This document shows, in pieces, positions 1-64,000 of a DNA stretch of 64,000 nucleotides. Source of the DNA: Planctomycetaceae bacterium (GTDB lineage: Bacteria > Planctomycetota > Planctomycetia > Pirellulales > Pirellulaceae); NCBI GenBank assembly GCA_012729315.1, contig JAAYDI010000001.1, positions 1 to 64,000 of the forward strand. Direction: 5' to 3'. The notes beneath the pieces are model-generated. The model searched no databases and had not been told where the DNA came from. It saw only the letters and a list, made by a program, of their open reading frames with translations. The translations under genes and the position numbers were made by a program. The stretch's first letter is position 1, and each line of letters opens with the position of its first letter.

Positions 1-412
1 CTTCGGCCAATTGCGGGATGGAACCGCTGCACGGTGAGGAGGTAGGCAGTCCATGCGAATGGGCCCATCCATGGCATGGATTTGTCCACTACAACCGGCT
101 CGGAATGACCGAGCCTTTCACCGTCCCACCAGTACAGGTTGTTGCGCATCGTCACGCGCTCGTCATTCAAGGTGCCGTCCGCAACCACCACCTCCACCGG
201 TTCGTTCAGCGGGGTTTTGCTCCTTGAGTCGGCGGATCGCATCACGCGCACCCTGCAGCGAAGCCAACGGGCGGTCCGACCGGTCGGCGAGCGGACGCGC
301 CACACGACCACTCCAGGCATCGTTGCCGTCCGGTGCGACGTAGAGCGTTTCGGTCCGGCCGACCGCAGCTCAGCAGCCACACGCCAATGATCACTCCCAT
401 CAGCTTGCTCAT
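1..412 (-). pseudogene. broken secreted right-handed beta-helix protein (partial)
   Basis: An ATG at 412 with a good ribosome site (AGAGGAG on the minus strand) starts a signal peptide, MSKLMGVIIGVWLLSCG. The expected continuation ETLYVAPDGNDAWSG...PLASLQGARDAIRRLK, typical of planctomycete beta-helix proteins, lies in a second frame. A third frame then gives PLNEPVEVVVADGT followed by LNDERVTMRNNLYWWDG, which in this family normally comes from much further along the protein. The gene therefore needs two frame changes and probably carries an internal deletion. It continues beyond the left edge. Frames were read by hand. A sequencing error could explain one shift but not the apparent deletion. 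Confidence 0.6.
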
Positions 413-576
413 CACCCCGTCTCCTCTTGTCTCTGGACGCATCGACGTGGCCGTAGGGAACCGTCGTGGATTCCGCCTCCCATTGTGCCGCCCGCCGGGT
501 TGCCGGGATATCGGTCAGCGCTGAAATCTGTGTCGCGTTCTGCTATCATGTGGAGGTCAACAGGAGAAACAATGCC

Positions 577-1929
577 ATGACAGCTGGTTGCCTCAGTCGC
601 CGCTCGTTCCTCGGCGCGGCCGGTATATCGGTCGCAGGTGGTATGTCGGTCGGGCTCCGGGTATTGCGCGGGAGCGAACCGCCCCGCGTCACCAATCCGC
701 GCGCGACCGATGGCGATACGCTGCACGAACCGGACTGGACCGAACGGCTGACCGTCACGGTCGGACCGGACAAGGCGGATCTGGTCGGCTGCAGCGACCG
801 GGTCATTCAGGCGGCGGTCGACTATGTGTCCCGGTTCGGAGGAGGCACGGTCCAGCTGCTGCCCGGCACCTTCGTCCTGCGAAACGCCGTCTTCCTGCCG
901 TCACATCTGCGGCTGCGCGGCAGCGGCGCCGACACGGTGATCACGAAGATCGGCTCCCACACGGTGGCGCTGGCCGAAGATTCCGACTGGTACGATCAGG
1001 AGATCACGCTGGCTGAGGCGGGTGATTTTCAGGTTGGTGACGGCATCGTGCTGCGAGGCACCAATCCGCATGATGGTGGTGCGACGGTGATCAAGCGCAC
1101 CCTCGTCGCTCAATCTGGCAACCGATTCAAGCTCAACGACGGTCTGCGGGAGAATCTGTGGGTGTCGGGCAAACCGACCTGTGCGTCGCTGTTTCCGCTC
1201 CTGACCAGCGAGCATACTGAGGACGTGGTGATCGAGGACCTGACACTCGACGGTAACCGAGCGCAGAACGAAAACCTGAACGGCAATTACGGCGGATGCA
1301 TCTTCCTGCAGGACTGTAACCGATACACCATCCGCCGTGTCGAAGCGCGGAACTACAACGGCGATGGCATCAGCTTCCAGATCTGCCACGACGTGGTGGT
1401 GGAAGACTGTTACAGTCACGGCAATGCGGGGCTCGGCGTGCATCCCGGGTCCGGATCGCAGCGTCCACGGCTGATCGGCAACCGGTTCCACCGTAACGAT
1501 ATCGGGCTGTTCTGGTGCTGGGGTGTCAAGTTCGGACTGGCCGAACGGAACGAAATCGACGCGAACCTCAGCTACGGCATCTCGGTCGGCCATAACGACA
1601 CGGACAATCTGATGGTGGACAATACGATCACGAACAGCGGCCGGGCCGGCGTGCTGTTTCGTGATGAGGCGGGAGGCCGGGACTTCTGGGGCAATCGCAA
1701 CTGTCTGGAACGCAATCGGATCGTCAACAGCGGACCAGCGGATGGCATTGCCATCGACATTCAAGGGCGTACGAAAGACCTGCAGCTGCGCGATAACGAA
1801 CTGCTGGAGGAGCGTGAGCCTGCCCAGCGGACCGGTATCCGAATTGCCGCCGAGGCCGGCCCGATTGACCTGATGAACAACCGCATCGTCGGATTTGCCG
1901 TTCCCATACAGGACGAACGGTCGGTCTAG
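577..1929 (+). CDS. secreted right-handed parallel beta-helix protein (Tat signal)
   Basis: 450 aa. The chosen ATG follows AGGAG by about 10 nt; a longer upstream reading has no ribosome site. The N-terminus carries a twin-arginine signal (SRRSFLGAAG, then a hydrophobic stretch), so the protein is probably folded before export. The middle is Asn/Asp/Gly-rich with repeating coil patterns such as NRFHRNDIGLF and NEIDANLSYGISVG, characteristic of pectate-lyase-like beta-helices that bind or cleave polysaccharide. No catalytic residues can be assigned by eye, so lyase, hydrolase or epimerase activity stays open. The next beta-helix gene begins 62 nt downstream on the same strand; the two are probably cotranscribed. 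Confidence 0.8.
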   Translation: MTAGCLSRRSFLGAAGISVAGGMSVGLRVLRGSEPPRVTNPRATDGDTLHEPDWTERLTVTVGPDKADLVGCSDRVIQAAVDYVSRFGGGTVQLLPGTFVLRNAVFLPSHLRLRGSGADTVITKIGSHTVALAEDSDWYDQEITLAEAGDFQVGDGIVLRGTNPHDGGATVIKRTLVAQSGNRFKLNDGLRENLWVSGKPTCASLFPLLTSEHTEDVVIEDLTLDGNRAQNENLNGNYGGCIFLQDCNRYTIRRVEARNYNGDGISFQICHDVVVEDCYSHGNAGLGVHPGSGSQRPRLIGNRFHRNDIGLFWCWGVKFGLAERNEIDANLSYGISVGHNDTDNLMVDNTITNSGRAGVLFRDEAGGRDFWGNRNCLERNRIVNSGPADGIAIDIQGRTKDLQLRDNELLEEREPAQRTGIRIAAEAGPIDLMNNRIVGFAVPIQDERSV

Positions 1930-1991
1930 ACGCCAGTCCGGATCGCCCTATTGCCTGCAAGTTGTCTGCAAGCCCAGAGGAGTACCATAAG

Positions 1992-3800
1992 ATGCCGTAT
2001 CGCTGGCTGGTGAGCTGCCTGATGCTGAGTTGTGCGCCGGCAACGTCTCACGGGTTCGGGGCGGTGCCCGGGAGCTGGAACGTGGTGGAATCGGGCGCTG
2101 TGGCGGACGGCGAGACCGACAACACGGCGGTATTTCAACAGACGCTCGATGCGGCCAGGCAGGCGGGGGGTGGCATTGTGCATGTCCCGGCGGGTCGGTT
2201 CCGCATCAACGGCACGCTGTCGATTCCGGCCGGTGTCACGCTGCAGGGCACCTATCGCGTGCCGCCGACGATCAGCCGTGCGACCGAGCCGCCCACCGGG
2301 ACCGTCCTGCTGGCGTTTGCCGGGCGCGGCGGCGAGGCTGGGCCTCCTTTCATTCAGCTTGCAGGCTCCAACGCGGTGGTGGCCGGCCTGGCCGTGATCT
2401 ATCCGGAGTGGCAGGCGGCGGATGTGCCGCCCGTGCCGTACCCCCCGTGCATCGCGTCGCAAGACACGGAGAACGTCGGCATCCTCGACTGCTGCCTGCT
2501 CAATCCGTATGAGGCCATCAAGCTAATCCGCGCGCACCGGCATCTGGTGCGGAACGTCACGGGCTATCCCAGCAAACGCGGGATCTATGTCGACGAGTGC
2601 TACGACATCGGCCACATCGAGAACATTCATTTCTGGCCGTTCGGCGTGACGTACAAGCCGGACGATCCGTACTGCAAATGGGTCAATACAGAAGGGGTCG
2701 CCTTCGAACTCGCGCGCACCGACTGGCACTATGTGTCGAACACCTTTTGTTTCGGCTACGGCGTGGGCTACAAGTTCTCGGCGTCCCAGGCGGGTGCCAC
2801 GAACGGCAACTTCCTCGGGCTCGGCGCCGACTCGTGCCGGCGGGCGGTGCTGGTCGAGCAAGTGCAGCCGCCGGGGCTGTTGATCACCAACGGCGAGTTC
2901 GTCGGGCGCTGGAGCAGCACCGATTCGGTGTGTATCGAGATCGGACCCGCTGTGGAAGGGAAAGTCAGTCTGACGAACTGTTCGTTCTGGGGGCCGATCG
3001 ATCGCTGTATCTGGATGCGCAGTCCCTTCGGCCAGTTTGCCGCCAACACCTGCCATTTCGTGCACTGGGACAACAACGCGCAGGGCGCACCTGCGATCCA
3101 ACTGGACGCCGGCAAGTCCGTGATACAGGGCTGCACGTTCGCTCTGGAAGGGACGCACGTACAGGCAGCGGAAAAGGTCCGCTCCGCCATCCTGATCGGC
3201 AACCAGGCCGAGTCGGGCTTCCGCGTGGATAACGCCGCCGGCCACCGGACGCAGCTGGTCGCCAATGAACAGAACCCGATCGAGGCGACCCCCGAGGCCC
3301 GCACGCACTACCGGATCGACGTCGGCATGCTGGGTGACGGCCGTTTCCTGCAACACTGGTGCGGGCGCGAAAAGGGGGTGGTTCGGGGGAAGCCGCACGC
3401 CATGCGCTGGTCGAGCGGGAATTCGCGGATCATCCTGCCGGTGGTGGCGGGCAAGGCCTACCAGATCGCAATTGAGCTGAGCGTCTCGCCGCAGGCCGAG
3501 TCGCCGGATGCCGGGCTGTATCTGGGCGAGCAACGAGTCGCAGCGCTGGATCGCAACACGTCCACGCTGACCGCCGAACTACCGGCCTGCACGGCGGATC
3601 AGGTGATCGTGGAACTGCGCTGCCGCGGCTGGGTGCCGAAAGAACTCCATGCCAACTCGGACGACAATCGCACTCTCGGCGTCAGCGTCTCGGCGATCAC
3701 CATGCGCGCGGCCGACGCCGGTGATCGCGTGTTTGCTGCCAACCGGGGCGAATGGGACGAACTGCCGGAGCCGCCTCACACCGCGCCGGAAAAACGATAG
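1992..3800 (+). CDS. secreted pectate-lyase-3-type beta-helix protein
   Basis: 602 aa. ATG chosen because AGAGGAG lies about 9 nt upstream and it opens a Sec signal peptide (MPYRWLVSCLMLSCAPATSHG). Residues about 25-90 match the start of the pectate lyase/glycosidase beta-helix superfamily: VVESGAVADGETDNTAVFQQ, then AGGGIVHVPAGRF and IPAGVTLQG. A long beta-helix follows, and the last 170 residues look like a separate beta-sandwich (AYQIAIELSVSPQ, then VIVELRCRGW), plausibly carbohydrate-binding. The predicted role is extracellular or periplasmic polysaccharide attack. Its last 25 nt overlap the convergent galM-like gene. Confidence 0.82.
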   Translation: MPYRWLVSCLMLSCAPATSHGFGAVPGSWNVVESGAVADGETDNTAVFQQTLDAARQAGGGIVHVPAGRFRINGTLSIPAGVTLQGTYRVPPTISRATEPPTGTVLLAFAGRGGEAGPPFIQLAGSNAVVAGLAVIYPEWQAADVPPVPYPPCIASQDTENVGILDCCLLNPYEAIKLIRAHRHLVRNVTGYPSKRGIYVDECYDIGHIENIHFWPFGVTYKPDDPYCKWVNTEGVAFELARTDWHYVSNTFCFGYGVGYKFSASQAGATNGNFLGLGADSCRRAVLVEQVQPPGLLITNGEFVGRWSSTDSVCIEIGPAVEGKVSLTNCSFWGPIDRCIWMRSPFGQFAANTCHFVHWDNNAQGAPAIQLDAGKSVIQGCTFALEGTHVQAAEKVRSAILIGNQAESGFRVDNAAGHRTQLVANEQNPIEATPEARTHYRIDVGMLGDGRFLQHWCGREKGVVRGKPHAMRWSSGNSRIILPVVAGKAYQIAIELSVSPQAESPDAGLYLGEQRVAALDRNTSTLTAELPACTADQVIVELRCRGWVPKELHANSDDNRTLGVSVSAITMRAADAGDRVFAANRGEWDELPEPPHTAPEKR

Positions 3801-4819
3801 ACACACTCTTCCCGGTAGGTCGCGCCCGGCTGCAGGATGATCGACGGAAACGCAGGCTGGTTGACGGAGTCCGGCAGATAGCCGGTCTCCAGGCAGACCC
3901 CCGCGTGCTGGCCGTAGGAGATCTGTCCCTTGCCACGCACGCTGCCATCCAGGTAATTGCCCGTGTAGAGCACGATCGCGGGCGACGAGGACAGAACCTC
4001 CATGCGCCGGCCCGACGCAGGGTCCTCGAGCACCGCCACGGGGACGCTCCCGCCCCTCAGCAGGTAACTCAGATCGTACCCGCCCGCCGCGGCGATCCGC
4101 GCCCCCAGCGCGGTCTTCTGCCGGAAATCGAACGGCGTATCCCGCACCGGGACGATCTCGCCGGTGGGGATCAGCGCCGCGTCCGTGGGCGTGTAGTGAT
4201 CGGCTTCGAGCTGCAGCCGATGGCCCAGCACGTCGCCGGCCGCAGCCCCGGCCAGGTTGAAGTAGCCGTGGTGCGTGAGGTTGACCGGGGTCGCCCGATC
4301 GGTGGTCGCCAGATAATCGATGCGCAGTTCACACGACGCGGTGAGGGTGAAGGTGACCGATACGTCCAGGTTGCCGGGATAACCCTGATCGCCGTCCGCG
4401 CTGCGGTGATGGAACCGGACTGCGGGCCCGTCTGAACTGGTGATCGGTTCCGCCTGCCACACCACGTGACTCAGGCCCCGCGTGCCGCCGTGCAGGTGGT
4501 GCGTGCCCGCGTTCCGTGTCAGGTGGTGGGTCCGGCCGTGCAGCGTGAACTGCGCGTTGGTGGTCCGGAAGGCCACACGCCCCACGGTACACCCGAAATA
4601 ATACGGGTTCTCCGTCTCGTACTGCTGCAGCGCATCGAACCCGAGCACCACATCCGCCAGCTGGCCATGCCGGTCGGGGACCAGCAGTTCGGTGACCGTG
4701 GCACCGTACGTGATGAGCCGCGCCGTCATGCCGCGGGCATTGCGCAGCGTATAGCGCAGCACATGCTCGCCCCCACGCGTCACTCCAAAACTGTCCTGGT
4801 CGATGCGTGTGTCACTCAC
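3776..4819 (-). CDS. galM: aldose 1-epimerase (galactose mutarotase)
   Basis: 347 aa, the usual GalM length. It interconverts alpha and beta anomers of free aldoses. Family motifs are in order: YGATVTELLVPDR, NPYYFGCTVGRVAFR, HHLHGG, VNLTHHGYFNLAG (containing the catalytic His), DAALIPTGEIVPV, and near the C-terminus a catalytic-Glu region, GVCLETGYLPDSVNQPAFP. It starts with GTG preceded by CGGAGA. The start overlaps the stop of a short upstream reading frame by 4 nt (GTGA). No signal peptide is visible, so it is probably cytoplasmic. It lies among sugar oxidoreductase genes, which fits sugar catabolism. Confidence 0.93.
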   Translation of the reverse strand: MSDTRIDQDSFGVTRGGEHVLRYTLRNARGMTARLITYGATVTELLVPDRHGQLADVVLGFDALQQYETENPYYFGCTVGRVAFRTTNAQFTLHGRTHHLTRNAGTHHLHGGTRGLSHVVWQAEPITSSDGPAVRFHHRSADGDQGYPGNLDVSVTFTLTASCELRIDYLATTDRATPVNLTHHGYFNLAGAAAGDVLGHRLQLEADHYTPTDAALIPTGEIVPVRDTPFDFRQKTALGARIAAAGGYDLSYLLRGGSVPVAVLEDPASGRRMEVLSSSPAIVLYTGNYLDGSVRGKGQISYGQHAGVCLETGYLPDSVNQPAFPSIILQPGATYREECVYRFSGAV

Positions 4820-4929
4820 GGTTTACATCTCCGTTCGCCGGGGTCAGGCCAGGCGGCGCGGACCCCGGCCATGGTCACGACAGCACCGGCGGCGTGCTGT
4901 CGCAAGAAACCGCGTCGCGAACTGGAAGG
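4816..4929 (-). pseudogene. Tat-signal fragment upstream of galM
   Basis: Reading the minus strand just before galM gives SSRRGFLRQHAAGAVVTMAG followed by about 15 residues and a TGA that overlaps the GTG start of galM (GTGA). The S-R-R-G-F-L plus hydrophobic stretch is a textbook twin-arginine leader. However, a TAA sits one codon before it, no ATG precedes it and no mature protein follows. It is probably the relic of a deleted secreted protein whose tail now couples translation to galM. An internal ATG could still give an 18-residue leader peptide. Confidence 0.35.
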
Positions 4930-4939
4930 TTACCTGGCA

Positions 4940-5962
4940 TCACTTCTCCGCGGCCGCTTTGCGCGCTGTTTCCAGCACACTCTCCAACGACACTGGCACT
5001 CCCCCTTGCCGCTTGCTCTCGTCGGCAGCCTCCATGAACGCGTAGATTTCGAGCGTCTGCTCGGCAGTCACTGGCGGCTGACCAGTCCGGAAGAACCGGG
5101 CGATCTCCACCAACAGCGGCTCATACCCGATGTACTCGCCCGCCGGTGCAATCCCCTGGTCGCCATACACCATCGCGCCGAAGCCGACACGACCCTGCAG
5201 AATGCCCCGGAACGTGCCCAGCCGGCCGTCCTCCCACACGCCGGCCGCCAGGTCGGCAGTCGGTGACTTGACGCGGGTCACCGTCTTGCAGCCCGGCCCC
5301 ATGATGGTGAAGAGCAGCTCGCTGCCATGGATGCCGTAATAGAACAGGTCGGGATGATTGGGCTCCAGCGGCGCATTGGAACTGAACGCGTCGCAGCCGA
5401 GCACTTTGCCCACCCGCGGATCGTTGTTCATGCCGGCAATGCCCGGACTGTAACGCAGCGAAGAACTCGAGAAACACGGCGTGCCGTTAGCACGCGCCAG
5501 CTCGTAGATCCGCACGACATCCACCAGCGAGGCAGCCACCGGCTTGTCGACGTAGAGCGGCTTCCTGGCCGCCAGCACGGGCCGGGCCTGCTCCAGGTGC
5601 GGCCGCCCATCGATGCTCAACACCATGACCGCATCCACCTTCGGCAGCAGCGCCTCCACCGTGTCTACCAGCTCCACCCCCATGTCGCGCATCGCCTGCA
5701 TGTTCTTCTTGATGTTGTCAGCGCTGAACGGAATGTCCGGACTGAACGCCGGGACCGCCGCCACGATCTGCATGTCATGGATCGGCGCCGGGGAATTCGG
5801 GTTGGTGATGATCTGGGTCCAGGGGACCGCGTGGGCGTCGAGCCCGACGATACCGACGCGCAGTGGCGCTGGGGCCGCCGAGTCCTGGGCCCGGCCGGTC
5901 GCCCCGCTGATGACACCCAGGAGCAGGACGAAGGCCAGTGGCAGATACAGAGATCGGGACAT
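4940..5962 (-). CDS. Gfo/Idh/MocA-family protein with signal peptide
   Basis: 340 aa. The N-terminus is a Sec signal (SLYLPLAFVLLLGVISGATGRAQ), then the nucleotide-binding fold begins (LRVGIVGLDAHAVPWTQII). The dinucleotide-site turn is atypical: the usual GxGxxG has become GIVGLDAHA. The family's catalytic EKP is DKP here (LYVDKPVAAS). The C-terminal half keeps the alpha/beta sandwich (YYGIHGSELLFTIMGPGC). Exported, degenerate Gfo/Idh/MocA proteins are common in planctomycetes and are often of unknown function. The start follows GAGGAA. The downstream galM is about 120 nt away on the same strand. Confidence 0.82.
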   Translation of the reverse strand: MSRSLYLPLAFVLLLGVISGATGRAQDSAAPAPLRVGIVGLDAHAVPWTQIITNPNSPAPIHDMQIVAAVPAFSPDIPFSADNIKKNMQAMRDMGVELVDTVEALLPKVDAVMVLSIDGRPHLEQARPVLAARKPLYVDKPVAASLVDVVRIYELARANGTPCFSSSSLRYSPGIAGMNNDPRVGKVLGCDAFSSNAPLEPNHPDLFYYGIHGSELLFTIMGPGCKTVTRVKSPTADLAAGVWEDGRLGTFRGILQGRVGFGAMVYGDQGIAPAGEYIGYEPLLVEIARFFRTGQPPVTAEQTLEIYAFMEAADESKRQGGVPVSLESVLETARKAAAEK

Positions 5963-6087
5963 TTAGGGTTCCTCACAGTGATGAACAGCATGACAGCATT
6001 AGGATCGTTCAGCCCGCGGAGCTCGGCAGCAGCACGTCACGCGCCGCCGGCAGCGGCGGGACGGACGCCTGGTCCCAGCGGCGCGGT

Positions 6088-6861
6088 TTACCAGGGTGGC
6101 AGGCAGAGCGTGCCACCCTCCAGGTGAATGACGCTGCCATTGATGAACCCGGCATCGTCACTCAACAGAAACGCGACCGCCTGGGCCACATCCAGCGGCT
6201 GACCCATGCGCTGCACGGGGAGCTTCTTGGCGACCTCCGCGTACAACACTTCCTTGGGCGTGTCCCAGCCCGCGCACGACGCGGCCAGCATCGGCGTGTC
6301 GATCGTGCCGGGACTGACCGCCACGAAACGCACCCCTTCCGGACTGTGGTCGGTGACCAGCGATCGCATCAGCGCCACCACGGCCGCCTTCGATGCACAG
6401 TAGAGGCCGTGCGCCGGGAAGCCGATGTCGGCAGCCACTGACGTGGTGAAACAGATCACCCCCCGCCCCTGGCGCCGCATGATCGGAACCGCATGCTTGG
6501 CCACCAGGACCGGTCCCAGCAGATTGACGTTGATCGTCGCATGAAAATCGTCGACAGTGACGTCGGTGATCTTCTGGTTCCGCAGCACGCCGGCGTTGGC
6601 ATGCACGCAGTCGAGACGCCCGAACTTCTGGACCGCCAGTTCCATCGCGCCTTGCACGTCCGCTTCCTGGCTGGTGTCGCCATACTGGAAGAGGCAGGTG
6701 AGTCCTTCGTCCGTCAGCCGCCGCGCCAATGCCTCACCCGCCTCCTGCTGGATCGACATCGTCACCACCTGCGCCCCGTGCCGGGCAAACAGCTCGGTGC
6801 AGGCCTCACCAATACCGGACGTTCCGCCCGTAATCAAAATGACTTTGTCTTTCAGGTGCAT
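6088..6861 (-). CDS. short-chain dehydrogenase/reductase (classical SDR)
   Basis: 257 aa, the usual classical-SDR length. It binds NAD(P) through TGGTSGIG near residue 10, has the NAG motif (HANAGVLRN), the catalytic Ser region (CFTTSVAADIG) and the YxxxK dyad (YCASKAA). The C-terminus keeps VSPGTIDTPML and FLLSDDAGFINGSVIHLEGG. The substrate cannot be named, but the sugar-catabolic neighbourhood suggests a sugar or sugar acid. The start is preceded by AGAGGAG. A perfect duplication of CTCTTGTTCTGAACG (period 16) occupies the leader between this start and the next gene's stop. Confidence 0.9.
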   Translation of the reverse strand: MHLKDKVILITGGTSGIGEACTELFARHGAQVVTMSIQQEAGEALARRLTDEGLTCLFQYGDTSQEADVQGAMELAVQKFGRLDCVHANAGVLRNQKITDVTVDDFHATINVNLLGPVLVAKHAVPIMRRQGRGVICFTTSVAADIGFPAHGLYCASKAAVVALMRSLVTDHSPEGVRFVAVSPGTIDTPMLAASCAGWDTPKEVLYAEVAKKLPVQRMGQPLDVAQAVAFLLSDDAGFINGSVIHLEGGTLCLPPW

Positions 6862-6870
6862 ACGAGTCTC

Positions 6871-6901
6871 CTCTTGTTCTGAACGTCTCTTGTTCTGAAC
6901 G
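6871..6901. repeat. 16-bp tandem duplication upstream of SDR
   Basis: CTCTTGTTCTGAACG occurs at 6871-6885 and again at 6887-6901 with one intervening base. The duplication sits in the leader upstream of the SDR start, between that start and the stop of the upstream epimerase gene. Confidence 0.9.
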
Positions 6902-6902
6902 G

Positions 6903-7892
6903 CTAGCCTTTGTATCCGGACGGTTGCCGCCGCGGCGTGCCCGCCTTCCGGAACGCAATGGCGCGGTCAATCAGACCGCGGATGTCGCATGCCGGTTGAT
7001 AGCCGAGCACATAGCGGGCTTTTGTCGTGTCGATGCAGAAGTCGTGCCCTACAGGGTCCACCAGCTCCAGCACATCAATTCCCAGACGCTCTGCGGCGTA
7101 ATGCGCTGCGTCGACGTAGTCGAACGGATCGGTCATGGCGATCATGAACGTCTCACCCTCGATCCCTTCCCGTTCCAGCGCCAGCAGGAACGACTGGACG
7201 CAGTCCTCCACGGCTACGATGTGCCGCCGCATCGGCTGACCGTTCGGGTGCCGCAGCGCCACCGCGGCGTCCCGCCCGGCCGCATAGAGCGCCCGCTGCT
7301 GTTCGTTCATCAGTTCCTGCCAGACCGGAATGCCAAAACACTCGCCCGCCACCGTCAGATGATTGAGGATGTCGTCGTCGGCGTGAATCCAGGACATCCG
7401 CAGGCAGACGGTGGGCACCCCCGCCTGGTGATAGTACTGCGCGAACATCGCCTCTTCCAGGACCTTGGACAGCGGGTAGTAGCCCGGGTAGGCGATCAAC
7501 GGCATGTCTTCCCGAATCGGCACCGGCTGCGGGTTGAAGTAGATCCCGTTGACCGCGTCGCCGCTGGCCAGGATCACGCGCCGCGGCGCCTTCGTACGCA
7601 GGGCGGCGTCCAACAGGTTGAAGGTGCCCCGCAGGCTGACATCGATCAGCGCGTCCCGGTCTTCCTTGCAGGTGGCCAGATGGATCACCGCGTCACAGTC
7701 ACCAACCAGCTCGTCGATCAGTTTCGCATCCCCGACGTCCCCCCGGACCTCCTCCACGCCCGCCACATCCACGGCATACCGATGGCATAGCGCGCGGACC
7801 TGATAGCCGGCCGCTACCAACGCCGTACACAACGGCGCTCCCAGTTTGCCACTGGCTCCGGTGATGAAGATGCGCTGGATCGCGTTCGACAT
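6903..7892 (-). CDS. NAD-dependent epimerase/dehydratase (extended SDR)
   Basis: 329 aa. It begins RIFITGASGKLGAPL, the Rossmann TGxxGxxG motif. An Asp-valine strand follows (EEVRGDVGD), then VIHLA and the catalytic YPLSK (YxxxK) near the middle. It belongs with uronate dehydrogenase/UDP-sugar epimerase-like proteins; the exact sugar is unknown. The ATG at 7892 was chosen because GGGAGG lies 8-9 nt upstream. A longer reading frame runs into the inverted-repeat element immediately upstream and yields a low-complexity Phe/Val/Ile/Arg/Ser/His tail that is not real protein. Transcription is probably from the element side. Confidence 0.88.
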   Translation of the reverse strand: MSNAIQRIFITGASGKLGAPLCTALVAAGYQVRALCHRYAVDVAGVEEVRGDVGDAKLIDELVGDCDAVIHLATCKEDRDALIDVSLRGTFNLLDAALRTKAPRRVILASGDAVNGIYFNPQPVPIREDMPLIAYPGYYPLSKVLEEAMFAQYYHQAGVPTVCLRMSWIHADDDILNHLTVAGECFGIPVWQELMNEQQRALYAAGRDAAVALRHPNGQPMRRHIVAVEDCVQSFLLALEREGIEGETFMIAMTDPFDYVDAAHYAAERLGIDVLELVDPVGHDFCIDTTKARYVLGYQPACDIRGLIDRAIAFRKAGTPRRQPSGYKG

Positions 7893-7928
7893 GATCTTGA
7901 CCTCCCAGATGCGACATGGAGCGTATGA

Positions 7929-8116
7929 CGAATTACGAATGACGAATGACGGAAGCACGAAGGAATATCGAATGATGGAAGTACGAAGAGGGGCGGACAT
8001 GACTGAACAGGAGACGCCGTACCGCGACGCATTCGTTCATTCGTCCTTCCTTCGTGCTTCCGTCATTCGTCATTCGTCCTTCCTTCGTGCTCCCGTCATT
8101 CGTCATTCGTAATTCG
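7929..8116. repeat. inverted-repeat element, copy A
   Basis: Left arm 7929-7965 and right arm 8080-8116 are reverse complements over 37 nt with one mismatch, built from repeats of GAATGACGAAT followed by GAAGCACGAAGGAA. Degenerate extra copies extend inward on both sides. The centre, 114 nt, does not match copy B near 55.2 kb. The element fills the gap between the VOC gene's stop and the epimerase's start. It resembles a miniature inverted-repeat element or a long hairpin RNA; no transposase is nearby. Confidence 0.85.
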
Positions 8117-8138
8117 CTGCCGGCCTCCGGCCGGCAGC
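8116..8138 (-). terminator. hairpin terminator after VOC gene
   Basis: GCTGCCGGCC (8116-8125), loop TCC, GGCCGGCAGC (8129-8138): a perfect 10-bp GC-rich stem starting 2 nt after the VOC stop codon on the minus strand. There is no clear U-tract, so it may be an atypical intrinsic terminator or an mRNA-stabilising end. It marks the likely end of the 10394-8141 operon. Confidence 0.6.
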
Positions 8139-8140
8139 GT

Positions 8141-8464
8141 TCATTTCTCTTCCCGCTGGTATTCCATCAACTCCACGACGCCACCATCGGGTGTTTCGAA
8201 GAAGCCGACGAAAGCGAGGCCGGCATCGAACGGTTCGAGCAGCACCTTCAGCCCCTTGGAGGCTTCGCGGATACTGTCGACGCGAAACGCCACGTGTGGC
8301 AGGTTCCGCACGGGACCAGTGACCGGCGTGTCGGGCTCGTACCGCAGCCACTCGATGTGGTACGGGTGGGTGCGGAAGTCGGTCACCCACACCTTGGTGG
8401 CCGGGACATAGATCTCACCTTCGCGTTTCTCTGTGGTGATGATACCGAGATGATCGAATTCCAT
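8141..8464 (-). CDS. VOC (glyoxalase/bleomycin-resistance fold) protein
   Basis: 107 aa, a single VOC half-module plus. It begins MEFDHLGIITTEKREGEIYV and has LPHVAFRVDSIREASKG and GGVVELMEYQ; the H-x-A/G-x and final Glu are typical metal ligands of this fold. Such proteins are metal-dependent dioxygenases, epimerases or lyases; sugar-linked clusters often carry one of unknown activity. The start was placed at 8464, where CAGGAG lies about 8 nt upstream. It follows the oxidoreductase by about 30 nt and is followed by a strong hairpin, so it is the last gene of its operon. Confidence 0.8.
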   Translation of the reverse strand: MEFDHLGIITTEKREGEIYVPATKVWVTDFRTHPYHIEWLRYEPDTPVTGPVRNLPHVAFRVDSIREASKGLKVLLEPFDAGLAFVGFFETPDGGVVELMEYQREEK

Positions 8465-8480
8465 GAGGCGTTTGCTCCTG

Positions 8481-8506
8481 TCAGAAGTAGACATCAGAAG
8501 TAGACA
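8481..8506. repeat. 13-bp perfect tandem duplication
   Basis: TCAGAAGTAGACA occurs twice head to tail (8481-8493, 8494-8506) exactly at the stop codon of the oxidoreductase gene, so the last codons and the stop are duplicated. It probably arose by replication slippage. Confidence 0.9.
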
Positions 8507-9498
8507 ATCTGTCCGGATCGTGACGACTCTTCAGCGGCGGCCAGCAGGGCGACGGCCGCACGTGATTCCTGAGGCGTAATCCGCGCAGGACGCTGGCCGG
8601 TCGCTACGCAGTCGGCGAAGTACCGCAGTTCGGCACGCAGGATGCCGAACCGCTGGCCGAACACGTGCGGCCAGTACAACGTGTCGGGCCGCCGGTTCCC
8701 TGCGCTGTCGTGGATCTCTAACCCCGCCTCGCCGCAATTGATGTAGATCGCTCCCTGTGTACCGATCACCTCCATGCGGGCGTCGATCTGGTAGGGGGTG
8801 CTCTCCGGCAGATGCCAGATCGATTCGATGACCATGATAGCGCCGCTATCGAGGCGGGCCATGGCCCAGCCGCCATCGGGGTACTTGTTGTTGCCCGGAT
8901 GGATCTCCTGGGCATAGATGCTCACCGGCCGGGCGCCGCTGAACCACAACATCAGGTCGCCGTCGTGGATGCCGTCGCCCATCAGGGCGGAGATGCTGTC
9001 GAGCACCATCCGCCCGACCTTCACGGACAGATTGCGCCGCGCGTGCATCGACACGATCTGACCGATCTCTCCGGCCTCGATCGCCTGTTTGGCCAACGCC
9101 ACGCGGGGGTCGAACCGGCAGATGTGGCCCACCATGAAGTGCCCGGGGGCCGCGTCCGCTGCGGCGAGGATCTGATCGCAGTCCGCGGGCGTCGGCGCCA
9201 TCGGTTTCTCCAGGAAGACATGCTTGCCACTGCGCAACGCATCGATCGCGATATCGCGGTGATCCTGGATATGGGTGGTGATGCCGACGACATCGATCTC
9301 CGGATCCGCCAGCAGCTGGCGGTAGTCTGTGTAGCGGCGCGCGACCTGGAACCGATCGGCCACTTCCGCCAGCCGCTTCGGGCGGCGGGTGCACAGCGCC
9401 GCCAGCTGGACACCGGGCAAGTTGGACAGCACCTCGGCATGGACCTCGCCGAACCAGCCAAGCCCGATGATACCCCAGCGAATGTCTTGCGTTTGCAT
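8494..9498 (-). CDS. Gfo/Idh/MocA-family oxidoreductase
   Basis: 334 aa, cytoplasmic. It starts IRWGIIGLGWFGEVHAEVL (GxGxxG NAD(P) site) and has the catalytic-lysine motif FLEKPMAPTPADC. The C-terminal half shows MGDGIHDGDLMLW, with the conserved His region. Members oxidise or reduce cyclic polyols and sugars; the exact substrate is unknown. Its start overlaps the stop of the upstream isomerase gene by 1 nt and is preceded by AAGGAG, so the two genes are coupled. The VOC gene follows about 30 nt downstream. Confidence 0.92.
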   Translation of the reverse strand: MQTQDIRWGIIGLGWFGEVHAEVLSNLPGVQLAALCTRRPKRLAEVADRFQVARRYTDYRQLLADPEIDVVGITTHIQDHRDIAIDALRSGKHVFLEKPMAPTPADCDQILAAADAAPGHFMVGHICRFDPRVALAKQAIEAGEIGQIVSMHARRNLSVKVGRMVLDSISALMGDGIHDGDLMLWFSGARPVSIYAQEIHPGNNKYPDGGWAMARLDSGAIMVIESIWHLPESTPYQIDARMEVIGTQGAIYINCGEAGLEIHDSAGNRRPDTLYWPHVFGQRFGILRAELRYFADCVATGQRPARITPQESRAAVALLAAAEESSRSGQIVYF

Positions 9499-10394
9499 TA
9501 CTGTGCGCTCCTTTTCGTGGCGAAGATCTGTCGCATTTTTGTGGCCGTGTCCCGCGCCAGGTCCAGGTCCGGCAAAACCAGGTTGGGCAGCCGGCTGAAC
9601 GGCAGCATCTCAGCCGTGATCGGACCCTGGTACTTGATCTTCTTCAACGCCGCTTTCACCGCGTCGAAGTCCACGTCCCCCTCCAGCAAGTCATCGCCAA
9701 ACCCATGCAGCACTCCCCCGGCGTCGTCCCGCTTGAAATTCTTGACGTGTACCGCTGCGATCCGCGACCCGAGTATCTCGATCCAGTGCTGAGGGTAGCC
9801 GGTCAGCACCACATTGCCGACATCGAAGTATGAACCGATGTGCTGGCTCGAGAACTGATCGATGAACGTGCACAGTTCGACCGGCCCCAGCAGGAACTTG
9901 TTCCAGACGTTTTCGAGCGCCAGTGTCACGCCGTGGTCTTCCGCGATCGGCAGCAGTTTGCGCAACGACTTGGTGGCGTTGTCCCACACCTGCTGGTACG
10001 GGGTGACCGGGACCGCAGGATCCCAGCCCACGTCGACCACGCCGGGGATGACCAGGATGGTCGGAACCCCGAGCCAGTGAGCCACCTCGATGTACCTCCG
10101 CGTGAACTTGATCGCGGCCTTCCGCTGCTCCGCGTCGGTGGAAGACAGCGGGCAACCCCAGTAGTTGCCGCTGGCCAGCGTCGCCACGGACATGCCCAGT
10201 TCGTCCGCGTCGCGCCGGATCTGCTCGCACGTTTCCCGTGTCGTGTCCACGTTGAGCACGCCGGCGCCGAAGGTCAGTTCCAGTCCGTCGTAGCCACAGG
10301 CCTTGGCCCGCTCCAGCGCCTCCCGAATCGGTGTCTGACCCTCGAATCCGCCGATCGTCCAATAGTTGATTTGCAGGACGTTTTTCATGTGCAT
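9498..10394 (-). CDS. sugar phosphate isomerase/epimerase (xylose isomerase-like TIM barrel)
   Basis: 298 aa. The AP-endonuclease-2/xylose-isomerase-like barrel begins with ACGYDGLELTFGAG and includes VTLALENVWNKFL, IGSYFDVGNVV (metal-binding Glu/Asp/His set), IAAVHVKNF and GPITAEMLP. The family includes 2-keto-myo-inositol dehydratase, hydroxypyruvate isomerase and ketose 3-epimerases; this member cannot be assigned further. It is the first gene of the minus-strand operon. The next gene overlaps its stop by 1 nt. GGGGGA lies upstream of the ATG. The divergent 230-nt gap to the next plus-strand gene holds the promoters. Confidence 0.88.
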   Translation of the reverse strand: MHMKNVLQINYWTIGGFEGQTPIREALERAKACGYDGLELTFGAGVLNVDTTRETCEQIRRDADELGMSVATLASGNYWGCPLSSTDAEQRKAAIKFTRRYIEVAHWLGVPTILVIPGVVDVGWDPAVPVTPYQQVWDNATKSLRKLLPIAEDHGVTLALENVWNKFLLGPVELCTFIDQFSSQHIGSYFDVGNVVLTGYPQHWIEILGSRIAAVHVKNFKRDDAGGVLHGFGDDLLEGDVDFDAVKAALKKIKYQGPITAEMLPFSRLPNLVLPDLDLARDTATKMRQIFATKRSAQ

Positions 10395-10624
10395 GGTCCC
10401 CCATCGTCGGTAAACACTACAGCGGTCAGTATATCAGTGTCCCACGTGGGTCCATAGTAGGTTCAGGCCGCGAGACGCCGGTCGCGCCCCGTTGGACACA
10501 CGCCCGCTGCAGGTCGTCCTCGGAGACGCGGGCCGACAGGTAACCTGGCACGTGCATTGACAGACGGGCGGTCAGCTGCAGAAAATGGCACTCTGTCACT
10601 GAACTTACGAAGGAGGACTCGGCG

Positions 10625-11662
10625 ATGGCAGTTAAGGTCGGCATTATCGGCATGGGATTCATGGGACGCATGCACCTGGCGGCGTATGGGCAGCTGCCCA
10701 AGGCACTAAAGGCACAGGTCGTCGCGTTTGCAGATATCGATGCGGACAAACGGGCGGGGCGCAGCGATGACGCCGGTAATCTCGGCGACACCGGTTTCAA
10801 GTTCGACGTGCAGGCGTTCAAACGGGTCTATGAGTGCGGTTTCCAGTTGATCGAAGACCCCGAAATCGACCTGGTTGACATCTGTGTGCCTACCCCCGAC
10901 CACAAGGACCTGTTTGTCGCAGCTGTCAAGGCCGGGAAGAATGTCCTGTCCGAAAAGCCGATGGCGGTCAAACCGAGCGATGTGAAGGCGATGGTCGCGG
11001 CCGGCCGCCGGGCCAAAGGCGCGGTGATGATCGCACAGTGCATCCGGTTCTGGCCAGCCTACGTGCTGTTGAAAGAGTATGTCACCAGCAAGAAACTGGG
11101 CAAGTGCAAGAGTCTGATCCTGCGGCGGCAGGGCAACAATGCGCTCTGGAGCCCCTGGTACTTCAAGGCCGCAATGTCGGGCGGGGCGGTCTACGACCTG
11201 CACGTGCACGATACTGATTACGTCAATTTCCTGTTCGGAAAACCGAACGCAGTCTGCTCCGTCGGATCGATCGGCGGCACGAGCGATCGCGGCATCGACC
11301 ATGTCGTCACGAACTACTACTATTCGCCGCGGAAAGTCGAGGCGGTCACGGCGATCGGAGCCTGGCATCAGCACAAGACCTGGCCGTTTTACATGGGCTA
11401 CACGGCCGTCTTTGAACGGGGCACACTCGACTTCGACATCCAGCGCCCCCAGCCGGTGATGCTCTATGCCGATGACGCTGCCCAGGAGATCAAGGTAGCC
11501 GCAACGGACGGCTGGTTCGAGGAGATCAAATACATGGTCAACTGCGTGGCCCGGGGCGAAAAACCGGCGCTCAACACCATCGCGTCGACTGACATCTCCA
11601 TGCGGATAGTCCAGGCCGAAGTACGTTCCATCAAGAGCGGGAAAGTGGAGAAGGTCAAGTAA
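10625..11662 (+). CDS. Gfo/Idh/MocA-family oxidoreductase
   Basis: 345 aa, cytoplasmic. [16 protein letters not shown] is the NAD(P)-binding start, [12 protein letters not shown] and [13 protein letters not shown] carry the conserved strand and catalytic Lys, and [18 protein letters not shown] carries the conserved His/Asp of the active site. It resembles myo-inositol or sugar dehydrogenases. AAGGAGG sits about 9 nt before the ATG. It is divergent from the isomerase operon, so regulation may be shared through the 230-nt gap. Its last 8 nt overlap the convergent cation-transporter gene. Confidence 0.92.
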
Positions 11663-12590
11663 CCTCGCGGTCCAACTCGACGTCGGAAAACGAAGCCGGG
11701 TCCTCCACCGGTTCCAAGTGCGTGTCGACCGTGGTGTCGCCCAGCGTCTGGCGAATGTCAGCCTCGATGTGTTCCAGCACTTCGTGGCCACGCTGTACGG
11801 TCCAGCACCCCGGCACCAGAACGTGTACCGAGACGAACCGGCGGGCACCCGCTTGACGGGTGCGCAGCGCGTGGAACTCGATTCCCGCCTGCCGGTACCG
11901 CGCAAAGACCTCCTCGATCGCCGCCTGCTCCGCCGCGGGCAGCGCGGCATCCATCAGGCCCAGCACCGACCGCCGCACCAGCCCGTAGCCGGTCCACACA
12001 ATGTTGCCGGCCACGGCGATCGCCACAAGCGGATCGAGACGCTGCCAGCCGGTCAGCGTGACGAGTATCACCCCGACAATCACACCGGCGGAGGTCCACA
12101 CATCGGTCAGCAGGTGCTTGGCGTCCGCCTCGAGCGTGATCGAGTTGTACTGCCGGCCGACCGACAGCAGGATGCGGGCCACGCCGAAGTTCACCAGCGA
12201 GGCCACCGCACAGATCACCAGCCCCAACATCGGCTGCGCCAGCGGCCGGGGATGCACCAGCCGCTCAATCGCGGTGATCAGAATGCTGAGCGCGGCCAGC
12301 AGAATCAGCGTCCCCTCGGCTCCGCTGGCAAAATATTCCGCTTTCGAGTGGCCATACAGGTGCTCCTCGTCCGCCGGACGCGCCGCAATCGTGAGCATCA
12401 CGAACGCGATCACGGCTCCCAGCAGGTTTACCAGCGACTCGGCCGCATCCGACAACAGGCCGACCGAACCGGTGACCCAGAACGCCGTTGCTTTGAGCAG
12501 GATCGTTACCAGCGCAGCAGCGATCGACAGCCACGCGTAACGGGCCAGCGACAGACGATTGGTCAGCGGCCTGACGGAAGGTTCTACCAT
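11655..12590 (-). CDS. cation diffusion facilitator (CDF) metal exporter
   Basis: 311 aa with about six membrane segments, then a soluble C-terminal metal-sensing domain. Transmembrane helix 2 has [12 protein letters not shown] and helix 5 has [13 protein letters not shown] (HxxxD), the metal site of CDF proton/metal antiporters (Zn, Fe, Co or Mn). The cytoplasmic tail contains [12 protein letters not shown] and TVDTHLEPV, typical of the dimerising domain. The start is uncertain: MVEPSVRPL at 12590 fits family length but has no clear ribosome site; the frame stays open upstream with no family similarity. Confidence 0.88.
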
Positions 12591-12706
12591 CGCGGTAATC
12601 GCGGTATGCGTCTCGAAAACCAGCACCCCGGACAGCCCAGGCACGAATTGCCTGGCTACAGACTGCCCCTGGATAGTAGACTGTCCCCTGTGCACACCAG
12701 CCCATG

Positions 12707-12735
12707 GTACGGACTTGCCAGTGTACGGACTTGCC
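12707..12735. repeat. direct repeat upstream of CDF gene
   Basis: GTACGGACTTGCC at 12707-12719 and 12723-12735 (period 16). It lies about 120 nt upstream of the CDF start, between two divergent genes. It could be slippage, like the other short duplications here, or a two-site operator. Confidence 0.7.
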
Positions 12736-12934
12736 GGCCGACATGCCAGGGATGCGTTCGCCGTCGCCACGCCGCACGGCTAACAAGTAAGCTGCCACAC
12801 GGAATAGACCGGGCGCGCGCTACGGCGTGGCATGCGGGGTGCGCTGCCAGTACACTGACGGACAGGCAGGACAGTCATGGCAGGCCGGTGCCCGGGGCAC
12901 GCGGCGAGACCTGGGGTGGGAGGGCGAGTACAGC

Positions 12935-14749
12935 ATGGTGCGTTATCTGATCACGTGGTGGGCAGGCGCGGTGGTGGGGCTGGCGATCACGCTGAGCAGT
13001 CCGGCGGCCCGCGGGTACCAGGATCCGGCTGCGCCGCCTGTACAGGATGTGACGTTTACCGCTGCGTTCGACGGTTCCGCGCAGCAGTACGTGCTCGTGC
13101 CGCCCCCCGGGTTCGATCCCGGAGCGCCGTGCGACATTCTGATCGCGCTGCATGGCCACGGCTCCGACCGCTGGCAGTTCGTGCAGAATCCACGCGACGA
13201 GTGCCGCGCCGCACGCGATGTGGCCTGCCGCCACGCGATGCTGCTGGTGTCCCCCGACTACCGCGCATCGACCTCCTGGATGGGTCCGGCGGCCGAAGCG
13301 GACGTCGCGCAGATCATTGCGGAGATCAGGCAGCGGTACCACGTGCGCCGGGTCTACATCTGTGGCGGGTCGATGGGAGGCTCCGCCTGCCTGGCCTTCG
13401 CCGCGCTCCACCCGGAGCTGATCGACGGCGTGATGTCCATGAACGGCACCGCCAATTTCCTGGAATATGCCAACTTTCAGGAGGCGATCGAGGCGTCGTT
13501 CGGGGGAACGAAGTGGGAGATCCCGCTGGAATACAAGCAGCGGAGTGCCGAGTACTGGCCGGAGCGGCTCAAGATGCGGGTGGCCATCACGGCGTCCGGG
13601 CAGGACACGGTGGTGCCGCCGGACAGCGTCCTGCGTCTGGCGACCGTGCTCCGCGCGCTGCAACGCCCCGTCTTGCTGATCCATCGCCCGGAGGCGGGGC
13701 ATGACACCTGCTATGACGACGCGGTGACCGCGCTCGAGTTCATCATCCAGCCGGGGCCGGACGAAGTACAGGATGACTTTCGGTGGCTGCGCGGTGCCAA
13801 CTACGTCCCCGCCTACGCGCGCAACGACGTCCAGACCTGGATGGACTACGACCCGGCGATCATCGACCGCGATCTGGGCTATGCCGAGACACTGCAGCTC
13901 AATTGCCTGCGGGTCTTCCTGCAGGTGGCGGTGTATGAACACGATCCGCAACAGTTCCTCGACCGGTTCGAGAATCTGCTGAGCCTGTGCGCGAAACACC
14001 GGATCCAGGTGATGCCCGTCCTGTTTGACTCGTGTTTCGGCGAGTTTCCAGATCTGGACGGCTATCGGGACAAAGACTGGATGGCCTGCCCCGGCCAGAA
14101 CCGGCTGGGGCGCGAGCACTGGCCGGCCATGGAGCAGTATGTCCGCGACGTGGTGGGACGCCATCGGCAGGACCCGCGCGTGGTGATGTGGGATGTGATG
14201 AACGAACCGTACGTGACCTCCTTCCAGAGCGAGGCGGACCGCCAGGCCATCCACACGTTTCTCGGGCAGGCTCTGGACATGACGCGCCGGCAGGAACCTT
14301 GCCAGCCGCTGACCATCGGTTGGGAGACCGCGGCGCTGGCCATCGATCCGGCGCAGTATGCGGATCAGGTGGATGTGATCGCTTTTCACAATTACACGCG
14401 GGACTTGCGCGCGGCAGTGCGTGCGGCGCAGGCGGGGGCGAAGCAGCTCGGCAAGCCGGTGATCATCAACGAAGTGGTGGGCCGCCCGCACCAGTCGTTC
14501 GAATTCGCCATGCCGATCCTGCGCGAGGAACGCATCGGATGGTGCTTCTGGGAACTGATGCTTGGCAGAACCCAGTTCTCGCGCAGCGACCCGCCCTACC
14601 AGGGGCTCATCTATCCTGACGGCCAGTGTTATGACGCCGCGGAGGTCGCGCAGGTGATGCACATCGGCCGGGAGGAAGCGGAGCGGCTCTTTCCACCACG
14701 CCTGCCAGCGCCGGGCGAGCCGGTCCAACCTGCAGACGCCGCGCGCTGA
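12935..14749 (+). CDS. secreted esterase-GH5 fusion
   Basis: 604 aa. The ATG after GGGAGGG opens a signal peptide (RYLITWWAGAVVGLAITLSS). Residues about 35-265 are an alpha/beta hydrolase: oxyanion region HGHGSD, nucleophile elbow CGGSMGGS (Ser146), SGQDTVVP (Asp224) and AGHDTCY (His256). Residues about 285-590 are a GH5-like TIM barrel: RGANYVPAY, MWDVMNEPYV with acid/base Glu424, IAFHNYTRD, and VIINEVVGRP with candidate nucleophile Glu513, then WCFWELM. The predicted role is simultaneous de-esterification and cleavage of a beta-glycan (mannan, xylan or glucan). The substrate cannot be read from sequence. Confidence 0.85.
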   Translation: MVRYLITWWAGAVVGLAITLSSPAARGYQDPAAPPVQDVTFTAAFDGSAQQYVLVPPPGFDPGAPCDILIALHGHGSDRWQFVQNPRDECRAARDVACRHAMLLVSPDYRASTSWMGPAAEADVAQIIAEIRQRYHVRRVYICGGSMGGSACLAFAALHPELIDGVMSMNGTANFLEYANFQEAIEASFGGTKWEIPLEYKQRSAEYWPERLKMRVAITASGQDTVVPPDSVLRLATVLRALQRPVLLIHRPEAGHDTCYDDAVTALEFIIQPGPDEVQDDFRWLRGANYVPAYARNDVQTWMDYDPAIIDRDLGYAETLQLNCLRVFLQVAVYEHDPQQFLDRFENLLSLCAKHRIQVMPVLFDSCFGEFPDLDGYRDKDWMACPGQNRLGREHWPAMEQYVRDVVGRHRQDPRVVMWDVMNEPYVTSFQSEADRQAIHTFLGQALDMTRRQEPCQPLTIGWETAALAIDPAQYADQVDVIAFHNYTRDLRAAVRAAQAGAKQLGKPVIINEVVGRPHQSFEFAMPILREERIGWCFWELMLGRTQFSRSDPPYQGLIYPDGQCYDAAEVAQVMHIGREEAERLFPPRLPAPGEPVQPADAAR

Positions 14750-15404
14750 ACGCGATTGCCGTCCGGCAGCCGCAGCCCATCTGTGGACTGCGACGAACTC
14801 GTGAATTGACGGCGATGGAGTTGTCGGCGATACCCGACTGCAACGAGTGCCTGGCGCGGATTGACGCCTGGTTCGCCCAGGCAGTGGTTACAGCGCTATC
14901 TGCCGCTTGTCGAGGAAGGAACGTGGGCCTGGCTGGAAATTGGCGAATCCACGCCGCTGCGCGATTCGCTGCCGGCCGGGGTCGTGGCCTCTGTCTTTGC
15001 CAATCGAGATTTGCACCTGGTGCTGGCCAACTACGCCACAACGCCGGCGGGAGTGGTTACCGCCGACGAATTCACCGGCGTTGCGCAGGGCGCACCGGCG
15101 CCGCCACGCAAGAGCTGGAGCCTGCCAGGCCGCAGCCTCCGCATCCTGCGCTGGCAGCTTGCCGCGGACGCCTGACCGGCCGACTCCGCGGTCCCGCCCT
15201 ACTTGACCGCCCGCGTTGTTCCACCGAATGGGAGACTTGCCATGCTGCGGTTCAGGGAAACGCCACGGCCGGTTTACGGCAGGTGATTCGCACTGGATCC
15301 GGGCATTTGCTTGCTGTCTGGTTCGGCTCGCGATAGACTCAAGACAGCCGCCAAACGCCTGTTTCCAGGCACGCGATACGTTGCTTGATCGGGAGGGAGA
15401 TCGT
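14750..15404. other. 655-nt gap with one gene remnant
   Basis: Between the esterase-GH5 gene and the HzsA-like gene. A decayed reading frame is described separately at 14831-15175. The remaining 230 nt before 15405 hold no convincing gene; the only clear signal is GGGAGG 8 nt before the next start, and no terminator hairpin was seen. Confidence 0.6.
14831..15175 (+). pseudogene. C-terminal remnant of a secreted hypothetical protein
   Basis: The frame reads RQWLQRYLPLVEEGTWAWLE, later VASVFANRDLHLVLANYATT, and ends WSLPGRSLRILRW before TGA. This looks like the end of a larger planctomycete protein: a beta-sandwich tail with LPGRSLRIL as the closing strand, often seen after glycosidase-like domains. 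There is no ATG, no ribosome site and no upstream domain in frame, so it is probably a deletion remnant. A TTG at 14861 could start a 104-aa protein, but nothing supports its translation. Confidence 0.4.
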
Positions 15405-17786
15405 ATGGATCATGCGTCACCAGTTCTGCGCGTCATGGCGCTGGTACTGCGGTACAGTGCGTGGACAGTCCTGGCAGCGGGAATCCTGCCGCGCGCCGGA
15501 ACCGCAGCGGAAGTGGACAGGTTGACACGCATGCCGAGGTGCGAACAGACGGCGGTAGAGCCGGCGGACCTGGGTTGCGATGAGATTGTGTTCGTCAAAC
15601 GCAAGCCCTACTCGTCCGATCACTACTATACGGACATCAACAATGGCACGAGTCCGGATCGGTTCGTGCCGGACAACGGCATCTACATCTACAACGTCCG
15701 CACGCGGACAGAACGCCCGGTGGTGACGGCGCGCGACCTGCCGGGAGGTCAAGGCCTGATCGGCATGATCAGCCTCTCGTTTGACGCCACTCGGATTCTG
15801 TTCGACATGCGACCGAATCCTGATTCCGGGTTCCGCATCTGGGAAGTGAAGACGGATGGTACTGGGCTGCGGCAGGTGTCCTTCCCGCCGGCTGATGAAG
15901 CGGAGAAGGTGGCCCGCTGGGCACCGGGCTGGCACACCGACGACATCCATCCGTGTTATCTCCAGGATGGCAGTATCATCTTCTCGTCGACGCGCGGCGA
16001 ACATACGGTACTGTGCGGCGGATCGAGCCATCTGGTGGCACCCGGCCTGCATCGTATGGCCGCGGACGGGTCGCACGTGGAGCCGCTCACGAACAGCCCG
16101 GTGAGCGAGTTCTGCCCGGTCGTGCTCGCAGACGGCCGCGTCATGTACCATCGCTGGGAGTATATCGACAAGGGCGCGCGGGTGAGCAAGACCATCTGGA
16201 CGATGAACCCGGACGGAACGCGGCCCGAAGAAGTCTATGGCGTGGCGGACGACTCCACCACAATCTACATGTATCCTCAACCGCTGCCCGGCACCGACCA
16301 TCGACTGGTGTGCGTGGGGACTTGCCACTTTCCACAGGGCGGGTGCCTGGGCGCGATCATGCTGATCGACTACCGGAAGGGAGTGCGTGTACGCGGGCCC
16401 GATCCCGACGAGCCGGAGTACCGGGCGCGCGACGATCGGTACTCCGTGACGAACATCACGCCGCACGTGTTCATCGAGCGGCGCACCGAACCGGGATGGT
16501 TCTTTCTGACGGCGGATGGCAGCTACGTGCACGATCCGGATGGCCAGCACGGGCACTTGTATACGCATCCGTTTCCGGTCAGCGATCACGAGTTCCTGGT
16601 ATCGTACAAGGTCAACCCGGCCGACCACTACAAGGAAGTGCCGAATGCCTATGCGCTGTACCTGATCGACACCGAGGGGCGGCATCGCCAGGTGCATGCC
16701 GACGCTCAGCTGTCGTGCTGGCATCCGCTGCCGCTGGTCGCGCGACCGGTGCCGCCGAACGTGCAGCTGCCTCGCGATCCGGCCTATGCGGCGAGCAATC
16801 AGGCGGTCTGTCTGGTGAACAATATCTACGAGGGGATGGAAGGAGTTGCGCGGGGCGAGGTGAAATGGCTGCGCATCAACGAAGCGCTGCCACGCTACTG
16901 GTCCACCGGTCGGCGCTGGAATCCATCGTTGAGCAGTTCCAGCTGGAAGGCCGCGTTGTGGCCGCGCGTGCAGTGGGGAGTCGTGCCTGTGGAGGATGAC
17001 GGCTCCGCCTACTTCGTGGTGCCGGCCAATCGCAGCATCTTCTACCAGGCGCTGGATGCGAACTTCCGGGAGATCCAGCGCGAGCGGACCTATGTGAATT
17101 ATGCGCCGGGCGAAACCCGCTCGTGCAACGGTTGCCACGGCCAACGGCAGCATGCCGTGCCCCCTGTCGATGCAGCCATGCCGCGCGCACTGACCCGACC
17201 GCCAAGCGTACCGCAGCCGCAGCCGTGCGACCTGGTGGAGAATGGTGGAGACGGTCTGGCCGGACAGGTGATTCATTACCCGACCGACATCCAACCGATC
17301 TTCAACGCCCACTGTGTGAGCTGTCACGGCCAGACGGACCCTGCTGCCGGACTCCCGCTGACCGGCGATGTGACCGAATTCTACAACACGTCCTATGAAG
17401 AACTCGCCAGACGCGAGCTGGCCGGTCCACTCATCTCCGAGTTCACGTCGTTCCTGAAAGGGGACCAGGGCAACTACAACGGCGCGTATCTGCCCCCGCG
17501 GAGCCTGGGGTGCGCCACGAGCGCGTTGATCCAGATCCTGACGGATCCCGCGCACCCGCAGAACGCGCGGGACGACCATTCCCAGTTGCTCACGCCGACC
17601 GAATTGCAGATTCTCAGCCGCTGGGTCGACACGAACTACCAGTTCTACGGCTCGTACTTCGGCCGGCAGCATCCGCAGTGGGTCGGGGCGGACCCGGCCA
17701 ACCCCGCGTACGACCCGGCCGACTTCCGCCGCAGGCCCACGTTCGACGAGGCCATCGGTTTCTACGCGCCCGTCTGGCACCGATAG
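15405..17786 (+). CDS. HzsA-like beta-propeller/diheme cytochrome c protein
   Basis: 793 aa. The ATG follows GGGAGG by 8 nt and opens a signal peptide (ALVLRYSAWTVLAAGILPRAGTAAE). The first 500 residues contain propeller-type repeats (SLSFDATRILFDM, HPCYLQDGSIIFSSTRG, VVLADGRVMYHRWEY, IWTMNPDGTRPEEVYG). Two c-type heme motifs follow: CNGCH at residues 574-578 and CVSCH at 637-641. This order matches planctomycete proteins annotated with the hydrazine synthase alpha-subunit middle domain. No HzsB or HzsC is nearby, so it should not be read as evidence of anammox. It is probably a periplasmic redox protein, substrate unknown. Confidence 0.75.
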   Translation: MDHASPVLRVMALVLRYSAWTVLAAGILPRAGTAAEVDRLTRMPRCEQTAVEPADLGCDEIVFVKRKPYSSDHYYTDINNGTSPDRFVPDNGIYIYNVRTRTERPVVTARDLPGGQGLIGMISLSFDATRILFDMRPNPDSGFRIWEVKTDGTGLRQVSFPPADEAEKVARWAPGWHTDDIHPCYLQDGSIIFSSTRGEHTVLCGGSSHLVAPGLHRMAADGSHVEPLTNSPVSEFCPVVLADGRVMYHRWEYIDKGARVSKTIWTMNPDGTRPEEVYGVADDSTTIYMYPQPLPGTDHRLVCVGTCHFPQGGCLGAIMLIDYRKGVRVRGPDPDEPEYRARDDRYSVTNITPHVFIERRTEPGWFFLTADGSYVHDPDGQHGHLYTHPFPVSDHEFLVSYKVNPADHYKEVPNAYALYLIDTEGRHRQVHADAQLSCWHPLPLVARPVPPNVQLPRDPAYAASNQAVCLVNNIYEGMEGVARGEVKWLRINEALPRYWSTGRRWNPSLSSSSWKAALWPRVQWGVVPVEDDGSAYFVVPANRSIFYQALDANFREIQRERTYVNYAPGETRSCNGCHGQRQHAVPPVDAAMPRALTRPPSVPQPQPCDLVENGGDGLAGQVIHYPTDIQPIFNAHCVSCHGQTDPAAGLPLTGDVTEFYNTSYEELARRELAGPLISEFTSFLKGDQGNYNGAYLPPRSLGCATSALIQILTDPAHPQNARDDHSQLLTPTELQILSRWVDTNYQFYGSYFGRQHPQWVGADPANPAYDPADFRRRPTFDEAIGFYAPVWHR

Positions 17787-17805
17787 AAGAGACACCTATG
17801 CGACG

Positions 17806-18789
17806 TCAGCAGTCCCGGACTAATTCATCGAAGAACCGCAGGTAGTTCTTGTTGTCGGCCCCCTCCAGAAACTTGATCGCCGCGTTCGGGTGCCGGTTTA
17901 ACTGCCCCGTGATGTTGTACGGCAACGAGGGACCCCAATGCGTCGTCTCGCGCAGCGGTTCGATGTGGTTCTGGAGCAGCTCCACGACCGGGCGCAACTT
18001 GAACTTCGGATTCCGGAGGAACCCGAGCAGCAGTTCCATCGGGCAGTTCCCGGCCCCGCGTCCGAACCCGCCCATCGTGGCGTCCGCCCGGTTCGCACCC
18101 AGTATGATCGCGTCAATCGTGTTGGCGAATCCCAGCTGGAGGTTGTTGTGCGCATGGATGCCGATCTGCTTGCCGGTGCCCGCCATGGCGGCGGAATAGG
18201 TCCGGTAGAGCGCCTCGATCCGTTCGCGATACAGATGCCCGAAACTGTCCACGATCACAACCGTACTGGCACGCGTGGGGCGGATAGCGTCCAGCACAGT
18301 GTCGATTTCCACCTCGCTGATGGAGGATACCGCCATCAGGTTCGCCGAAGTCTCGTAGCCCAGGTCCGCAGCATACTCGATCATCTCCACCGCTTCCGAC
18401 ACCTGGTGGGCATAGAACGCGACGCGAATCACGTCCAGCACACTTTCGTGGCAAGGCACCAGCACTTCGCGCCAATCGCTCTTGCCCGCGTCGGCCATGA
18501 CCGCAAGTTTCAACCCGGTCTTCTCGGCGTCATGGTGCTCGAAGACACGATTCAGCAGCCCTTCATCGCAATGACGCCAGGGGCCGAATTCGGCCGGCGG
18601 AAACAGACGTACCGAGTTCTTGTAGCCTACCTCCATATAGTCAATCCCGGCCGCGATGCACGTCGCGTAGACGGCCAGCACGAACTCGTCAGACAACCTG
18701 TGTGCGTTGACCAATCCGCCGTCGCGAACGGTGCAGTCCAGCACCTTCAATTCCGGTCGATACGTGACCCAAGGGGCTTTCTCGGGCAT
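17806..18789 (-). CDS. HMGL-like (DRE-TIM) aldolase
   Basis: 327 aa. KVLDCTVRDGGLVNAHRLSD carries the RDGG metal-site motif of the DRE-TIM superfamily, and IGIHAHNNLQLGFANTIDAI carries the HxH metal ligands with the downstream GGFGRGAGNCPMELL loop. It resembles 4-hydroxy-2-oxovalerate aldolase and related pyruvate aldolases. The product is probably pyruvate plus an aldehyde from a hydroxy-keto acid, which could end a sugar-acid route, but specificity is not visible. It lacks the long C-terminal domain of isopropylmalate synthase. It lies about 195 nt downstream of the membrane-protein gene. Confidence 0.88.
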   Translation of the reverse strand: MPEKAPWVTYRPELKVLDCTVRDGGLVNAHRLSDEFVLAVYATCIAAGIDYMEVGYKNSVRLFPPAEFGPWRHCDEGLLNRVFEHHDAEKTGLKLAVMADAGKSDWREVLVPCHESVLDVIRVAFYAHQVSEAVEMIEYAADLGYETSANLMAVSSISEVEIDTVLDAIRPTRASTVVIVDSFGHLYRERIEALYRTYSAAMAGTGKQIGIHAHNNLQLGFANTIDAIILGANRADATMGGFGRGAGNCPMELLLGFLRNPKFKLRPVVELLQNHIEPLRETTHWGPSLPYNITGQLNRHPNAAIKFLEGADNKNYLRFFDELVRDC

Positions 18790-18983
18790 CAGGATTACTC
18801 GTGAGGGTTCAGGTTACTTGAGAACAGTCTGCCGGGATATATATGACTATTCTGGCCGCGCTCCGGTCCGTCTTGAAGATCTTCCGCGAAAGCGCATGTG
18901 CCGCTGCCGGGGACTCCGCCACCCCGCTTCCCACCTGGAAGCCGTTTTCACGGCTGTCACGATACACAGTACAGGCATATCGG

Positions 18984-20393
18984 TCACGATGCCTTGTCTG
19001 CCCGGCGGCCCGTTTCACGCCGGGCACGGGTTCCGCGCGTGCCGGCCGCGGCGAGCGTATCCACGGCATACTGCGCGACGAAGCAAGCGAGGGCCGCCGG
19101 CAGGAGCAGATTCCCGATGATCATGTAGCGGAACTGCGTGGGCTCGACCAGCGCCACCAGCCCGCAGTTGGCCATCCAGAACAGCAGGGCCATCCAGAAC
19201 AGCAGATGCGATTCGCGGAATCGCACGTCGGGCGCCGGGAGCGGACAGGACTTTCGTGCCGGCGCGCCGCTGCTGAGCAGCTGCAGTGCATGGACAACAC
19301 AGAAGAGACCGAGCACCAGCAGCACAGCCACATTGGTCGCCAGGATCTTGGCACTTTCACTCACGGCATGCAGGGTGTTCAGACACAGCCAGCGTGCGTA
19401 GCCGGCCGGGCGATGGGCGAGAATCTGATAAGACAGATCGCGCAGCGCCTGATTGACCGCCACGGTGTCACCCGGGTATAGCTGCTGCGCCACGGGCACC
19501 GATACATCCCATACCGTCACGTTGTACATGCGTTCCATCGCCAGGAAGTCGGTGGGGGGCTCAAATCCCGGATACTCTGTACGCGCGCGAAGGATCTCCT
19601 CCGCCAGCCGCTGGCTGCCTGCCGGCAACTCGCGCACAAGCGGAGCATCCAGCAACTGGCCGGCGATCCCGATGATGTTGTAGCCCCCGAAAGATACAAA
19701 GCCGAAATGGCCGACGACCCCCCACCGCACAACCGAGACCGCCAGCAGCGGTGCCACGAGTGCCACGGCCATCAGGATGGCTTTCCTCAGCGGATACCAG
19801 CAGGATCGGTCACGTCGCCACAACAGCCGGTCGAACAACAGTGTCAGCAGCGGCCACAGGGGGATGAGAAACAGGTATGCCGGCCGGACCAGGCACGTGG
19901 TGAATGTGAGCAGGACGAGCGGAATCCACCGATACCACTTGCCGTCGCGCGCGTCAGTGACCAGGAAGCAGCCGACAGACATCAATGCCAGCGAGGCCGC
20001 CAGCGAATCGGACAGTACGTTCGGAATGAATCGCAGCAGATCGTCGCGGTAGTAAAGTGTGCTGGCACACGCCAGCGCCACCCAGCCGCGGTAACCGCTG
20101 GCACGCAGGCCAAGGTACAGGGCAAACACGCCGAGGATGTGTGCCGCAAGCTGGAGCGGCGGCACAGCACGGTGCGCGGGCGCCAGGAACTGCGCGGCAT
20201 CCAGGAACAGGGGATACCCGGGGGTGCGAATGCCAGACCAGATGTCGGACAGGCTGGACCAGTCCACCTGCTCGTACGAGGCGGTGTCCGGGTGCCGCAG
20301 TGGCTGGAGGCGCCCCAGCCCCCAGAGGGCCGTGACGAGCACGGCGGCCTGCAGAAACAACCACAGCCACGGCTGGCGCAGGATGCGTTTCAT
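18984..20393 (-). CDS. polytopic membrane protein, GT-C-like
   Basis: 469 aa with about ten predicted membrane segments (for example WLWLFLQAAVLVTALWGLG, GLFCVVHALQLL). The first periplasmic loop has RHPDTASYEQVDWSSLSDIWSGIRTPGYPLF; an acidic residue early in the first loop is typical of GT-C polyprenyl-phosphate-sugar transferases such as ArnT. It is the last gene of a GT2-AsnB-membrane operon: its ATG overlaps the asnB stop (ATGA). The likely role is transfer or assembly of a cell-surface glycan. The family assignment is an inference from topology and context. Confidence 0.7.
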   Translation of the reverse strand: MKRILRQPWLWLFLQAAVLVTALWGLGRLQPLRHPDTASYEQVDWSSLSDIWSGIRTPGYPLFLDAAQFLAPAHRAVPPLQLAAHILGVFALYLGLRASGYRGWVALACASTLYYRDDLLRFIPNVLSDSLAASLALMSVGCFLVTDARDGKWYRWIPLVLLTFTTCLVRPAYLFLIPLWPLLTLLFDRLLWRRDRSCWYPLRKAILMAVALVAPLLAVSVVRWGVVGHFGFVSFGGYNIIGIAGQLLDAPLVRELPAGSQRLAEEILRARTEYPGFEPPTDFLAMERMYNVTVWDVSVPVAQQLYPGDTVAVNQALRDLSYQILAHRPAGYARWLCLNTLHAVSESAKILATNVAVLLVLGLFCVVHALQLLSSGAPARKSCPLPAPDVRFRESHLLFWMALLFWMANCGLVALVEPTQFRYMIIGNLLLPAALACFVAQYAVDTLAAAGTRGTRARRETGRRADKAS

Positions 20394-22366
20394 GGTGTTG
20401 ATGGGTTGGGGGACCAGTGTACGATTTCACACGGTGCCGCACGCAGATCCACGGGGTACGGGACCGGCAACTGCTCGGTCAGCCACATGCGCCACCACAG
20501 GGAGAACATCAGCAAGGTAAAGAGCGGATAGGCGAAGTCGCGGCGTCCGGCCTGCTGGGCGTCGAGCATCGCGCGCAGCTCGCCCCACCGCAGCGCGTCG
20601 GTCTCGGCCGCCCACTGGGGCGTCAGGTACTCGCGCAGCAACGGCTGCCAGGCACCGGCCAGCCAGGACTCCAAGGGTACCAGAAATCCCGACTTCTTGC
20701 GCCGGACGATGCTGGGAGGAAGATCCTGCGCCAGCAGCTGTCGCAGCACCCACTTGCCGTGCCCGCGGAGCTTCCAGCGGGCCGGGATAGCCAGGCAGGT
20801 TGCCAGCACCTCGTTATCCAGCAGTGGCACACGTACCTCCAGGCTGTGCGCCATGCTCATTCGATCGACCTTGACCAGCATGTCGTTGGGCAGATGGAAT
20901 GTCAGGTCCATGTGCAGTTGACGTTCCAGCGGCGAGAGCCAATCGGGGGCGTCCGCTGCGGCGGCTGCATACCAGCCGATGGAATCGAGGTCGCCGAACT
21001 GCTGCCAGCGTGCGCCGTACAGACGCCTCTTCTGAGCCGGCGTGAGAATCTGCCGCCAGCTGGCATGATCGCGCGGCGGGCGCTCGGCTGCGCCTGCGAC
21101 AAACCGCTGCGCCAGCTGTGTCCAGCCATACTTGCGCTGCGACGGCGGCAGCCGGTGTACCAGCGGTTCGAGGATCCAGCGCCGCAGCGGGCCGGGTATC
21201 CGCCGGTACCAGGGTGCCCAGCGGCTGGCCCGGTAGGTGGCATACCCGGCCAGCAGTTCGTCGGCGCCATCGCCGGAGAGCGCGACGGTGACGTGCCGCC
21301 GCGCGAACTGGGCGAGCACATACACGGGGATCAGCGAGTTGTCCGCCAGCGGCTCTTCGGCGTGGGCCAGCAGCGCCGGCAGCAACTCGGCCGTCGCCGG
21401 CGGAAGCGTCTGAACATGGTGCCGCGCTGCGTAATGGTCGGCCACTTGCGCCGCCAACCGTGACTCGTCGAACGTCGGCTCGTCAAAGCCCATGGTGAAA
21501 GCGCTGACCGGCGCCGACGTGGCGCGCTGCATGGCGCGCAGGACGGCGGCCGAGTCCAGGCCACCGCTCAGCAGCGTGCCGAGCGGCACGTCGCTGACCA
21601 TCTGCCGCGTCACCGCCGCGCCAACCGCGCTGTCCAGCCGCTCGATGCTCTCCTCCTGGCTCCAGTTCTGCGGGCCGTCGGGATAGGGCAGCCGGAACCA
21701 GCGGCGGGTCTCCACACGCCCGCGCTGCGCTACCAGCCACTCCCCCGGCAACAGCTGGCGGATGCCGGCGAAGCCGGTCGCTGGTGCCGGCACATACGCG
21801 AAAGTGAAGAAGGCGTCGAGCGCCGGCCAGTCCGGACGGCGCGGGACCTGCGGATCGGCCAGGATCGCCTTGATCTCGGATCCAAACCACAGGCGCGTGC
21901 CATCGTCGCGGTAGAACAGCGGCTTGATGCCGGTGCCGTCGCGGACCAGCCACAACGCGGAGGCCGCCGTGTCGTAGAGCGCGAAGGCAAACATGCCGTT
22001 GAGACGCTCGACCACCGCGCGGCCCCACTCGAGGTAGCCGCGCAGCAGCACCTCTGTGTCGGTCTGCGACCGGAACTGATGCCCGCGCTGTTCGAGCGTC
22101 CGCCGCAACTCGTGGAAATTGTAGATCTCGCCGTTGTACGCCAGCCAGACGCGATGCTGTTCGTCACTCATCGGCTGCCGTCCGTGGCGGCTCGGATCCA
22201 GTATCGCCAGCCGCCGATGCCCGAGCAGCAGGCGCGGCGCGACAAGCAGCCCGCCGCCGTCCGGTCCCCGGTGACGCAATACTTCCGTCATTGCCAGCCC
22301 GGCCGGTTCCGACAGCCGGGCGTCTGGCGAATGGCCGTACTGAAAGATCCCTGCAATACCGCACAT
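20390..22366 (-). CDS. asnB: asparagine synthase (glutamine-hydrolysing)
   Basis: 658 aa. It begins MCGIAGIF, so Cys2 is the amidotransferase nucleophile; RHRGPDGGG and YNGEIYNFHELR complete the glutaminase domain. The synthetase domain has the PP-loop LLSGGLDSAAVL and ALSGDGADELLAGYATYR. Both halves are intact, so ammonia transfer to an acid by ATP activation is expected. Between a GT2 glycosyltransferase and a membrane protein, such enzymes often amidate sugars or peptides of surface polymers rather than make free asparagine. A longer upstream frame was discarded because the initiator Met-Cys fixes the start. Confidence 0.93.
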   Translation of the reverse strand: MCGIAGIFQYGHSPDARLSEPAGLAMTEVLRHRGPDGGGLLVAPRLLLGHRRLAILDPSRHGRQPMSDEQHRVWLAYNGEIYNFHELRRTLEQRGHQFRSQTDTEVLLRGYLEWGRAVVERLNGMFAFALYDTAASALWLVRDGTGIKPLFYRDDGTRLWFGSEIKAILADPQVPRRPDWPALDAFFTFAYVPAPATGFAGIRQLLPGEWLVAQRGRVETRRWFRLPYPDGPQNWSQEESIERLDSAVGAAVTRQMVSDVPLGTLLSGGLDSAAVLRAMQRATSAPVSAFTMGFDEPTFDESRLAAQVADHYAARHHVQTLPPATAELLPALLAHAEEPLADNSLIPVYVLAQFARRHVTVALSGDGADELLAGYATYRASRWAPWYRRIPGPLRRWILEPLVHRLPPSQRKYGWTQLAQRFVAGAAERPPRDHASWRQILTPAQKRRLYGARWQQFGDLDSIGWYAAAAADAPDWLSPLERQLHMDLTFHLPNDMLVKVDRMSMAHSLEVRVPLLDNEVLATCLAIPARWKLRGHGKWVLRQLLAQDLPPSIVRRKKSGFLVPLESWLAGAWQPLLREYLTPQWAAETDALRWGELRAMLDAQQAGRRDFAYPLFTLLMFSLWWRMWLTEQLPVPYPVDLRAAPCEIVHWSPNPSTP

Positions 22367-22425
22367 GGTTGGCGTCTTCCGTTGTAGGCTCCGGCATCGC
22401 AGAACAGCAGACCGCGCGCGGCGCG

Positions 22426-23346
22426 TCACATGTCATGCGGACTGTCGTCCCCTGGATCCCGCGAGCTGGATTCGGTCGGCACGTTGACAAATCGGCGCTG
22501 CGGCATCACCGACACAGCCAGAAACCCCTGACCCAACACGAGCCCGGCGGTCGCCCAGGCCACGCAGGCACACAGCGCAGCCGGCCAGTTGCGGCCCATC
22601 ACCGCGCCGATCAGAAACCCGGCGCCCAGCAGTACGAATGGGAACGCCAGGAGCAGGAAGATCTTGATCGGATTGTAGCGGAGAATCGCTTCGACGATGA
22701 TCTGCAGGGCGCGCAAGGTGTCGCGGAAATGGTTGACCTTGGAGTAGCCCTCGCGGCACTGGTAGTCGATCGGGACATGGTGCACGCAGAGATCGTTGAG
22801 CAGATAGACCAGTGTCGTGGTGGTCGTGAAGGAGAAGCCCGCACAGATCAGCGGAAAGAACCGCCGCACGTCGTGCCGGTGAAACACACGCATGCCGGAG
22901 TTGATATCGGCGATCCGCTGCCCCGCCGCATATTCGCTCAACAGCCGGAAGAAAAACCGCCCCAGACGCTTGACCAGCGTGCCGCGGTAGTACTTCCCGG
23001 TGCGCGCACCAACGACCATGTGGAACCGATCGCTCAACGCAATCAACTCGGGCAGCCGGTCGGCAGGATACGTCCCGTCGGCATCGGTGATCGCGATCCG
23101 ATCGTACCGCGCCGCCAGGATCCCGGTCTTCAGACTGCGGCCATAGCCCCGGTTCTGCGGATGCTGGACCACCGTCGCGCCCGCCTCGGCCGCCGCGCGG
23201 GCCGTCGCGTCGCTCGACCCGTCATCCACCACGAGGATTTCATGCGGGATGCCGGCCGCCTGGAGCACCTCGCGCAGACGTGTTACCACGCCGTGAATCG
23301 CTTCCTGCTCGTTGTAGGCCGGAATCACAATCGACACTTCGGACAT
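22426..23346 (-). CDS. GT2 glycosyltransferase (polyprenyl-phosphate sugar transferase-like)
   Basis: 306 aa. SIVIPAYNEQEAI and LVVDDGSSDATARAA open the GT-A fold; ITDADGTYPADRLPEL carries the DxD-type metal site and GARTGKYYRG follows. The C-terminal third has two hydrophobic helices (IFLLLAFPFVLLGAGFLIGA and CACVAWATAGLVLG). This layout resembles DPM1/GtrB-type transferases that load a sugar onto a polyprenyl phosphate for use by a GT-C enzyme, which would pair with the downstream membrane protein. The start follows GCGAG/GAGG. First gene of the operon; asnB follows about 60 nt downstream. Confidence 0.88.
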   Translation of the reverse strand: MSEVSIVIPAYNEQEAIHGVVTRLREVLQAAGIPHEILVVDDGSSDATARAAAEAGATVVQHPQNRGYGRSLKTGILAARYDRIAITDADGTYPADRLPELIALSDRFHMVVGARTGKYYRGTLVKRLGRFFFRLLSEYAAGQRIADINSGMRVFHRHDVRRFFPLICAGFSFTTTTTLVYLLNDLCVHHVPIDYQCREGYSKVNHFRDTLRALQIIVEAILRYNPIKIFLLLAFPFVLLGAGFLIGAVMGRNWPAALCACVAWATAGLVLGQGFLAVSVMPQRRFVNVPTESSSRDPGDDSPHDM

Positions 23347-23413
23347 GCTCGGCTCGCCTCGTGTACGCGTCCCCGCCGCCTGACACCGCCCCCCGCCGTT
23401 GCGCTTCGGAGGC

Positions 23414-25456
23414 TCAGTTCCGCAACGGATCGACGTCAGCTCCCCACACCTGATACCAGTCCGCCAACTCGGCCAACTCGCTCTTCGCCCGGTCGCTCGG
23501 TGCGACAAACTGCACCGGCCGCGGTGCCGACAGGGCCGCCAACTGCTTGATGTCGAACGACTCGAGCAGTCCGAAGCAGAACAATTCGGGCTGCTCCTGG
23601 ACCCCACAGTTCTGTTCCAGCACCTCTTTCAGGCTGCCCAGTGATCCGTGCAGCACAACACTGTGGACCGCCTGGTCCTCCAGCGCAGCGGCGATTAAGG
23701 CGGCGGCGCCGCACCGGGGGCCGACTGCCACGAGCTGCACAGGGCCGGCGGCACGGTGCGCTGCTGCCCAGCGGGCGATCGCTGCCATCTGGCTGGCCTG
23801 CAAGCCCAGCGGGCGGTCCCCTACCCCGGCCACAAGCAGCGCGAACAGGTAGTCGAGCTGCGCGATCTTCGACTCGCCATGGTAGAACGGATCGGCGGCG
23901 ATGACGCGAAAGCCGGCAGCAAGCAGTTCTGCGACCTGAACCGCCGTGCTCTGCCGCCCCTGGTCGGCGACGAGGATCGCCGTCTGCTGAGGCGCGTCCG
24001 GGACGAACTCGACGGCCGGGACCGTCCAGGTGTTGTCCATCCGCAGCTTCCAGAACGTCACGGTGACCCCTTCTTTCTCCTCGCGCGCGACATCGCCGGC
24101 CGCGACCTGGTAGTCCTTCGCACGTACCACATCGCGCAGCACCGCGCGGCGCGATCGTTGCCACGCGCCGGCCGCGGCGGGGTCAGTCGGGAGCGCGCCC
24201 TCCCGCGGCAGATCGCGGCTCAGACCAAGCGCCAGCTTGTTGAAGTCCAGATTGTCGTCGGGCAACGGAATGTGCAAGGCCTCTTCCGACTTGACTTCAT
24301 CATCCGAAGGAATCTCGCGCGCGTCGTATGCCGCGTCACCCGGATAGAAGAAGTCGCCCAGGAAACGGTAGTTCTGCTGGCGGTTGTCCACTTCGTAATT
24401 GTGCTTCGCGGGCGGATCATCGTTGACGTGCCACCGCAGCGAATCCGCCTGGCCGTAGAGCCGGAAAATGGGCTGGACGGCGGCGCGCAAAGGTTCGAGC
24501 GCGTAGGAGCCTTCAAAGCAGCAGTCGTCGTGCAGGTTGAACGTCAACAGCGTGGGCCGCGGCGCCATCATGGCAGTCAGATGGGTGTAATCGCAGATGG
24601 TGGCCAGGTCGTTGGGCATCTGCTCCGAGTCGCCCAGGTCCTTCAGATGCCACACCCGGGTCTTGATGCTCGAAAAACCGGCCACCGGATTGGCCAAGGT
24701 GACCCGCTTGTCAAGCGAACTGATGACAATCGTCTGCCAGGCTCCACCCGAGAGTCCGGTGACCGCCACGCGGCTGGGATCGGCATGTTCCAGACTCAGC
24801 AGCACATCCAGCCCCCGCTTCAGGTTCAGATAGAAGGGGGCCAGGCCGCTGGTGCCGCACAGGTCCAGTTGATTCATGCGCCCGTGGTTGAAGCCGGGGC
24901 CGGCAAGTTGCCCCATCCCGACCCACTCGATGTTCAGAGCCAGCATGCCGCGTTTCGCCTGATTGATGCAGCGGATCTGCTTGGGCGGGTATTGCTTGCC
25001 CAGCGGCGTGTGCCCGTTGACGTTCAGGATCACCGGTACCTGGCCGGTGAGTTGCTCCGGCTCGTACAGCAGCGCAGGAATCCACAGGCCGGGAAGCGCC
25101 TCGTAACGCAACTTGCGGATCCGATAGCCGGGGCCACCATCCATGGTGTCGAGCCACTCGACTTTCGTCTCCGCGTCGCGCCAGCCGGCCGCTGCTCCAC
25201 GATAGACGATGCGTTCCAGCACCGCCGCCCGGATCCGCTCCGCTTCCTGCTCCCATTGCTCGACCGTTGTCACCGGAGGCATGGCCGGCACACGCTCGTC
25301 GCAGTACCACTGGACTTCTGCCATCGACAAGTCGCCGCCGATGATGTCGCGTTTGAGCAGTGTCTCGATCTCCGCCTGGTCTGCGCCGTGAACCGTTCCG
25401 GGAGCACATGCCCAGACCGCGCACAGCACGGTTAAGATGAAGTCGCAGCGAATCAT
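23414..25456 (-). CDS. secreted acetylxylan-esterase-like alpha/beta hydrolase
   Basis: 680 aa with a Sec signal peptide (FILTVLCAVWACAPGTVHG). The first half is an alpha/beta hydrolase of the large secreted acetyl-esterase type: PVILNVNGHTPLG, RVAVTGLSGGAWQTI (nucleophile Ser in GLSGG), TLLTFNLHDDCC. The second half repeats the fold (AILVADQGRQSTAV, VIAADPFYHGES) but its nucleophile elbow reads VAVGPRCGAAA, with no Ser, so this copy is probably inactive. The likely role is removal of acetyl groups from polysaccharide. It lies about 70 nt upstream of the GT2 gene; the break in function suggests a separate unit. Confidence 0.82.
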   Translation of the reverse strand: MIRCDFILTVLCAVWACAPGTVHGADQAEIETLLKRDIIGGDLSMAEVQWYCDERVPAMPPVTTVEQWEQEAERIRAAVLERIVYRGAAAGWRDAETKVEWLDTMDGGPGYRIRKLRYEALPGLWIPALLYEPEQLTGQVPVILNVNGHTPLGKQYPPKQIRCINQAKRGMLALNIEWVGMGQLAGPGFNHGRMNQLDLCGTSGLAPFYLNLKRGLDVLLSLEHADPSRVAVTGLSGGAWQTIVISSLDKRVTLANPVAGFSSIKTRVWHLKDLGDSEQMPNDLATICDYTHLTAMMAPRPTLLTFNLHDDCCFEGSYALEPLRAAVQPIFRLYGQADSLRWHVNDDPPAKHNYEVDNRQQNYRFLGDFFYPGDAAYDAREIPSDDEVKSEEALHIPLPDDNLDFNKLALGLSRDLPREGALPTDPAAAGAWQRSRRAVLRDVVRAKDYQVAAGDVAREEKEGVTVTFWKLRMDNTWTVPAVEFVPDAPQQTAILVADQGRQSTAVQVAELLAAGFRVIAADPFYHGESKIAQLDYLFALLVAGVGDRPLGLQASQMAAIARWAAAHRAAGPVQLVAVGPRCGAAALIAAALEDQAVHSVVLHGSLGSLKEVLEQNCGVQEQPELFCFGLLESFDIKQLAALSAPRPVQFVAPSDRAKSELAELADWYQVWGADVDPLRN

Positions 25457-25502
25457 GTGACCTTATCTCCGTTGTCGAGGGGCGACGTGGTAATCGTGTC
25501 AA

Positions 25503-25604
25503 CTATCTGGAATGGATAATCTGAATGTAATCGATCCGGCAGGTCCCGGTCACCAGGGCCGCGTCGGGTGTCAGGTCGAGCCGCAGTTGCTTCATTTCTC
25601 GCAT
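25503..25604 (-). pseudogene. 33-codon remnant of a carbohydrate-binding tail
   Basis: The minus strand reads MREMKQLRLDLTPDAALV then TGTCRIDYIQIIHSR and TAG. KQLRLDLT...IDYI is the closing strand pattern of many planctomycete carbohydrate-binding beta-sandwiches. AAAGGAG lies about 9 nt before the ATG, so a peptide might be made, but no domain precedes it. It lies between rtcA and the esterase gene and is probably left from a deleted gene. Confidence 0.35.
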
Positions 25605-25643
25605 GATGCAGAACTCCTTTGACTCCCTTCTGTTCAAGTCGGT

Positions 25644-26705
25644 TCAGGGCGGGAGCAGGCTGACGCAGCACGTCTTCCCGTTGTCCGCTGCCGCCACGCG
25701 AATGTCAATCTCCAGGAAGCGGCGCAGAAGGTCGATGTGGGTGAGCGCGTGACGGGTGAGTGGCACCGTGCAGAACGATCCACCGCGGTGGCGGTCCGCC
25801 GCACCGGTTTGCCAGGCGCTGACCCCCAGCGGCAGCAACAGTTGGTCCGCCAGGTACGGTCCCACCGGCGCGCCGGACTCCAGGTAGTCCGTCACCTGCC
25901 GCGCGACGTCGGCCGCGACATGTTCGGCGCGGACACCGAGCCGGCCGAATCCGGTGAACACCTCGCTCACATGCTGGCTGTGGAGTTCGACCAGGACGAC
26001 GTTGCCGCGCCCGTGCGCTGTGACCTGTTCGGCTGTGCCACACGGCGCATCCCAACCCAGTTTGGCCAGGACGGTCCGTACTTCCCGGTCGGCGATCTGG
26101 CGTGGCAGGTTCGCCACCAGCGCCCGGACGGCATGCGCCACCAGCGGCCCGCGATCGTGCAGCTGGAAGCCGGCAAGCTGCGCGCACGGCTCGACCGTCA
26201 CCGTGAACTGCCCACCGCCCGCCGGATAGAATCCACGCCGTTCCAGACTCGCCGTCACACGCGGCCCCATGCGGTTGAGCAACGGCAGGAAGGCCTGCTG
26301 CAGGAAGTCGAACGGGGGCGCCCAGGGATTGTCCGTGCCGCCCTGCAGCGTCAGCTGGGACGGGCTGCCAGCGATCGCGAGGGCAGGTAAGACCGTCTGC
26401 AGCACCAGTGCCGCGCTCCCAGCCGTGCCGACGCGGAAACAGTACGAACCGGGCCGCACGGGCCGCGGCTCGAACGTGACCGACAGCGAGCCGAGCCGGG
26501 CGCCCATCACCGCCCCGGCACAGATCTCCACGGCCGCTCGTACGGCCGTCAGGTGCTGGCGCATCAGACCGGGACGGGGGCGCCCGGCGCGAATGTTATC
26601 GACCGTGACCGGCCGGCCGGTCACCAGTGACAGGGCGAGCGCCGAGCGGACGATCTGGCCGCCGCCTTCACCGTACGAGCCGTCAATGCGCAGATGGTTC
26701 GTCAT
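25644..26705 (-). CDS. rtcA: RNA 3'-terminal phosphate cyclase
   Basis: 353 aa, close to the usual RtcA length. It converts RNA 3'-phosphate ends to 2',3'-cyclic phosphates using ATP and a covalent His-AMP intermediate. Motifs: RIDGSYGEGGGQIVRSALAL, AGRPRPGLMRQHLTAV, RRGFYPAGGGQFTV, EVFTGFGRLGVRAEHVA and APVGPYLADQLLLPL. His in THIDLLRRFLEI near the C-terminus fits the adenylated residue. The start MTNHLRIDG at 26705 was chosen by family alignment; the ribosome site is weak. No rtcB ligase or rtcR regulator is in the window, so it may work alone in RNA repair. It is divergent from the next Gfo/Idh/MocA gene. Confidence 0.93.
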   Translation of the reverse strand: MTNHLRIDGSYGEGGGQIVRSALALSLVTGRPVTVDNIRAGRPRPGLMRQHLTAVRAAVEICAGAVMGARLGSLSVTFEPRPVRPGSYCFRVGTAGSAALVLQTVLPALAIAGSPSQLTLQGGTDNPWAPPFDFLQQAFLPLLNRMGPRVTASLERRGFYPAGGGQFTVTVEPCAQLAGFQLHDRGPLVAHAVRALVANLPRQIADREVRTVLAKLGWDAPCGTAEQVTAHGRGNVVLVELHSQHVSEVFTGFGRLGVRAEHVAADVARQVTDYLESGAPVGPYLADQLLLPLGVSAWQTGAADRHRGGSFCTVPLTRHALTHIDLLRRFLEIDIRVAAADNGKTCCVSLLPP

Positions 26706-26884
26706 GAGCGGTGCTCGATCCAGCCGCCTTGCCGATCGGCCGGTAGTTGACATCCAACCGCTCCTGGCAAGCCGGTTGGTCAGCGGGCGTTTCCATGGTT
26801 ACACTAATGGGTGCGGACGTCAATGTTCCATCCACGAGATCCGCGCGGATCCATCATCATCCCAGCTGCCATGAAGGAGCCATC

Positions 26885-28228
26885 ATGTCTCAGCACGCCG
26901 CCGTGACTACCGTTGCCCGTGAATCGCGCCGCAAGTTCCTCGCCAGGTCGGCACTGCTCGCCTCGGCCGCAGCAGGCACGCAGCTGGCGATCGGCCGCAG
27001 CGCCCATGCCGCGGGGAGTGACACGATCAAGATTGGACTGATCGGTTGTGGCGGACGAGGATCAGGTGCGGCGGCTGATGCACTGGCCGGGGATCCCAAC
27101 ACGCAGTTGTGGGCCATGGCCGACGTCTTTGCCGACAAGATGGAGGCGAGCATCAACAATCTGACCGCGGAGTTCGGGGATCAGGTCCAGGTAGATCCGG
27201 CGCGGCGTTTTGCCGGCCTGGACGGATACAAGGGGGTGATCGACAACAGCGACGTGGTGTTGATCGCCTGCGCTTCGCGATTCCACGCCCCCTACACTCT
27301 GGCCGCAGTGGAAGCGAAGAAGCATGTGTTCGTCGAGAAGCCGGCCGCCATCGACGTCGCCGGTGTGCACCAACTGCTGGAGGCCGACGAGCTGGCCAAG
27401 AAGAACGGCACTGGCGTGCTGGCCGGGCTCACCTATCGCTATCATTTGGGGCGGCGAGCGGCGGTAGAACGCATGTACAACGGCGAAATCGGGGAGATTG
27501 TGGCGATCCAGTGTGATTACCTCCGCGCCCCATACAGCCTCGTCGCGCGGCAGCCGGGTTGGAGCGAAATGGAGTATCAGTTCCGCAACTGGTACCACTT
27601 CACCTGGCTCTCCGGGGACGACGTGCCCCAGTCGCTGATCCATAACCTGGACTCGGCGCTGTGGGCCATGCGTGACGAGTCGCCGGTGAGGGTCTACGGG
27701 CTCGGCGGGCGGTCGACACAGTTCCAGCCGGAGATGGGAACGTCATTCGATCATCATTCGCTGATCTACGAGTTTGCCAACGGGTGCAAGATCTACGGTG
27801 CCGTGCGGACTGCCGTGGGCTGCTTCGGCAGTAATATCGACGTGTTCCACGGCACCAAGGGACGATGCATGTTCGCGGCCTTCGCGCCGCCGCGGTTCAC
27901 CGATCTGAAGGGAAATGTGACCTGGAAAGCGGACGAACAAGCGTCGAAGGTCTCGCCCTACCGGCAGGAGCACGTGGAGTTCCTGAAATCGATCCGCGAC
28001 GGGGCGCCGTTCCAGCGCGGCAAGCAGCTGGCGATGTCGACGCTGGGTACCGTACTGGGCCAGATGGCCGTGTACACGGGCCAGCCGATCACCTGGGAGG
28101 AAGGACTCAACTCCAGGCACGCATTCGCACCCGCGGGCGAAGTGCGGCTTGACATGGAGCCGCCCGTCACCCCCGGCCCCGACGGCCTGTACCCGATCGC
28201 CATACCAGGCACGACGAAGATGATTTGA
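26885..28228 (+). CDS. secreted Gfo/Idh/MocA-family oxidoreductase (Tat signal)
   Basis: 447 aa. The ATG follows GGAG by 6-7 nt. A twin-arginine signal (SRRKFLARSALLASAAAGTQ) precedes the NAD(P)-binding start IKIGLIGCGGRGSGAAADAL. The catalytic-lysine motif is FVEKPAAIDVAG and the C-terminal half has NWYHFTWLSGDDVPQSLIHN. This is the common exported planctomycete form, presumably folded with its cofactor before Tat export. A few characterised relatives are glycoside-cleaving NAD-dependent enzymes, so retaining or oxidising a sugar ring is possible. Transcribed away from rtcA; a hairpin follows its stop. Confidence 0.92.
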   Translation: MSQHAAVTTVARESRRKFLARSALLASAAAGTQLAIGRSAHAAGSDTIKIGLIGCGGRGSGAAADALAGDPNTQLWAMADVFADKMEASINNLTAEFGDQVQVDPARRFAGLDGYKGVIDNSDVVLIACASRFHAPYTLAAVEAKKHVFVEKPAAIDVAGVHQLLEADELAKKNGTGVLAGLTYRYHLGRRAAVERMYNGEIGEIVAIQCDYLRAPYSLVARQPGWSEMEYQFRNWYHFTWLSGDDVPQSLIHNLDSALWAMRDESPVRVYGLGGRSTQFQPEMGTSFDHHSLIYEFANGCKIYGAVRTAVGCFGSNIDVFHGTKGRCMFAAFAPPRFTDLKGNVTWKADEQASKVSPYRQEHVEFLKSIRDGAPFQRGKQLAMSTLGTVLGQMAVYTGQPITWEEGLNSRHAFAPAGEVRLDMEPPVTPGPDGLYPIAIPGTTKMI

Positions 28229-28260
28229 GCCCGGTCTGGAAGGCAGATCGGTGCCGGCCG

Positions 28261-28280
28261 CCCCGGCAGGAGTGCCGGGG
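28261..28280 (+). terminator. hairpin after Gfo/Idh/MocA gene
   Basis: CCCCGGCA, loop GGAG, TGCCGGGG: a perfect 8-bp stem, 33 nt after the stop codon and followed by GC-rich sequence without a T-tract. It could act for both the plus-strand gene and the convergent minus-strand 183-aa gene. Confidence 0.5.
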
Positions 28281-28313
28281 CCGCTGGCGGATCTTCACGG
28301 CAAGCGGATTGTG

Positions 28314-28339
28314 GTCGCAGGGACTCGTCGCAGGGACTC
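28314..28339. repeat. 13-bp perfect tandem duplication
   Basis: GTCGCAGGGACTC occurs at 28314-28326 and 28327-28339, at the 3' end of the convergent 183-aa gene. One of several short duplications at gene edges in this window. Confidence 0.9.
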
Positions 28340-28889
28340 ACTGTCCGGCCAGATTCAGCACAGCGCAGCCCAGAGCGGGGTCGAACGTGAAACCGCTCGG
28401 CTGCACTTGCCCGGCGTACGGGGGCTGCAGCCGGATCTGCTGCGCCTGGCAGAATTGCCCGAAATCGGTGACGGCGCGCACGAGCAGCTGTTGCCAGTTG
28501 AGCGCGTCGAGGATCGGTTCGGCCCACGCGAGGTAGCTGTCGGGCCGGTTAATCTCGAGGATGTCCAGCACGACACCCTCGAGAATATTGAATCCGATGA
28601 TGGCCACGTCGCGACTTCCCCGTTCCAGATGGCCGCCCCAGGCATCGGGAATCGTCTGCCGGTACTTGGACTGCAGATGAAACGCGCAGTCGGTCAGGCA
28701 ATGGGAAGAGGCGTTGGCCATCTGGACGAGCGCCGGCGTGAGCGGCAAGAGGCGGAAGTCGTCGGACGCTACCGTGTACCCTTCGCGGACGAAGTCCGGA
28801 AGGAAGGCGCCCAGCGGCGGGACGCGCTGATCGTCCACGCACCGCACAAAGCCGCGCATGAGCGCCTGCCTGACGTCCGGGAAACTCAC
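28338..28889 (-). CDS. unrecognised protein downstream of FabG
   Basis: 183 aa with no recognised family. It starts with GTG; the ribosome site GGGGGGA lies inside the last codons of the upstream FabG gene, 3 nt separating stop and start, so translation is coupled. The sequence has no signal peptide and no membrane helix. Notable stretches are RGFVRCVDDQRVPPLGAF, ANASSHCLTDCAFHLQSKY and AWAEPILDALNWQQLLVRAV. The coupling implies a role next to FabG in acyl-chain chemistry. Its 3' end meets a convergent hairpin and a tandem duplication. Confidence 0.65.
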   Translation of the reverse strand: MSFPDVRQALMRGFVRCVDDQRVPPLGAFLPDFVREGYTVASDDFRLLPLTPALVQMANASSHCLTDCAFHLQSKYRQTIPDAWGGHLERGSRDVAIIGFNILEGVVLDILEINRPDSYLAWAEPILDALNWQQLLVRAVTDFGQFCQAQQIRLQPPYAGQVQPSGFTFDPALGCAVLNLAGQ

Positions 28890-28892
28890 GCC

Positions 28893-29672
28893 CTATCCCC
28901 CCAGTTCCATGCCGCCGGCGACCAGGACGACGGCGCACGGCACATAGGTGTTTCCGTATTCCGACGCGCTGCGCACGACCGCCTGGGCGATCTCCCATGC
29001 TTCGCCAACGCGTTTCACCTTGGTCCGGGCGATAACGTACTTCGAGATATCGGACGGCAGCCGGGCGGTCATGTCCGTGTTGATAAAACCCGGGCAGATC
29101 GCGGTGCAGCGCACCCCCGGCGACTCGGCGGCCAGCGCCTTGGTGTAGGAGATCAGGCCACCTTTGGCAGCGCAGTAGTTCGCCTGCCCGACGTTCCCCA
29201 CCACGCCGCTGATCGAGCTGATGTTGACCACCGCTCCCTTGGATTTGCGGAGATGCCGGATGGCCACTTTGCAGAAGTTGTGGGCCCCGGTCAGGTTGGT
29301 CGAGATGACCGCATTCCAGTCTTCATCGGACATCCGCATGGCCAGGCGGTCGCGTGTGATGCCGGCGTTGTTCACCAGCACATACAGACCGTTCTCGGCC
29401 GTCTCGACGGTCTCTTCCACCACCTCCTTGACGCGTTCCGAGTCGGTCACGCTCGCCAGTCGCGCTTCGGCCTTGGTGCCGAACGTCGACGCGATCTCCG
29501 CGGCCGTCTGCTGGACCTGCTCGTTGATATCGACCAGCATCAGGTGGCTCTTCTGCCTGGCGAACTCTTCCGCAATGGCTCGGCCGATGCCGCGGCTTGC
29601 ACCCGTGACGAGAACGGTCTTGCCCTCCAAATCGGGGAATACTGCCGTAGGTCTGGGAGTGTCTGTAGTCAT
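28893..29672 (-). CDS. fabG: 3-oxoacyl-ACP reductase-type SDR
   Basis: 259 aa. VLVTGASRGIGRAIAEEF is the NADP site, LVNNAGITRDRLAMRMSDEDW is the FabG-specific NNAG region, VNISSISGVVGNVGQANYCA has Ser and Tyr, and AAKGGLISYTKALAAE has the Lys of the catalytic tetrad. The C-terminus AICPGFINTDMTA fits. It would reduce 3-ketoacyl-ACP with NADPH. AGGAAGGA precedes the ATG at 29672; the frame stays open far upstream but this is antisense to the hotdog gene. It is divergent from the tandem hotdog gene, so the 246-nt gap probably coordinates reductase and dehydratase steps. Confidence 0.92.
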   Translation of the reverse strand: MTTDTPRPTAVFPDLEGKTVLVTGASRGIGRAIAEEFARQKSHLMLVDINEQVQQTAAEIASTFGTKAEARLASVTDSERVKEVVEETVETAENGLYVLVNNAGITRDRLAMRMSDEDWNAVISTNLTGAHNFCKVAIRHLRKSKGAVVNISSISGVVGNVGQANYCAAKGGLISYTKALAAESPGVRCTAICPGFINTDMTARLPSDISKYVIARTKVKRVGEAWEIAQAVVRSASEYGNTYVPCAVVLVAGGMELGG

Positions 29673-29918
29673 TTTTCCTTCCTGAGAAGTAGGTGCAGCT
29701 GGCGTCACACGCGCGTCACATCGCGCGGCTACTGTAACGCGTCCCCTGGGGGCTGTCAATCGCCGGCTCCGGCTCAGGCCACCACCGCTCCATCTCCCAA
29801 CTGCTGTGCCCCGCGCCCCCCGCGGCTGGCCGAATGCGGGTTGCATGCAACCGCTTGGCGAGAAACAATAGACCTTCATCATTTCCTGTGCGGTCGTCAT
29901 CCCAGTGGGTTTCCAGAC

Positions 29919-30962
29919 ATGCGATTTCGATTCATTGACCAGATCACACAGTTGACACCAGGCCAACGCATCGAGGGTATCAAGCGGCTGATGGCCACCG
30001 AGCGATATCTTGAGGACCATTTCCCGAGATTCCCGATCATGCCCGGTGTACTGATGCTCGAAAGCATGTACCAGGCGGCCCAGTGGCTGGTGCGCCGGAC
30101 CGAGGACTTCGCCCATTCGATGATCGTGCTCAAGGAGGCCCGCAACGTTAAATTCACCGGGTTCGTCAAGCCGGGACAGGAGCTGCTGGTCACTGCCGAA
30201 ATCAAGAAGCAGGAAGGCAACTGCACGACCCTCATGACCCAGGGGACTGTCGATGGTCGGCTCGCGGTCAGCGCCCGACTGATCGTCGAGACCTTCCAGA
30301 TCGGCGATAGGTTCCCGCACCGCGCGGCGACTCAGGACTACATTCTGCGGGAGGTGCGCAAGCAGTTCGAACATGTGATGGCGGGTACGTCCGATGAGCC
30401 GCCGGGCGCCGGACTCTCGATGCGCTGGCTGCTGATCGACCGGATGGTCGAATTCGTCCGCGGCGAACGAGCCATGGCGATCAAGAACGTCAGCCTGGCC
30501 GAAGAGTCGCTCAGTGACTACGTGCCGGGCTTCCCGATGCTCCCCTGCTCGCTGATCGTCGAAGGCCTGGCCTGGACCGGTGGGCTCCTGGCGAACGACC
30601 AACGCGGTTTCCAGGAACGCACCGTGCTGGCGAAGCTCAACCGGGCCGTGTTCCACCGCCCCGCGCTGCCCGGCGACCAGCTGCGGTACACGGCCGTGCT
30701 GGAGGCCATCGAAGCGGAAGGGGCGTTCATCCGCGGCACGAGCCACGTCGGTGACGAACTGCAGGCCGAAGTGGATTTGTTCCTCGCTCACCTCGGCAAC
30801 CGGTTCCAGGATGTCGAAGGGGATCTGGTCTCGCCGGCCGATATGCTGATGACGCTCCGCATCTTCGGGGTGTACGATGTGGGACGACTCCCCTCCGGCA
30901 GCCCGTTGGATGTGCCGGCCAAGCTGTTGGATGCGGAACGCGACACGGCCGCACAGCCGTAG
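29919..30962 (+). CDS. tandem hotdog protein, FabZ-like dehydratase
   Basis: 347 aa, two FabZ-like domains. The first keeps HFPRFPIMPGVLMLESMYQ with catalytic His34 and Glu48. The second, from about residue 170, reads DYVPGFPMLPCSLIVEGLAW, where the catalytic His is absent but the acidic residue and the PxxP turn remain. The second domain is probably structural or binds the acyl chain, making a pseudo-dimer from one chain. Expected reaction of domain 1: dehydration of 3-hydroxyacyl-ACP. The ribosome site is weak and the ATG is chosen by alignment to FabZ. It is divergent from fabG. Confidence 0.82.
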   Translation: MRFRFIDQITQLTPGQRIEGIKRLMATERYLEDHFPRFPIMPGVLMLESMYQAAQWLVRRTEDFAHSMIVLKEARNVKFTGFVKPGQELLVTAEIKKQEGNCTTLMTQGTVDGRLAVSARLIVETFQIGDRFPHRAATQDYILREVRKQFEHVMAGTSDEPPGAGLSMRWLLIDRMVEFVRGERAMAIKNVSLAEESLSDYVPGFPMLPCSLIVEGLAWTGGLLANDQRGFQERTVLAKLNRAVFHRPALPGDQLRYTAVLEAIEAEGAFIRGTSHVGDELQAEVDLFLAHLGNRFQDVEGDLVSPADMLMTLRIFGVYDVGRLPSGSPLDVPAKLLDAERDTAAQP

Positions 30963-31126
30963 CCTTGCGACCGCCGGCGGCGCGCACGACCCGGTTTCCG
31001 GAAGTGTTTGTCGCGGAGCAGAGAGAGGGTCCGTCGCAGAGCGGAGCAGGGCGATGACTGGCGACACCTCTGGATTCTCAATCCGCCGTGCCACGGCCGA
31101 CGACGTGCCGGCCGAGCCGGCGCGTC

Positions 31127-32578
31127 TCAGCGCCCGGCGGGGAAATCGCGGCGGAACCTGGCGACCAGTTTCTGGGGCCAGTCGCTCTTGGGCTGTAGCC
31201 GGCCAACGAAGAAGCGGAGGACTTTGGGTTCGTCGTAGAATTCGAGTCCACCGATCAGCTCGCGGTTCTGATACAGCCACTTCACCCGATCCTCGACATA
31301 CTTCACCTGCGACAGCGTGAAGACGCGCCGTGGCATCGCCAGCCGCAGCAACTCGACTTCGGATGGCACATCGTGACCGTCTTCATCGCGGTCCATCGAG
31401 ATGGTGCCGCGTTCCATGCCGCGGATCCCGGAAACGATGAACAGCGCGGCACCTAGCGCACCGGCCGGGTAGTCCAGTTGCGGTACGTGCGACAGGAAGG
31501 CTTTGGCGTCGAGGTGAGCGCCCAGACCGCCCGCCGGCGTCACAACCGGGACACCGGCCGCATCCAGGTTGTCCACCAGGTATTTGATGAACATGGGCGA
31601 CTGGCTGATCATGTCCATGTCGAGCGATTCGCGCAGGCCGACGGCCATGGCTTCGATCTCGCGCACCGACATGCCGCCGTAGGTGAGAAAGCCCTCGAAC
31701 AGTGGCACGAGTTCTCGCATCTTCAAGTACAGCTCGCGACTCTTGGTGGCGATCCCGCCGCCGCGCGAGCAGCTGATCTTGCGCGCGGAGAAATAGATGA
31801 TGTCGGCCAGATCGCACATCGTGCGGACGATCGTCTTGATGTCAGCGTCCTGAAACTCCTTTTCGCGCATCTTGATAAAGTAGACGTTCTCGTTCAACAG
31901 GCTGATGTCCAGCACCAGCAACAGCCCGTACTTGTCACACACCCGCCGCACCTCGCGCATGTTCGCAATCGAAAACGGCTGGCCGCCAATCAGATTCGTG
32001 CCCGCCTCCATCCGGATGTAGGGCACGTTCTCCTTGCCCCGGGCGGCAATCAGTGCTTCCACCTTGGCAATGTCCATGTTGCCCTTGAACGGGAAGTCGC
32101 TCTTGATCTTGAGCGCTTCGTCCGTGAAGAGCTCGGCAATCCGGCCGCCCGCCAGCTCAATGTGCGCCTTGGTCGTGGTGAAGTGGAAATTCATCGGCAC
32201 CACGCCGTCTTTGCCCACAAACACCTGGCTGATGATGTGCTCCGCCGCGCGCCCCTGATGGACCGGCAGAAAGTACTCCGTGCCAAAGACCTCGACGATC
32301 GCCTCGTACAGCCGGCTGTAGGATGCCGAACCGGCATAGGCGTCATCGGCCACCGCCATCGAGGCAACCTGCTGATCACTCATCGCGTTTGTGCCGCTGT
32401 CGGTCAGCATGTCCAGAAACACGTCCCTGTTCTGCAACAGAAACGTATTGAAGCCGGCACCTTCTATCGCCTTCAATCGCTCCTCGACCGGTAACAGATT
32501 CAGCTTCTGGACAACCCGGACCTTGTGCATTTCCAGAGGCACAAACTCACCGCTCGAAAACTGGACGTTCGATTGCAT
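31127..32578 (-). CDS. tnaA: tryptophanase/tyrosine phenol-lyase family PLP lyase
   Basis: 483 aa, the family length. Fold type I PLP enzyme: LLTDSGTNAMSDQQVASM, QGRAAEHIISQVFVG, NFHFTTTKAHIELAGG, LLVLDISLLNENVYFIKM, and the PLP lysine in YFSARKISCSRGGG, then FEGFLTYGGMSVREIEAM. It releases pyruvate, ammonia and an aromatic or other leaving group by beta-elimination. Tryptophanase and tyrosine phenol-lyase share these motifs and specificity cannot be decided by eye. AAGGT precedes the ATG at 32578. A 356-nt gap lies upstream. No tnaC-like leader was identified. Confidence 0.85.
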   Translation of the reverse strand: MQSNVQFSSGEFVPLEMHKVRVVQKLNLLPVEERLKAIEGAGFNTFLLQNRDVFLDMLTDSGTNAMSDQQVASMAVADDAYAGSASYSRLYEAIVEVFGTEYFLPVHQGRAAEHIISQVFVGKDGVVPMNFHFTTTKAHIELAGGRIAELFTDEALKIKSDFPFKGNMDIAKVEALIAARGKENVPYIRMEAGTNLIGGQPFSIANMREVRRVCDKYGLLLVLDISLLNENVYFIKMREKEFQDADIKTIVRTMCDLADIIYFSARKISCSRGGGIATKSRELYLKMRELVPLFEGFLTYGGMSVREIEAMAVGLRESLDMDMISQSPMFIKYLVDNLDAAGVPVVTPAGGLGAHLDAKAFLSHVPQLDYPAGALGAALFIVSGIRGMERGTISMDRDEDGHDVPSEVELLRLAMPRRVFTLSQVKYVEDRVKWLYQNRELIGGLEFYDEPKVLRFFVGRLQPKSDWPQKLVARFRRDFPAGR

Positions 32579-32934
32579 GGCGACCTTACATGTGGGCCAA
32601 AAAAGGAGGGGGATGAAACAAGTCTGATTGCCCGTCAAACACCAGGCAGGTTTCCCCCTGCGGCCACGGTACGGCTGGCGGCAGACGGTGAAACCTGCCC
32701 GCGGCACGCGAACGGCCAGGCGTCGTCCGGACAGCGGCAGGAATCGTACAAATTCTCGACCGACGCTTATCGTATCACGCCCCAGCAGGAATTCCAAGGG
32801 AACGCCGCGGCGAAGCCCGTGTCCCCGTGTCCCCGTAGTTCCAGTCTCCGGCACCGTGCGTCATGGGACCGCCAGGCGGCCGGAGCAGCAGCGGAAAACA
32901 GGCCTGCGGCAGCTGACGCCGCCGAGGCCGCGGA
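32579..32934. other. 356-nt intergenic region upstream of tnaA
   Basis: Lies between the ktrA stop and the tnaA start, both minus strand. It must hold the tnaA promoter. A short CCGTGTCC-type repeat sits near 32818-32836. No reading frame with a ribosome site, no RNA gene and no confident terminator was recognised. Confidence 0.5.
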
Positions 32935-33591
32935 TCACCGCACGCTGGCCGCGCGAGCCAGCGCCGCGTCGCTCCCTGCCACCAGCAGCGTGTCCGAATC
33001 ACGCAGCACATGGTCCGGGTCCGGCGTTGCCATGAACTGGTCCGTCAGCACATCGTGCAACGCGACGATCGTGATGTCATAATTCTGGCGGAGCTCCAAC
33101 TCGCGTATCGTCCGGCCATCCCAGCTGCTCGGGACCCCCATCTCCTGCAGGCTGAATTCCGGACCGAGACGCACGTAATTGAGCAGTGCGGAGCCGGTGA
33201 TGCGGGTCGCCAACGCCAGGGCCGTATCCTGCTCGGGAAACACCACGTCGGTCACTCCCATGCGGTGCATGATCCGCGCATGGTCGTTCGACACGACCTT
33301 GACGTAGATGTCCTTCACCTTCAGATCCTGGAGCACCATCGTGGCCAGTATACTGGCCGAAATGTCGTCCCCGGTCGAGACGATGGCCACGTCGGCCTCA
33401 CTCACGCCGATGCGTCGCAGCGTTTCCAGGTCGGTGGAGTCCCCCACCGCAGCGTGGGAGACTGACGGTGCCAGGCGATCGACGATATCGCCGTCCAGAT
33501 CGACAGCAATGACGTCGCAGCCGTTGTCGGCCAGCGACTTCGCAATGGTGAATCCGAAGTTGCCCAGTCCGATGACCACCAATCGCTTCAT
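32935..33591 (-). CDS. ktrA: potassium channel regulatory subunit (Ktr/Trk RCK protein)
   Basis: 218 aa. [18 protein letters not shown] is the NAD-binding RCK-N domain, with [17 protein letters not shown] and [20 protein letters not shown] following; the last 70 residues are an RCK-C domain ([20 protein letters not shown]). It forms a cytoplasmic ring that gates the potassium pore protein encoded just upstream. The gap to ktrB is 33 nt. The ribosome site is part of a duplicated GTCCCCCTCGG unit (33596-33617). ATG at 33591 chosen because RLVVIGLGN aligns with family starts. Confidence 0.9.
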
Positions 33592-33595
33592 ATTC

Positions 33596-33617
33596 GTCCC
33601 CCTCGGGTCCCCCTCGG
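33596..33617. repeat. 11-bp tandem duplication at ktrA ribosome site
   Basis: GTCCCCCTCGG twice head to tail. On the minus strand each copy supplies a GAGGGGGAC motif just before the ktrA start, so translation could use either copy. Confidence 0.8.
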
Positions 33618-33624
33618 GCCCCAT

Positions 33625-35055
33625 TCAGCCCACGACCACTTCTTCATAGGCCAGCCGGAATCTGCCGCGTTGCGCCAGGCGGACGATCAGCGCGGTCGCG
33701 ATGGCCAGCGGACCTGTGCGCCCGGCGAACATCATCACGACCAGCACCCAGCGCGAAGGCGTGGGCAGTTCCGGTGTGATCCCCATCGACAGCCCCACCG
33801 TGTTGAACGCGCTGGTCGTCTCAAACAGCCGCTCCAGGAACGTGTGGTGAGATCCGGAGAAGTCGCCGATGAGCGTCACCGCGAAGACACCGGCCACCAC
33901 GATTCCGGTGGCAATCACAAACAGCCCCGTCGCGCGCTGGATCGTATCTTCCCGGATCGACCGGCGCGCGAATGTCGCCGTCGCCTGGGAACGCAGACGC
34001 GACCAGGCAAGCAGCACCAGCACGGCACAGGTGGTGGTCTTCATGCCGCCGGCGGTCGAGCCCGGTGACCCGCCCACCATCATCAGGATGATCGTCAGGA
34101 GGTTCGAGCTGTCCGATGCCTGGCCGTAGTCGATCGAGTTAAACCCGGCAGTGCGGGGAGAGACGCTCATGAAGAACGAATTCGCGAGCCGGTCAAGATG
34201 CGACATCTGGCCCAGCACCCCACGCCACTCGAACAGCGCGAACAGCAGCCAGCCTCCCACCACGAGTACGGCCGTGGTGGCCAGTACCAGCCGGCTGTGC
34301 AGCGACAGCCGTATCACGCTCCCGCGCCGCCGGCTGGAAAACCACTGATGCACTTCCTGCATCGTGACGAAACCCAGTCCACCCGCGATGATCAGCAGCG
34401 CAATGATGACCAGTGTGGCCGGGGAATCGTGGTACTCCACCAGCGACGTCGTATTGGTCGAAAAGCCCGCATTGCAGAAAGCGCTGATCGCATGAAAGAC
34501 GGCCGGCCACAATGCCCGGCCCCAGCCGAGACGGGGTACCCAGCAGACGTACAGCAGGATCGCGCCCGCCGCCTCCAGGAAAACAGTGAATCGCACGATG
34601 TCCAGGATCAGCCGGCGGGCCGGGATGGACGGAACGGCCGGCTGGGAACTGACCGCCACCGACTCGGTCCGAACCGATGGTCGGCCGCCCAGCGCTACGA
34701 TGACGACGCTCGTCAGCACCAGCATCCCCAGGCCGCCAAGCTGTATCAGCAGCAACACCAGTGCCTGGCCAGCGAACGTGAAGTGCGTGGCGGTGTCGAC
34801 AACCGACAACCCGGTGACACACACAGCGCTGGTCGCCGTGAATACCGCGTCGCTCCACGACAACGGGTCTGCCCGATACAACCCGGGGCTCAGCTTCAGA
34901 CTCAAGGTGCCGAAGGCAATGAGCACCAGGAAGGAACCGACAAAGGCTTCGGCCGGCGCCAGCCGCCGGCTGAGCAGACGCGACCGGTTCAGCCCCACTT
35001 GCGGCGACCAGTGCGCGGCCGTTCTGGACGGATGCCCGGAAAGAGGCTTCTTCAC
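33625..35055 (-). CDS. ktrB: potassium uptake pore protein (TrkH/KtrB)
   Basis: About 476 aa with four pore-loop repeats: [50 protein letters not shown] and [16 protein letters not shown]; the first three carry the Gly of the selectivity filter. Hydrophobic helices alternate throughout. It imports potassium with sodium or proton coupling and needs KtrA. The start is uncertain: the open frame continues upstream without family similarity, and the GTG at 35055 ([11 protein letters not shown]) is only a reasonable choice; no ribosome site is clear. A true start further downstream near [15 protein letters not shown] is also possible. Confidence 0.88.
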
Positions 35056-35310
35056 AGTGCGATGACCATCTGCGACATTCTCTGCAGCCAGCCGCGCAAC
35101 GCCCCTCCAGCTGAACCGGAGGCCTGAACCGCGACCCGTACGCGCCGAATTGTAGGCAGTCACCCGGCCACCTGCCAAGACGTCACCAAACCCCGTGGAG
35201 CCCCGCGGGACACAGAACACGGAACAGGGGGGCCGGTTTGGGTTTGTCAAGGTGGGATGATGCCTCTATAACTATAACTTCCTTCAGTAACTTCCGCGAA
35301 CGACTGTTTT

Positions 35311-35362
35311 GGGTTTGAGGTTTGAGGTTTTGGGTTTGGGCCGGTTTGGTTTGGGCCGGTTG
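35311..35362 (+). repeat. GT-rich repeat before htpX
   Basis: TTTGGGTTTGAGG, TTTTGGGTTTGGG and TTTGGTTTGGG units run together; GGCCGGTTTGG at 35227-35240 is a nearby related copy. It is strand-asymmetric (G/T on plus) just before htpX. Confidence 0.7.
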
Positions 35363-35396
35363 CGACTCACACCCTGGCGATGATGGAGAGTGGCTG

Positions 35397-36281
35397 ATGA
35401 AGCGCGTTGTCCTGTTCCTGCTGACCAACCTGGCCGTCATACTGGTGCTCGGTGTGGTCGTCAATGTGTTGGGGCTGAACACCTTCCTGCAGGGCGGCAA
35501 CCTGAACCTGTCGTTGCTCCTGGGATTTGCGTTCGTGTTCGGCATGGGCGGGTCGTTCATCTCGCTGCTGCTGTCGAAATGGATCGCCAAGTCGTCCACG
35601 GGCGCACAGGTGATCGAGCAGCCGCGCAATGCGGCCGAACAGTGGCTGGTCGAGACGGTGCGCCGGCAGGCGTCGCAGGCCGGGATCGTCACGCCGAAAG
35701 TGGCCATCTACCAGGCGCCGGAACCGAATGCGTTTGCCACCGGTCCCAACCGCAACAATGCGCTGGTGGCCGTCAGCTCCGGCCTGCTGCAGGCGATGGA
35801 GCGGGACGAGGTGGAGGCGGTACTGGGGCATGAGGTGAGTCATGTGGCCAACGGCGACATGGTCACATTGACGCTGATTCAGGGGGTGATCAACACGTTT
35901 GTGATCTTCGTCTCGCGGATCGTCGGCCATATCGTCGATCGGGCGCTGGCCGGTGACAGCGAGGACGAGTACCGTGGACCGGGCATTGGATTCTGGATCA
36001 CCAGCATGGTGACCGAACTGTGCCTCGGGATTCTGGCCTCCGTGATTGTGATGTGGTTCAGTCGGCAGCGGGAGTTCCGGGCCGACGCGGGGGGGGCCAG
36101 CCTTGCGGGCAGGCAGAAGATGATTGCCGCGCTGCAGCGCCTGCAGCAGTTGTCGGAACCATCCCAGTTGCCCAAGGAGCTGGCTGCGTTCGGTGTCAGT
36201 GGCCGCCGGGGACTGGTCAAGCTGCTCATGTCCCACCCGCCGCTGGAAGACCGCATCGCCGCGCTGCGGGAACAGGGTTGA
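35397..36281 (+). CDS. htpX: HtpX-family M48 zinc metalloprotease
   Basis: 294 aa, the HtpX length. Two N-terminal membrane helices ([40 protein letters not shown]) precede the zinc motif HEVSH at residues 145-149; the third ligand region is [14 protein letters not shown]. Two further helices flank it. It degrades damaged membrane proteins. The ATG after GGAGAG was chosen; the longer upstream frame crosses a GT-rich repeat and is not family-like. The end [18 protein letters not shown] is typical. Confidence 0.93.
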
Positions 36282-36406
36282 ACGGGAACCGCGCGCCTGT
36301 ACTTGGTCTGGGCGCCGTTTCGCATCCGGGCGGCGGGCCACCGGTCGGCACGCGGCGGATCGCAGCGGCGTGAAATCCGCTGCCAGGCAATCGACGGAGG
36401 ACCGAG

Positions 36407-36610
36407 ATGGCAAGAAAGCTCCCGGATCCGCAGGTCCGGCACGGCGTGTCGCGTCGGACACTTCTGGCAGGCGCGGGTATGGCCATGGGACAAGCCGCCG
36501 GCGCTGCCGCCGCGCTTGCCCACCGCCTGGGCGCGACCCCCGCCGCGGTGCCGCTGGACGTCATCCGCCGAACGCTGCAGGAACATGCCGCGATCGTGCC
36601 TGAACCCTAG
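36407..36610 (+). CDS. short Tat-leader protein, hypothetical
   Basis: 67 aa. GGAGG lies 8 nt before the ATG. The sequence has a twin-arginine motif (VSRRTLLAGAGMAMGQ) followed by an Ala/Gly-rich hydrophobic stretch and a tail of 30 residues (PLDVIRRTLQEHAAIV). The mature part would be too small for a usual Tat substrate, so it may be a small exported protein or the front of a deleted gene. The family is unknown. Confidence 0.5.
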   Translation: MARKLPDPQVRHGVSRRTLLAGAGMAMGQAAGAAAALAHRLGATPAAVPLDVIRRTLQEHAAIVPEP

Positions 36611-36690
36611 CCAGGTTCCTTCACGGAAACGGGAAACCTGTCCCCGGCGGCTCGTTCACGCGGGACACCTTGTGCCGATTTGCAGGGACT

Positions 36691-37626
36691 CTACTGGTGC
36701 TCAAAGCCGCGCGCTGCAAGCGGGCTGAGCGATCCGTCTGCCGTCACCTGCCAGAGGCCGGGCTGCTCCACCAGCCGTCCGATGCGGGTCAGTGGCACGT
36801 CCAGCGGCTGCCGGTCGAGCATCCGTTCGGCGTCGGCCGGCGGCACTGCCAGGATCAACTCGAAGTCCTCGCCGTCCGACAGAGCATGATCGAGCGCCGT
36901 GCGGCCATCGGCCTCGCGCGCGGCCATCGTCACCGCGGCCGGAGCGATCGGGATTGTCTCGAGGGCGATGGCCGCCCCGCAACCGCTGGCCGCGGCCAGA
37001 CGCGACAGATCCAGCGAGAGGCCATCGCTGACGTCGATGCCCGCGTGCAACTCAAACTGCCGGTGCAGCAGGAGCGCGGCGTGGACACGCGGCGTGAACG
37101 AGAAATGTCGTCCCAGCAGGCTGCCACCGAATTGGCCCGTGACCAGCAGGTGGTCTCCCGGCTGCCCACGATCGCGCCGCAGCGGGCCGCGTGGAGTGAC
37201 CTGTCCTAGCGCTGTGACACTGATCACCAGCCCACCCGCCCACGTGTTCGTGTCACCTCCAGCGACCGCCACGTCGAACTTCTGTGCCAGTTCGAGAATC
37301 CCGTGGTACAAGGACCGGGCCAGCAGGCCCGCACCCGCATGCGGCAGCGCCACCGACACCACGATGGCTACCGGCTGGCAGGCCATCGCCGCCAGGTCGC
37401 TCAGGTTGACCGCCACAGCCTTGCGACCGATTTGCGACGGCTCGCAGGCGCTCAGCTCAAAGTCTACCCCGTCGGTCAGCAGATCGGTGGTCAGGATGAT
37501 GTCACGCTCGGACGCCAGCCGCAGCACGGCGGCATCGTCCCCTGGACCGAGCCGCAGCAGAGGGTGCGGCGGCAGATGGTCGCGCAGCCAGGCAATGAAC
37601 GCGGATTCCATGAACGCGGATTCCAT
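36691..37626 (-). CDS. thiL: thiamine-monophosphate kinase
   Basis: About 311 aa, normal ThiL length. It phosphorylates thiamine phosphate to thiamine diphosphate with ATP. Motifs: LRLGPGDDAAVL, ILTTDLLTDGVDF, IGRKAVAVNLSDLAAMACQP (Mg/ATP-binding Asp), VAVAGGDTNTW, GIDVSDGLSLDLSRLA and LSDGEDFELILAVPP. The start is duplicated: a 15-bp unit encoding MESAF is repeated, giving ATG at 37626 and 37611. Either could be used; the upper one is annotated. Neither has a strong ribosome site. The HtrA-like gene ends 43 nt upstream, so the two are probably cotranscribed. Confidence 0.93.
   Translation of the reverse strand: MESAFMESAFIAWLRDHLPPHPLLRLGPGDDAAVLRLASERDIILTTDLLTDGVDFELSACEPSQIGRKAVAVNLSDLAAMACQPVAIVVSVALPHAGAGLLARSLYHGILELAQKFDVAVAGGDTNTWAGGLVISVTALGQVTPRGPLRRDRGQPGDHLLVTGQFGGSLLGRHFSFTPRVHAALLLHRQFELHAGIDVSDGLSLDLSRLAAASGCGAAIALETIPIAPAAVTMAAREADGRTALDHALSDGEDFELILAVPPADAERMLDRQPLDVPLTRIGRLVEQPGLWQVTADGSLSPLAARGFEHQ
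37596..37625. repeat. 15-bp tandem duplication at thiL start
   Basis: TGAACGCGGATTCCA is present twice head to tail (37596-37610, 37611-37625) plus 6 nt of a third copy. The duplication preserves the frame and adds one copy of the pentapeptide MESAF at the ThiL N-terminus. Confidence 0.92.
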
Positions 37627-37669
37627 GAACGGTTGTCGCGGCTCACGACGACCAGATCCGAGGCACAGG

Positions 37670-39031
37670 CTAGGGCACGCCGTCCAGTCGCATACTGCCG
37701 TACAACGTCTCGTTATTGCGCAGGATGTAGAACCGGAACGGCTGCGTGGCCTTGAACTCGGCGCTGTTGAGTATGTAGGCCACGTTGTCCTCGGAGATGG
37801 TCTCCCACTTGTGCATCCCCACCAGTACATCACCACGGCGCATGCCGTGCCGTTCCGCCGGGCTGTCCTCCCGCACCGCGGCGATTTTCAGTCCGCCCCG
37901 GTACCGGGAGTTGTACTTGCGGAAAGACGCGGTGGGAATGGGGGTCAGCCGGACTCCGAGCTGCGACCAGGCCAGATCCGTCAGGCTGCTATCGACACCG
38001 CCGGTCGCAGTGAGCGTGACGTCAACGGTCCGCGTCTCACCGTCCCGCCGGAATTCGAACGCGACCTGATCACCGGCCTGGAGGCCCAGCAGGGCACGTT
38101 CGACGTCCAGACGTCTGGTGATCTCGCGGTCCGCTACCGCCCGGATCACGTCACCCGGCTTGAGCCCGGCACGGGCCGCCGGGCCGTCACTCGAGAGCGC
38201 GGCAACCACCACGTGGCTCGAACCTTCGACGAAGTCGGTCTTGAGTGTGGCGCCGTAGGTGACCTGCTTCACACGCTCGCACGACAGCAGGTCTGCTGCC
38301 ACGTCCATCGCATGATTTACCGGGATCGCGAAGCCGATTCCCTGCGCCCCGATGCGGACCGCCACATTGATGCCGATCATGTCGCCGTCGATGTTCAACA
38401 ACGGACCACCAGAGTTGCCTGGGTTGATGCTGGCGTCCGTCTGAATCAGGTCGGCATATTTCTGATAGTCGCTGACCTGAACCGTGCGATGCAACGCGCT
38501 GACAATGCCCTGCGTCACCGTGTGTTCGTATCCGTATGCGTTGCCGACCGCCACCACGGTCTCGCCAGGCATCACATCGTTCGACATCCCCATTCTGATC
38601 ACGGGGAATTCATTCTGCTCGGGGACCTTGATGATCGCCAGGTCCGTCTTCGGGTCGTTCGCCACCAGTTCGGCGACGACCGTCGTGCCGTCAGCCAGCG
38701 TGGCGCGGATGCGTTTGACACCTTCGACCACGTGGTAGTTCGTGATGATGTAGCCCCGCTCGTCAATGATAATGCCGGTGCCCATGCCGTTGACCTGGTG
38801 CCCGGCATCGACGGTGCCGTCGACGTCGTATTCGGCGGGCAACGTCTTGCGCCCGTGGATATTCACCACGGCCGGACGGGCTGCGGAGACCGCCTGTACG
38901 ATGGCCGAGTTCCGCAAATCCGAAGCATCAACGACCGGCAACCAAGGACTCGCTACCGTCGAACCAAGCACGACGAGGTAACCTAGCACCAGGCCCAGGC
39001 GACTGCAGACGAACAAGGATGGATGTGGCAT
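37670..39031 (-). CDS. HtrA/DegP-family serine protease with two PDZ domains
   Basis: 453 aa. N-terminal membrane anchor or signal (LVLGYLVVLGSTVASPWLP), then a trypsin-like domain with His100 (YIITNYHVVEG), Asp130 (DPKTDLAIIKV) and Ser207 (NPGNSGGPLL). Two PDZ domains follow: SSDGPAARAGLKPGDVIRAV and EDSPAERHGMRRGDVLVGMH. It is a periplasmic quality-control protease and chaperone. The start at 39031 is set by the signal peptide; the ribosome site is weak. The gene is divergent from a lipoprotein gene across a 418-nt gap. Confidence 0.93.
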   Translation of the reverse strand: MPHPSLFVCSRLGLVLGYLVVLGSTVASPWLPVVDASDLRNSAIVQAVSAARPAVVNIHGRKTLPAEYDVDGTVDAGHQVNGMGTGIIIDERGYIITNYHVVEGVKRIRATLADGTTVVAELVANDPKTDLAIIKVPEQNEFPVIRMGMSNDVMPGETVVAVGNAYGYEHTVTQGIVSALHRTVQVSDYQKYADLIQTDASINPGNSGGPLLNIDGDMIGINVAVRIGAQGIGFAIPVNHAMDVAADLLSCERVKQVTYGATLKTDFVEGSSHVVVAALSSDGPAARAGLKPGDVIRAVADREITRRLDVERALLGLQAGDQVAFEFRRDGETRTVDVTLTATGGVDSSLTDLAWSQLGVRLTPIPTASFRKYNSRYRGGLKIAAVREDSPAERHGMRRGDVLVGMHKWETISEDNVAYILNSAEFKATQPFRFYILRNNETLYGSMRLDGVP

Positions 39032-39449
39032 CGATGGGCTCGTCAAAGTAGGGAAATCGTTCTGTCCCGCCGTTTCGCACATCACGTCCGCTCGCCCCCG
39101 GATTCCGCTTGACGCGAACCTATTCCCAACGAACCCAGCAGGTGCGGACTCAAGAAATCCAGACCAATACTGGTCCCCCCGAAGCTATTTCGACGCGCTG
39201 TTCCCTCCGTATTGAGGTGCGGGGGATGAGGCCGCAAAGATTGCCCAGATTATCAGGGGCGAGTATGGAAGAGAGGAGATATGAGAGAGGAGAGAGGAGA
39301 AAGAAAAGGAATGGATATGCTGCTGTTAAGAGACGCTGTGAAGAGACACAGGGCCGGCGGATTGTGAAAATATGCCGATTGCATCAAGTATGCCGATTCG
39401 TCCGGCCGATGAAACGGACGACGCGGATCTGTGTGTCCGGGGGCATTCC
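39032..39449. other. 418-nt divergent intergenic region with GA-rich tract
   Basis: Lies between the divergent HtrA and lipoprotein genes, so it should hold promoters for both. Around 39263-39312 the plus strand is almost pure purine, with repeated GAGAGGAGA units. No reading frame is convincing; sequences upstream of the lipoprotein Met can be translated but lack a ribosome site. The rest shows nothing recognised. Confidence 0.55.
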
Positions 39450-40235
39450 ATGGAATCACCAATCAAGTCCACCGCAGCGCTGCGGCGTCACCTGCTGTGT
39501 CTGGCAGCGGTCGGGGCGGCTTGCCTGAGCGGCGGCTGCTGCGGCATGCTGACCAGCGTGCGCTACGCCGCTCCCGCATCGTCGCCCGGTCCCGGGGCCG
39601 ACATGGCCTGCGCGGTCGACGACGGCTGCGTCATTCCGCCCAAAGGGTACTGCGGCGCGGACGATTGTCCACGGTTGATCAACTGGCCTGCCGGGCGGTG
39701 GACCAGATGTCTGGGGCCCTTGTTCCACGGTCGCAAGATCCACGGTCCCATGTTCCACGGTCGCGGCGACGGCGGACCGCCCCCGATGGACGAGGCGGAA
39801 CTCTACCCGCCACATTCGCGTTTCCACCCGGTTCCGACCGCCCCGGTATTTGCGCAGCGGCCTGACTATGAACCGCCTCAACGCATGCTGGCTCCAGTGC
39901 CCGCTTCTCCGCGGTCAGCCCCCCAGGCACAGCCCCCTGCCCCAGACACCAAGGCTCCACATACCAAGGCTCCTCGGATCAAGCTGTTGCCTGCCCGCGT
40001 CCTGCCCAGGTCAGAACGGGGCCCGACTCCCGCCCAACAGATGCCCAAAGACACAGTGCCCGACAATACAGTGCCCGACAACACAGTGCCCGAACGGGTT
40101 TTGCCCAACGCAGTGCCCGAACGGATTCTTCCTGAACGGATTCTACCCAGCCCGAAGCCGGCAGACACTACTAGCCAAACAACCGGCCAGCCTACCGACC
40201 GGACGCCCACTTCCGTACTGGTATGGAAGCGCTGA
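39450..40235 (+). CDS. proline-rich lipoprotein with VP repeats
   Basis: 261 aa. A positively charged start, hydrophobic LLCLAAVGAACLS and GGC form a plausible lipobox, so it is probably anchored in a membrane by a lipidated Cys. The middle contains Cys-rich ADMACAVDDGCVIPPKGYCG and ADDCPRL, then GPLFHGRKIHGPMFHGRG. The C-terminal third repeats DNTVP and PERILP units. The family is unrecognised; low-complexity surface lipoproteins of this build are common in planctomycetes. Its start is after a poor ribosome site, so the exact Met is uncertain. Confidence 0.6.
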   Translation: MESPIKSTAALRRHLLCLAAVGAACLSGGCCGMLTSVRYAAPASSPGPGADMACAVDDGCVIPPKGYCGADDCPRLINWPAGRWTRCLGPLFHGRKIHGPMFHGRGDGGPPPMDEAELYPPHSRFHPVPTAPVFAQRPDYEPPQRMLAPVPASPRSAPQAQPPAPDTKAPHTKAPRIKLLPARVLPRSERGPTPAQQMPKDTVPDNTVPDNTVPERVLPNAVPERILPERILPSPKPADTTSQTTGQPTDRTPTSVLVWKR

Positions 40236-40265
40236 ACCGGATTGGGCGAGCCGGTACAATGTTGG

Positions 40266-40292
40266 TTTCCGGTTCTTCCGGTTTTTCCGGTT
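40266..40292. repeat. three 9-bp tandem repeats
   Basis: TTTCCGGTT, CTTCCGGTT, TTTCCGGTT head to tail in the short gap between the lipoprotein gene and the FabG-like gene. No gene product is proposed. Confidence 0.85.
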
Positions 40293-40363
40293 GCGGATGT
40301 TGGGGAATCTGAAGCGCCGGGCGGGGATGCCTGGCGGCGAACGTGCACGGGGAGATGCGGCAC

Positions 40364-41140
40364 ATGGCAGACAGTTCGATGGCGATCGTCACGGGTGCCT
40401 CGCGTGGTATCGGCCGCGCGGTGGCCGTAGCCCTGGGCCGCGCCGGTTTTGCGGTAGTGGTGAACTACGTCCGCCACGCGGAGGCGGCCGACGATGTGGT
40501 CGCGCAGATTTGTCAGGAGGGCGGCCGCGCCGTGGCGGTGGCCGCGTCGGTGGCGGATGCCGACCAGCGCCGCGAGTTGCTGGACCGTGCGCAGCAGGCA
40601 TTTGGGGATCTGCAGGTGCTCGTGAACAACGCGGGGATTACTTCGCCGGGACGGCTGGACATCCTGGACGCGACCGAGCACAACTGGGACATCGTCTTCG
40701 ACACGAATCTCAAAGGCCCGTTCTTCCTGACCCAGCAGGCCGCCCACTGCATGCTCAACGCGCGGCGCGCCGGGCGGCTGGCGCGCGGCGTGATCGTCAA
40801 TGTCTCGTCGATATCGGCCTTTGCCGTGTCGACCAACCGCGCCGATTACTGCCTGACCAAGGCCGCGCTGCGGATGATGACTCAGTTGTTTGCCGTGCGG
40901 CTGGCCGACGAGGGCATCAACGTCTACGAGGTCTGTCCCGGCATCGTCGCTACCGACATGACTGCGCCGGTGAAGGACAAGTACGATCGACTCATCGCGG
41001 ACGGCCTGACGCCGATCCGGCGCTGGGGCCAACCGGAGGACGTGGCGGCGGCCGTGGTCAGCCTGGCGCGGGGCGACTTCCCGTTCAGCACGGGCGATTG
41101 CATCCACGTGGACGGTGGTTTTCACATCCAGCGACTGTGA
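40364..41140 (+). CDS. 3-oxoacyl reductase-like SDR
   Basis: 258 aa. MAIVTGASRGIGRAVAVALG binds NAD(P); LVNNAGITSPGR, VNVSSISAFAVSTNRADYCL and TKAALRMMTQL hold the NNAG, Ser, Tyr and Lys motifs. The C-terminus VCPGIVATDMTAP and GDCIHVDGGFHIQRL is typical. It may be a FabG paralog or a sugar or steroid dehydrogenase; no acyl-ACP gene is adjacent. ATG at 40364 has GGGGAG about 10 nt upstream; a nearby GTG (40343) is less likely. A string of hairpins follows its stop. Confidence 0.88.
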   Translation: MADSSMAIVTGASRGIGRAVAVALGRAGFAVVVNYVRHAEAADDVVAQICQEGGRAVAVAASVADADQRRELLDRAQQAFGDLQVLVNNAGITSPGRLDILDATEHNWDIVFDTNLKGPFFLTQQAAHCMLNARRAGRLARGVIVNVSSISAFAVSTNRADYCLTKAALRMMTQLFAVRLADEGINVYEVCPGIVATDMTAPVKDKYDRLIADGLTPIRRWGQPEDVAAAVVSLARGDFPFSTGDCIHVDGGFHIQRL

Positions 41141-41162
41141 GGGCCAAGAAAGAAAAAGAGAC

Positions 41163-41188
41163 GGAGCTCGTGGGGGGGAACGAACTCC
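41163..41188 (+). terminator. weak hairpin after SDR gene
   Basis: GGAGCTCG and CGAACTCC pair at 7 of 8 positions around a G-rich loop. It sits about 20 nt after the SDR stop and could help end its transcript. Low confidence. Confidence 0.35.
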
Positions 41189-41204
41189 GCCTCGTGTTCC
41201 CTGG

Positions 41205-41234
41205 GCACCGGAGTGGCCGAAGCCACTCCGGTGC
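41205..41234 (-). terminator. 13-bp hairpin with UUCG loop
   Basis: On the minus strand GCACCGGAGTGGC, loop TTCG, GCCACTCCGGTGC: a perfect 13-bp stem closed by C(UUCG)G, the most stable tetraloop class. One G.U wobble and two more pairs extend it outward. It begins 6 nt after the stop of the small frame downstream of the MurE-like gene. No U-tract follows, so it could end the MurE-like transcript or be part of a structured RNA. Confidence 0.7.
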
Positions 41235-41240
41235 TCAGCA

Positions 41241-41492
41241 CTAAGTCCCGTCGTGAAGCACTTGCTGAGGCGATTGACCCAGAAATCGCCTGATCAGCAA
41301 GTATGTCGCTCCAACCCAGGAGGGAGGGTTGCATCGGCTTCCCGCAAAGCCAACACGGACGACGAGACTTTCAATGGTTTGAGGGTGCAGGTAATAACCG
41401 CAACGTGCAGCGAGCACAAGGGCGATTTTTCGAGTTATCGTTGGTTGATTCATCACGGACGCTGGTCTCCTCGGCGCGGCGCTCAGTTCCAT
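41241..41492 (-). CDS. small frame overlapping the MurE-like gene's stop (candidate)
   Basis: 83 aa if it starts at the ATG that overlaps the MurE-like stop by 10 nt, or 70 aa from the ATG at 41453 (MNQPTITRKIALVLAARCGY). Codons have clearly more A/T in third positions than neighbours. Residues include YLHPQTIESLVVRVG and YLLIRRFLGQSPQQV. No family is recognised. Against it: the same DNA folds into strong hairpins (41261-41301, 41312-41331, 41336-41351), which favours a non-coding RNA. Low confidence for either reading. Confidence 0.3.
   Translation of the reverse strand: MELSAAPRRPASVMNQPTITRKIALVLAARCGYYLHPQTIESLVVRVGFAGSRCNPPSWVGATYLLIRRFLGQSPQQVLHDGT
41261..41351. ncRNA. run of hairpins, possible structured RNA
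   Basis: CTTGCTGA+GGCGATT pairs with AATCGCC+TCAGCAAG (41261-41301, 15 pairs with a 3-nt bulge and an 8-nt loop). CAACCC pairs with GGGTTG around AGGAGGGA (41312-41331). GGCTT pairs with AAGCC around CCCGCA (41336-41351). GC content is lower than in flanking genes. Orientation is not determined. It may extend to about 41480. No known RNA family was recognised. Confidence 0.4.
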
Positions 41493-43015
41493 TCGGGGCC
41501 CAGTCGGAACGGCAGCGTGACGGTGCTCTCCCGATCGACCAGCTTCGGCTGCGTGCCGTAGAGCCAGCGGCAGGCGACTTCCCGGTCGTCGAAATGCACT
41601 TCGCGCGAGCCGAGCGTCTGAAACAGCTCATCCCCTTTACCCGTGATAATCACCGTATCGCCGGGCTGGGCTTCGCTCAGCGCCCAGTGGATGGCCTTCT
41701 GGCGGTCGGGGATGATGTGCGCCTTTGCCGGGTTCCGGAATCCGTCCAGGATATCGTGTGCGATCTGCAGCGGCGGCTCGTGCCCCGGGTTGTTGCTGGT
41801 AATGATCCCGATGTCGGCACCCCGCTCCGCCACCCGCCCGATCGCTGCGCGCTGTTCCATGTCCTGCCAGTGCGCTGCACCATACACGCAGATGACGCGT
41901 TTGGTCGTGACCTGCCGGATTGCGTGCAGGCTCAGCGCCAGTGCGCTGGGCGTCTGGGCATGGTCGACAAAGACGCTGAAGTCCTGGCCGCATTCGAGTC
42001 GTTCCAGGCGGCCCGGCACGTATTCGAGCGTCTCGATCCCACGCACGATCGTTGTCAGGTCCAGTCCCATCACAAGTCCTACAGCGGCGGCAGAGAGGCA
42101 GCAGTACACGAACTGATCGCCAATGGTGCGGGTGCGCACCGGAACGCACTCCTGACCGGCCGTGAGCAGGAACGTCTGCTCGCTCACACACCGTTCCAGG
42201 ACCGTGGCCTGGACCTGCGCGAACGACCGCATGCCGACCGTAATGAGCGGCACGTGCAGCGACTCGAGCAGCGTGTGGCTGGCCACGTCATCGGCGTTGA
42301 TGACAGCGAACCCGCCCGGTTTCAGGTGATCGAACAGTCGCCGTTTGGCGCGCCGGTAGTTGTCCAGGTTCCCATGCAGATCCAGATGTTCGCGGCGCAT
42401 GTTGGTCAACACGGCGGCGTCCAGGGACACGCCCGACAGACGCCGCGTCGCCAGCGCATCGCTGGAGACTTCCACGACCCCGTGCGAGCAGCCGTTGGTG
42501 ACCATCTGGGCCAGCCAGCGTGCCAGGTCGTGTGACGGCGGGGTGGCCGTCTGAGCCGCTGCCGTCGTCGCACCGTCGCTGTAACCGAGCGAACAGGTGA
42601 CCCCCACATTCTGCTGAGCCGCCCGCAGAATGGCCGTGATCAGCAGGGCCGTCGTCGTCTTGCCATGTGTCCCCGTGACACCCACCAGCCGCAAGGCCCG
42701 GTCGGGCTGCCCCGCCAGACGCTGGCAGATCTGGCCGTATGCCTCGCGCGTATCGGCCACCACGCAACAGGGAACCCGGACCGGCAGCAGGCGTTCCGAC
42801 ACCACCGCGATCGCTCCGCCGGCCACCGCCTCGTCTGCCTCGTCGTGCCCGTCACCGTCAGCATCCACGATCGCCACGTAGACGTCGCCTGGGCGACACT
42901 TGCGAGGATCGCTGCTACAGGACCGCACACGGATGTCGCTGGCCCCAATGAACCGGCCGTGTGGGAGAATGTCGCGCAGACACAGGGCATCTGCACAAGC
43001 CACAAGCTGCTGCAT
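41483..43015 (-). CDS. murE: MurE-like UDP-MurNAc-peptide ligase, divergent
   Basis: 510 aa. Start at 43015 (MQQLVACADALC) with AAGGAGG 8 nt upstream. ATP loop VTGTHGKTTT (Lys119), VVEVSSDALATRRL, TNMRREHLDLHG, carbamylated-lysine motif YRRAKRRLF (Lys224) and VFVDHAQTPSAL are present, the MurE order. Differences: the usual GCGGDRD stretch reads GAAHWQD, and the DNPR that binds meso-diaminopimelate reads NNPG (408-411); GKGHE reads GKGDE (459-463). It may add a different amino acid, or be a paralog of the true MurE. Confidence 0.8.
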   Translation of the reverse strand: MQQLVACADALCLRDILPHGRFIGASDIRVRSCSSDPRKCRPGDVYVAIVDADGDGHDEADEAVAGGAIAVVSERLLPVRVPCCVVADTREAYGQICQRLAGQPDRALRLVGVTGTHGKTTTALLITAILRAAQQNVGVTCSLGYSDGATTAAAQTATPPSHDLARWLAQMVTNGCSHGVVEVSSDALATRRLSGVSLDAAVLTNMRREHLDLHGNLDNYRRAKRRLFDHLKPGGFAVINADDVASHTLLESLHVPLITVGMRSFAQVQATVLERCVSEQTFLLTAGQECVPVRTRTIGDQFVYCCLSAAAVGLVMGLDLTTIVRGIETLEYVPGRLERLECGQDFSVFVDHAQTPSALALSLHAIRQVTTKRVICVYGAAHWQDMEQRAAIGRVAERGADIGIITSNNPGHEPPLQIAHDILDGFRNPAKAHIIPDRQKAIHWALSEAQPGDTVIITGKGDELFQTLGSREVHFDDREVACRWLYGTQPKLVDRESTVTLPFRLGPEWN

Positions 43016-43417
43016 CTCCTTGGCCTCCTTGCCTCGGAACGCCGCATGTCCGGCACCACGTTCGGTCGTCTGCACGTCCCCGGCATCCTGCCGGCCGCGA
43101 GACCACGGAAACGGTCCCGGTTGACGTGTTGTCATGGTTGGATCCAGATCCCAATCCATGCATTTGTCACGACGGATTGTGACGATTTCGCGAAAGGTGT
43201 CAAGGCAGGTTTTCGAGCCGGAGGTGCAGGAACGCACATTCTCGGGAGAGCGGTCTGGGGAATTCAGAAATTCAAGAATTCAAGAATTCGGAAATTCGGA
43301 AATTCGGAATTGGCCGTGTGGCCGTGTGGCCGTGTGGCCGTGCCACACTGGACCTGGTCCGGCTGCCGGGCCATAATGCCAGATAGTTTCCTTTGGGGCG
43401 CGTGGTGGGTGACTTGC
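43016..43417. other. 402-nt divergent region with two tandem arrays
   Basis: Between the MurE-like gene and the plus-strand HTH-EIIA gene, so it should carry both promoters. It contains the AATTC-based array and the GGCCGTGT array described separately. Readings upstream of each gene start are possible but lack ribosome sites or family similarity. No RNA gene seen. Confidence 0.6.
43261..43342. repeat. AATTC and GGCCGTGT tandem arrays
   Basis: 43261-43310 has AATTC repeated with AGAA, AAG, GGAA linkers, six copies in 50 nt. Directly after, GGCCGTGT repeats 3.9 times (43312-43342). The two arrays have opposite base composition and abut. Confidence 0.9.
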
Positions 43418-44128
43418 ATGTCGACCGGCGACTATGACATTGACAGCTTGGCGGCGTATTTGCACCTGACGGCGGCGCAGGTGCGGAAAATGGCGGACCG
43501 CGGGCGGTTGCCGGGGCGCCGGATCGGCGGCGTGTGGAAGTTCCCGGCCGCGGAGATTCACCATTGGCTGGAAGACTCCATCGGCGCGTCGGACGATGAT
43601 GATGAACTGGCGCGGGTGGAGGGCGTATTGCGGAAGGCTTCGCCAGGCGCCCAGGATATCTCGATTGCCGACGCGTTGCCGCGCGAAGCGATGGCGGTGC
43701 CGCTCAACGCGCGCACCCGCAAGTCGGTCATCAACAGGATGGTGGAGTTGGCGGCGAGGACCGGCTGGCTGTGGGATCCCGACAAGATGGCGGAGGCGGT
43801 CGCCGCGCGTGAGAAGCTGCACAGCACGGCGCTGGACAATGGCGTGGCCCTGCTCCATCCCCGGCGGCCGCAGCCGAATATCCTGGCCCAGCCGTTTCTG
43901 GCCTTTGGACGTACGCAGCAGGGGATCCCGTTTGGTGACTCCCGCGGTCAGCTGACCGACATGTTTTTCCTGATCCTCTCGACCGACGATCGGGGCCACC
44001 TGCGCACGCTGGCCCGGCTCAGCCGCCTGATTGGCGATCCGCAACTGCTCGAGACGCTGCGGACGGCCCCGACCGCGGCGGACGTCCATCAAGCGATTGC
44101 CGATCACGAACGCAAGCAATTCGGATAG
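43418..44128 (+). CDS. HTH-PTS IIA-type regulator
   Basis: 236 aa. The first 60 residues (DIDSLAAYLHLTAAQVRKMA, GRRIGGVWKFPAAEIHHWL) are an excisionase/MerR-like helix-turn-helix. The rest is a PTS EIIA mannitol/fructose (PtsN-like) fold: KSVINRMVELAARTGWLWDP and GVALLHPRRPQPNIL, where the His of LLHPR fits the phospho-His site, then GIPFGDSRGQLTDMFFLILS. A DNA-binding protein controlled by phosphorylation is plausible. No other PTS component lies nearby. It is followed 3 nt later by the next gene. Confidence 0.8.
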   Translation: MSTGDYDIDSLAAYLHLTAAQVRKMADRGRLPGRRIGGVWKFPAAEIHHWLEDSIGASDDDDELARVEGVLRKASPGAQDISIADALPREAMAVPLNARTRKSVINRMVELAARTGWLWDPDKMAEAVAAREKLHSTALDNGVALLHPRRPQPNILAQPFLAFGRTQQGIPFGDSRGQLTDMFFLILSTDDRGHLRTLARLSRLIGDPQLLETLRTAPTAADVHQAIADHERKQFG

Positions 44129-44131
44129 CCT

Positions 44132-44944
44132 ATGGTGACGGAACACGAGCTGCCGTGCCGGCCGTCCGTGCTGCTGGTCGGCGCTGGCGACTTCCACGAG
44201 TTTGGCGACGCCCTCCGGTGGCTTCGTGCCCATACGCAGCTGGAGACGGCGCGCACGGTCACCGAGGCCGTGGCGATGCTCGCCGAGCGGACGCTGCCCT
44301 GGCACACGATCGTCATCGGCCAGACGCGTCCTGGCGAGTTTGCCGAGCAGGAGGTCGAGCGGCTGAGCCGGGCGATGCCCCTGGCGCAGCTGGTCGGACT
44401 GCTGGGCAGTTGCTGCGAAGGAGAGGCCCGCAGCGGCCGGCCCTGGCCCGGCGTCGTCCGCGTGTACTGGCATCAGTTCGCGGCGCGCGCCGCGTCAGAA
44501 CTGCGGGCCGGCGACACTGCCACCAGCTGGCAACTGCCACGCACGGCCTCCGATGCCGAGCGCACCGAGCACGCGCTGCACGGCCCGCGGCACACCGCCC
44601 GCGGCCTGATCGCGATCTCCACCGCCCGGGCCGTGTTCTTCGATGCCCTGGCGTCCGCGTGCCGGGTCGCCGGCTACACCAGCATCTGGAGTACCGGGAG
44701 GCCTGTGCGCCGGGCAGCAGATCCGGCCGCCCTGCTCTGGCACGGTCAGCTCGATGCCGAGGAGGAATTCCAGCAACTGCGGTCGTTCGCCGCGCTGGCG
44801 CCCCAGACGCCGCTGGTCGCCCTGCTGAGTTTCCCACGTTACGACCAGGTGCAGCGTGCCCGGACGGCCGGCGCCGCGGCCGTGCTGCCCATTCCCTTCC
44901 AGCTCCCTGACTTGTGGAACACGCTCCAGGAGCTCACGCGATGA
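44132..44944 (+). CDS. tandem pseudo-receiver protein, hypothetical
   Basis: 270 aa. Two halves resemble receiver-type alpha/beta folds: SVLLVGAGDFHEFGDALRWL with VTEAVAMLAERTLPWHTIVI, and later RAVFFDALASACRVAGYTSI with LRSFAALAPQTPLVALLSFP and AAAVLPIPFQLPDLWNTLQE, the typical last helix of a receiver. Acidic phosphorylation sites are not in their usual places, so it is probably a phosphorylation-independent protein. The ATGA overlap with rimO downstream and the 3-nt gap to the HTH-EIIA gene upstream suggest one operon. Confidence 0.55.
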   Translation: MVTEHELPCRPSVLLVGAGDFHEFGDALRWLRAHTQLETARTVTEAVAMLAERTLPWHTIVIGQTRPGEFAEQEVERLSRAMPLAQLVGLLGSCCEGEARSGRPWPGVVRVYWHQFAARAASELRAGDTATSWQLPRTASDAERTEHALHGPRHTARGLIAISTARAVFFDALASACRVAGYTSIWSTGRPVRRAADPAALLWHGQLDAEEEFQQLRSFAALAPQTPLVALLSFPRYDQVQRARTAGAAAVLPIPFQLPDLWNTLQELTR

Positions 44945-46344
44945 CGCGGCAGCAGCCGGGCGACACGCAGCCGAACGGGACCACGCGCGAGCCGAAAGGC
45001 CGCTACGCATTCATCAGCCTGGGCTGCCCCAAGAACCTGGTGGACAGCGAACGCATGCTCGGCCTGTTCCAGCTCGACGGATACCAGCTCGTGGCCGATC
45101 CGGAGGGCACGGACTTCGTGGTCGTCAACACGTGCGGATTCATCGACCAGGCGCGCGCGGAATCGTATGCGGTGATCGACGAGATGCTCCAGCTCAAACG
45201 CGCCGGAAAGACACGTGGCGTGATCGTCGCCGGATGCCTGGCCGAACGCCAGAAGAACGTCCTGCTCGCCCAACGCCCCGACATCGACGTGCTGGTGGGC
45301 GTCTTCGGCCGCGAACAGATCACCGCCGTCGCCAATCGCCTGATCGGTCAGCTGGCGGAACAACGCGCCGTGTTCTGCCCGGCTCCCGTCCGCCCACTGC
45401 CGGACCGCGATCGACTGCGCATCACGCCGCGCCACTTCGCGTACCTGAAGATCTCCGAAGGCTGCGACCGGCTGTGTTCCTTCTGTGCTATTCCGCAGAT
45501 GCGGGGCAAGCACGCCAGCAAACCGCTGGAAGACATCCTGGAGGAGGCACAGCAGCTGGCGGGCAGCGGCGTGCGCGAGCTGATCATCGTCGCCCAGGAC
45601 ACGACCTACTACGGTATCGACCTCTACGGGCAACCCTCCTTGAACCGGCTGCTGAAAACGCTCGAAACGGTCGACGTCGACTGGATTCGGCTGATGTACC
45701 TCTATCCGCTGCACATCGACCAGTCGCTGCTCGAGACGATTGCCGGCTCCTCCAGAATCCTCCCGTATATCGACCTGCCGCTCCAGCATATCAACGACCG
45801 CCTGCTGCGCCGGATGGCCCGCCGTGTCACCCGCGCCGAGACGCTGACGCTGCTCGAACGCCTGCGGCGCACGATCCCCGGCCTCACCCTGCGCACTACA
45901 CTCATCACCGGTTTCCCCGGCGAAACGCCCGAAGCCCATGGCGAACTGTGCGAATTCGTGCGGCAACAGCAGTTCGAACGGCTGGGTGTCTTTCCCTACT
46001 CGCTCGAAGCCAACACCCCCTCTGCATCGTTCGATGATCAGGTGCCCGCCACATTGCGGCAGGCACGCCGCGACGAACTGATGGAGATCCAACAACAGAT
46101 CGTGATCCAGCACAATCAGGCCCTGGTCGGCCAGACGCGAACCGTCCTCGTGGACCGCCCCGTGCCGGACGAGCACGGGGTCTGGATCGGACGCACGGCC
46201 GCCGATGCGCCCGATATCGACGGTTTGGTGTTCGTGACCGAGACCCCTGGTTGCCCGCTGCAAGCGGGCGCCTTTGTGCAGTGCGAAATCGTGGCCTCGC
46301 AACACTATGACCTGATCGCGGTCGCCACAGGCAAGCCGTGGTAA
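44941..46344 (+). CDS. rimO: ribosomal protein S12 methylthiotransferase
   Basis: 467 aa. It methylthiolates an Asp of ribosomal protein S12 using two iron-sulfur clusters. The N-terminal cluster cysteines are Cys29 (ISLGCPKNLVDSERM), Cys65 (VNTCGFIDQAR) and Cys99 (IVAGCLAERQ). The radical SAM motif CDRLCSFC has Cys175, Cys179 and Cys182. The end LDDYRSF-like TRAM region is visible as GQTRTVLVDRPVPDEHGV. NLVDSE distinguishes it from MiaB. The ATG overlaps the upstream stop (ATGA). Confidence 0.95.
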   Translation: MTRQQPGDTQPNGTTREPKGRYAFISLGCPKNLVDSERMLGLFQLDGYQLVADPEGTDFVVVNTCGFIDQARAESYAVIDEMLQLKRAGKTRGVIVAGCLAERQKNVLLAQRPDIDVLVGVFGREQITAVANRLIGQLAEQRAVFCPAPVRPLPDRDRLRITPRHFAYLKISEGCDRLCSFCAIPQMRGKHASKPLEDILEEAQQLAGSGVRELIIVAQDTTYYGIDLYGQPSLNRLLKTLETVDVDWIRLMYLYPLHIDQSLLETIAGSSRILPYIDLPLQHINDRLLRRMARRVTRAETLTLLERLRRTIPGLTLRTTLITGFPGETPEAHGELCEFVRQQQFERLGVFPYSLEANTPSASFDDQVPATLRQARRDELMEIQQQIVIQHNQALVGQTRTVLVDRPVPDEHGVWIGRTAADAPDIDGLVFVTETPGCPLQAGAFVQCEIVASQHYDLIAVATGKPW

Positions 46345-46540
46345 CAGGCCGGTCCGGCCGATCAGGCAGGCGAGTTTCCCCCTTCAAGTGCTGCGGCACA
46401 TGGCCTGTGTGACAAGACGGATTCATTATTCATTTATGAAGGTGGCCGTTCCACTCCCGTTCCCACGGGGGTCTGTCAAGATTATCCTGACGGAAGCGCG
46501 GCCGTGCAGACGGGCAGGACTAGTTCGAGCGAGAGTCGAG

Positions 46541-47125
46541 ATGCCGATGTCAGAGAGCAAAACATCGCTCCGGCGACAGTTTCTCAATGTCCCGAATCAG
46601 TTGACGACCAGTCGTCTGGTTCTGTCGATCGTGGTATTCGTACTGATCCCGTGCCAGTGCTACCTGTCGGCCCTGATCGTGTTCGTCATCGCCGTCTCCA
46701 CTGATTGGGTCGACGGCTTCTGGGCGCGGCGCTACGGTCAGGTGACGAAACTGGGGCGGGTCTTCGATCCGTTCGTCGACAAGATCATCGTGTGCGGAGC
46801 CTTCATCCTGCTGGCCGCCGAACCCGGTTCAGGAATTGCCGCCTGGATGGCGGTGATCGTCGTGGGCCGGGAGATGCTGGTGACGACGTTGCGGAGTCTC
46901 ATTGAGCAGAGCGGTGGTGACTTTTCGGCCAAGATGGCCGGCAAGTTGAAGATGGTTTTCCAGTGTGTTGCAGTGGTCATCAGTCTCCTGGTGCTGATGC
47001 ACGGTGACCGCGAGCCCCCCCTCTGGCTCACCACGGCCCTGGTCGTCTCGGTCTGGGTGGCGGTGCTCTTGACGATCTACTCGGGAGTCGGCTACATGCT
47101 GGCGGCGGCGCGGTATTTTCGCTGA
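46541..47125 (+). CDS. pgsA: CDP-diacylglycerol-glycerol-3-phosphate phosphatidyltransferase
   Basis: 194 aa, a short inner-membrane enzyme of the CDP-alcohol phosphotransferase family. NVPNQLTTSRLVLSI starts the fold; DWVDGFWARRYGQVTKLGRVFDPFVDK contains the family signature with Asp55, Asp58, Asp76 and Asp80. It makes phosphatidylglycerol phosphate. GAGAG lies just before the ATG at 46541. It is 196 nt after rimO. Confidence 0.93.
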   Translation: MPMSESKTSLRRQFLNVPNQLTTSRLVLSIVVFVLIPCQCYLSALIVFVIAVSTDWVDGFWARRYGQVTKLGRVFDPFVDKIIVCGAFILLAAEPGSGIAAWMAVIVVGREMLVTTLRSLIEQSGGDFSAKMAGKLKMVFQCVAVVISLLVLMHGDREPPLWLTTALVVSVWVAVLLTIYSGVGYMLAAARYFR

Positions 47126-47170
47126 TGGGGGACAGCCTTGTCATTGATGGGGACGGGGAAGTCGCCGGCC

Positions 47171-48052
47171 ATGCATGAACTGGTTCTCGTTGCGCTGTTG
47201 CTCGGGTTGAGCGCTGCTGTGTGGTTGGTCCTCTTAGCGCGCCGGCGGGCAGGTCAGGCTTTCGTGCCCTACGAAGCGCGCCGCCCGGTGCCGTGGGGGC
47301 TGCTCGACGTGTTCCTGGCCCTCACCCTGCTGGTGTTCCTGACGTCAGTGGCGCTGGCCACACTGGGCGACGATATTACGTGTCGTCCCGACGAGCCGCT
47401 GGATCCGGACGCCGTATCCCGGCAGCTGACGGTGATCTTGGCGCAGGCCCTGGTGTCGCTCGTCGTGGTGGTGGTTTCCGTTGGTACGATTTGGCTGCGG
47501 TATCGCGCCACGGGCGCGGACCTGGGGTGGTCGGCCGCCAAGGTGCGAAGCGACATCTGGCTGGGCGTGATTGCGTTCCTGGCGCTGGCGCCCCCTGTCT
47601 ATGCGATCCAGATGTGTCTGGTACAGTGGTTCGAATCGAAGCATCCGCTGATCGAGTTGATTCGATACAATCCCCAGCCACCGCTGATCGCCGCCGTGAT
47701 CGTGTCGGCGGTTGCAGTTGCGCCGCTGGTCGAGGAGTATCTGTTTCGCGGGCTGCTCCAGGGCTGGCTGGAACGGCTGGCTGATGGTCATGACGACCCG
47801 CTGGTGCTGATCCTGGGCCGCGCGGACCAGGCCCCGAGCGTGGCTGCTCCCGGGGCGGCACGCTGGCCGGTGGCTGTCAGCGCCTTTACCTTCGCGATCC
47901 TGCACGTCACGCACGGACCCGACTGGATCCCGCTGTTCGTCCTGGCGCTCGGTCTGGGTTATCTCTATCGCCAGACCCATCGCCTGCTGCCGGCCATCGT
48001 GGTCCATGGTCTGCTCAATGCCTGCTCGCTGCTGGTGTTGCTTGTTTCGTGA
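47171..48052 (+). CDS. CPBP-family intramembrane metalloprotease
   Basis: 293 aa with about seven hydrophobic segments. The glutamate motif EEYLFRGLLQGW, histidine motif FAILHVTHGPD and final VVHGLLNACSLL are the CPBP (CAAX protease and bacteriocin-processing) signatures. The substrate is unknown. Start uncertain: ATGs at 47147 and 47171 and a TTG at 47138 are in frame; 47171 begins MHELVLVALLLG and is preferred, with GGGGAAG upstream. It follows pgsA by about 45 nt. Confidence 0.85.
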   Translation: MHELVLVALLLGLSAAVWLVLLARRRAGQAFVPYEARRPVPWGLLDVFLALTLLVFLTSVALATLGDDITCRPDEPLDPDAVSRQLTVILAQALVSLVVVVVSVGTIWLRYRATGADLGWSAAKVRSDIWLGVIAFLALAPPVYAIQMCLVQWFESKHPLIELIRYNPQPPLIAAVIVSAVAVAPLVEEYLFRGLLQGWLERLADGHDDPLVLILGRADQAPSVAAPGAARWPVAVSAFTFAILHVTHGPDWIPLFVLALGLGYLYRQTHRLLPAIVVHGLLNACSLLVLLVS

Positions 48053-48125
48053 GGACGAAACCTTGCTATAATGGCCGGCAATTCAGTGGCCGGAACATGT
48101 TCTGATCGCACGGGGGAGACTCATC

Positions 48126-49205
48126 ATGGCTGTGGGTTTCGGTATCATCGGTTGTGGCATGATCGCCAACTTTCACGCGCGCGCCGTGGCCGATATTCGC
48201 GGCGCCTCGGTGGTCGCCTGTTACGATACGTTACCCGCCGCTGCCGACCGGCTGGCCCAGTCGGTCGGATGCCGCGCCTACCACGACCTGTCGGCACTGC
48301 TGGACGATCCGCGTGTGGACGTGGTCACGATCTGCACCCCCAGCGGGGCGCATCTCGAGCCGGCGTTGGCCGCCGCCGCCGCCGGCAAGCACGTGATCAT
48401 CGAGAAGCCGCTGGAGGTGACCCTGGCACGCTGCGACCGCATCATTGCCGCCTGCGAGCGGGCCGGGGTCGTGCTCTCGACCATCTTCCCCTCCCGTTTC
48501 CACGAATCGGCCCAGTTGCTCAAACGTGCTATCGACCAGAAGCGATTCGGCCGGCTGACGATCGGCGATGCCTACGTCAAGTGGTACCGCACCCAGGAGT
48601 ACTACGACAGCGGGGCATGGCGCGGTACGTGGCGGCTCGATGGCGGCGGCGCACTGATGAACCAGGCGATCCACAGCGTCGATTTGCTCAGCTGGCTGAT
48701 GGGCCCGGTCCAGGACCTCTCCGCCCGCACCGCCACCCTCGCTCACGAGCGGATTGAAGTAGAAGATGTGGCGCTGGCCACGCTCCGCTATGAAAACGGC
48801 GCGCTGGGGGTCATCGAGGCCACGACGGCCGCCTATCCTGGAGCCCTCAAACGGATCGAAATCCACGGCTCCGCAGGCTCCGCCGTGCTGCAGGAAGAGG
48901 ACATCACCACCTGGAGCTTCGCGCGCCCCACCCGCGCGGATGCTGCCCTGCTCCGGCGGATGGCCGGCAAGACCAAGACCGGCGGCGGCGCAGCCGATCC
49001 GGCGGCCATCGGCCACCATGGACATACGGCCCAGTTCAAAGATGTGCTGCAGGCCATCAAGACCGGCCGCCAACCGCTGATCAACGGCCCGGAAGGTCGC
49101 CGCTCTGTCGAGATCATCCTGGCCATCTACAAAGCGGCCGAGTCGGGACGCACCGTGACGTTGCCCCTGAAAACCGACCCGAAACTGCAGGCCCGCCGCA
49201 GGTAG
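48126..49205 (+). CDS. Gfo/Idh/MocA-family oxidoreductase
   Basis: 359 aa. FGIIGCGMIANFHARAV binds NAD(P); VIIEKPLEVTLARC has the catalytic Lys; ALMNQAIHSVDLLSWLMG carries the conserved His/Asp. The full family length is present. The substrate cannot be read from sequence. GGGGGAGA lies about 6 nt before the ATG. It sits alone among housekeeping genes, away from the 1-28 kb sugar cluster. Confidence 0.92.
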   Translation: MAVGFGIIGCGMIANFHARAVADIRGASVVACYDTLPAAADRLAQSVGCRAYHDLSALLDDPRVDVVTICTPSGAHLEPALAAAAAGKHVIIEKPLEVTLARCDRIIAACERAGVVLSTIFPSRFHESAQLLKRAIDQKRFGRLTIGDAYVKWYRTQEYYDSGAWRGTWRLDGGGALMNQAIHSVDLLSWLMGPVQDLSARTATLAHERIEVEDVALATLRYENGALGVIEATTAAYPGALKRIEIHGSAGSAVLQEEDITTWSFARPTRADAALLRRMAGKTKTGGGAADPAAIGHHGHTAQFKDVLQAIKTGRQPLINGPEGRRSVEIILAIYKAAESGRTVTLPLKTDPKLQARRR

Positions 49206-49332
49206 GGAGCCGTTCTTGCTCAACCGACCTTTCCCGCCGCGAGCTATCCTGGCACAATGTTGGCGGTCACGGTGAGTCTGGACGCTCACCGCTGGTGCAC
49301 CGCGTGGGCCGGGACTACTCTGGGAAGATCTC

Positions 49333-50277
49333 GTGCGACTCAAACCGCTGACGGACTGGCTGGTGTATGTGCTCATTCGCGTCTTCGTCTGCGTGCTGCA
49401 GATGCTGCCGATCAGGACGTGTCACGGGCTTGCCCGGATGCTGAGCGTGGTGGCCTGTGACATTGTGCGGCTGCGATATCGCGTGGTGGACGATAACCTG
49501 CGGCACGCGTTTCCCACGTGGGACCGCCGCACGCGGCACACGGCGATACGGCGGATGTGGGAACATCTGTTCCTGATGGTGGCAGAAGTGGCACATGCCC
49601 CCCGCACGATCCATGAAACAAGCTGGCGGCAGTACGTCACGTTCCACGACAAGAAGCTGATGGTGCGGTACCTGCTCGATCCCCGCCCGGCGGTGCTGGT
49701 CACCGGCCATTACGGTAACTTCGAGGTGGCCGGTTACGTGTTGGGGATGTTCGGGTTTCCCACGTTCACAATTGCCCGCAAGCTGGACAACCCTTTTCTC
49801 GATCGGTTCATCACCCGCTTCCGTGCGTCGACCGGTCAGTTTATTCTGCCGAAACAAGGATGTGCGCCGCAGGTGGAGGCGGTATTGGCATCGGGGGGAC
49901 TGTTGTCGGTGTTAGGCGATCAGCATGCGGGTCCCAAAGGCTGCTGGGTGGAGTTTCTGGGCCGGCCCGCGTCCTGCCACAAGGCCGTGGCCCTGTTCAC
50001 GCTCACCTCCGGAGCGCCGCAGATCGTGTCGTACCTGCGGCGCAGAGGGCGGCCGATGCACTTTGAGATCGGCATCGCGGGCATCGCGGATCCGCGGACC
50101 TGGGACACGCGTCTGGCCGCTGTCAAACCGCTGACGCGTTGGTATAACGAAAGACTGGAAGAGATGATCCTGGAAGCGCCCGAGCAGTACTGGTGGGTGC
50201 ATCGCCGCTGGAAGGGGGAACCGCCGGCTCGCCGTGGCCGGGGCGCCCAGCCGTCCGACGAGGCGAAAGCCGCGTAG
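49333..50277 (+). CDS. lauroyl/myristoyl-type lipid acyltransferase (LpxL-like)
   Basis: 314 aa, starts with GTG. N-terminal hydrophobic anchor (LVYVLIRVFVCVLQML), then the HxxxxE catalytic motif GHYGNFEVAG and GLLSVLGDQHAGPKG with FLGRPASCHKAVALF, the family pattern of Kdo2-lipid A acyltransferases. It transfers an acyl chain from acyl-ACP, presumably in outer-membrane lipid A synthesis. The start follows GGGAAG. The next gene follows after about 20 nt. Confidence 0.88.
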   Translation: MRLKPLTDWLVYVLIRVFVCVLQMLPIRTCHGLARMLSVVACDIVRLRYRVVDDNLRHAFPTWDRRTRHTAIRRMWEHLFLMVAEVAHAPRTIHETSWRQYVTFHDKKLMVRYLLDPRPAVLVTGHYGNFEVAGYVLGMFGFPTFTIARKLDNPFLDRFITRFRASTGQFILPKQGCAPQVEAVLASGGLLSVLGDQHAGPKGCWVEFLGRPASCHKAVALFTLTSGAPQIVSYLRRRGRPMHFEIGIAGIADPRTWDTRLAAVKPLTRWYNERLEEMILEAPEQYWWVHRRWKGEPPARRGRGAQPSDEAKAA

Positions 50278-50298
50278 CGCGGCAGAGCCCGGGTGACT

Positions 50299-51261
50299 AT
50301 GATTGACTACCGCCCCTTTCGCAACACCGACCCTCCCGCGCTCTGTGAGATCTGGCGCAGCCAGCCGCCCTTGCGCCTCATGTTCCAGCCGTTGACGCCT
50401 GCCGTTCTGGAACGTGTCGTCCTGTCGAAGCCATTTTTCGATCGGCGGGGATTGATCGTCGCCACTGACCAGGGACGCCCGATTGGATTCGCCCACGCGG
50501 GGTTCGGCGCGGATCGGTGCGGCACCGCGCTCGATCAGACGTTTGGCGCCACCTGCATGCTGATGGTGATGCCGCACGCGCAGCGGACGGCGGTGATCGA
50601 GCGGCTGCTGGAACTGAGTGAGGCGTACTTGCGTGCGAGTGGCGCGACCACGATCTTCGGTGGTGGTTCCCCGTGTGTGGCGCCGTTCTATCACGGGCTC
50701 TACGGCGGCTGCCGCGTGCCGGGGGTCCTGGAGAGCGATCGGCAGACGGTCGAGCTGTACCAGCGGCGGGGCTATCGTGAGACAGCGCGGCAGCTGATTC
50801 TGCAGCGGCCGGTGGTCGGGTTCCGCCCGCCGATGGACCGCCAGCAGATCCAGTTGCGGCGCGCGCTGATTGTCGAACCGGCGGCGGACCCGCCACCCAG
50901 CACGTGGTGGGAAGCCTGTACCGAAAGCCAGACCGATCGGTACGCCTACCAGGCTCGGCCCCGTACCGGCGGCGACGCCGTGGCCACGGCCGTCTATTGG
51001 GACATGGAGCCATTGGCCAGCAGTTGGGGGGTGCACGCCCGCGGCCTGATGCGGCTGGACGTGCCCACCGATTCCGAGTTCGATCGCGAAGTGCTGGCGA
51101 TCCTGCTGCTCGGTGAGACGCTGCGTCTCCTGCAGCTCGATGGTGTCACCCTGGTTGAAACACATGTGGCGGCTGATGACGCGCCGCGATGCCAGCTGTT
51201 CAGCAAGCTCGGTTTCCAGTGCATCGAACAGGCACTTGAACTGCGGAGCGACACCTGTTAG
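50299..51261 (+). CDS. GNAT-family acetyltransferase, double domain
   Basis: 320 aa. The first half reads YRPFRNTDPPALCEIWR, then GRPIGFAHAGFG, MLMVMPHAQRTAVIERLLEL and IFGGGSPCVAPFYHGLYGG, the GNAT acetyl-CoA fold. The second half repeats a weaker version, with VETHVAADDAPRCQLFSKLGFQ as the closing strand/helix. A small-molecule or peptide N-acetyltransferase is likely. A GTG two codons upstream (50293) could be the start; the ATG was preferred. It directly follows the LpxL-like gene. Confidence 0.75.
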   Translation: MIDYRPFRNTDPPALCEIWRSQPPLRLMFQPLTPAVLERVVLSKPFFDRRGLIVATDQGRPIGFAHAGFGADRCGTALDQTFGATCMLMVMPHAQRTAVIERLLELSEAYLRASGATTIFGGGSPCVAPFYHGLYGGCRVPGVLESDRQTVELYQRRGYRETARQLILQRPVVGFRPPMDRQQIQLRRALIVEPAADPPPSTWWEACTESQTDRYAYQARPRTGGDAVATAVYWDMEPLASSWGVHARGLMRLDVPTDSEFDREVLAILLLGETLRLLQLDGVTLVETHVAADDAPRCQLFSKLGFQCIEQALELRSDTC

Positions 51262-51350
51262 CGCCGCTTCCAGTCACGCGGTTTGGCACGCTTGCTGGCC
51301 CGAGCCTGGGCCAGAACCCCGACGCGGCGATGCCCACGTGCCCGCCTCCG

Positions 51351-52133
51351 TCACAAGGCCTGCAGGTGTGCGATCAGGTGCTGAGCGGCCTGCGGTTCCG
51401 CCGCCAGCAGCACCTGGGACAGCGGCAAAGCGGTTCCCGTCATGCGGATGCGCGCCAGGTGGTTCTGCAGCAGCTCGCGGCGCTGCGGCGTGCTGTCGAG
51501 TAGCAGGTGCACCCAGGCCCAGGACTCCGCATAGTCCTGTTGCGTCATCTCAAACGGCGCGGTCAGCCGCTCGAGCCGCGGCAGATCCGGCTGCCAGTTC
51601 CGCTCATGCACCGCCTGCACCAGCATCGTCCGATGCGGCGCGTTTAGCCCACCCTCGCTGCGGGGCACTTCAAAATACTCGGCCAGCCCTTCGTCGAGCC
51701 ACAGTGGCAGGTGAGGCACCATCGTGTGCAGGTACCCGTGCGTCACCTCGTGCCGCAAATCCTCCGCCACCCGGTCGCCCCAGTAGGCATAGACGTCCAG
51801 CCGCGTGTCGCTCTCCAGGAAAAACGCGCGACGATCGGGAAAATCCGGATGGTGCTGCGCGACAAACGCCTGGAACCGCTCAGGCGTGTCGAACAGATAC
51901 ACATGGATCGGCTCGTCAGATACCGGCAACCGCAGACGCTCCACAACGTCGTTGCGCCGCGCTACCAGCTCGTCCACCAGGCGATGATGACGCGGCAGAC
52001 GAAAGTCGCTGTGAATCACCAACTGATCACGCACCAACGCGTTACTGGCCGGCAACGTCACGACTTTCCGCGTGAACAGGCACCCTGCTAGCAGCGGCAC
52101 GGCCAGGCAGATCAGCAGCTTCCATGCGCGCAT
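51351..52133 (-). CDS. DUF1570-type HExxH lipoprotein
   Basis: 260 aa. Signal with lipobox: LLICLAVPLLAGC (LAGC), so lipidated and membrane-attached. RHEVTHGYLHTMVPHLP holds a zincin HExxH and DEGLAEYFE the third ligand Glu. VIHSDFRLP and FVAQHHPDFPD precede it. It belongs to the planctomycete DUF1570-like peptidase group; the substrate is unknown. AGGAGGGG lies about 8 nt before the ATG at 52133. Confidence 0.82.
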   Translation of the reverse strand: MRAWKLLICLAVPLLAGCLFTRKVVTLPASNALVRDQLVIHSDFRLPRHHRLVDELVARRNDVVERLRLPVSDEPIHVYLFDTPERFQAFVAQHHPDFPDRRAFFLESDTRLDVYAYWGDRVAEDLRHEVTHGYLHTMVPHLPLWLDEGLAEYFEVPRSEGGLNAPHRTMLVQAVHERNWQPDLPRLERLTAPFEMTQQDYAESWAWVHLLLDSTPQRRELLQNHLARIRMTGTALPLSQVLLAAEPQAAQHLIAHLQAL

Positions 52134-52227
52134 GGTCCCCTCCTGGAATGGTGTCGCGATGCGGCTCAGTGTACCAGAAACGCGGGGATAGCTGGAGGGG
52201 AGTGTTTGGTATTCGGTTTTCGGTATC

Positions 52228-52887
52228 TCACTCTGTCGCGGGCATGCCGCGCCGGTCCTGCGCGATTTCGTCGAGCAGGTAGATTTCGACGCGCGAATTG
52301 AGTGCCCGGGACTGCGGTTCATGCAGTCCGGCCTGGGCGAGCCGGATGCGTTCGGGTGGGATGCCCTGTTGTACCAGGAACTCCATGGTGCGCAGGCACC
52401 GGGTGTACGACAGCTTCCAGGGATCGTCCGGCGGGATATCGGAGGACGGGGGGTGGCGCGCGGCGTGTCCGCGGATCTCCAGTTTATGTGGATTGCCGGC
52501 AATCAGCGGCACGAAACGCCGCAGCTCCTCCTGGGCCGCATGATCCAGTTCGTCGGAATGCTCGGGGAACAGGATCACGGTGCCGATCCCGGTCCGCTCA
52601 CCGAACGCGCCGCGGAGCCGGAACGGTTTGCGGATGTTGGGGTCATCATCCTGGGCGGCGTCGCCGTGCGCTTTGGCGTGCGATTCGACGTAGCCGGCGT
52701 TCCGGCGTCGGGGGCGCAGCGATCCACCTTCATCATACTGGCCCAGCGGGTGGCTGAAATGCTGCGCCACCGCTTCCTTCACTTCATCACTCTGCGACGT
52801 GATCCACATGACCAAGAAGAAGGCCATCATTGCGGTGATGAAGTCGGCGTAAGCAACTTTCCACGCGCCGCCACCATGTCCTGCCAT
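52228..52887 (-). CDS. motB: flagellar motor stator protein MotB
   Basis: 219 aa. WKVAYADFITAMMAFFLVMWI is the single membrane helix with the proton-carrying Asp15. A periplasmic OmpA-like domain follows (HKLEIRGHAARHPPSS, GLHEPQSRALNSRVEIYL) and would anchor to peptidoglycan. GGAG lies upstream. The motA gene precedes it by about 35 nt, the usual motAB order. The peptidoglycan anchor makes the DAP-motif loss in the nearby MurE-like protein worth noting. Confidence 0.93.
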   Translation of the reverse strand: MAGHGGGAWKVAYADFITAMMAFFLVMWITSQSDEVKEAVAQHFSHPLGQYDEGGSLRPRRRNAGYVESHAKAHGDAAQDDDPNIRKPFRLRGAFGERTGIGTVILFPEHSDELDHAAQEELRRFVPLIAGNPHKLEIRGHAARHPPSSDIPPDDPWKLSYTRCLRTMEFLVQQGIPPERIRLAQAGLHEPQSRALNSRVEIYLLDEIAQDRRGMPATE

Positions 52888-52922
52888 CGTTCAGTCTCCT
52901 GACAACTGCCACGTGCAGCGCA

Positions 52923-53777
52923 TCAATCCAGCGCCTTCAACGCGGTCTCGAGTTGTTCGCGATCGGGCCGCACGTCGCTGGCCGTGCCGCGCCGCGCCTG
53001 TTCGATCACGACGCGGGGGGAGCGGTTGTTGGCGAACCCCTCGAGCATCGTGGCGATGGTGCGGAAGTAGGCCGTCTCGGCCGCCGCCTGGAATTCCATC
53101 TGGACACTGATCGGCTGGACGAAACCGTACGACAACAGAATGCCAAGGAACGTGCCGACCAGCGCCGCGCCCACCTTCTCGCCAACCTCCTCCACCGGGC
53201 CGTCGATGGCGCCCATCGTGACCACGATTCCCAGCACGGCCGCCACGATGCCGAAACCCGGCAGTCCGTCGGCAGTTTTGGACAACACGGAGATCGGCCC
53301 GTGGTGCTCGTTCTCCAACGCCTTGATGTCCGCCTCCAGCAGCTCCGGGAGCTGCTCGGACGTGACCGAATTGTCCACGATCATGGCGAGCGAGCTGCAG
53401 ATGAACTTCAACGCGTTCTGGTTTTTCATCAGGCTCGGATACCGCGAAAAAATCGAGCTCTTCTCCGGCTCGGCCATGTGCGATTCCAGCGCCAACACGC
53501 CGTCGTAACGGGCCATCTTGAGCAGCTGATACATGGCCTTGAACAGCTCTTCATAGGCCCGTTTGTTGTAGGGCGATCCCTTGATCGTCCGGATGAGGCC
53601 CCGGAACACGTCCTTGAGGACCTGCTTCGGACACATCGTCACCAACGCGCCGGTGGCTGCGCCGCCGATCGTCACCAGCTCGGATGGGTGAATCAGGCTG
53701 TGGATGTGTCCCCCCGCCATGGTGAAGCCGGTCAGTACGGCGACAATCACGATGATCGAGCCAACGATGATGAGCAT
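52923..53777 (-). CDS. motA: flagellar motor stator protein MotA
   Basis: 284 aa. Four membrane segments: IIVGSIIVIVAVLTGFTMAG, ELVTIGGAATGALVTM, GFGIVAAVLGIVVTMGAI and VGAALVGTFLGILLSYGFVQ. The cytoplasmic loop carries YNKRAYEELFKAMYQLL. Start at 53777, MLIIVGSII, after AGAGGT. With MotB it forms the proton-driven stator; no other flagellar genes lie in the window. Confidence 0.93.
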   Translation of the reverse strand: MLIIVGSIIVIVAVLTGFTMAGGHIHSLIHPSELVTIGGAATGALVTMCPKQVLKDVFRGLIRTIKGSPYNKRAYEELFKAMYQLLKMARYDGVLALESHMAEPEKSSIFSRYPSLMKNQNALKFICSSLAMIVDNSVTSEQLPELLEADIKALENEHHGPISVLSKTADGLPGFGIVAAVLGIVVTMGAIDGPVEEVGEKVGAALVGTFLGILLSYGFVQPISVQMEFQAAAETAYFRTIATMLEGFANNRSPRVVIEQARRGTASDVRPDREQLETALKALD

Positions 53778-54021
53778 GAGAACCTCTACGGTACACCGGC
53801 TGCACAGGCTGCACCCACACCATACTCGCGGCATGCAGCCCCAGGGGTGACGAAAACCAGACCGCGCCCCAGCGCGCACCATCTCGGTTGCTTCCGTCCC
53901 GCAAGTGTAGCTCGCAGTTCCGCGGCGCAAGACCATCACGCACTGTACGTCGAGCCGCTCAATTCAGCACATCCGTTACAGACCGCTTCGCCCAGCCCAC
54001 GGCGCACGGCCGCCCACGCCG

Positions 54022-55161
54022 TCACTGCTGGCGCGCGGCAATCAGCTGATCGAGCTCGATCTTGAGTCGAGCCAGGATCTGATCGTAGGGCCAGGCGCCC
54101 AACGACTGGCTCCCCCGCTTCAGGTTCACCAGATGAGGGCCGCACCACAGCCCCAGGTCCGCCGCGTCGGTCTCGCCCGGACCATTGACGCGGCACCCCA
54201 TCACCGCAATGGTGATGGGATAGGCGCTGGCATACCGCGTCATGGCCTGGACCTGCTCCGCCAGCGCCACGAACGCCTCGTTCTCCACCCGCGAGCAGCT
54301 CGGGCAGGAGATGATGTTCAGACCGCCGAGCGCGCCGGACACGGCGTTGAGCATCCGGCCGGCGTGGATGTCCGCCAGGATCTGGCGGCCGGCTGCGATC
54401 TCCTGCTGCTTCTGGTCATGAGGCACCGTCAGCGATACCCGCAGCGTATCACCGATGCCGCGCCCAATGAGCTGCTCAAAGGCCCACCGCGTCTTGGTGA
54501 TCCCCGTCGGCGGCAGCCCCGCCTCCGTCACACCCAGATGCAGCGGCACGTCCGGCCGCGCTGCCGCAAACCGCTCATTCACCGTCACCACCCGCGCCGG
54601 GTCGGAATCCTTGAGCGACACACAGTAGCGAGTGAAACCCAGCGCGTCGAGCAGCTGGCAGTGCTCCTCCGCACTGATGAGCATCGGCGTGATCACGTCC
54701 CCCGCGTCAAATCGCGCGCGTTGGGCCGGATCGACACTGCCACAATTGACCCCCACACGCAGGGCACAATCGTGCCGCCGCGCCACCTCCACCAGATACC
54801 GTACCTTGTCCTGCCAGGACTTGTCTCGCTCGTGATGGTACAGGTGCCCCGGGTTGTAACGGATCTTGTCGACGTGCGGCGCTACTTCCGCCGCCAGCCG
54901 ATAGTTCTCCTGCAGGTCCACCGACAAGTTGGCCGTCGTCCGCCGGCGGATCTCCGCCAGCGCAGCCGCGTCCTGGCTGCTGTCCACCGCGATCCGCACC
55001 ACGTCCGCTCCCGCCGCCACCAGCTGATTGACCTGCCGCACCGTGGCCGCGACATCCCGCGTGCTGGTCGCCGTCATGCTCTGTACAGCAATCGGGTGCC
55101 CTGCACCAATGATGATCGACCCAATGGCAACTGACCGCGTGGGATTACGCCGGATGTCCAC
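54022..55161 (-). CDS. ispG: 4-hydroxy-3-methylbut-2-enyl-diphosphate synthase
   Basis: About 379 aa. Seventh step of the MEP isoprenoid pathway, a 4Fe-4S enzyme. [50 protein letters not shown] and [12 protein letters not shown] are family motifs; the cluster cysteines lie in [13 protein letters not shown] and [13 protein letters not shown]. The start is a GTG at 55161 ([10 protein letters not shown]) or a TTG two codons earlier; longer readings run into the inverted-repeat element. Confidence 0.92.
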
Positions 55162-55178
55162 ACTCAAAGGCCCTGGGG

Positions 55179-55373
55179 GAATGACGGATGACGAATGACG
55201 AAGCACGAAGGAATGACCAGTGATGAATGGCGAATGATCAACTACAGGCTAACCTGCACCCGAGACACCAACGCCCTGGGGCACCTGCGATTCCGTGCAA
55301 CCCCACGCCAGTCATTCCCAAACGCTCATCGTTCGTCATTCCTTCGTGCTTGGTCATTCGTCATTCGTCATTC
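55179..55373. repeat. inverted-repeat element, copy B
   Basis: Left arm 55179-55217 and right arm 55335-55373 are reverse complements over 39 nt with two mismatches, sharing GAATGAC repeats and AAGCACGAAGGAAT with copy A. The centre, 117 nt, is unrelated to the copy A centre. The right arm supplies the last codons and stop of the GH88 gene; the left arm abuts the ispG start. Confidence 0.85.
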
Positions 55374-56488
55374 GTCATTTGTATTGCTTTCCGCAACGCT
55401 TCCACGAAAAAGAACTCGCCCCACATTACGGACTCGTCGACTCCCAGCCCCTTGGCCGTATGGTAGACGCCGTGCTTGAGGATGCCTTCCCAGCCGGGGG
55501 TGTCGATCGCCAGGTACTCGGGCGTGACGAGCGCGTCGAGCATCGCGATGGCGGTGTCGCGATAGGCGGCCGCGCGGTCGGGCAACCTGGTCTGTCCCGC
55601 CAGATCCAGCAGTCCGCTGGCGGCAATGGCGGCGGCGGAAGATTCCTTCTGAGCGCCCTGTGGGGGCGGAAGTGTCAGGTCGGCGTGGAAATCCCAATAC
55701 GGGACCCGGTCGGCCGGCAGATGGTTGAGCCAGTACTCCGCATTCCGCTCCGATACGTGCAGAAACTCGACGGCGTCGGTCAGCGCGTACATTTTGCTGT
55801 ATCCGTAGAGCGACCAGGCCAGGCCACGTGCCCAGGCGCTGTCGGCCCGGAGTCCCTGATGGGTGGACTGACGGAGGAACTGGCCGGACTGCGGCTCGAA
55901 GATGCCTTCATGGGCGGTCGAGCCGTCCGGGCGGACCAGGCGGTCGCGAGTGGTGCGGCAATGCGCCACGGCGATCCGTGCCAGGTCCTGATCGAGCGTC
56001 TGGTTGGCCACGTACTGGATCAGTGGCACGTTCATCATGATGTCGATAAACAGCGATGTCGGTGCCACGAAACTGCACAGGTACTGGCCCTGGGGCTGGA
56101 ACCGCCGGGACAGCGTCTGTCCCGCCTCAATGATCACCGCCAGCAGTCGCTTGTCCCCCGTCAGTTCATACCAGGGGAGGTAGGCGTTGAGGAACACGAA
56201 GCCCAGATCGTGGACATGCGGGTCCTGCTTGCGGTGTTCCAGCAGTTGTGCATAGTGCTCCGCCCGCGCCCGCCACTCGGCAGAACCGGTGCGGCGGTGA
56301 AACTGCCACATCATGCCGACCAGAAAACCACCCGTCCAGTCGGTCCAGAGTTCGCCAGCATGATGCCACCGCCCCCGCGTCGTGTAGATGGGGAAATAAT
56401 CCGGATGGCGATCGACAAGCGCCGCCACCTGACGTTCAGCGAAATCCAGCGCCGTTTCATAGCGCGCGACGCGATGCGTGCGGGACAT
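55361..56488 (-). CDS. unsaturated glucuronyl hydrolase (GH88)
   Basis: 375 aa. Motifs LWTDWTGGFLVGMMWQ, HVHDLGFVFLNAYL (with the family's catalytic Asp region), SAWARGLAWSLYGY and SSAAAIAASGLLDLA match GH88, which removes the unsaturated uronic acid left by polysaccharide lyases. Start at ATG 56488 (MSRTHR); an upstream TTG is also in frame. No signal peptide is visible, so it is probably cytoplasmic. The C-terminus ends MTNDE, encoded by the repeat arm, so its original tail was probably changed by the insertion. Confidence 0.9.
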   Translation of the reverse strand: MSRTHRVARYETALDFAERQVAALVDRHPDYFPIYTTRGRWHHAGELWTDWTGGFLVGMMWQFHRRTGSAEWRARAEHYAQLLEHRKQDPHVHDLGFVFLNAYLPWYELTGDKRLLAVIIEAGQTLSRRFQPQGQYLCSFVAPTSLFIDIMMNVPLIQYVANQTLDQDLARIAVAHCRTTRDRLVRPDGSTAHEGIFEPQSGQFLRQSTHQGLRADSAWARGLAWSLYGYSKMYALTDAVEFLHVSERNAEYWLNHLPADRVPYWDFHADLTLPPPQGAQKESSAAAIAASGLLDLAGQTRLPDRAAAYRDTAIAMLDALVTPEYLAIDTPGWEGILKHGVYHTAKGLGVDESVMWGEFFFVEALRKAIQMTNDE

Positions 56489-56700
56489 CGTCAATCAGTC
56501 CGTAGGTGACCAGTGGATCGGGGAAGCGAACGCTGCCAAAACCCATGCTACCGGCGGCGGCGGCCAGAGGGAAGTCGGGGCAGGCCGGCAGTTTGCCGCG
56601 TCGACCCGCACGCGGCCCTCTGCGCTTCGGCCGACCACTGCGCTGCGACTGCCGCCCTGTCACGCTTGACGAACCGCTGCGGCGCTGATATTCCAAGCGT

Positions 56701-57183
56701 GTGAACGTGTCACCCACTCTGCATATTGTGCTGCATCAGCCGGAAATCCCGCAGAACACGGGGAACATCAGCCGCACGTGCGTGGCGATTTCCGCCAAGC
56801 TGTGGCTCGTGCGGCCCCTCGGGTTTGAGCTGACCGACAAGCGACTGCGCCGCGCCGGACTCGACTACTGGAAGCATCTCGACTGGGAGGTGGTCGATCA
56901 GTGGGAGACGCTGCAGGCGCGGATCCCGGAGTTCCGCCCCTGGCTCTTCTCCAAATCGGCGCCCCAGCTGTTCACCAGTGTCTGCTATGAACCGGGAGAT
57001 GCATTGGTCTTCGGGTCGGAGACAACGGGCCTGCCCCGCAGTCTGCTGGCCGCCGCGCCGGCCCGTACCGTGCGGATTCCCGCCGGCCCGCACGTCCGCA
57101 GCTTGAACCTCTCCAACGCGGTGGCTGTCGCTGCCTATGAGGCTCTGCGGCAGTGGAACTACCCCGGGACCAGCGAACGCTGA
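56701..57183 (+). CDS. trmL: tRNA (cytidine/uridine-34-2'-O)-methyltransferase
   Basis: 160 aa, the TrmL length. SPOUT-fold signatures: LHQPEIPQNTGNISRTC, LWLVRPLGFELTDKRLRRAG, ALVFGSETTGLPRSLL and VRSLNLSNAVAVAAYEALRQ (knot and AdoMet-binding). It methylates the wobble ribose of leucine tRNAs. Starts with GTG at 56701 (NVSPTLHIVL). It is divergent from GH88, across about 210 nt with no gene. Confidence 0.92.
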   Translation: MNVSPTLHIVLHQPEIPQNTGNISRTCVAISAKLWLVRPLGFELTDKRLRRAGLDYWKHLDWEVVDQWETLQARIPEFRPWLFSKSAPQLFTSVCYEPGDALVFGSETTGLPRSLLAAAPARTVRIPAGPHVRSLNLSNAVAVAAYEALRQWNYPGTSER

Positions 57184-57312
57184 GCGCCTGTCCGCCGGGT
57201 CGCCCGACCTGAAGAGCTGTCCACTCCCACACGTATTTCCACGCGCTTTCCCACGCGCTCTGCACGTCTCGCACCGGCCTGTCCAGCTGCACTGGTCCAC
57301 CTGCCCCAGCTG

Positions 57313-58986
57313 TCACTCGATCCGGTAGGAATAAATGGCCAGGTGCCGGTAGTAGACTTCGAGCATATAGGTGGACAGGCAGGTAGTGTAGAGCCGGCCG
57401 CCGTACGCGCCCCAGCGGTCTCCGTCCGGATCCCAGCTGCCGGCCTCCCGGCCCTGCTGCACCTGGCGTTTGGGCATCTCCTCACGCATCACGTTGTTCC
57501 ACTGTTCCCAGTAATCCCCTTCGAGGTGGTGCAGCACCTGCGTGGCGTAGTACCAGTAGTAAACGTCGCGGGTCTCGTTCCAGTCGATACCGTTGTCGAG
57601 CAACAACTGGGCGCCGCGCAGCAATCGCGGGTCGTCCTGTTTCCACCCCAGGTACTGCCGGCACAGGAGCCCCTCGGCTGTCATCGCCAGACTGTAACCC
57701 TGGCGAATCGGTTGATATCTGTAGAGGCTGCCCCCGTCGAGCGCTACAGTGTCCAGAAACTTGTCCACGCGGTGAAAGGTGAGGCTGGGCACGTCCAGAC
57801 CGGCCATTAACGCACTCTGCAGGCCCATCACAAACCAGCCGGTCACGGAGGTGTCGGAATCCACGCCGGGTAGATACCGCCAGCCCCCTTCGGGCGACTG
57901 GATCTTCACGGCGTAGTCGACCGCTTTCTGAGCCGGAGCGCGAAACATCGACGACTTGGTCATCCCGTAGATTTCGCAGACGGCGATCATGGCCAGTCCC
58001 TGACTGTACGGCCGGTCTTGGTCTTGGCCACCGTGATAGAAACAACCGTCCTGGTCCTGCTCCTTGAGCAGCGCACGCCAGCCGTTGAGGACCTGTTCCT
58101 GAAAGTCGCCGCGCTCGGTGGTGTTGCCGGCTCCCTGGAACGCGATCAGCGCCATGGCAGTGGCCGCCACTTTCGCATCGGTCATCCCGGGATTGCTGTA
58201 AGGCCCCTGCAGGCTCCAGCTGCCATCGCGACGCTGGTTGCGTTTGAGCCAGTCCAGCGCGCGCTGGACGGCAGCCTCCGTCACCTGCGTACCGCCGTAC
58301 TTGACCAGCAGCCCCCGTTTCATGCCCGCTTCGCGGCCGGTCAGCGCACTGCCGATCGCCGCCGTCTCCAGACGGGCGGTGGGCAGGAGTCCACCCTGCA
58401 TGGGATCAATCATGGGCGGGCTGGCCAGCGGATCGAGCGCCGGTGCCGGCCCCAGCGAAAAACTCGGTGTCTCCCCCCCCATCATGTCCATCGGTGCGTC
58501 CAGCGAATCGTCCTCCAACTGGGCGCCCAGCGTATCCGCGTAGGTGGCGTCGAGCGAGATGATGGAGGGCAGATCCCGGCTGATCACGATCCATGACAAC
58601 ACGATGAGAATCAACGTGTGGAGCACGAAGCTGATGAGCCAAGCGGGCGCTGTCCGGATGGCTGCGGCGGCCAGGTCTTGTGGTTCGAGCGGATCGGGCT
58701 CCGGCGCGTCGATCGTCAACTGACCTTTACCGTGCTGGGCTGCACTGCCGGGCACAGGCGGGGGGGGCTGGCTGCGGGCGGGCGCTCCCCCAGGCACCTC
58801 GCGCTGCGGACGCGGCCCGGGTTGACGCGGCAACGGGATGGCCTTCGGCAGCGGCCGAGCGGTCGGCAGCGGCGGGCCCCCGCCGGCAGACGACCCACCA
58901 TCTGTACTTTGCGCAGGCTCTATCGCGGCCACGGGAAGGTCCGGTGGTGTAATAGCCTCAAAACGCTCCGGTTTTCGCCGCGCCAT
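57313..58986 (-). CDS. prenyltransferase/squalene-oxidase repeat membrane protein
   Basis: 557 aa. Proline-rich cytoplasmic N-terminus (residues 1-110), one membrane helix (APAWLISFVLHTLILIVLSWIVI), then alpha-alpha toroid repeats (ALDWLKRNQRRDGSWSLQGP, KIQSPEGGWRYLPGVDSDTS, VTGWFVMGLQSALMAGLD). This planctomycete form is annotated by its repeats; no DxDD cyclase motif is present, so a terpene cyclase is unlikely. Function unknown. Convergent with trmL. Confidence 0.82.
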   Translation of the reverse strand: MARRKPERFEAITPPDLPVAAIEPAQSTDGGSSAGGGPPLPTARPLPKAIPLPRQPGPRPQREVPGGAPARSQPPPPVPGSAAQHGKGQLTIDAPEPDPLEPQDLAAAAIRTAPAWLISFVLHTLILIVLSWIVISRDLPSIISLDATYADTLGAQLEDDSLDAPMDMMGGETPSFSLGPAPALDPLASPPMIDPMQGGLLPTARLETAAIGSALTGREAGMKRGLLVKYGGTQVTEAAVQRALDWLKRNQRRDGSWSLQGPYSNPGMTDAKVAATAMALIAFQGAGNTTERGDFQEQVLNGWRALLKEQDQDGCFYHGGQDQDRPYSQGLAMIAVCEIYGMTKSSMFRAPAQKAVDYAVKIQSPEGGWRYLPGVDSDTSVTGWFVMGLQSALMAGLDVPSLTFHRVDKFLDTVALDGGSLYRYQPIRQGYSLAMTAEGLLCRQYLGWKQDDPRLLRGAQLLLDNGIDWNETRDVYYWYYATQVLHHLEGDYWEQWNNVMREEMPKRQVQQGREAGSWDPDGDRWGAYGGRLYTTCLSTYMLEVYYRHLAIYSYRIE

Positions 58987-59110
58987 GTTTTCTTTTCCAG
59001 CCCCGCGTACCCCTGTGGCGGCCCGTTCTTGGAGTCTACCCCTTCACCTCCGAACCGGCAAGCAAAGTCTAACGGCGCCGGGATGTTGCGGCGATTCGGC
59101 ACCGCACCGT

Positions 59111-59130
59111 CGTCCACGCCCGTCCACGCC
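59111..59130. repeat. 10-bp perfect tandem duplication
   Basis: CGTCCACGCC at 59111-59120 and 59121-59130, upstream of the tRNA gene. Confidence 0.85.
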
Positions 59131-59281
59131 GTTCGGCGTCCGCATGCCCCGCACAATCGCCACAGAACGACACCGAAGTGTCCATAACTTGGGCTTTCCC
59201 CCTCGACGGCTCCCGTTCCATCAGTACAATGACGGTGTTGCTCAGGCATAAACACGAGTCAATTCGATAAAAAATACATGA

Positions 59282-60906
<1,625 letters not shown>

Positions 60907-60910
<4 letters not shown>

Positions 60911-61134
60911 GGGCCGGTCTCCTGGGCCTTGAGGATGTCCACGGCGCGGCGGGCGATGACCCGCACCAGCCAGCTTCGGGCGTCCCGAATCTGCCGGCGG
61001 CTCGGTTGGAAAAGCTCGCGTGGTTCATCGTCATAAGCCCTTGTTTGACGGCATTTTACGTCAGAGACGGCCGGATTGAAAGCCTTTTCCGGCTTCGTTG
61101 CGTGAAATCCAACCTCGGCGGCACTCGGCTCCAT
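60907..61134 (-). CDS. small protein upstream of integrase
   Basis: 75 aa, stop overlapping the integrase start (ATGA). A basic stretch RRQIRDARSWLVRVIARRAV suggests a helix that could bind DNA, as in excisionases or directionality factors, but there is no recognised family. The start is uncertain. Confidence 0.45.
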
Positions 61135-61172
61135 GCTGAGTGCTTACCGGAGCCGTCGGGAAGTGGCCCACG

Positions 61173-61646
61173 TTACCACCGGCCGGCGGGGCAGGCGTTG
61201 GCGAGGTCGGAGCGGAAGCGGCCGAAGCAGCAGCCGGCGTGAAGGACGCAGGCGAAGCCGTCGTCCCGCGCGTGCTCGCAGGCTTTACAGGTGGCGAAGC
61301 GGCGCTTGATCTCCGCGAGCCGGGCGACGACGGCTTCCGCGGCGGCTTGGGCGTCGGCGTCCGGTGCGGCCGGCTGGGGGACCGCGCCTTCGCGGGGCGG
61401 CGGCGATTCGCGCGCGGGGATGGGCTGGGCGGCGTGCAGGCCCGGAGCGACGGCGACGCCGGCGGCGGCAGGCACCGCGCCCTTGTAGCTGCCGTGCCGC
61501 CGGCAGAGGTCGAGGTAGCTGGCCAGGTCGATCCAGTAGTGGGCCTTGTCGGCGCGCTCGGCGCTGGCGAGGACGGCTTCGGCGTAGCCGGCCGGCCGGG
61601 CGCGGGCGGTGCGTTTCAAGGCAGTGATGGATCGGCGAATCAGCAT
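61173..61646 (-). CDS. Cys-rich hypothetical, phage-like element
   Basis: 157 aa, unrecognised. Basic N-terminus (IRRSITALKRTARARPAGYA), Ala/Pro-rich middle and Cys-rich end CKACEHARDDGFACVLHAGC then CFGRFRSDLANACPAGRW, possibly a zinc-binding module. Its start is 7 nt from the previous gene's stop. Confidence 0.65.
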   Translation of the reverse strand: MLIRRSITALKRTARARPAGYAEAVLASAERADKAHYWIDLASYLDLCRRHGSYKGAVPAAAGVAVAPGLHAAQPIPARESPPPREGAVPQPAAPDADAQAAAEAVVARLAEIKRRFATCKACEHARDDGFACVLHAGCCFGRFRSDLANACPAGRW

Positions 61647-61653
61647 GGCGGTC

Positions 61654-62286
61654 TCACGGTGCGGGCGGGACTTCCTCGAAGGTCAGGTCGAACCGATACC
61701 ACGCCCCGAAGTGGTAGAGCGGGTCGTTCGTGGTCGCGTCGATGTGCAGCGTGTGCGGGCCGGCCGTCAGCAGCACTTGCTGGGGCGGCGGCGGGTTGGA
61801 CACCACCGGCCCCATGCCGGCGCATCCCTGCTGCCCGCCGGGCGCGTGGGCCGAGCCGACAAGCAGGCCGTCCACGTACAAGCTCATCAGTTCGTAGTTG
61901 GGGTCTTGCGTCTCGCCCATGCCGGACCACGCCACGGTCATCAGCGTGTCCCGCGGCACGATGATTTCGCAGGTGGCCGTGGCGTACTGCGTGTACGGGT
62001 TGTGGCCCATGCAGTTGGTGTCGTCTTCCCAGTCCAGCCGAAGGCTTCGGCCGTTGTTGAGAATGCTCCACGGGCTGGCCGGCACGTCGGCCGGGTCGTC
62101 GTAGGCGCGGAAGGCCCCATCCTGCCCGCCGTCGATGAAGCCCTGGTCGGTGAAGCTCCAGGTCTGGAGGAACTCGATGCAGCACGCCGCGCACTGGCCA
62201 TCGACGTTGTAGATCGCAGCCTTGCCCGAAACGAGCACGCCGCGCTTGCCGCTGGCGATAGCTACCGCCTTGCCTGTTGTGGACAT
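61654..62286 (-). CDS. phage-like element protein, hypothetical
   Basis: 210 aa. ATG at 62286 follows AGGAGGG. Residues VDGQCAACCIEFLQTWSFTD, later GMGETQDPNYELMSLYVDGL and HTLHIDATTNDPLYHFGAWY, suggest a beta-rich structural or adhesin-like protein. No family recognised. Confidence 0.65.
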   Translation of the reverse strand: MSTTGKAVAIASGKRGVLVSGKAAIYNVDGQCAACCIEFLQTWSFTDQGFIDGGQDGAFRAYDDPADVPASPWSILNNGRSLRLDWEDDTNCMGHNPYTQYATATCEIIVPRDTLMTVAWSGMGETQDPNYELMSLYVDGLLVGSAHAPGGQQGCAGMGPVVSNPPPPQQVLLTAGPHTLHIDATTNDPLYHFGAWYRFDLTFEEVPPAP

Positions 62287-62297
62287 GCCCGGCCCTC

Positions 62298-63131
62298 CTA
62301 CGGCTCCGACTCGGAAGTCTCGCAAGGCTCCTGGTCGGCGACTTCGTTGATCCAGCCGAGCACAAGCTCGCCGTCGGTGTCCCAGTGGGCATAGCCGAAC
62401 GTCGCCGGGATGATGAAGCCCACCGAAGGGCGCTGCCACTTGTGCGGCGCGGCGACGGGATCGACGGCGCTGGCCAGCGTCTCGCTGGTGAACGGATCGG
62501 TCACGTCGTAGGTCCACGTCGCCGGGTTCTGATCGTCGCCCTGCTCGCCGCCGTACTGCGACAGGTCCACCGGGAAGACGGCCGGCTCGGGCAGAATGCC
62601 CAGCCGCACGAGCGCCCACTGGACGCCCGTGCCGCCTTCGCGCCAGAGAATCGCGGCGGACCCGCGCTTGACCGCGGTGAGGTTCGCGGCCGAGCCGTCC
62701 GTCACCTCGGCCAAGCGGTACGGGAAGTCCTCGTCCGGCACGTCCAGGCGGACAGGCACGGCGCCTGCCGCCACGGCCAGGGCGAGTTCGCCGGCAGCAA
62801 CAGGCTCCAGAAGTACGACGAACTTGCCGGCGTGGTCGTCCTCGGCCGGCGTCACGCCGGCCATGGCCGGGGCGTTCTTGAACGCCTCTTCGTCGCTGGC
62901 CGGGTCGAAGATCGGCGAGTCGATGCCCAGCACCTCGTACCGCTCACGGTCCGCCCCGCTGTCGTTGCGGACGTGGATGATGCAGTTGTGCCGGCCGGAC
63001 GGTGTGCCTTGTTGGCGCTGGCTGTGCCGGCGCTGGAGGTAGTCGCGGGCGGAATCGACGAACGTGTTGAACGTCGCCGCGGGGATGGCGAGCGGATCGC
63101 CCGGCTTGACCTTCTTGAGCGTGTCGCCCAT
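62298..63131 (-). CDS. phage-like element protein, hypothetical
   Basis: 277 aa. MGDTLKKVKPGDPLAIPAAT starts after a good-length gap of 3 nt from the upstream stop. Central beta-rich region (VVLLEPVAAGELALAVAAGA) and end GELVLGWINEVADQEP. No family recognised; gene order suggests a virion or tail component. Confidence 0.6.
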   Translation of the reverse strand: MGDTLKKVKPGDPLAIPAATFNTFVDSARDYLQRRHSQRQQGTPSGRHNCIIHVRNDSGADRERYEVLGIDSPIFDPASDEEAFKNAPAMAGVTPAEDDHAGKFVVLLEPVAAGELALAVAAGAVPVRLDVPDEDFPYRLAEVTDGSAANLTAVKRGSAAILWREGGTGVQWALVRLGILPEPAVFPVDLSQYGGEQGDDQNPATWTYDVTDPFTSETLASAVDPVAAPHKWQRPSVGFIIPATFGYAHWDTDGELVLGWINEVADQEPCETSESEP

Positions 63132-63134
63132 GGC

Positions 63135-63950
63135 TTACGTCCCGATTCCCAGTCCGCCGAAGTTGCCTTCCTCGTACACGCGCTCGATGTAGACGGCGAC
63201 GGGCTTCTTCACGATGGCCTTGGCCGCGGCGTCTTCCGAGTCGGCGTAGCGGACCCACATGTATTCCCAGCCCTTCTTGCTGATGCCGCCGATCCCGCCG
63301 ACGCTGATGCCCGTGCGGTTGGGGCTGGCCGCGAAGCGGTAGGTGATCTCCCAGTCGTCGGTGCCGCGCTTCGAGCCGGACGCGCCCAGGAAGAGGCACT
63401 CGCCGGCGGCGCAGCCCTTGAAGCCGCCGTTGTTCACCTTGCCGGTGAGACTGAACAGCGTGCCGCGGTAGGTCGGCGTGACGAACGAGTCGGCTAGGTA
63501 GTGGGTTTCCGAGAAGGCGTAGACCGGCACGGTGATATCGACGCCTTCCACGTTGTCATGCGTGACGCCGATCGCGCCGCCGAAGTCCGGGGCGGTCTTG
63601 CCCGGCGCGGCGTAGCGGTTCACCGTGGAAATCGACTGTGTGACGTGCTGCGTCCCGCCCGAGGTGTCGAAGGCGAAGCTCGATTCGCCCACCTCGGCCG
63701 GCGGCTTTACGCCATACCGGACCGTCGCCAGCCAGCGGCCGTCGCCGGCGGTCGAGTCCACCCATTCCGGCTCGATCTGGATCGACTGGCGGGTCAGGCC
63801 GTTGTAGCTGGTGGGCGTGGAACTGCTGATGAGGTTCTTGGCCGTGACATCATCGCTGGTCCCGGTGAGGATGTAGAGCATCTCCACCGAGGCGTTGTCG
63901 CCTGTGTTCCACTTGCGGCTGTCGAGCTTTTCGGTGAGCGTCAAGGGCAT
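63135..63950 (-). CDS. phage-like element protein, possibly structural
   Basis: 271 aa. MPLTLTEKLDSRKWNTGDN, then SVEMLYILTGTSDDVTAKNL and TEFAYRF-like WEITYRFAASPNRTGISVGG. Beta-strand-rich, no signal, no family recognised. Position next to other tightly packed minus-strand genes suggests a tail or capsid-associated protein. Confidence 0.6.
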   Translation of the reverse strand: MPLTLTEKLDSRKWNTGDNASVEMLYILTGTSDDVTAKNLISSSTPTSYNGLTRQSIQIEPEWVDSTAGDGRWLATVRYGVKPPAEVGESSFAFDTSGGTQHVTQSISTVNRYAAPGKTAPDFGGAIGVTHDNVEGVDITVPVYAFSETHYLADSFVTPTYRGTLFSLTGKVNNGGFKGCAAGECLFLGASGSKRGTDDWEITYRFAASPNRTGISVGGIGGISKKGWEYMWVRYADSEDAAAKAIVKKPVAVYIERVYEEGNFGGLGIGT

Positions 63951-63959
63951 GGTCGGACC

Positions 63960-64000
63960 TCACACGAACGCCGCCTGGTTGTTCTTCACGTCCTGCCGCA
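63960..64000 (-). CDS. partial gene cut by the window's right edge
   Basis: The last 12 codons before TGA at 63960-63962 read RQDVKNNQAAFV, about 9 nt from the next start. Too short to identify; it shows that the minus-strand cluster continues beyond 64000. Confidence 0.4.
   Translation of the reverse strand, partial: RQDVKNNQAAFV

Follow-up and report, generated by a model that had tools for sequence, protein, structure and literature searches.

A candidate structured noncoding RNA of Planctomycetia with copies inside and outside the cell-wall gene cluster

Introduction

In a 64,000-nucleotide stretch of DNA from a Planctomycetaceae bacterium (contig JAAYDI010000001.1, positions 1 to 64,000; hereafter the window), the 342 nucleotides from 41141 to 41482 contain a string of hairpins that a first-pass annotation, made from the letters alone, proposed as an undescribed structured RNA in competition with a short reading frame. 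The questions raised by this locus are whether the hairpins form one RNA, on which strand it lies, how widely it occurs and what it might do. Bacterial structured RNAs of such complexity are, to our knowledge, rare, and several complex ones are central to cell physiology. The class in which this RNA is found is known for division without FtsZ and for unusual peptidoglycan pathways.

Results

Locus, strand and composition

The region 41141-41482 is the gap between the stop codons of two genes that converge on it. A FabG-like gene (40343..41140, plus strand; frame from the list of open reading frames, name from the first-pass annotation) ends at 41140, and a MurE-like gene (41483..43237, minus strand) with Mur_ligase_M and Mur_ligase_C domains is the upstream neighbour on the strand of the RNA. 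The hairpins named in the first-pass annotation (a UUCG hairpin, a long bulged hairpin and two smaller stem-loops) are all present, and their placement between the two genes is right, with the correction that the RNA lies on the minus strand and that its neighbours converge. A lower GC content was also recovered (0.53-0.60 in 150-nt windows). Similar dips occur nearby (0.587 at 40025-40174 and 0.507 at 43175-43324), so that composition by itself is weak evidence.

The folding energy was far below that of dinucleotide-shuffled sequences on the minus strand (z -8.6) and on the plus strand (z -5.0), with none of 100 shuffles folding as well in either case. The arms of the UUCG hairpin (41201-41217/41222-41238) enclose a loop that reads UUCG on the minus strand only. 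An RNA encoded on the plus strand was considered and rejected, because its fold is the weaker one and because the terminator and the promoter-like elements described below point to the minus strand. The hairpins thus make up one predicted minus-strand RNA, with a core from 41369 to 41193 followed by an intrinsic terminator that reaches to about 41148.

Architecture of the RNA

The conserved core of 177 nt (41193..41369, minus strand) comprises P1 to P7 and was delimited by covariation and by the CM R1 model, which scored the window at 176.3 bits, the window being also part of the R1 training set. The closing stem P1 (5' arm 41360..41369, paired with 41253-41244; 3' arm 41244..41253) encloses a junction with the hairpin P2 (41331..41356, loop UUGCGGGA at 41347-41340), the hairpin P3 (41314..41329, loop UCCCUCCU at 41325-41318) and the stacked stems P4-P5-P6 (41255..41312), whose P6 loop is UCUGGGUC at 41283-41276. 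Within this stack P4 pairs 41312-41308 with 41259-41255, P5 pairs 41302-41294 with 41268-41260 and P6 pairs 41290-41284 with 41275-41269; the long bulged hairpin of the first reading corresponds to 41302-41260. Two elements come after the junction, the long GC-rich hairpin P7 with its UUCG loop (41201..41238) and the intrinsic terminator (41148..41193), a further stem-loop that had been left unnamed and that consists of a 14-pair stem (hairpin 41193-41158) and a U tract. The P3 loop (41318-41325) reads AGGAGGGA on the plus strand and UCCCUCCU on the minus strand, the latter being the complement of the Shine-Dalgarno-like AGGAGGGA.

Covariation was analyzed in alignment A1, produced by MAFFT without structural information from 36 of 37 sequences (L044, whose 3' part could not be aligned, was omitted). 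RNAalifold on A1 proposed 55 pairs, 48 of them with double-sided changes. The 60-pair structure used here is a hand-edited version of this fold; on A1, 94.1% of the cells were paired and 48 of the 60 pairs showed double-sided changes, with 297 double-change cells. The corresponding values were 83.0% of the cells, 28 pairs and 82 double-change cells in the shuffle control, and 36-44% of the cells paired with 42-63 double-change cells when the pairing partners were slid. Double-sided changes affected all pairs of P1 (10/10, with 98.6% of the cells paired, so that both of its arms covary), P2 (9/9), P5 (9/9) and P6 (7/7), 12 of 16 pairs in P7, one of five in P4 and none in P3. In the wider alignment A4 (89 sequences) all four P3 pairs and 59 of the 60 pairs in total were double-changed, values to be taken with caution because A4 was fitted to the structure. 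Covariation had been proposed as the test of the RNA and its result is strong; together with the lack of any Rfam 15 family at cut-off in the region, it bears out the candidate.

The competing reading, a small protein under selection encoded by an 83-codon minus-strand frame with the hairpins incidental, has a practically negligible probability. The frame does exist (41492-41241) and its ATG overlaps the MurE stop codon, as had been noted, but in a relative of the same genus it stops after six codons and it is not conserved. Of 77 homologs, 34 keep the matching frame open through the first 126 nt of the core; when the core is taken in full, 21, 15 and 23 of them are open in the three frames, the first number being that of this frame, which indicates no preference in a count made without codon alignment.

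Distribution among genomes

A DNA search of its own genome with the 342-nt query returned the region itself and its own hairpin palindrome, and a repeat or mobile element was rejected on this basis. The same search matched 37 of 60 genomes in a set of relatives that includes the genome of the window, with conservation across about 41185-41380. Stricter filters make the counts obtained with the models lower bounds: at least 54 of the 60 relatives, own genome included, matched CM R1; in a draw of 397 genomes from the class at least 197 matched CM R2, including families outside the order of the window; and at least 29 of 392 genomes drawn from the phylum had a match, all 29 in the same class. About 352 of these 392 genomes apparently belong to other classes, as the listed genomes suggest, and had no match. 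About half of the class draw also had no match, which could reflect divergence or absence under the stricter filters. Antisense partial matches of the models to the palindromic P7 region (62-97 nt, E 0.0002-0.0064; four and six cases) were left out.

Each genome among the listed matches carries one copy, except G024, with a second weak match, and G656, with two strong ones. The two high-scoring copies of G656 (C174:11038-11214 and C37:13950-14124) may reflect a duplication or a mixed bin, its contamination being listed as 4. In family f8, of the same order as the window, no match was found in the 13 listed genomes of the class draw; these genomes are small (3.0-4.5 Mb), and the RNA may have been lost or have diverged there.

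A motif scan of titled genome records gave at least 117 stretches; of the 80 loci among the matches listed, 75 matched CM R1. The titles of the matching loci included Pirellulales, Pirellula, Blastopirellula marina DSM 3645, Thermoguttaceae, Gemmatales/Gemmataceae, Planctomicrobium, Anammoximicrobium, Planctomycetota and, once, plain "bacterium", and from such titles we infer that the carrier class is Planctomycetia. The five loci that failed the model, among the matches listed, bore Phycisphaerae, Clostridia, Aeromonas, Glycomyces and Kiloniellaceae titles.

Hairpin loops

The 77 loci comprise 76 distinct sequences, in which loop motifs were scored column by column in the alignment. These counts replace whole-sequence motif counts, which included loci selected by motif and in which UGGGUC could also come from P3; they are still biased upward, since some of the loci were found with the help of the model. 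On this basis UGGGUC is present in the P6 loop of all 76 sequences and UGCGGG in the P2 loop of 71. The anti-Shine-Dalgarno motif CCUCC occupies the P3 loop in 57 of the 76 and is lineage-specific: it is absent from P3 in 20 loci, namely all 15 of family f21, which is taken to be Planctomycetaceae, and L021, L077, L078, L081 and L089. All of these 20 loci keep UGGGUC in P6 and all except L103 keep UGCGGG in P2. The P3 loop carries UUCG in nine distinct sequences. An anti-Shine-Dalgarno loop that is not common to all members is unlikely to be the core activity of the RNA.

Kissing between GGGA of the P2 loop and UCCC of the P3 loop was rejected as a general feature, P2 being mostly unchanged where P3 changes. 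Binding of a CsrA-type protein through GGA in the loops was considered from the sequence as a possible activity, as was pairing of the loops with rRNA; a search for 16S rRNA in three genomes found none.

Gene neighbourhood

The flanks of the 77 loci (1.2 kb upstream, 0.6 kb downstream) were searched by tblastn, and neighbouring genes of representative loci were identified. The RNA stands between murF and mraY in 22 loci, after murF in 17, after murE in 21 and without a mur neighbour in 17, so that in 38 of the 77 it follows murF or murE with no mraY behind it. In total, no mraY was seen behind the RNA in 55 loci, four of which have less than 1.2 kb of downstream sequence. No consistent same-strand gene directly downstream, as would be expected of a cis-acting leader, was found among the 77 loci, and no single gene lies downstream of the unlinked copies, although four loci of one genus have the same one. 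The copy of Blastopirellula marina (L112) is of this unlinked kind. The 75 loci of the motif scan, which overlap the 77, were distributed among the matches listed as murF-RNA-mraY (8), murF (11), murE (26), none (25) and upstream contig edge (5), with a downstream contig edge in 4 of the 26 murE loci and in 6 of the 25 without neighbour. Locus L094 has the order murF-RNA-mraY followed by FtsW and a MurG-type glycosyltransferase. In 8 of 15 loci of family f21, about 6 nt separate the murF stop codon from the start of the RNA, a spacing that, together with the rarity of terminators before mraY described below, fits co-transcription and a cis role there.

The curated cut-off for MurF was passed in 7 of the 60 relatives and that for MraY likewise in 7, as compared with 9 and 10, respectively, of 14 control genomes that included archaea. 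Enzymes that look intact are thus rarer than the RNA, and scores below the cut-off may represent diverged enzymes. The murE-like genes often adjoin the RNA, whereas the MurF and MraY cut-offs were each passed in just these 7 relatives. In the genome of the window, none of three MurF matches exceeded the cut-off, and the two with listed places fall within the murE of the window.

The interval of the window between murE and the RNA contains a 41-nt stretch (41385..41425, minus strand) with 80% identity to a degenerate Mur-ligase-like gene located upstream of the RNA in L029. The blastn match, in a database of 77 sequences, had an E value of 1.8e-4 for L029 and of 0.026 for L036 and L018; at the protein level the similarity was not significant (71% over 14 amino acids, E 0.04) and unrelated frames scored alike. 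The identification of 41385-41425 as a murF remnant is suggestive.

Transcription signals

A terminator-like site was found 3' of the core in 38 of the 77 loci, against a mean of 11.3 in shuffled sequences. It was present in 35 of the 55 loci without mraY behind the RNA versus 3 of the 22 with mraY.

Upstream of unlinked copies, roughly between -50 and -135, elements of the form TTGACA...TAAT were observed. An exact pattern, TTGACA-N15-19-(TAAT|TATT|TATA) within 180 nt upstream, for which about 0.01 occurrences are expected per set, was found in 4 of the 17 unlinked loci, in 11 of 20 further loci, in 1 of 21 murE-linked loci and in none of 39 murF-linked loci. Nineteen of the 20 further loci lack a mur gene in the examined flanks and all 11 positives are among those 19; this gives 15 of 36 unlinked copies versus 1 of 60 linked ones. 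The comparison is partly post hoc, the exact pattern having been composed after inspection of sequences upstream of unlinked copies: among the four positives of the 17, L077 and L078 had been inspected before the pattern was set and L043 and L045 lay outside that view, and for every locus the final 90 nt upstream of the RNA had already been visible before the pattern test. The remaining unlinked copies have GTGACA...TATTTA, weaker elements or none that could be seen, and a looser sigma-70 scan of the 77 loci did not separate linked from unlinked groups.

In the window, the sigma-70 scan revealed no consensus promoter upstream of the RNA. A weak promoter-like sequence, TTGTGC-N17-TATTAC (41391..41419, minus strand), lies inside the possible murF remnant and is suggestive at most. 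The murF-like stretch would then have a second role as a weak promoter-like sequence, a possible reason for its having been kept.

Comparison with known RNA families

No Rfam 15 family reached its cut-off in the region 41141-41482, and 15 further loci with the RNA gave no match up to E 0.5. The sub-threshold matches in the region were those of 6C and Scr3202 to P7 plus the terminator and of two miRNA families to the P7 hairpin. The highest sub-threshold bit score was that of the actinobacterial 6C RNA (RF01066, 30.3 bits versus a gathering threshold of 47). This family is defined by two hairpins whose loops each contain at least six C. The two RNAs have in common two adjacent stable hairpins and, in the terminator of the window, one C-rich loop. 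However, the alignment covers only P7 and the terminator, P1-P6 having no counterpart, the C7 loop of this terminator is not common to the terminator hairpins examined in relatives, and P7 carries a UUCG loop in the window, its commonest loops in the 76 distinct sequences not being rich in C. The Streptomyces sRNA Scr3202 (RF02833, 30.2 bits versus 52) likewise aligns to P7 plus the terminator and leaves P1-P6 without counterpart. The sole match of the 64-kb window that reached a gathering threshold is a tRNA gene at 59282-59355 on the plus strand (61.1 bits).

Housekeeping RNAs resemble the RNA described here in being usually single-copy, complex in fold and widely conserved, but they occupy separate loci in the same genome. 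RNase P RNA (RF00010) has its sole match in the genome on contig C97 (281.9 bits) and SRP RNA (RF00169) on C11 (52.1 bits), neither model matching the region. The tmRNA model (RF00023) exceeds its cut-off on C96 (166.7 bits), with eight other matches below it and none of the nine on the contig of the window. The 6S model (RF00013) does not match the region. A sub-threshold 6S candidate with a rod-like 6S layout occurs at G000:C174:5427-5646 (minus strand, equivalent to L105:1501-1720, minus strand; 33.9 bits, E 7e-5, cut-off 46.4).

The portions of PMC5673643 consulted describe 6S RNA, citing Wehner et al., as absent from Pirellula staleyi and Rhodopirellula baltica, and list RNase P, SRP, tmRNA and three riboswitches, with no 6S, in the Rfam 12 annotation of Thermogutta terrifontis. 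The Rhodopirellula-1 motif is also a candidate RNA of Planctomycetes; by its table description, on which the comparison is based, it occurs in Proteobacteria too and is listed as cis-regulatory (Weinberg et al. 2010, PMC2864571). Full-text literature searches found no description of the present RNA among the matches listed. Its status as undescribed comes from these searches and Rfam 15, and the family appears to be categorically new, while its mode of action may prove to be a known one.

Discussion

The sequence comparisons make it probable that the locus encodes a free-standing, trans-acting structured noncoding RNA of the planctomycete class Planctomycetia. A more specific proposal is put forward tentatively: a ribonucleoprotein-type core RNA of the class, with a housekeeping-like conserved fold, would have been born between murF and mraY in the division and cell-wall operon, would have outlived the loss of its neighbours and would now be an autonomous gene driven by a strong promoter of its own, and the two invariant loops would bind one conserved partner. 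The order murF-RNA-mraY would be the ancestral one, and the RNA would have become its own transcription unit while the cell-wall cluster broke up. The scaffold formed by the P1 junction, P2, the stacked P4-P6 and P7 could display the two near-invariant loops, UUGCGGGA and WCUGGGUC, whose constancy points to a conserved partner; a protein or the translation apparatus would be a likelier partner than any one mRNA. Where P3 carries UCCCUCCU, pairing to Shine-Dalgarno sequences may be an added capacity.

That pairing would be central in an alternative in which the RNA is a trans-acting antisense sRNA: the P3 loop UCCCUCCU, as its main active part, would pair with the Shine-Dalgarno AGGAGGGA of mRNAs and block their translation, the rest being a stabilising scaffold. 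Small RNAs with C-rich loops do pair with Shine-Dalgarno sequences, for example in Staphylococcus, and share with this RNA a UCCCUCCU-type hairpin loop and a terminator. The frequency of CCUCC in P3 and the promoter-like elements and terminators, which suggest separate transcription, agree with this alternative. However, some members lack the C-rich loop, and such sRNAs do not have the large branched scaffold, supported by covariation and carrying two further invariant loops, that is seen here. The 20 loci without CCUCC keep the P6 motif in every case and the P2 motif in all but one, so that a function common to the family cannot rest on P3, and we regard this alternative as unlikely. Still less can be said for a cis-acting role in the mur/dcw operon, with the RNA as an intercistronic structure that would control or protect the murF-mraY mRNA as an attenuator, a processing site or a ligand-binding mraY leader. 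It is favoured by the 22 loci between murF and mraY, only three of which have a terminator-like site, and by the close spacing to murF in f21. It is made quite improbable by the 55 loci with no mraY seen behind the RNA (allowing for the four with short downstream sequence), the 17 without any mur gene, the unlinked copies that lack a single downstream gene outside one genus and the promoter-like elements that precede such copies.

A diverged version of one of the known housekeeping RNAs (6S, tmRNA, RNase P or SRP) would account for a usually single, structured and widely conserved RNA, and 6S in particular is given as absent from two relatives in the consulted part of PMC5673643, citing Wehner et al.; but RNase P, tmRNA and SRP RNAs exceed their cut-offs elsewhere in the same genome, where a 6S candidate below cut-off also exists, and the branched fold differs from the 6S rod, which leaves this explanation highly improbable. 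A catalytic RNA of the self-cleaving type, or the structured end of a mobile element, is a shade more improbable still. The compact branched fold and the invariant loops would suit either, but a ribozyme is disfavoured by the location of the invariant residues in hairpin loops and by the lack of any Rfam match, and a mobile end by the copy number, one in the genome of the window and usually one in others, and by the shared neighbourhoods.

As a probable trans-acting RNA of Planctomycetia, the RNA described here may record how an RNA embedded in an operon turned into an independent gene, and its alignments and models would allow genome annotation to detect the family. Being present in many families of the class, within the division and cell-wall cluster of some genomes and retained without that linkage in others, it would offer a genetic handle on unexplored planctomycete biology.
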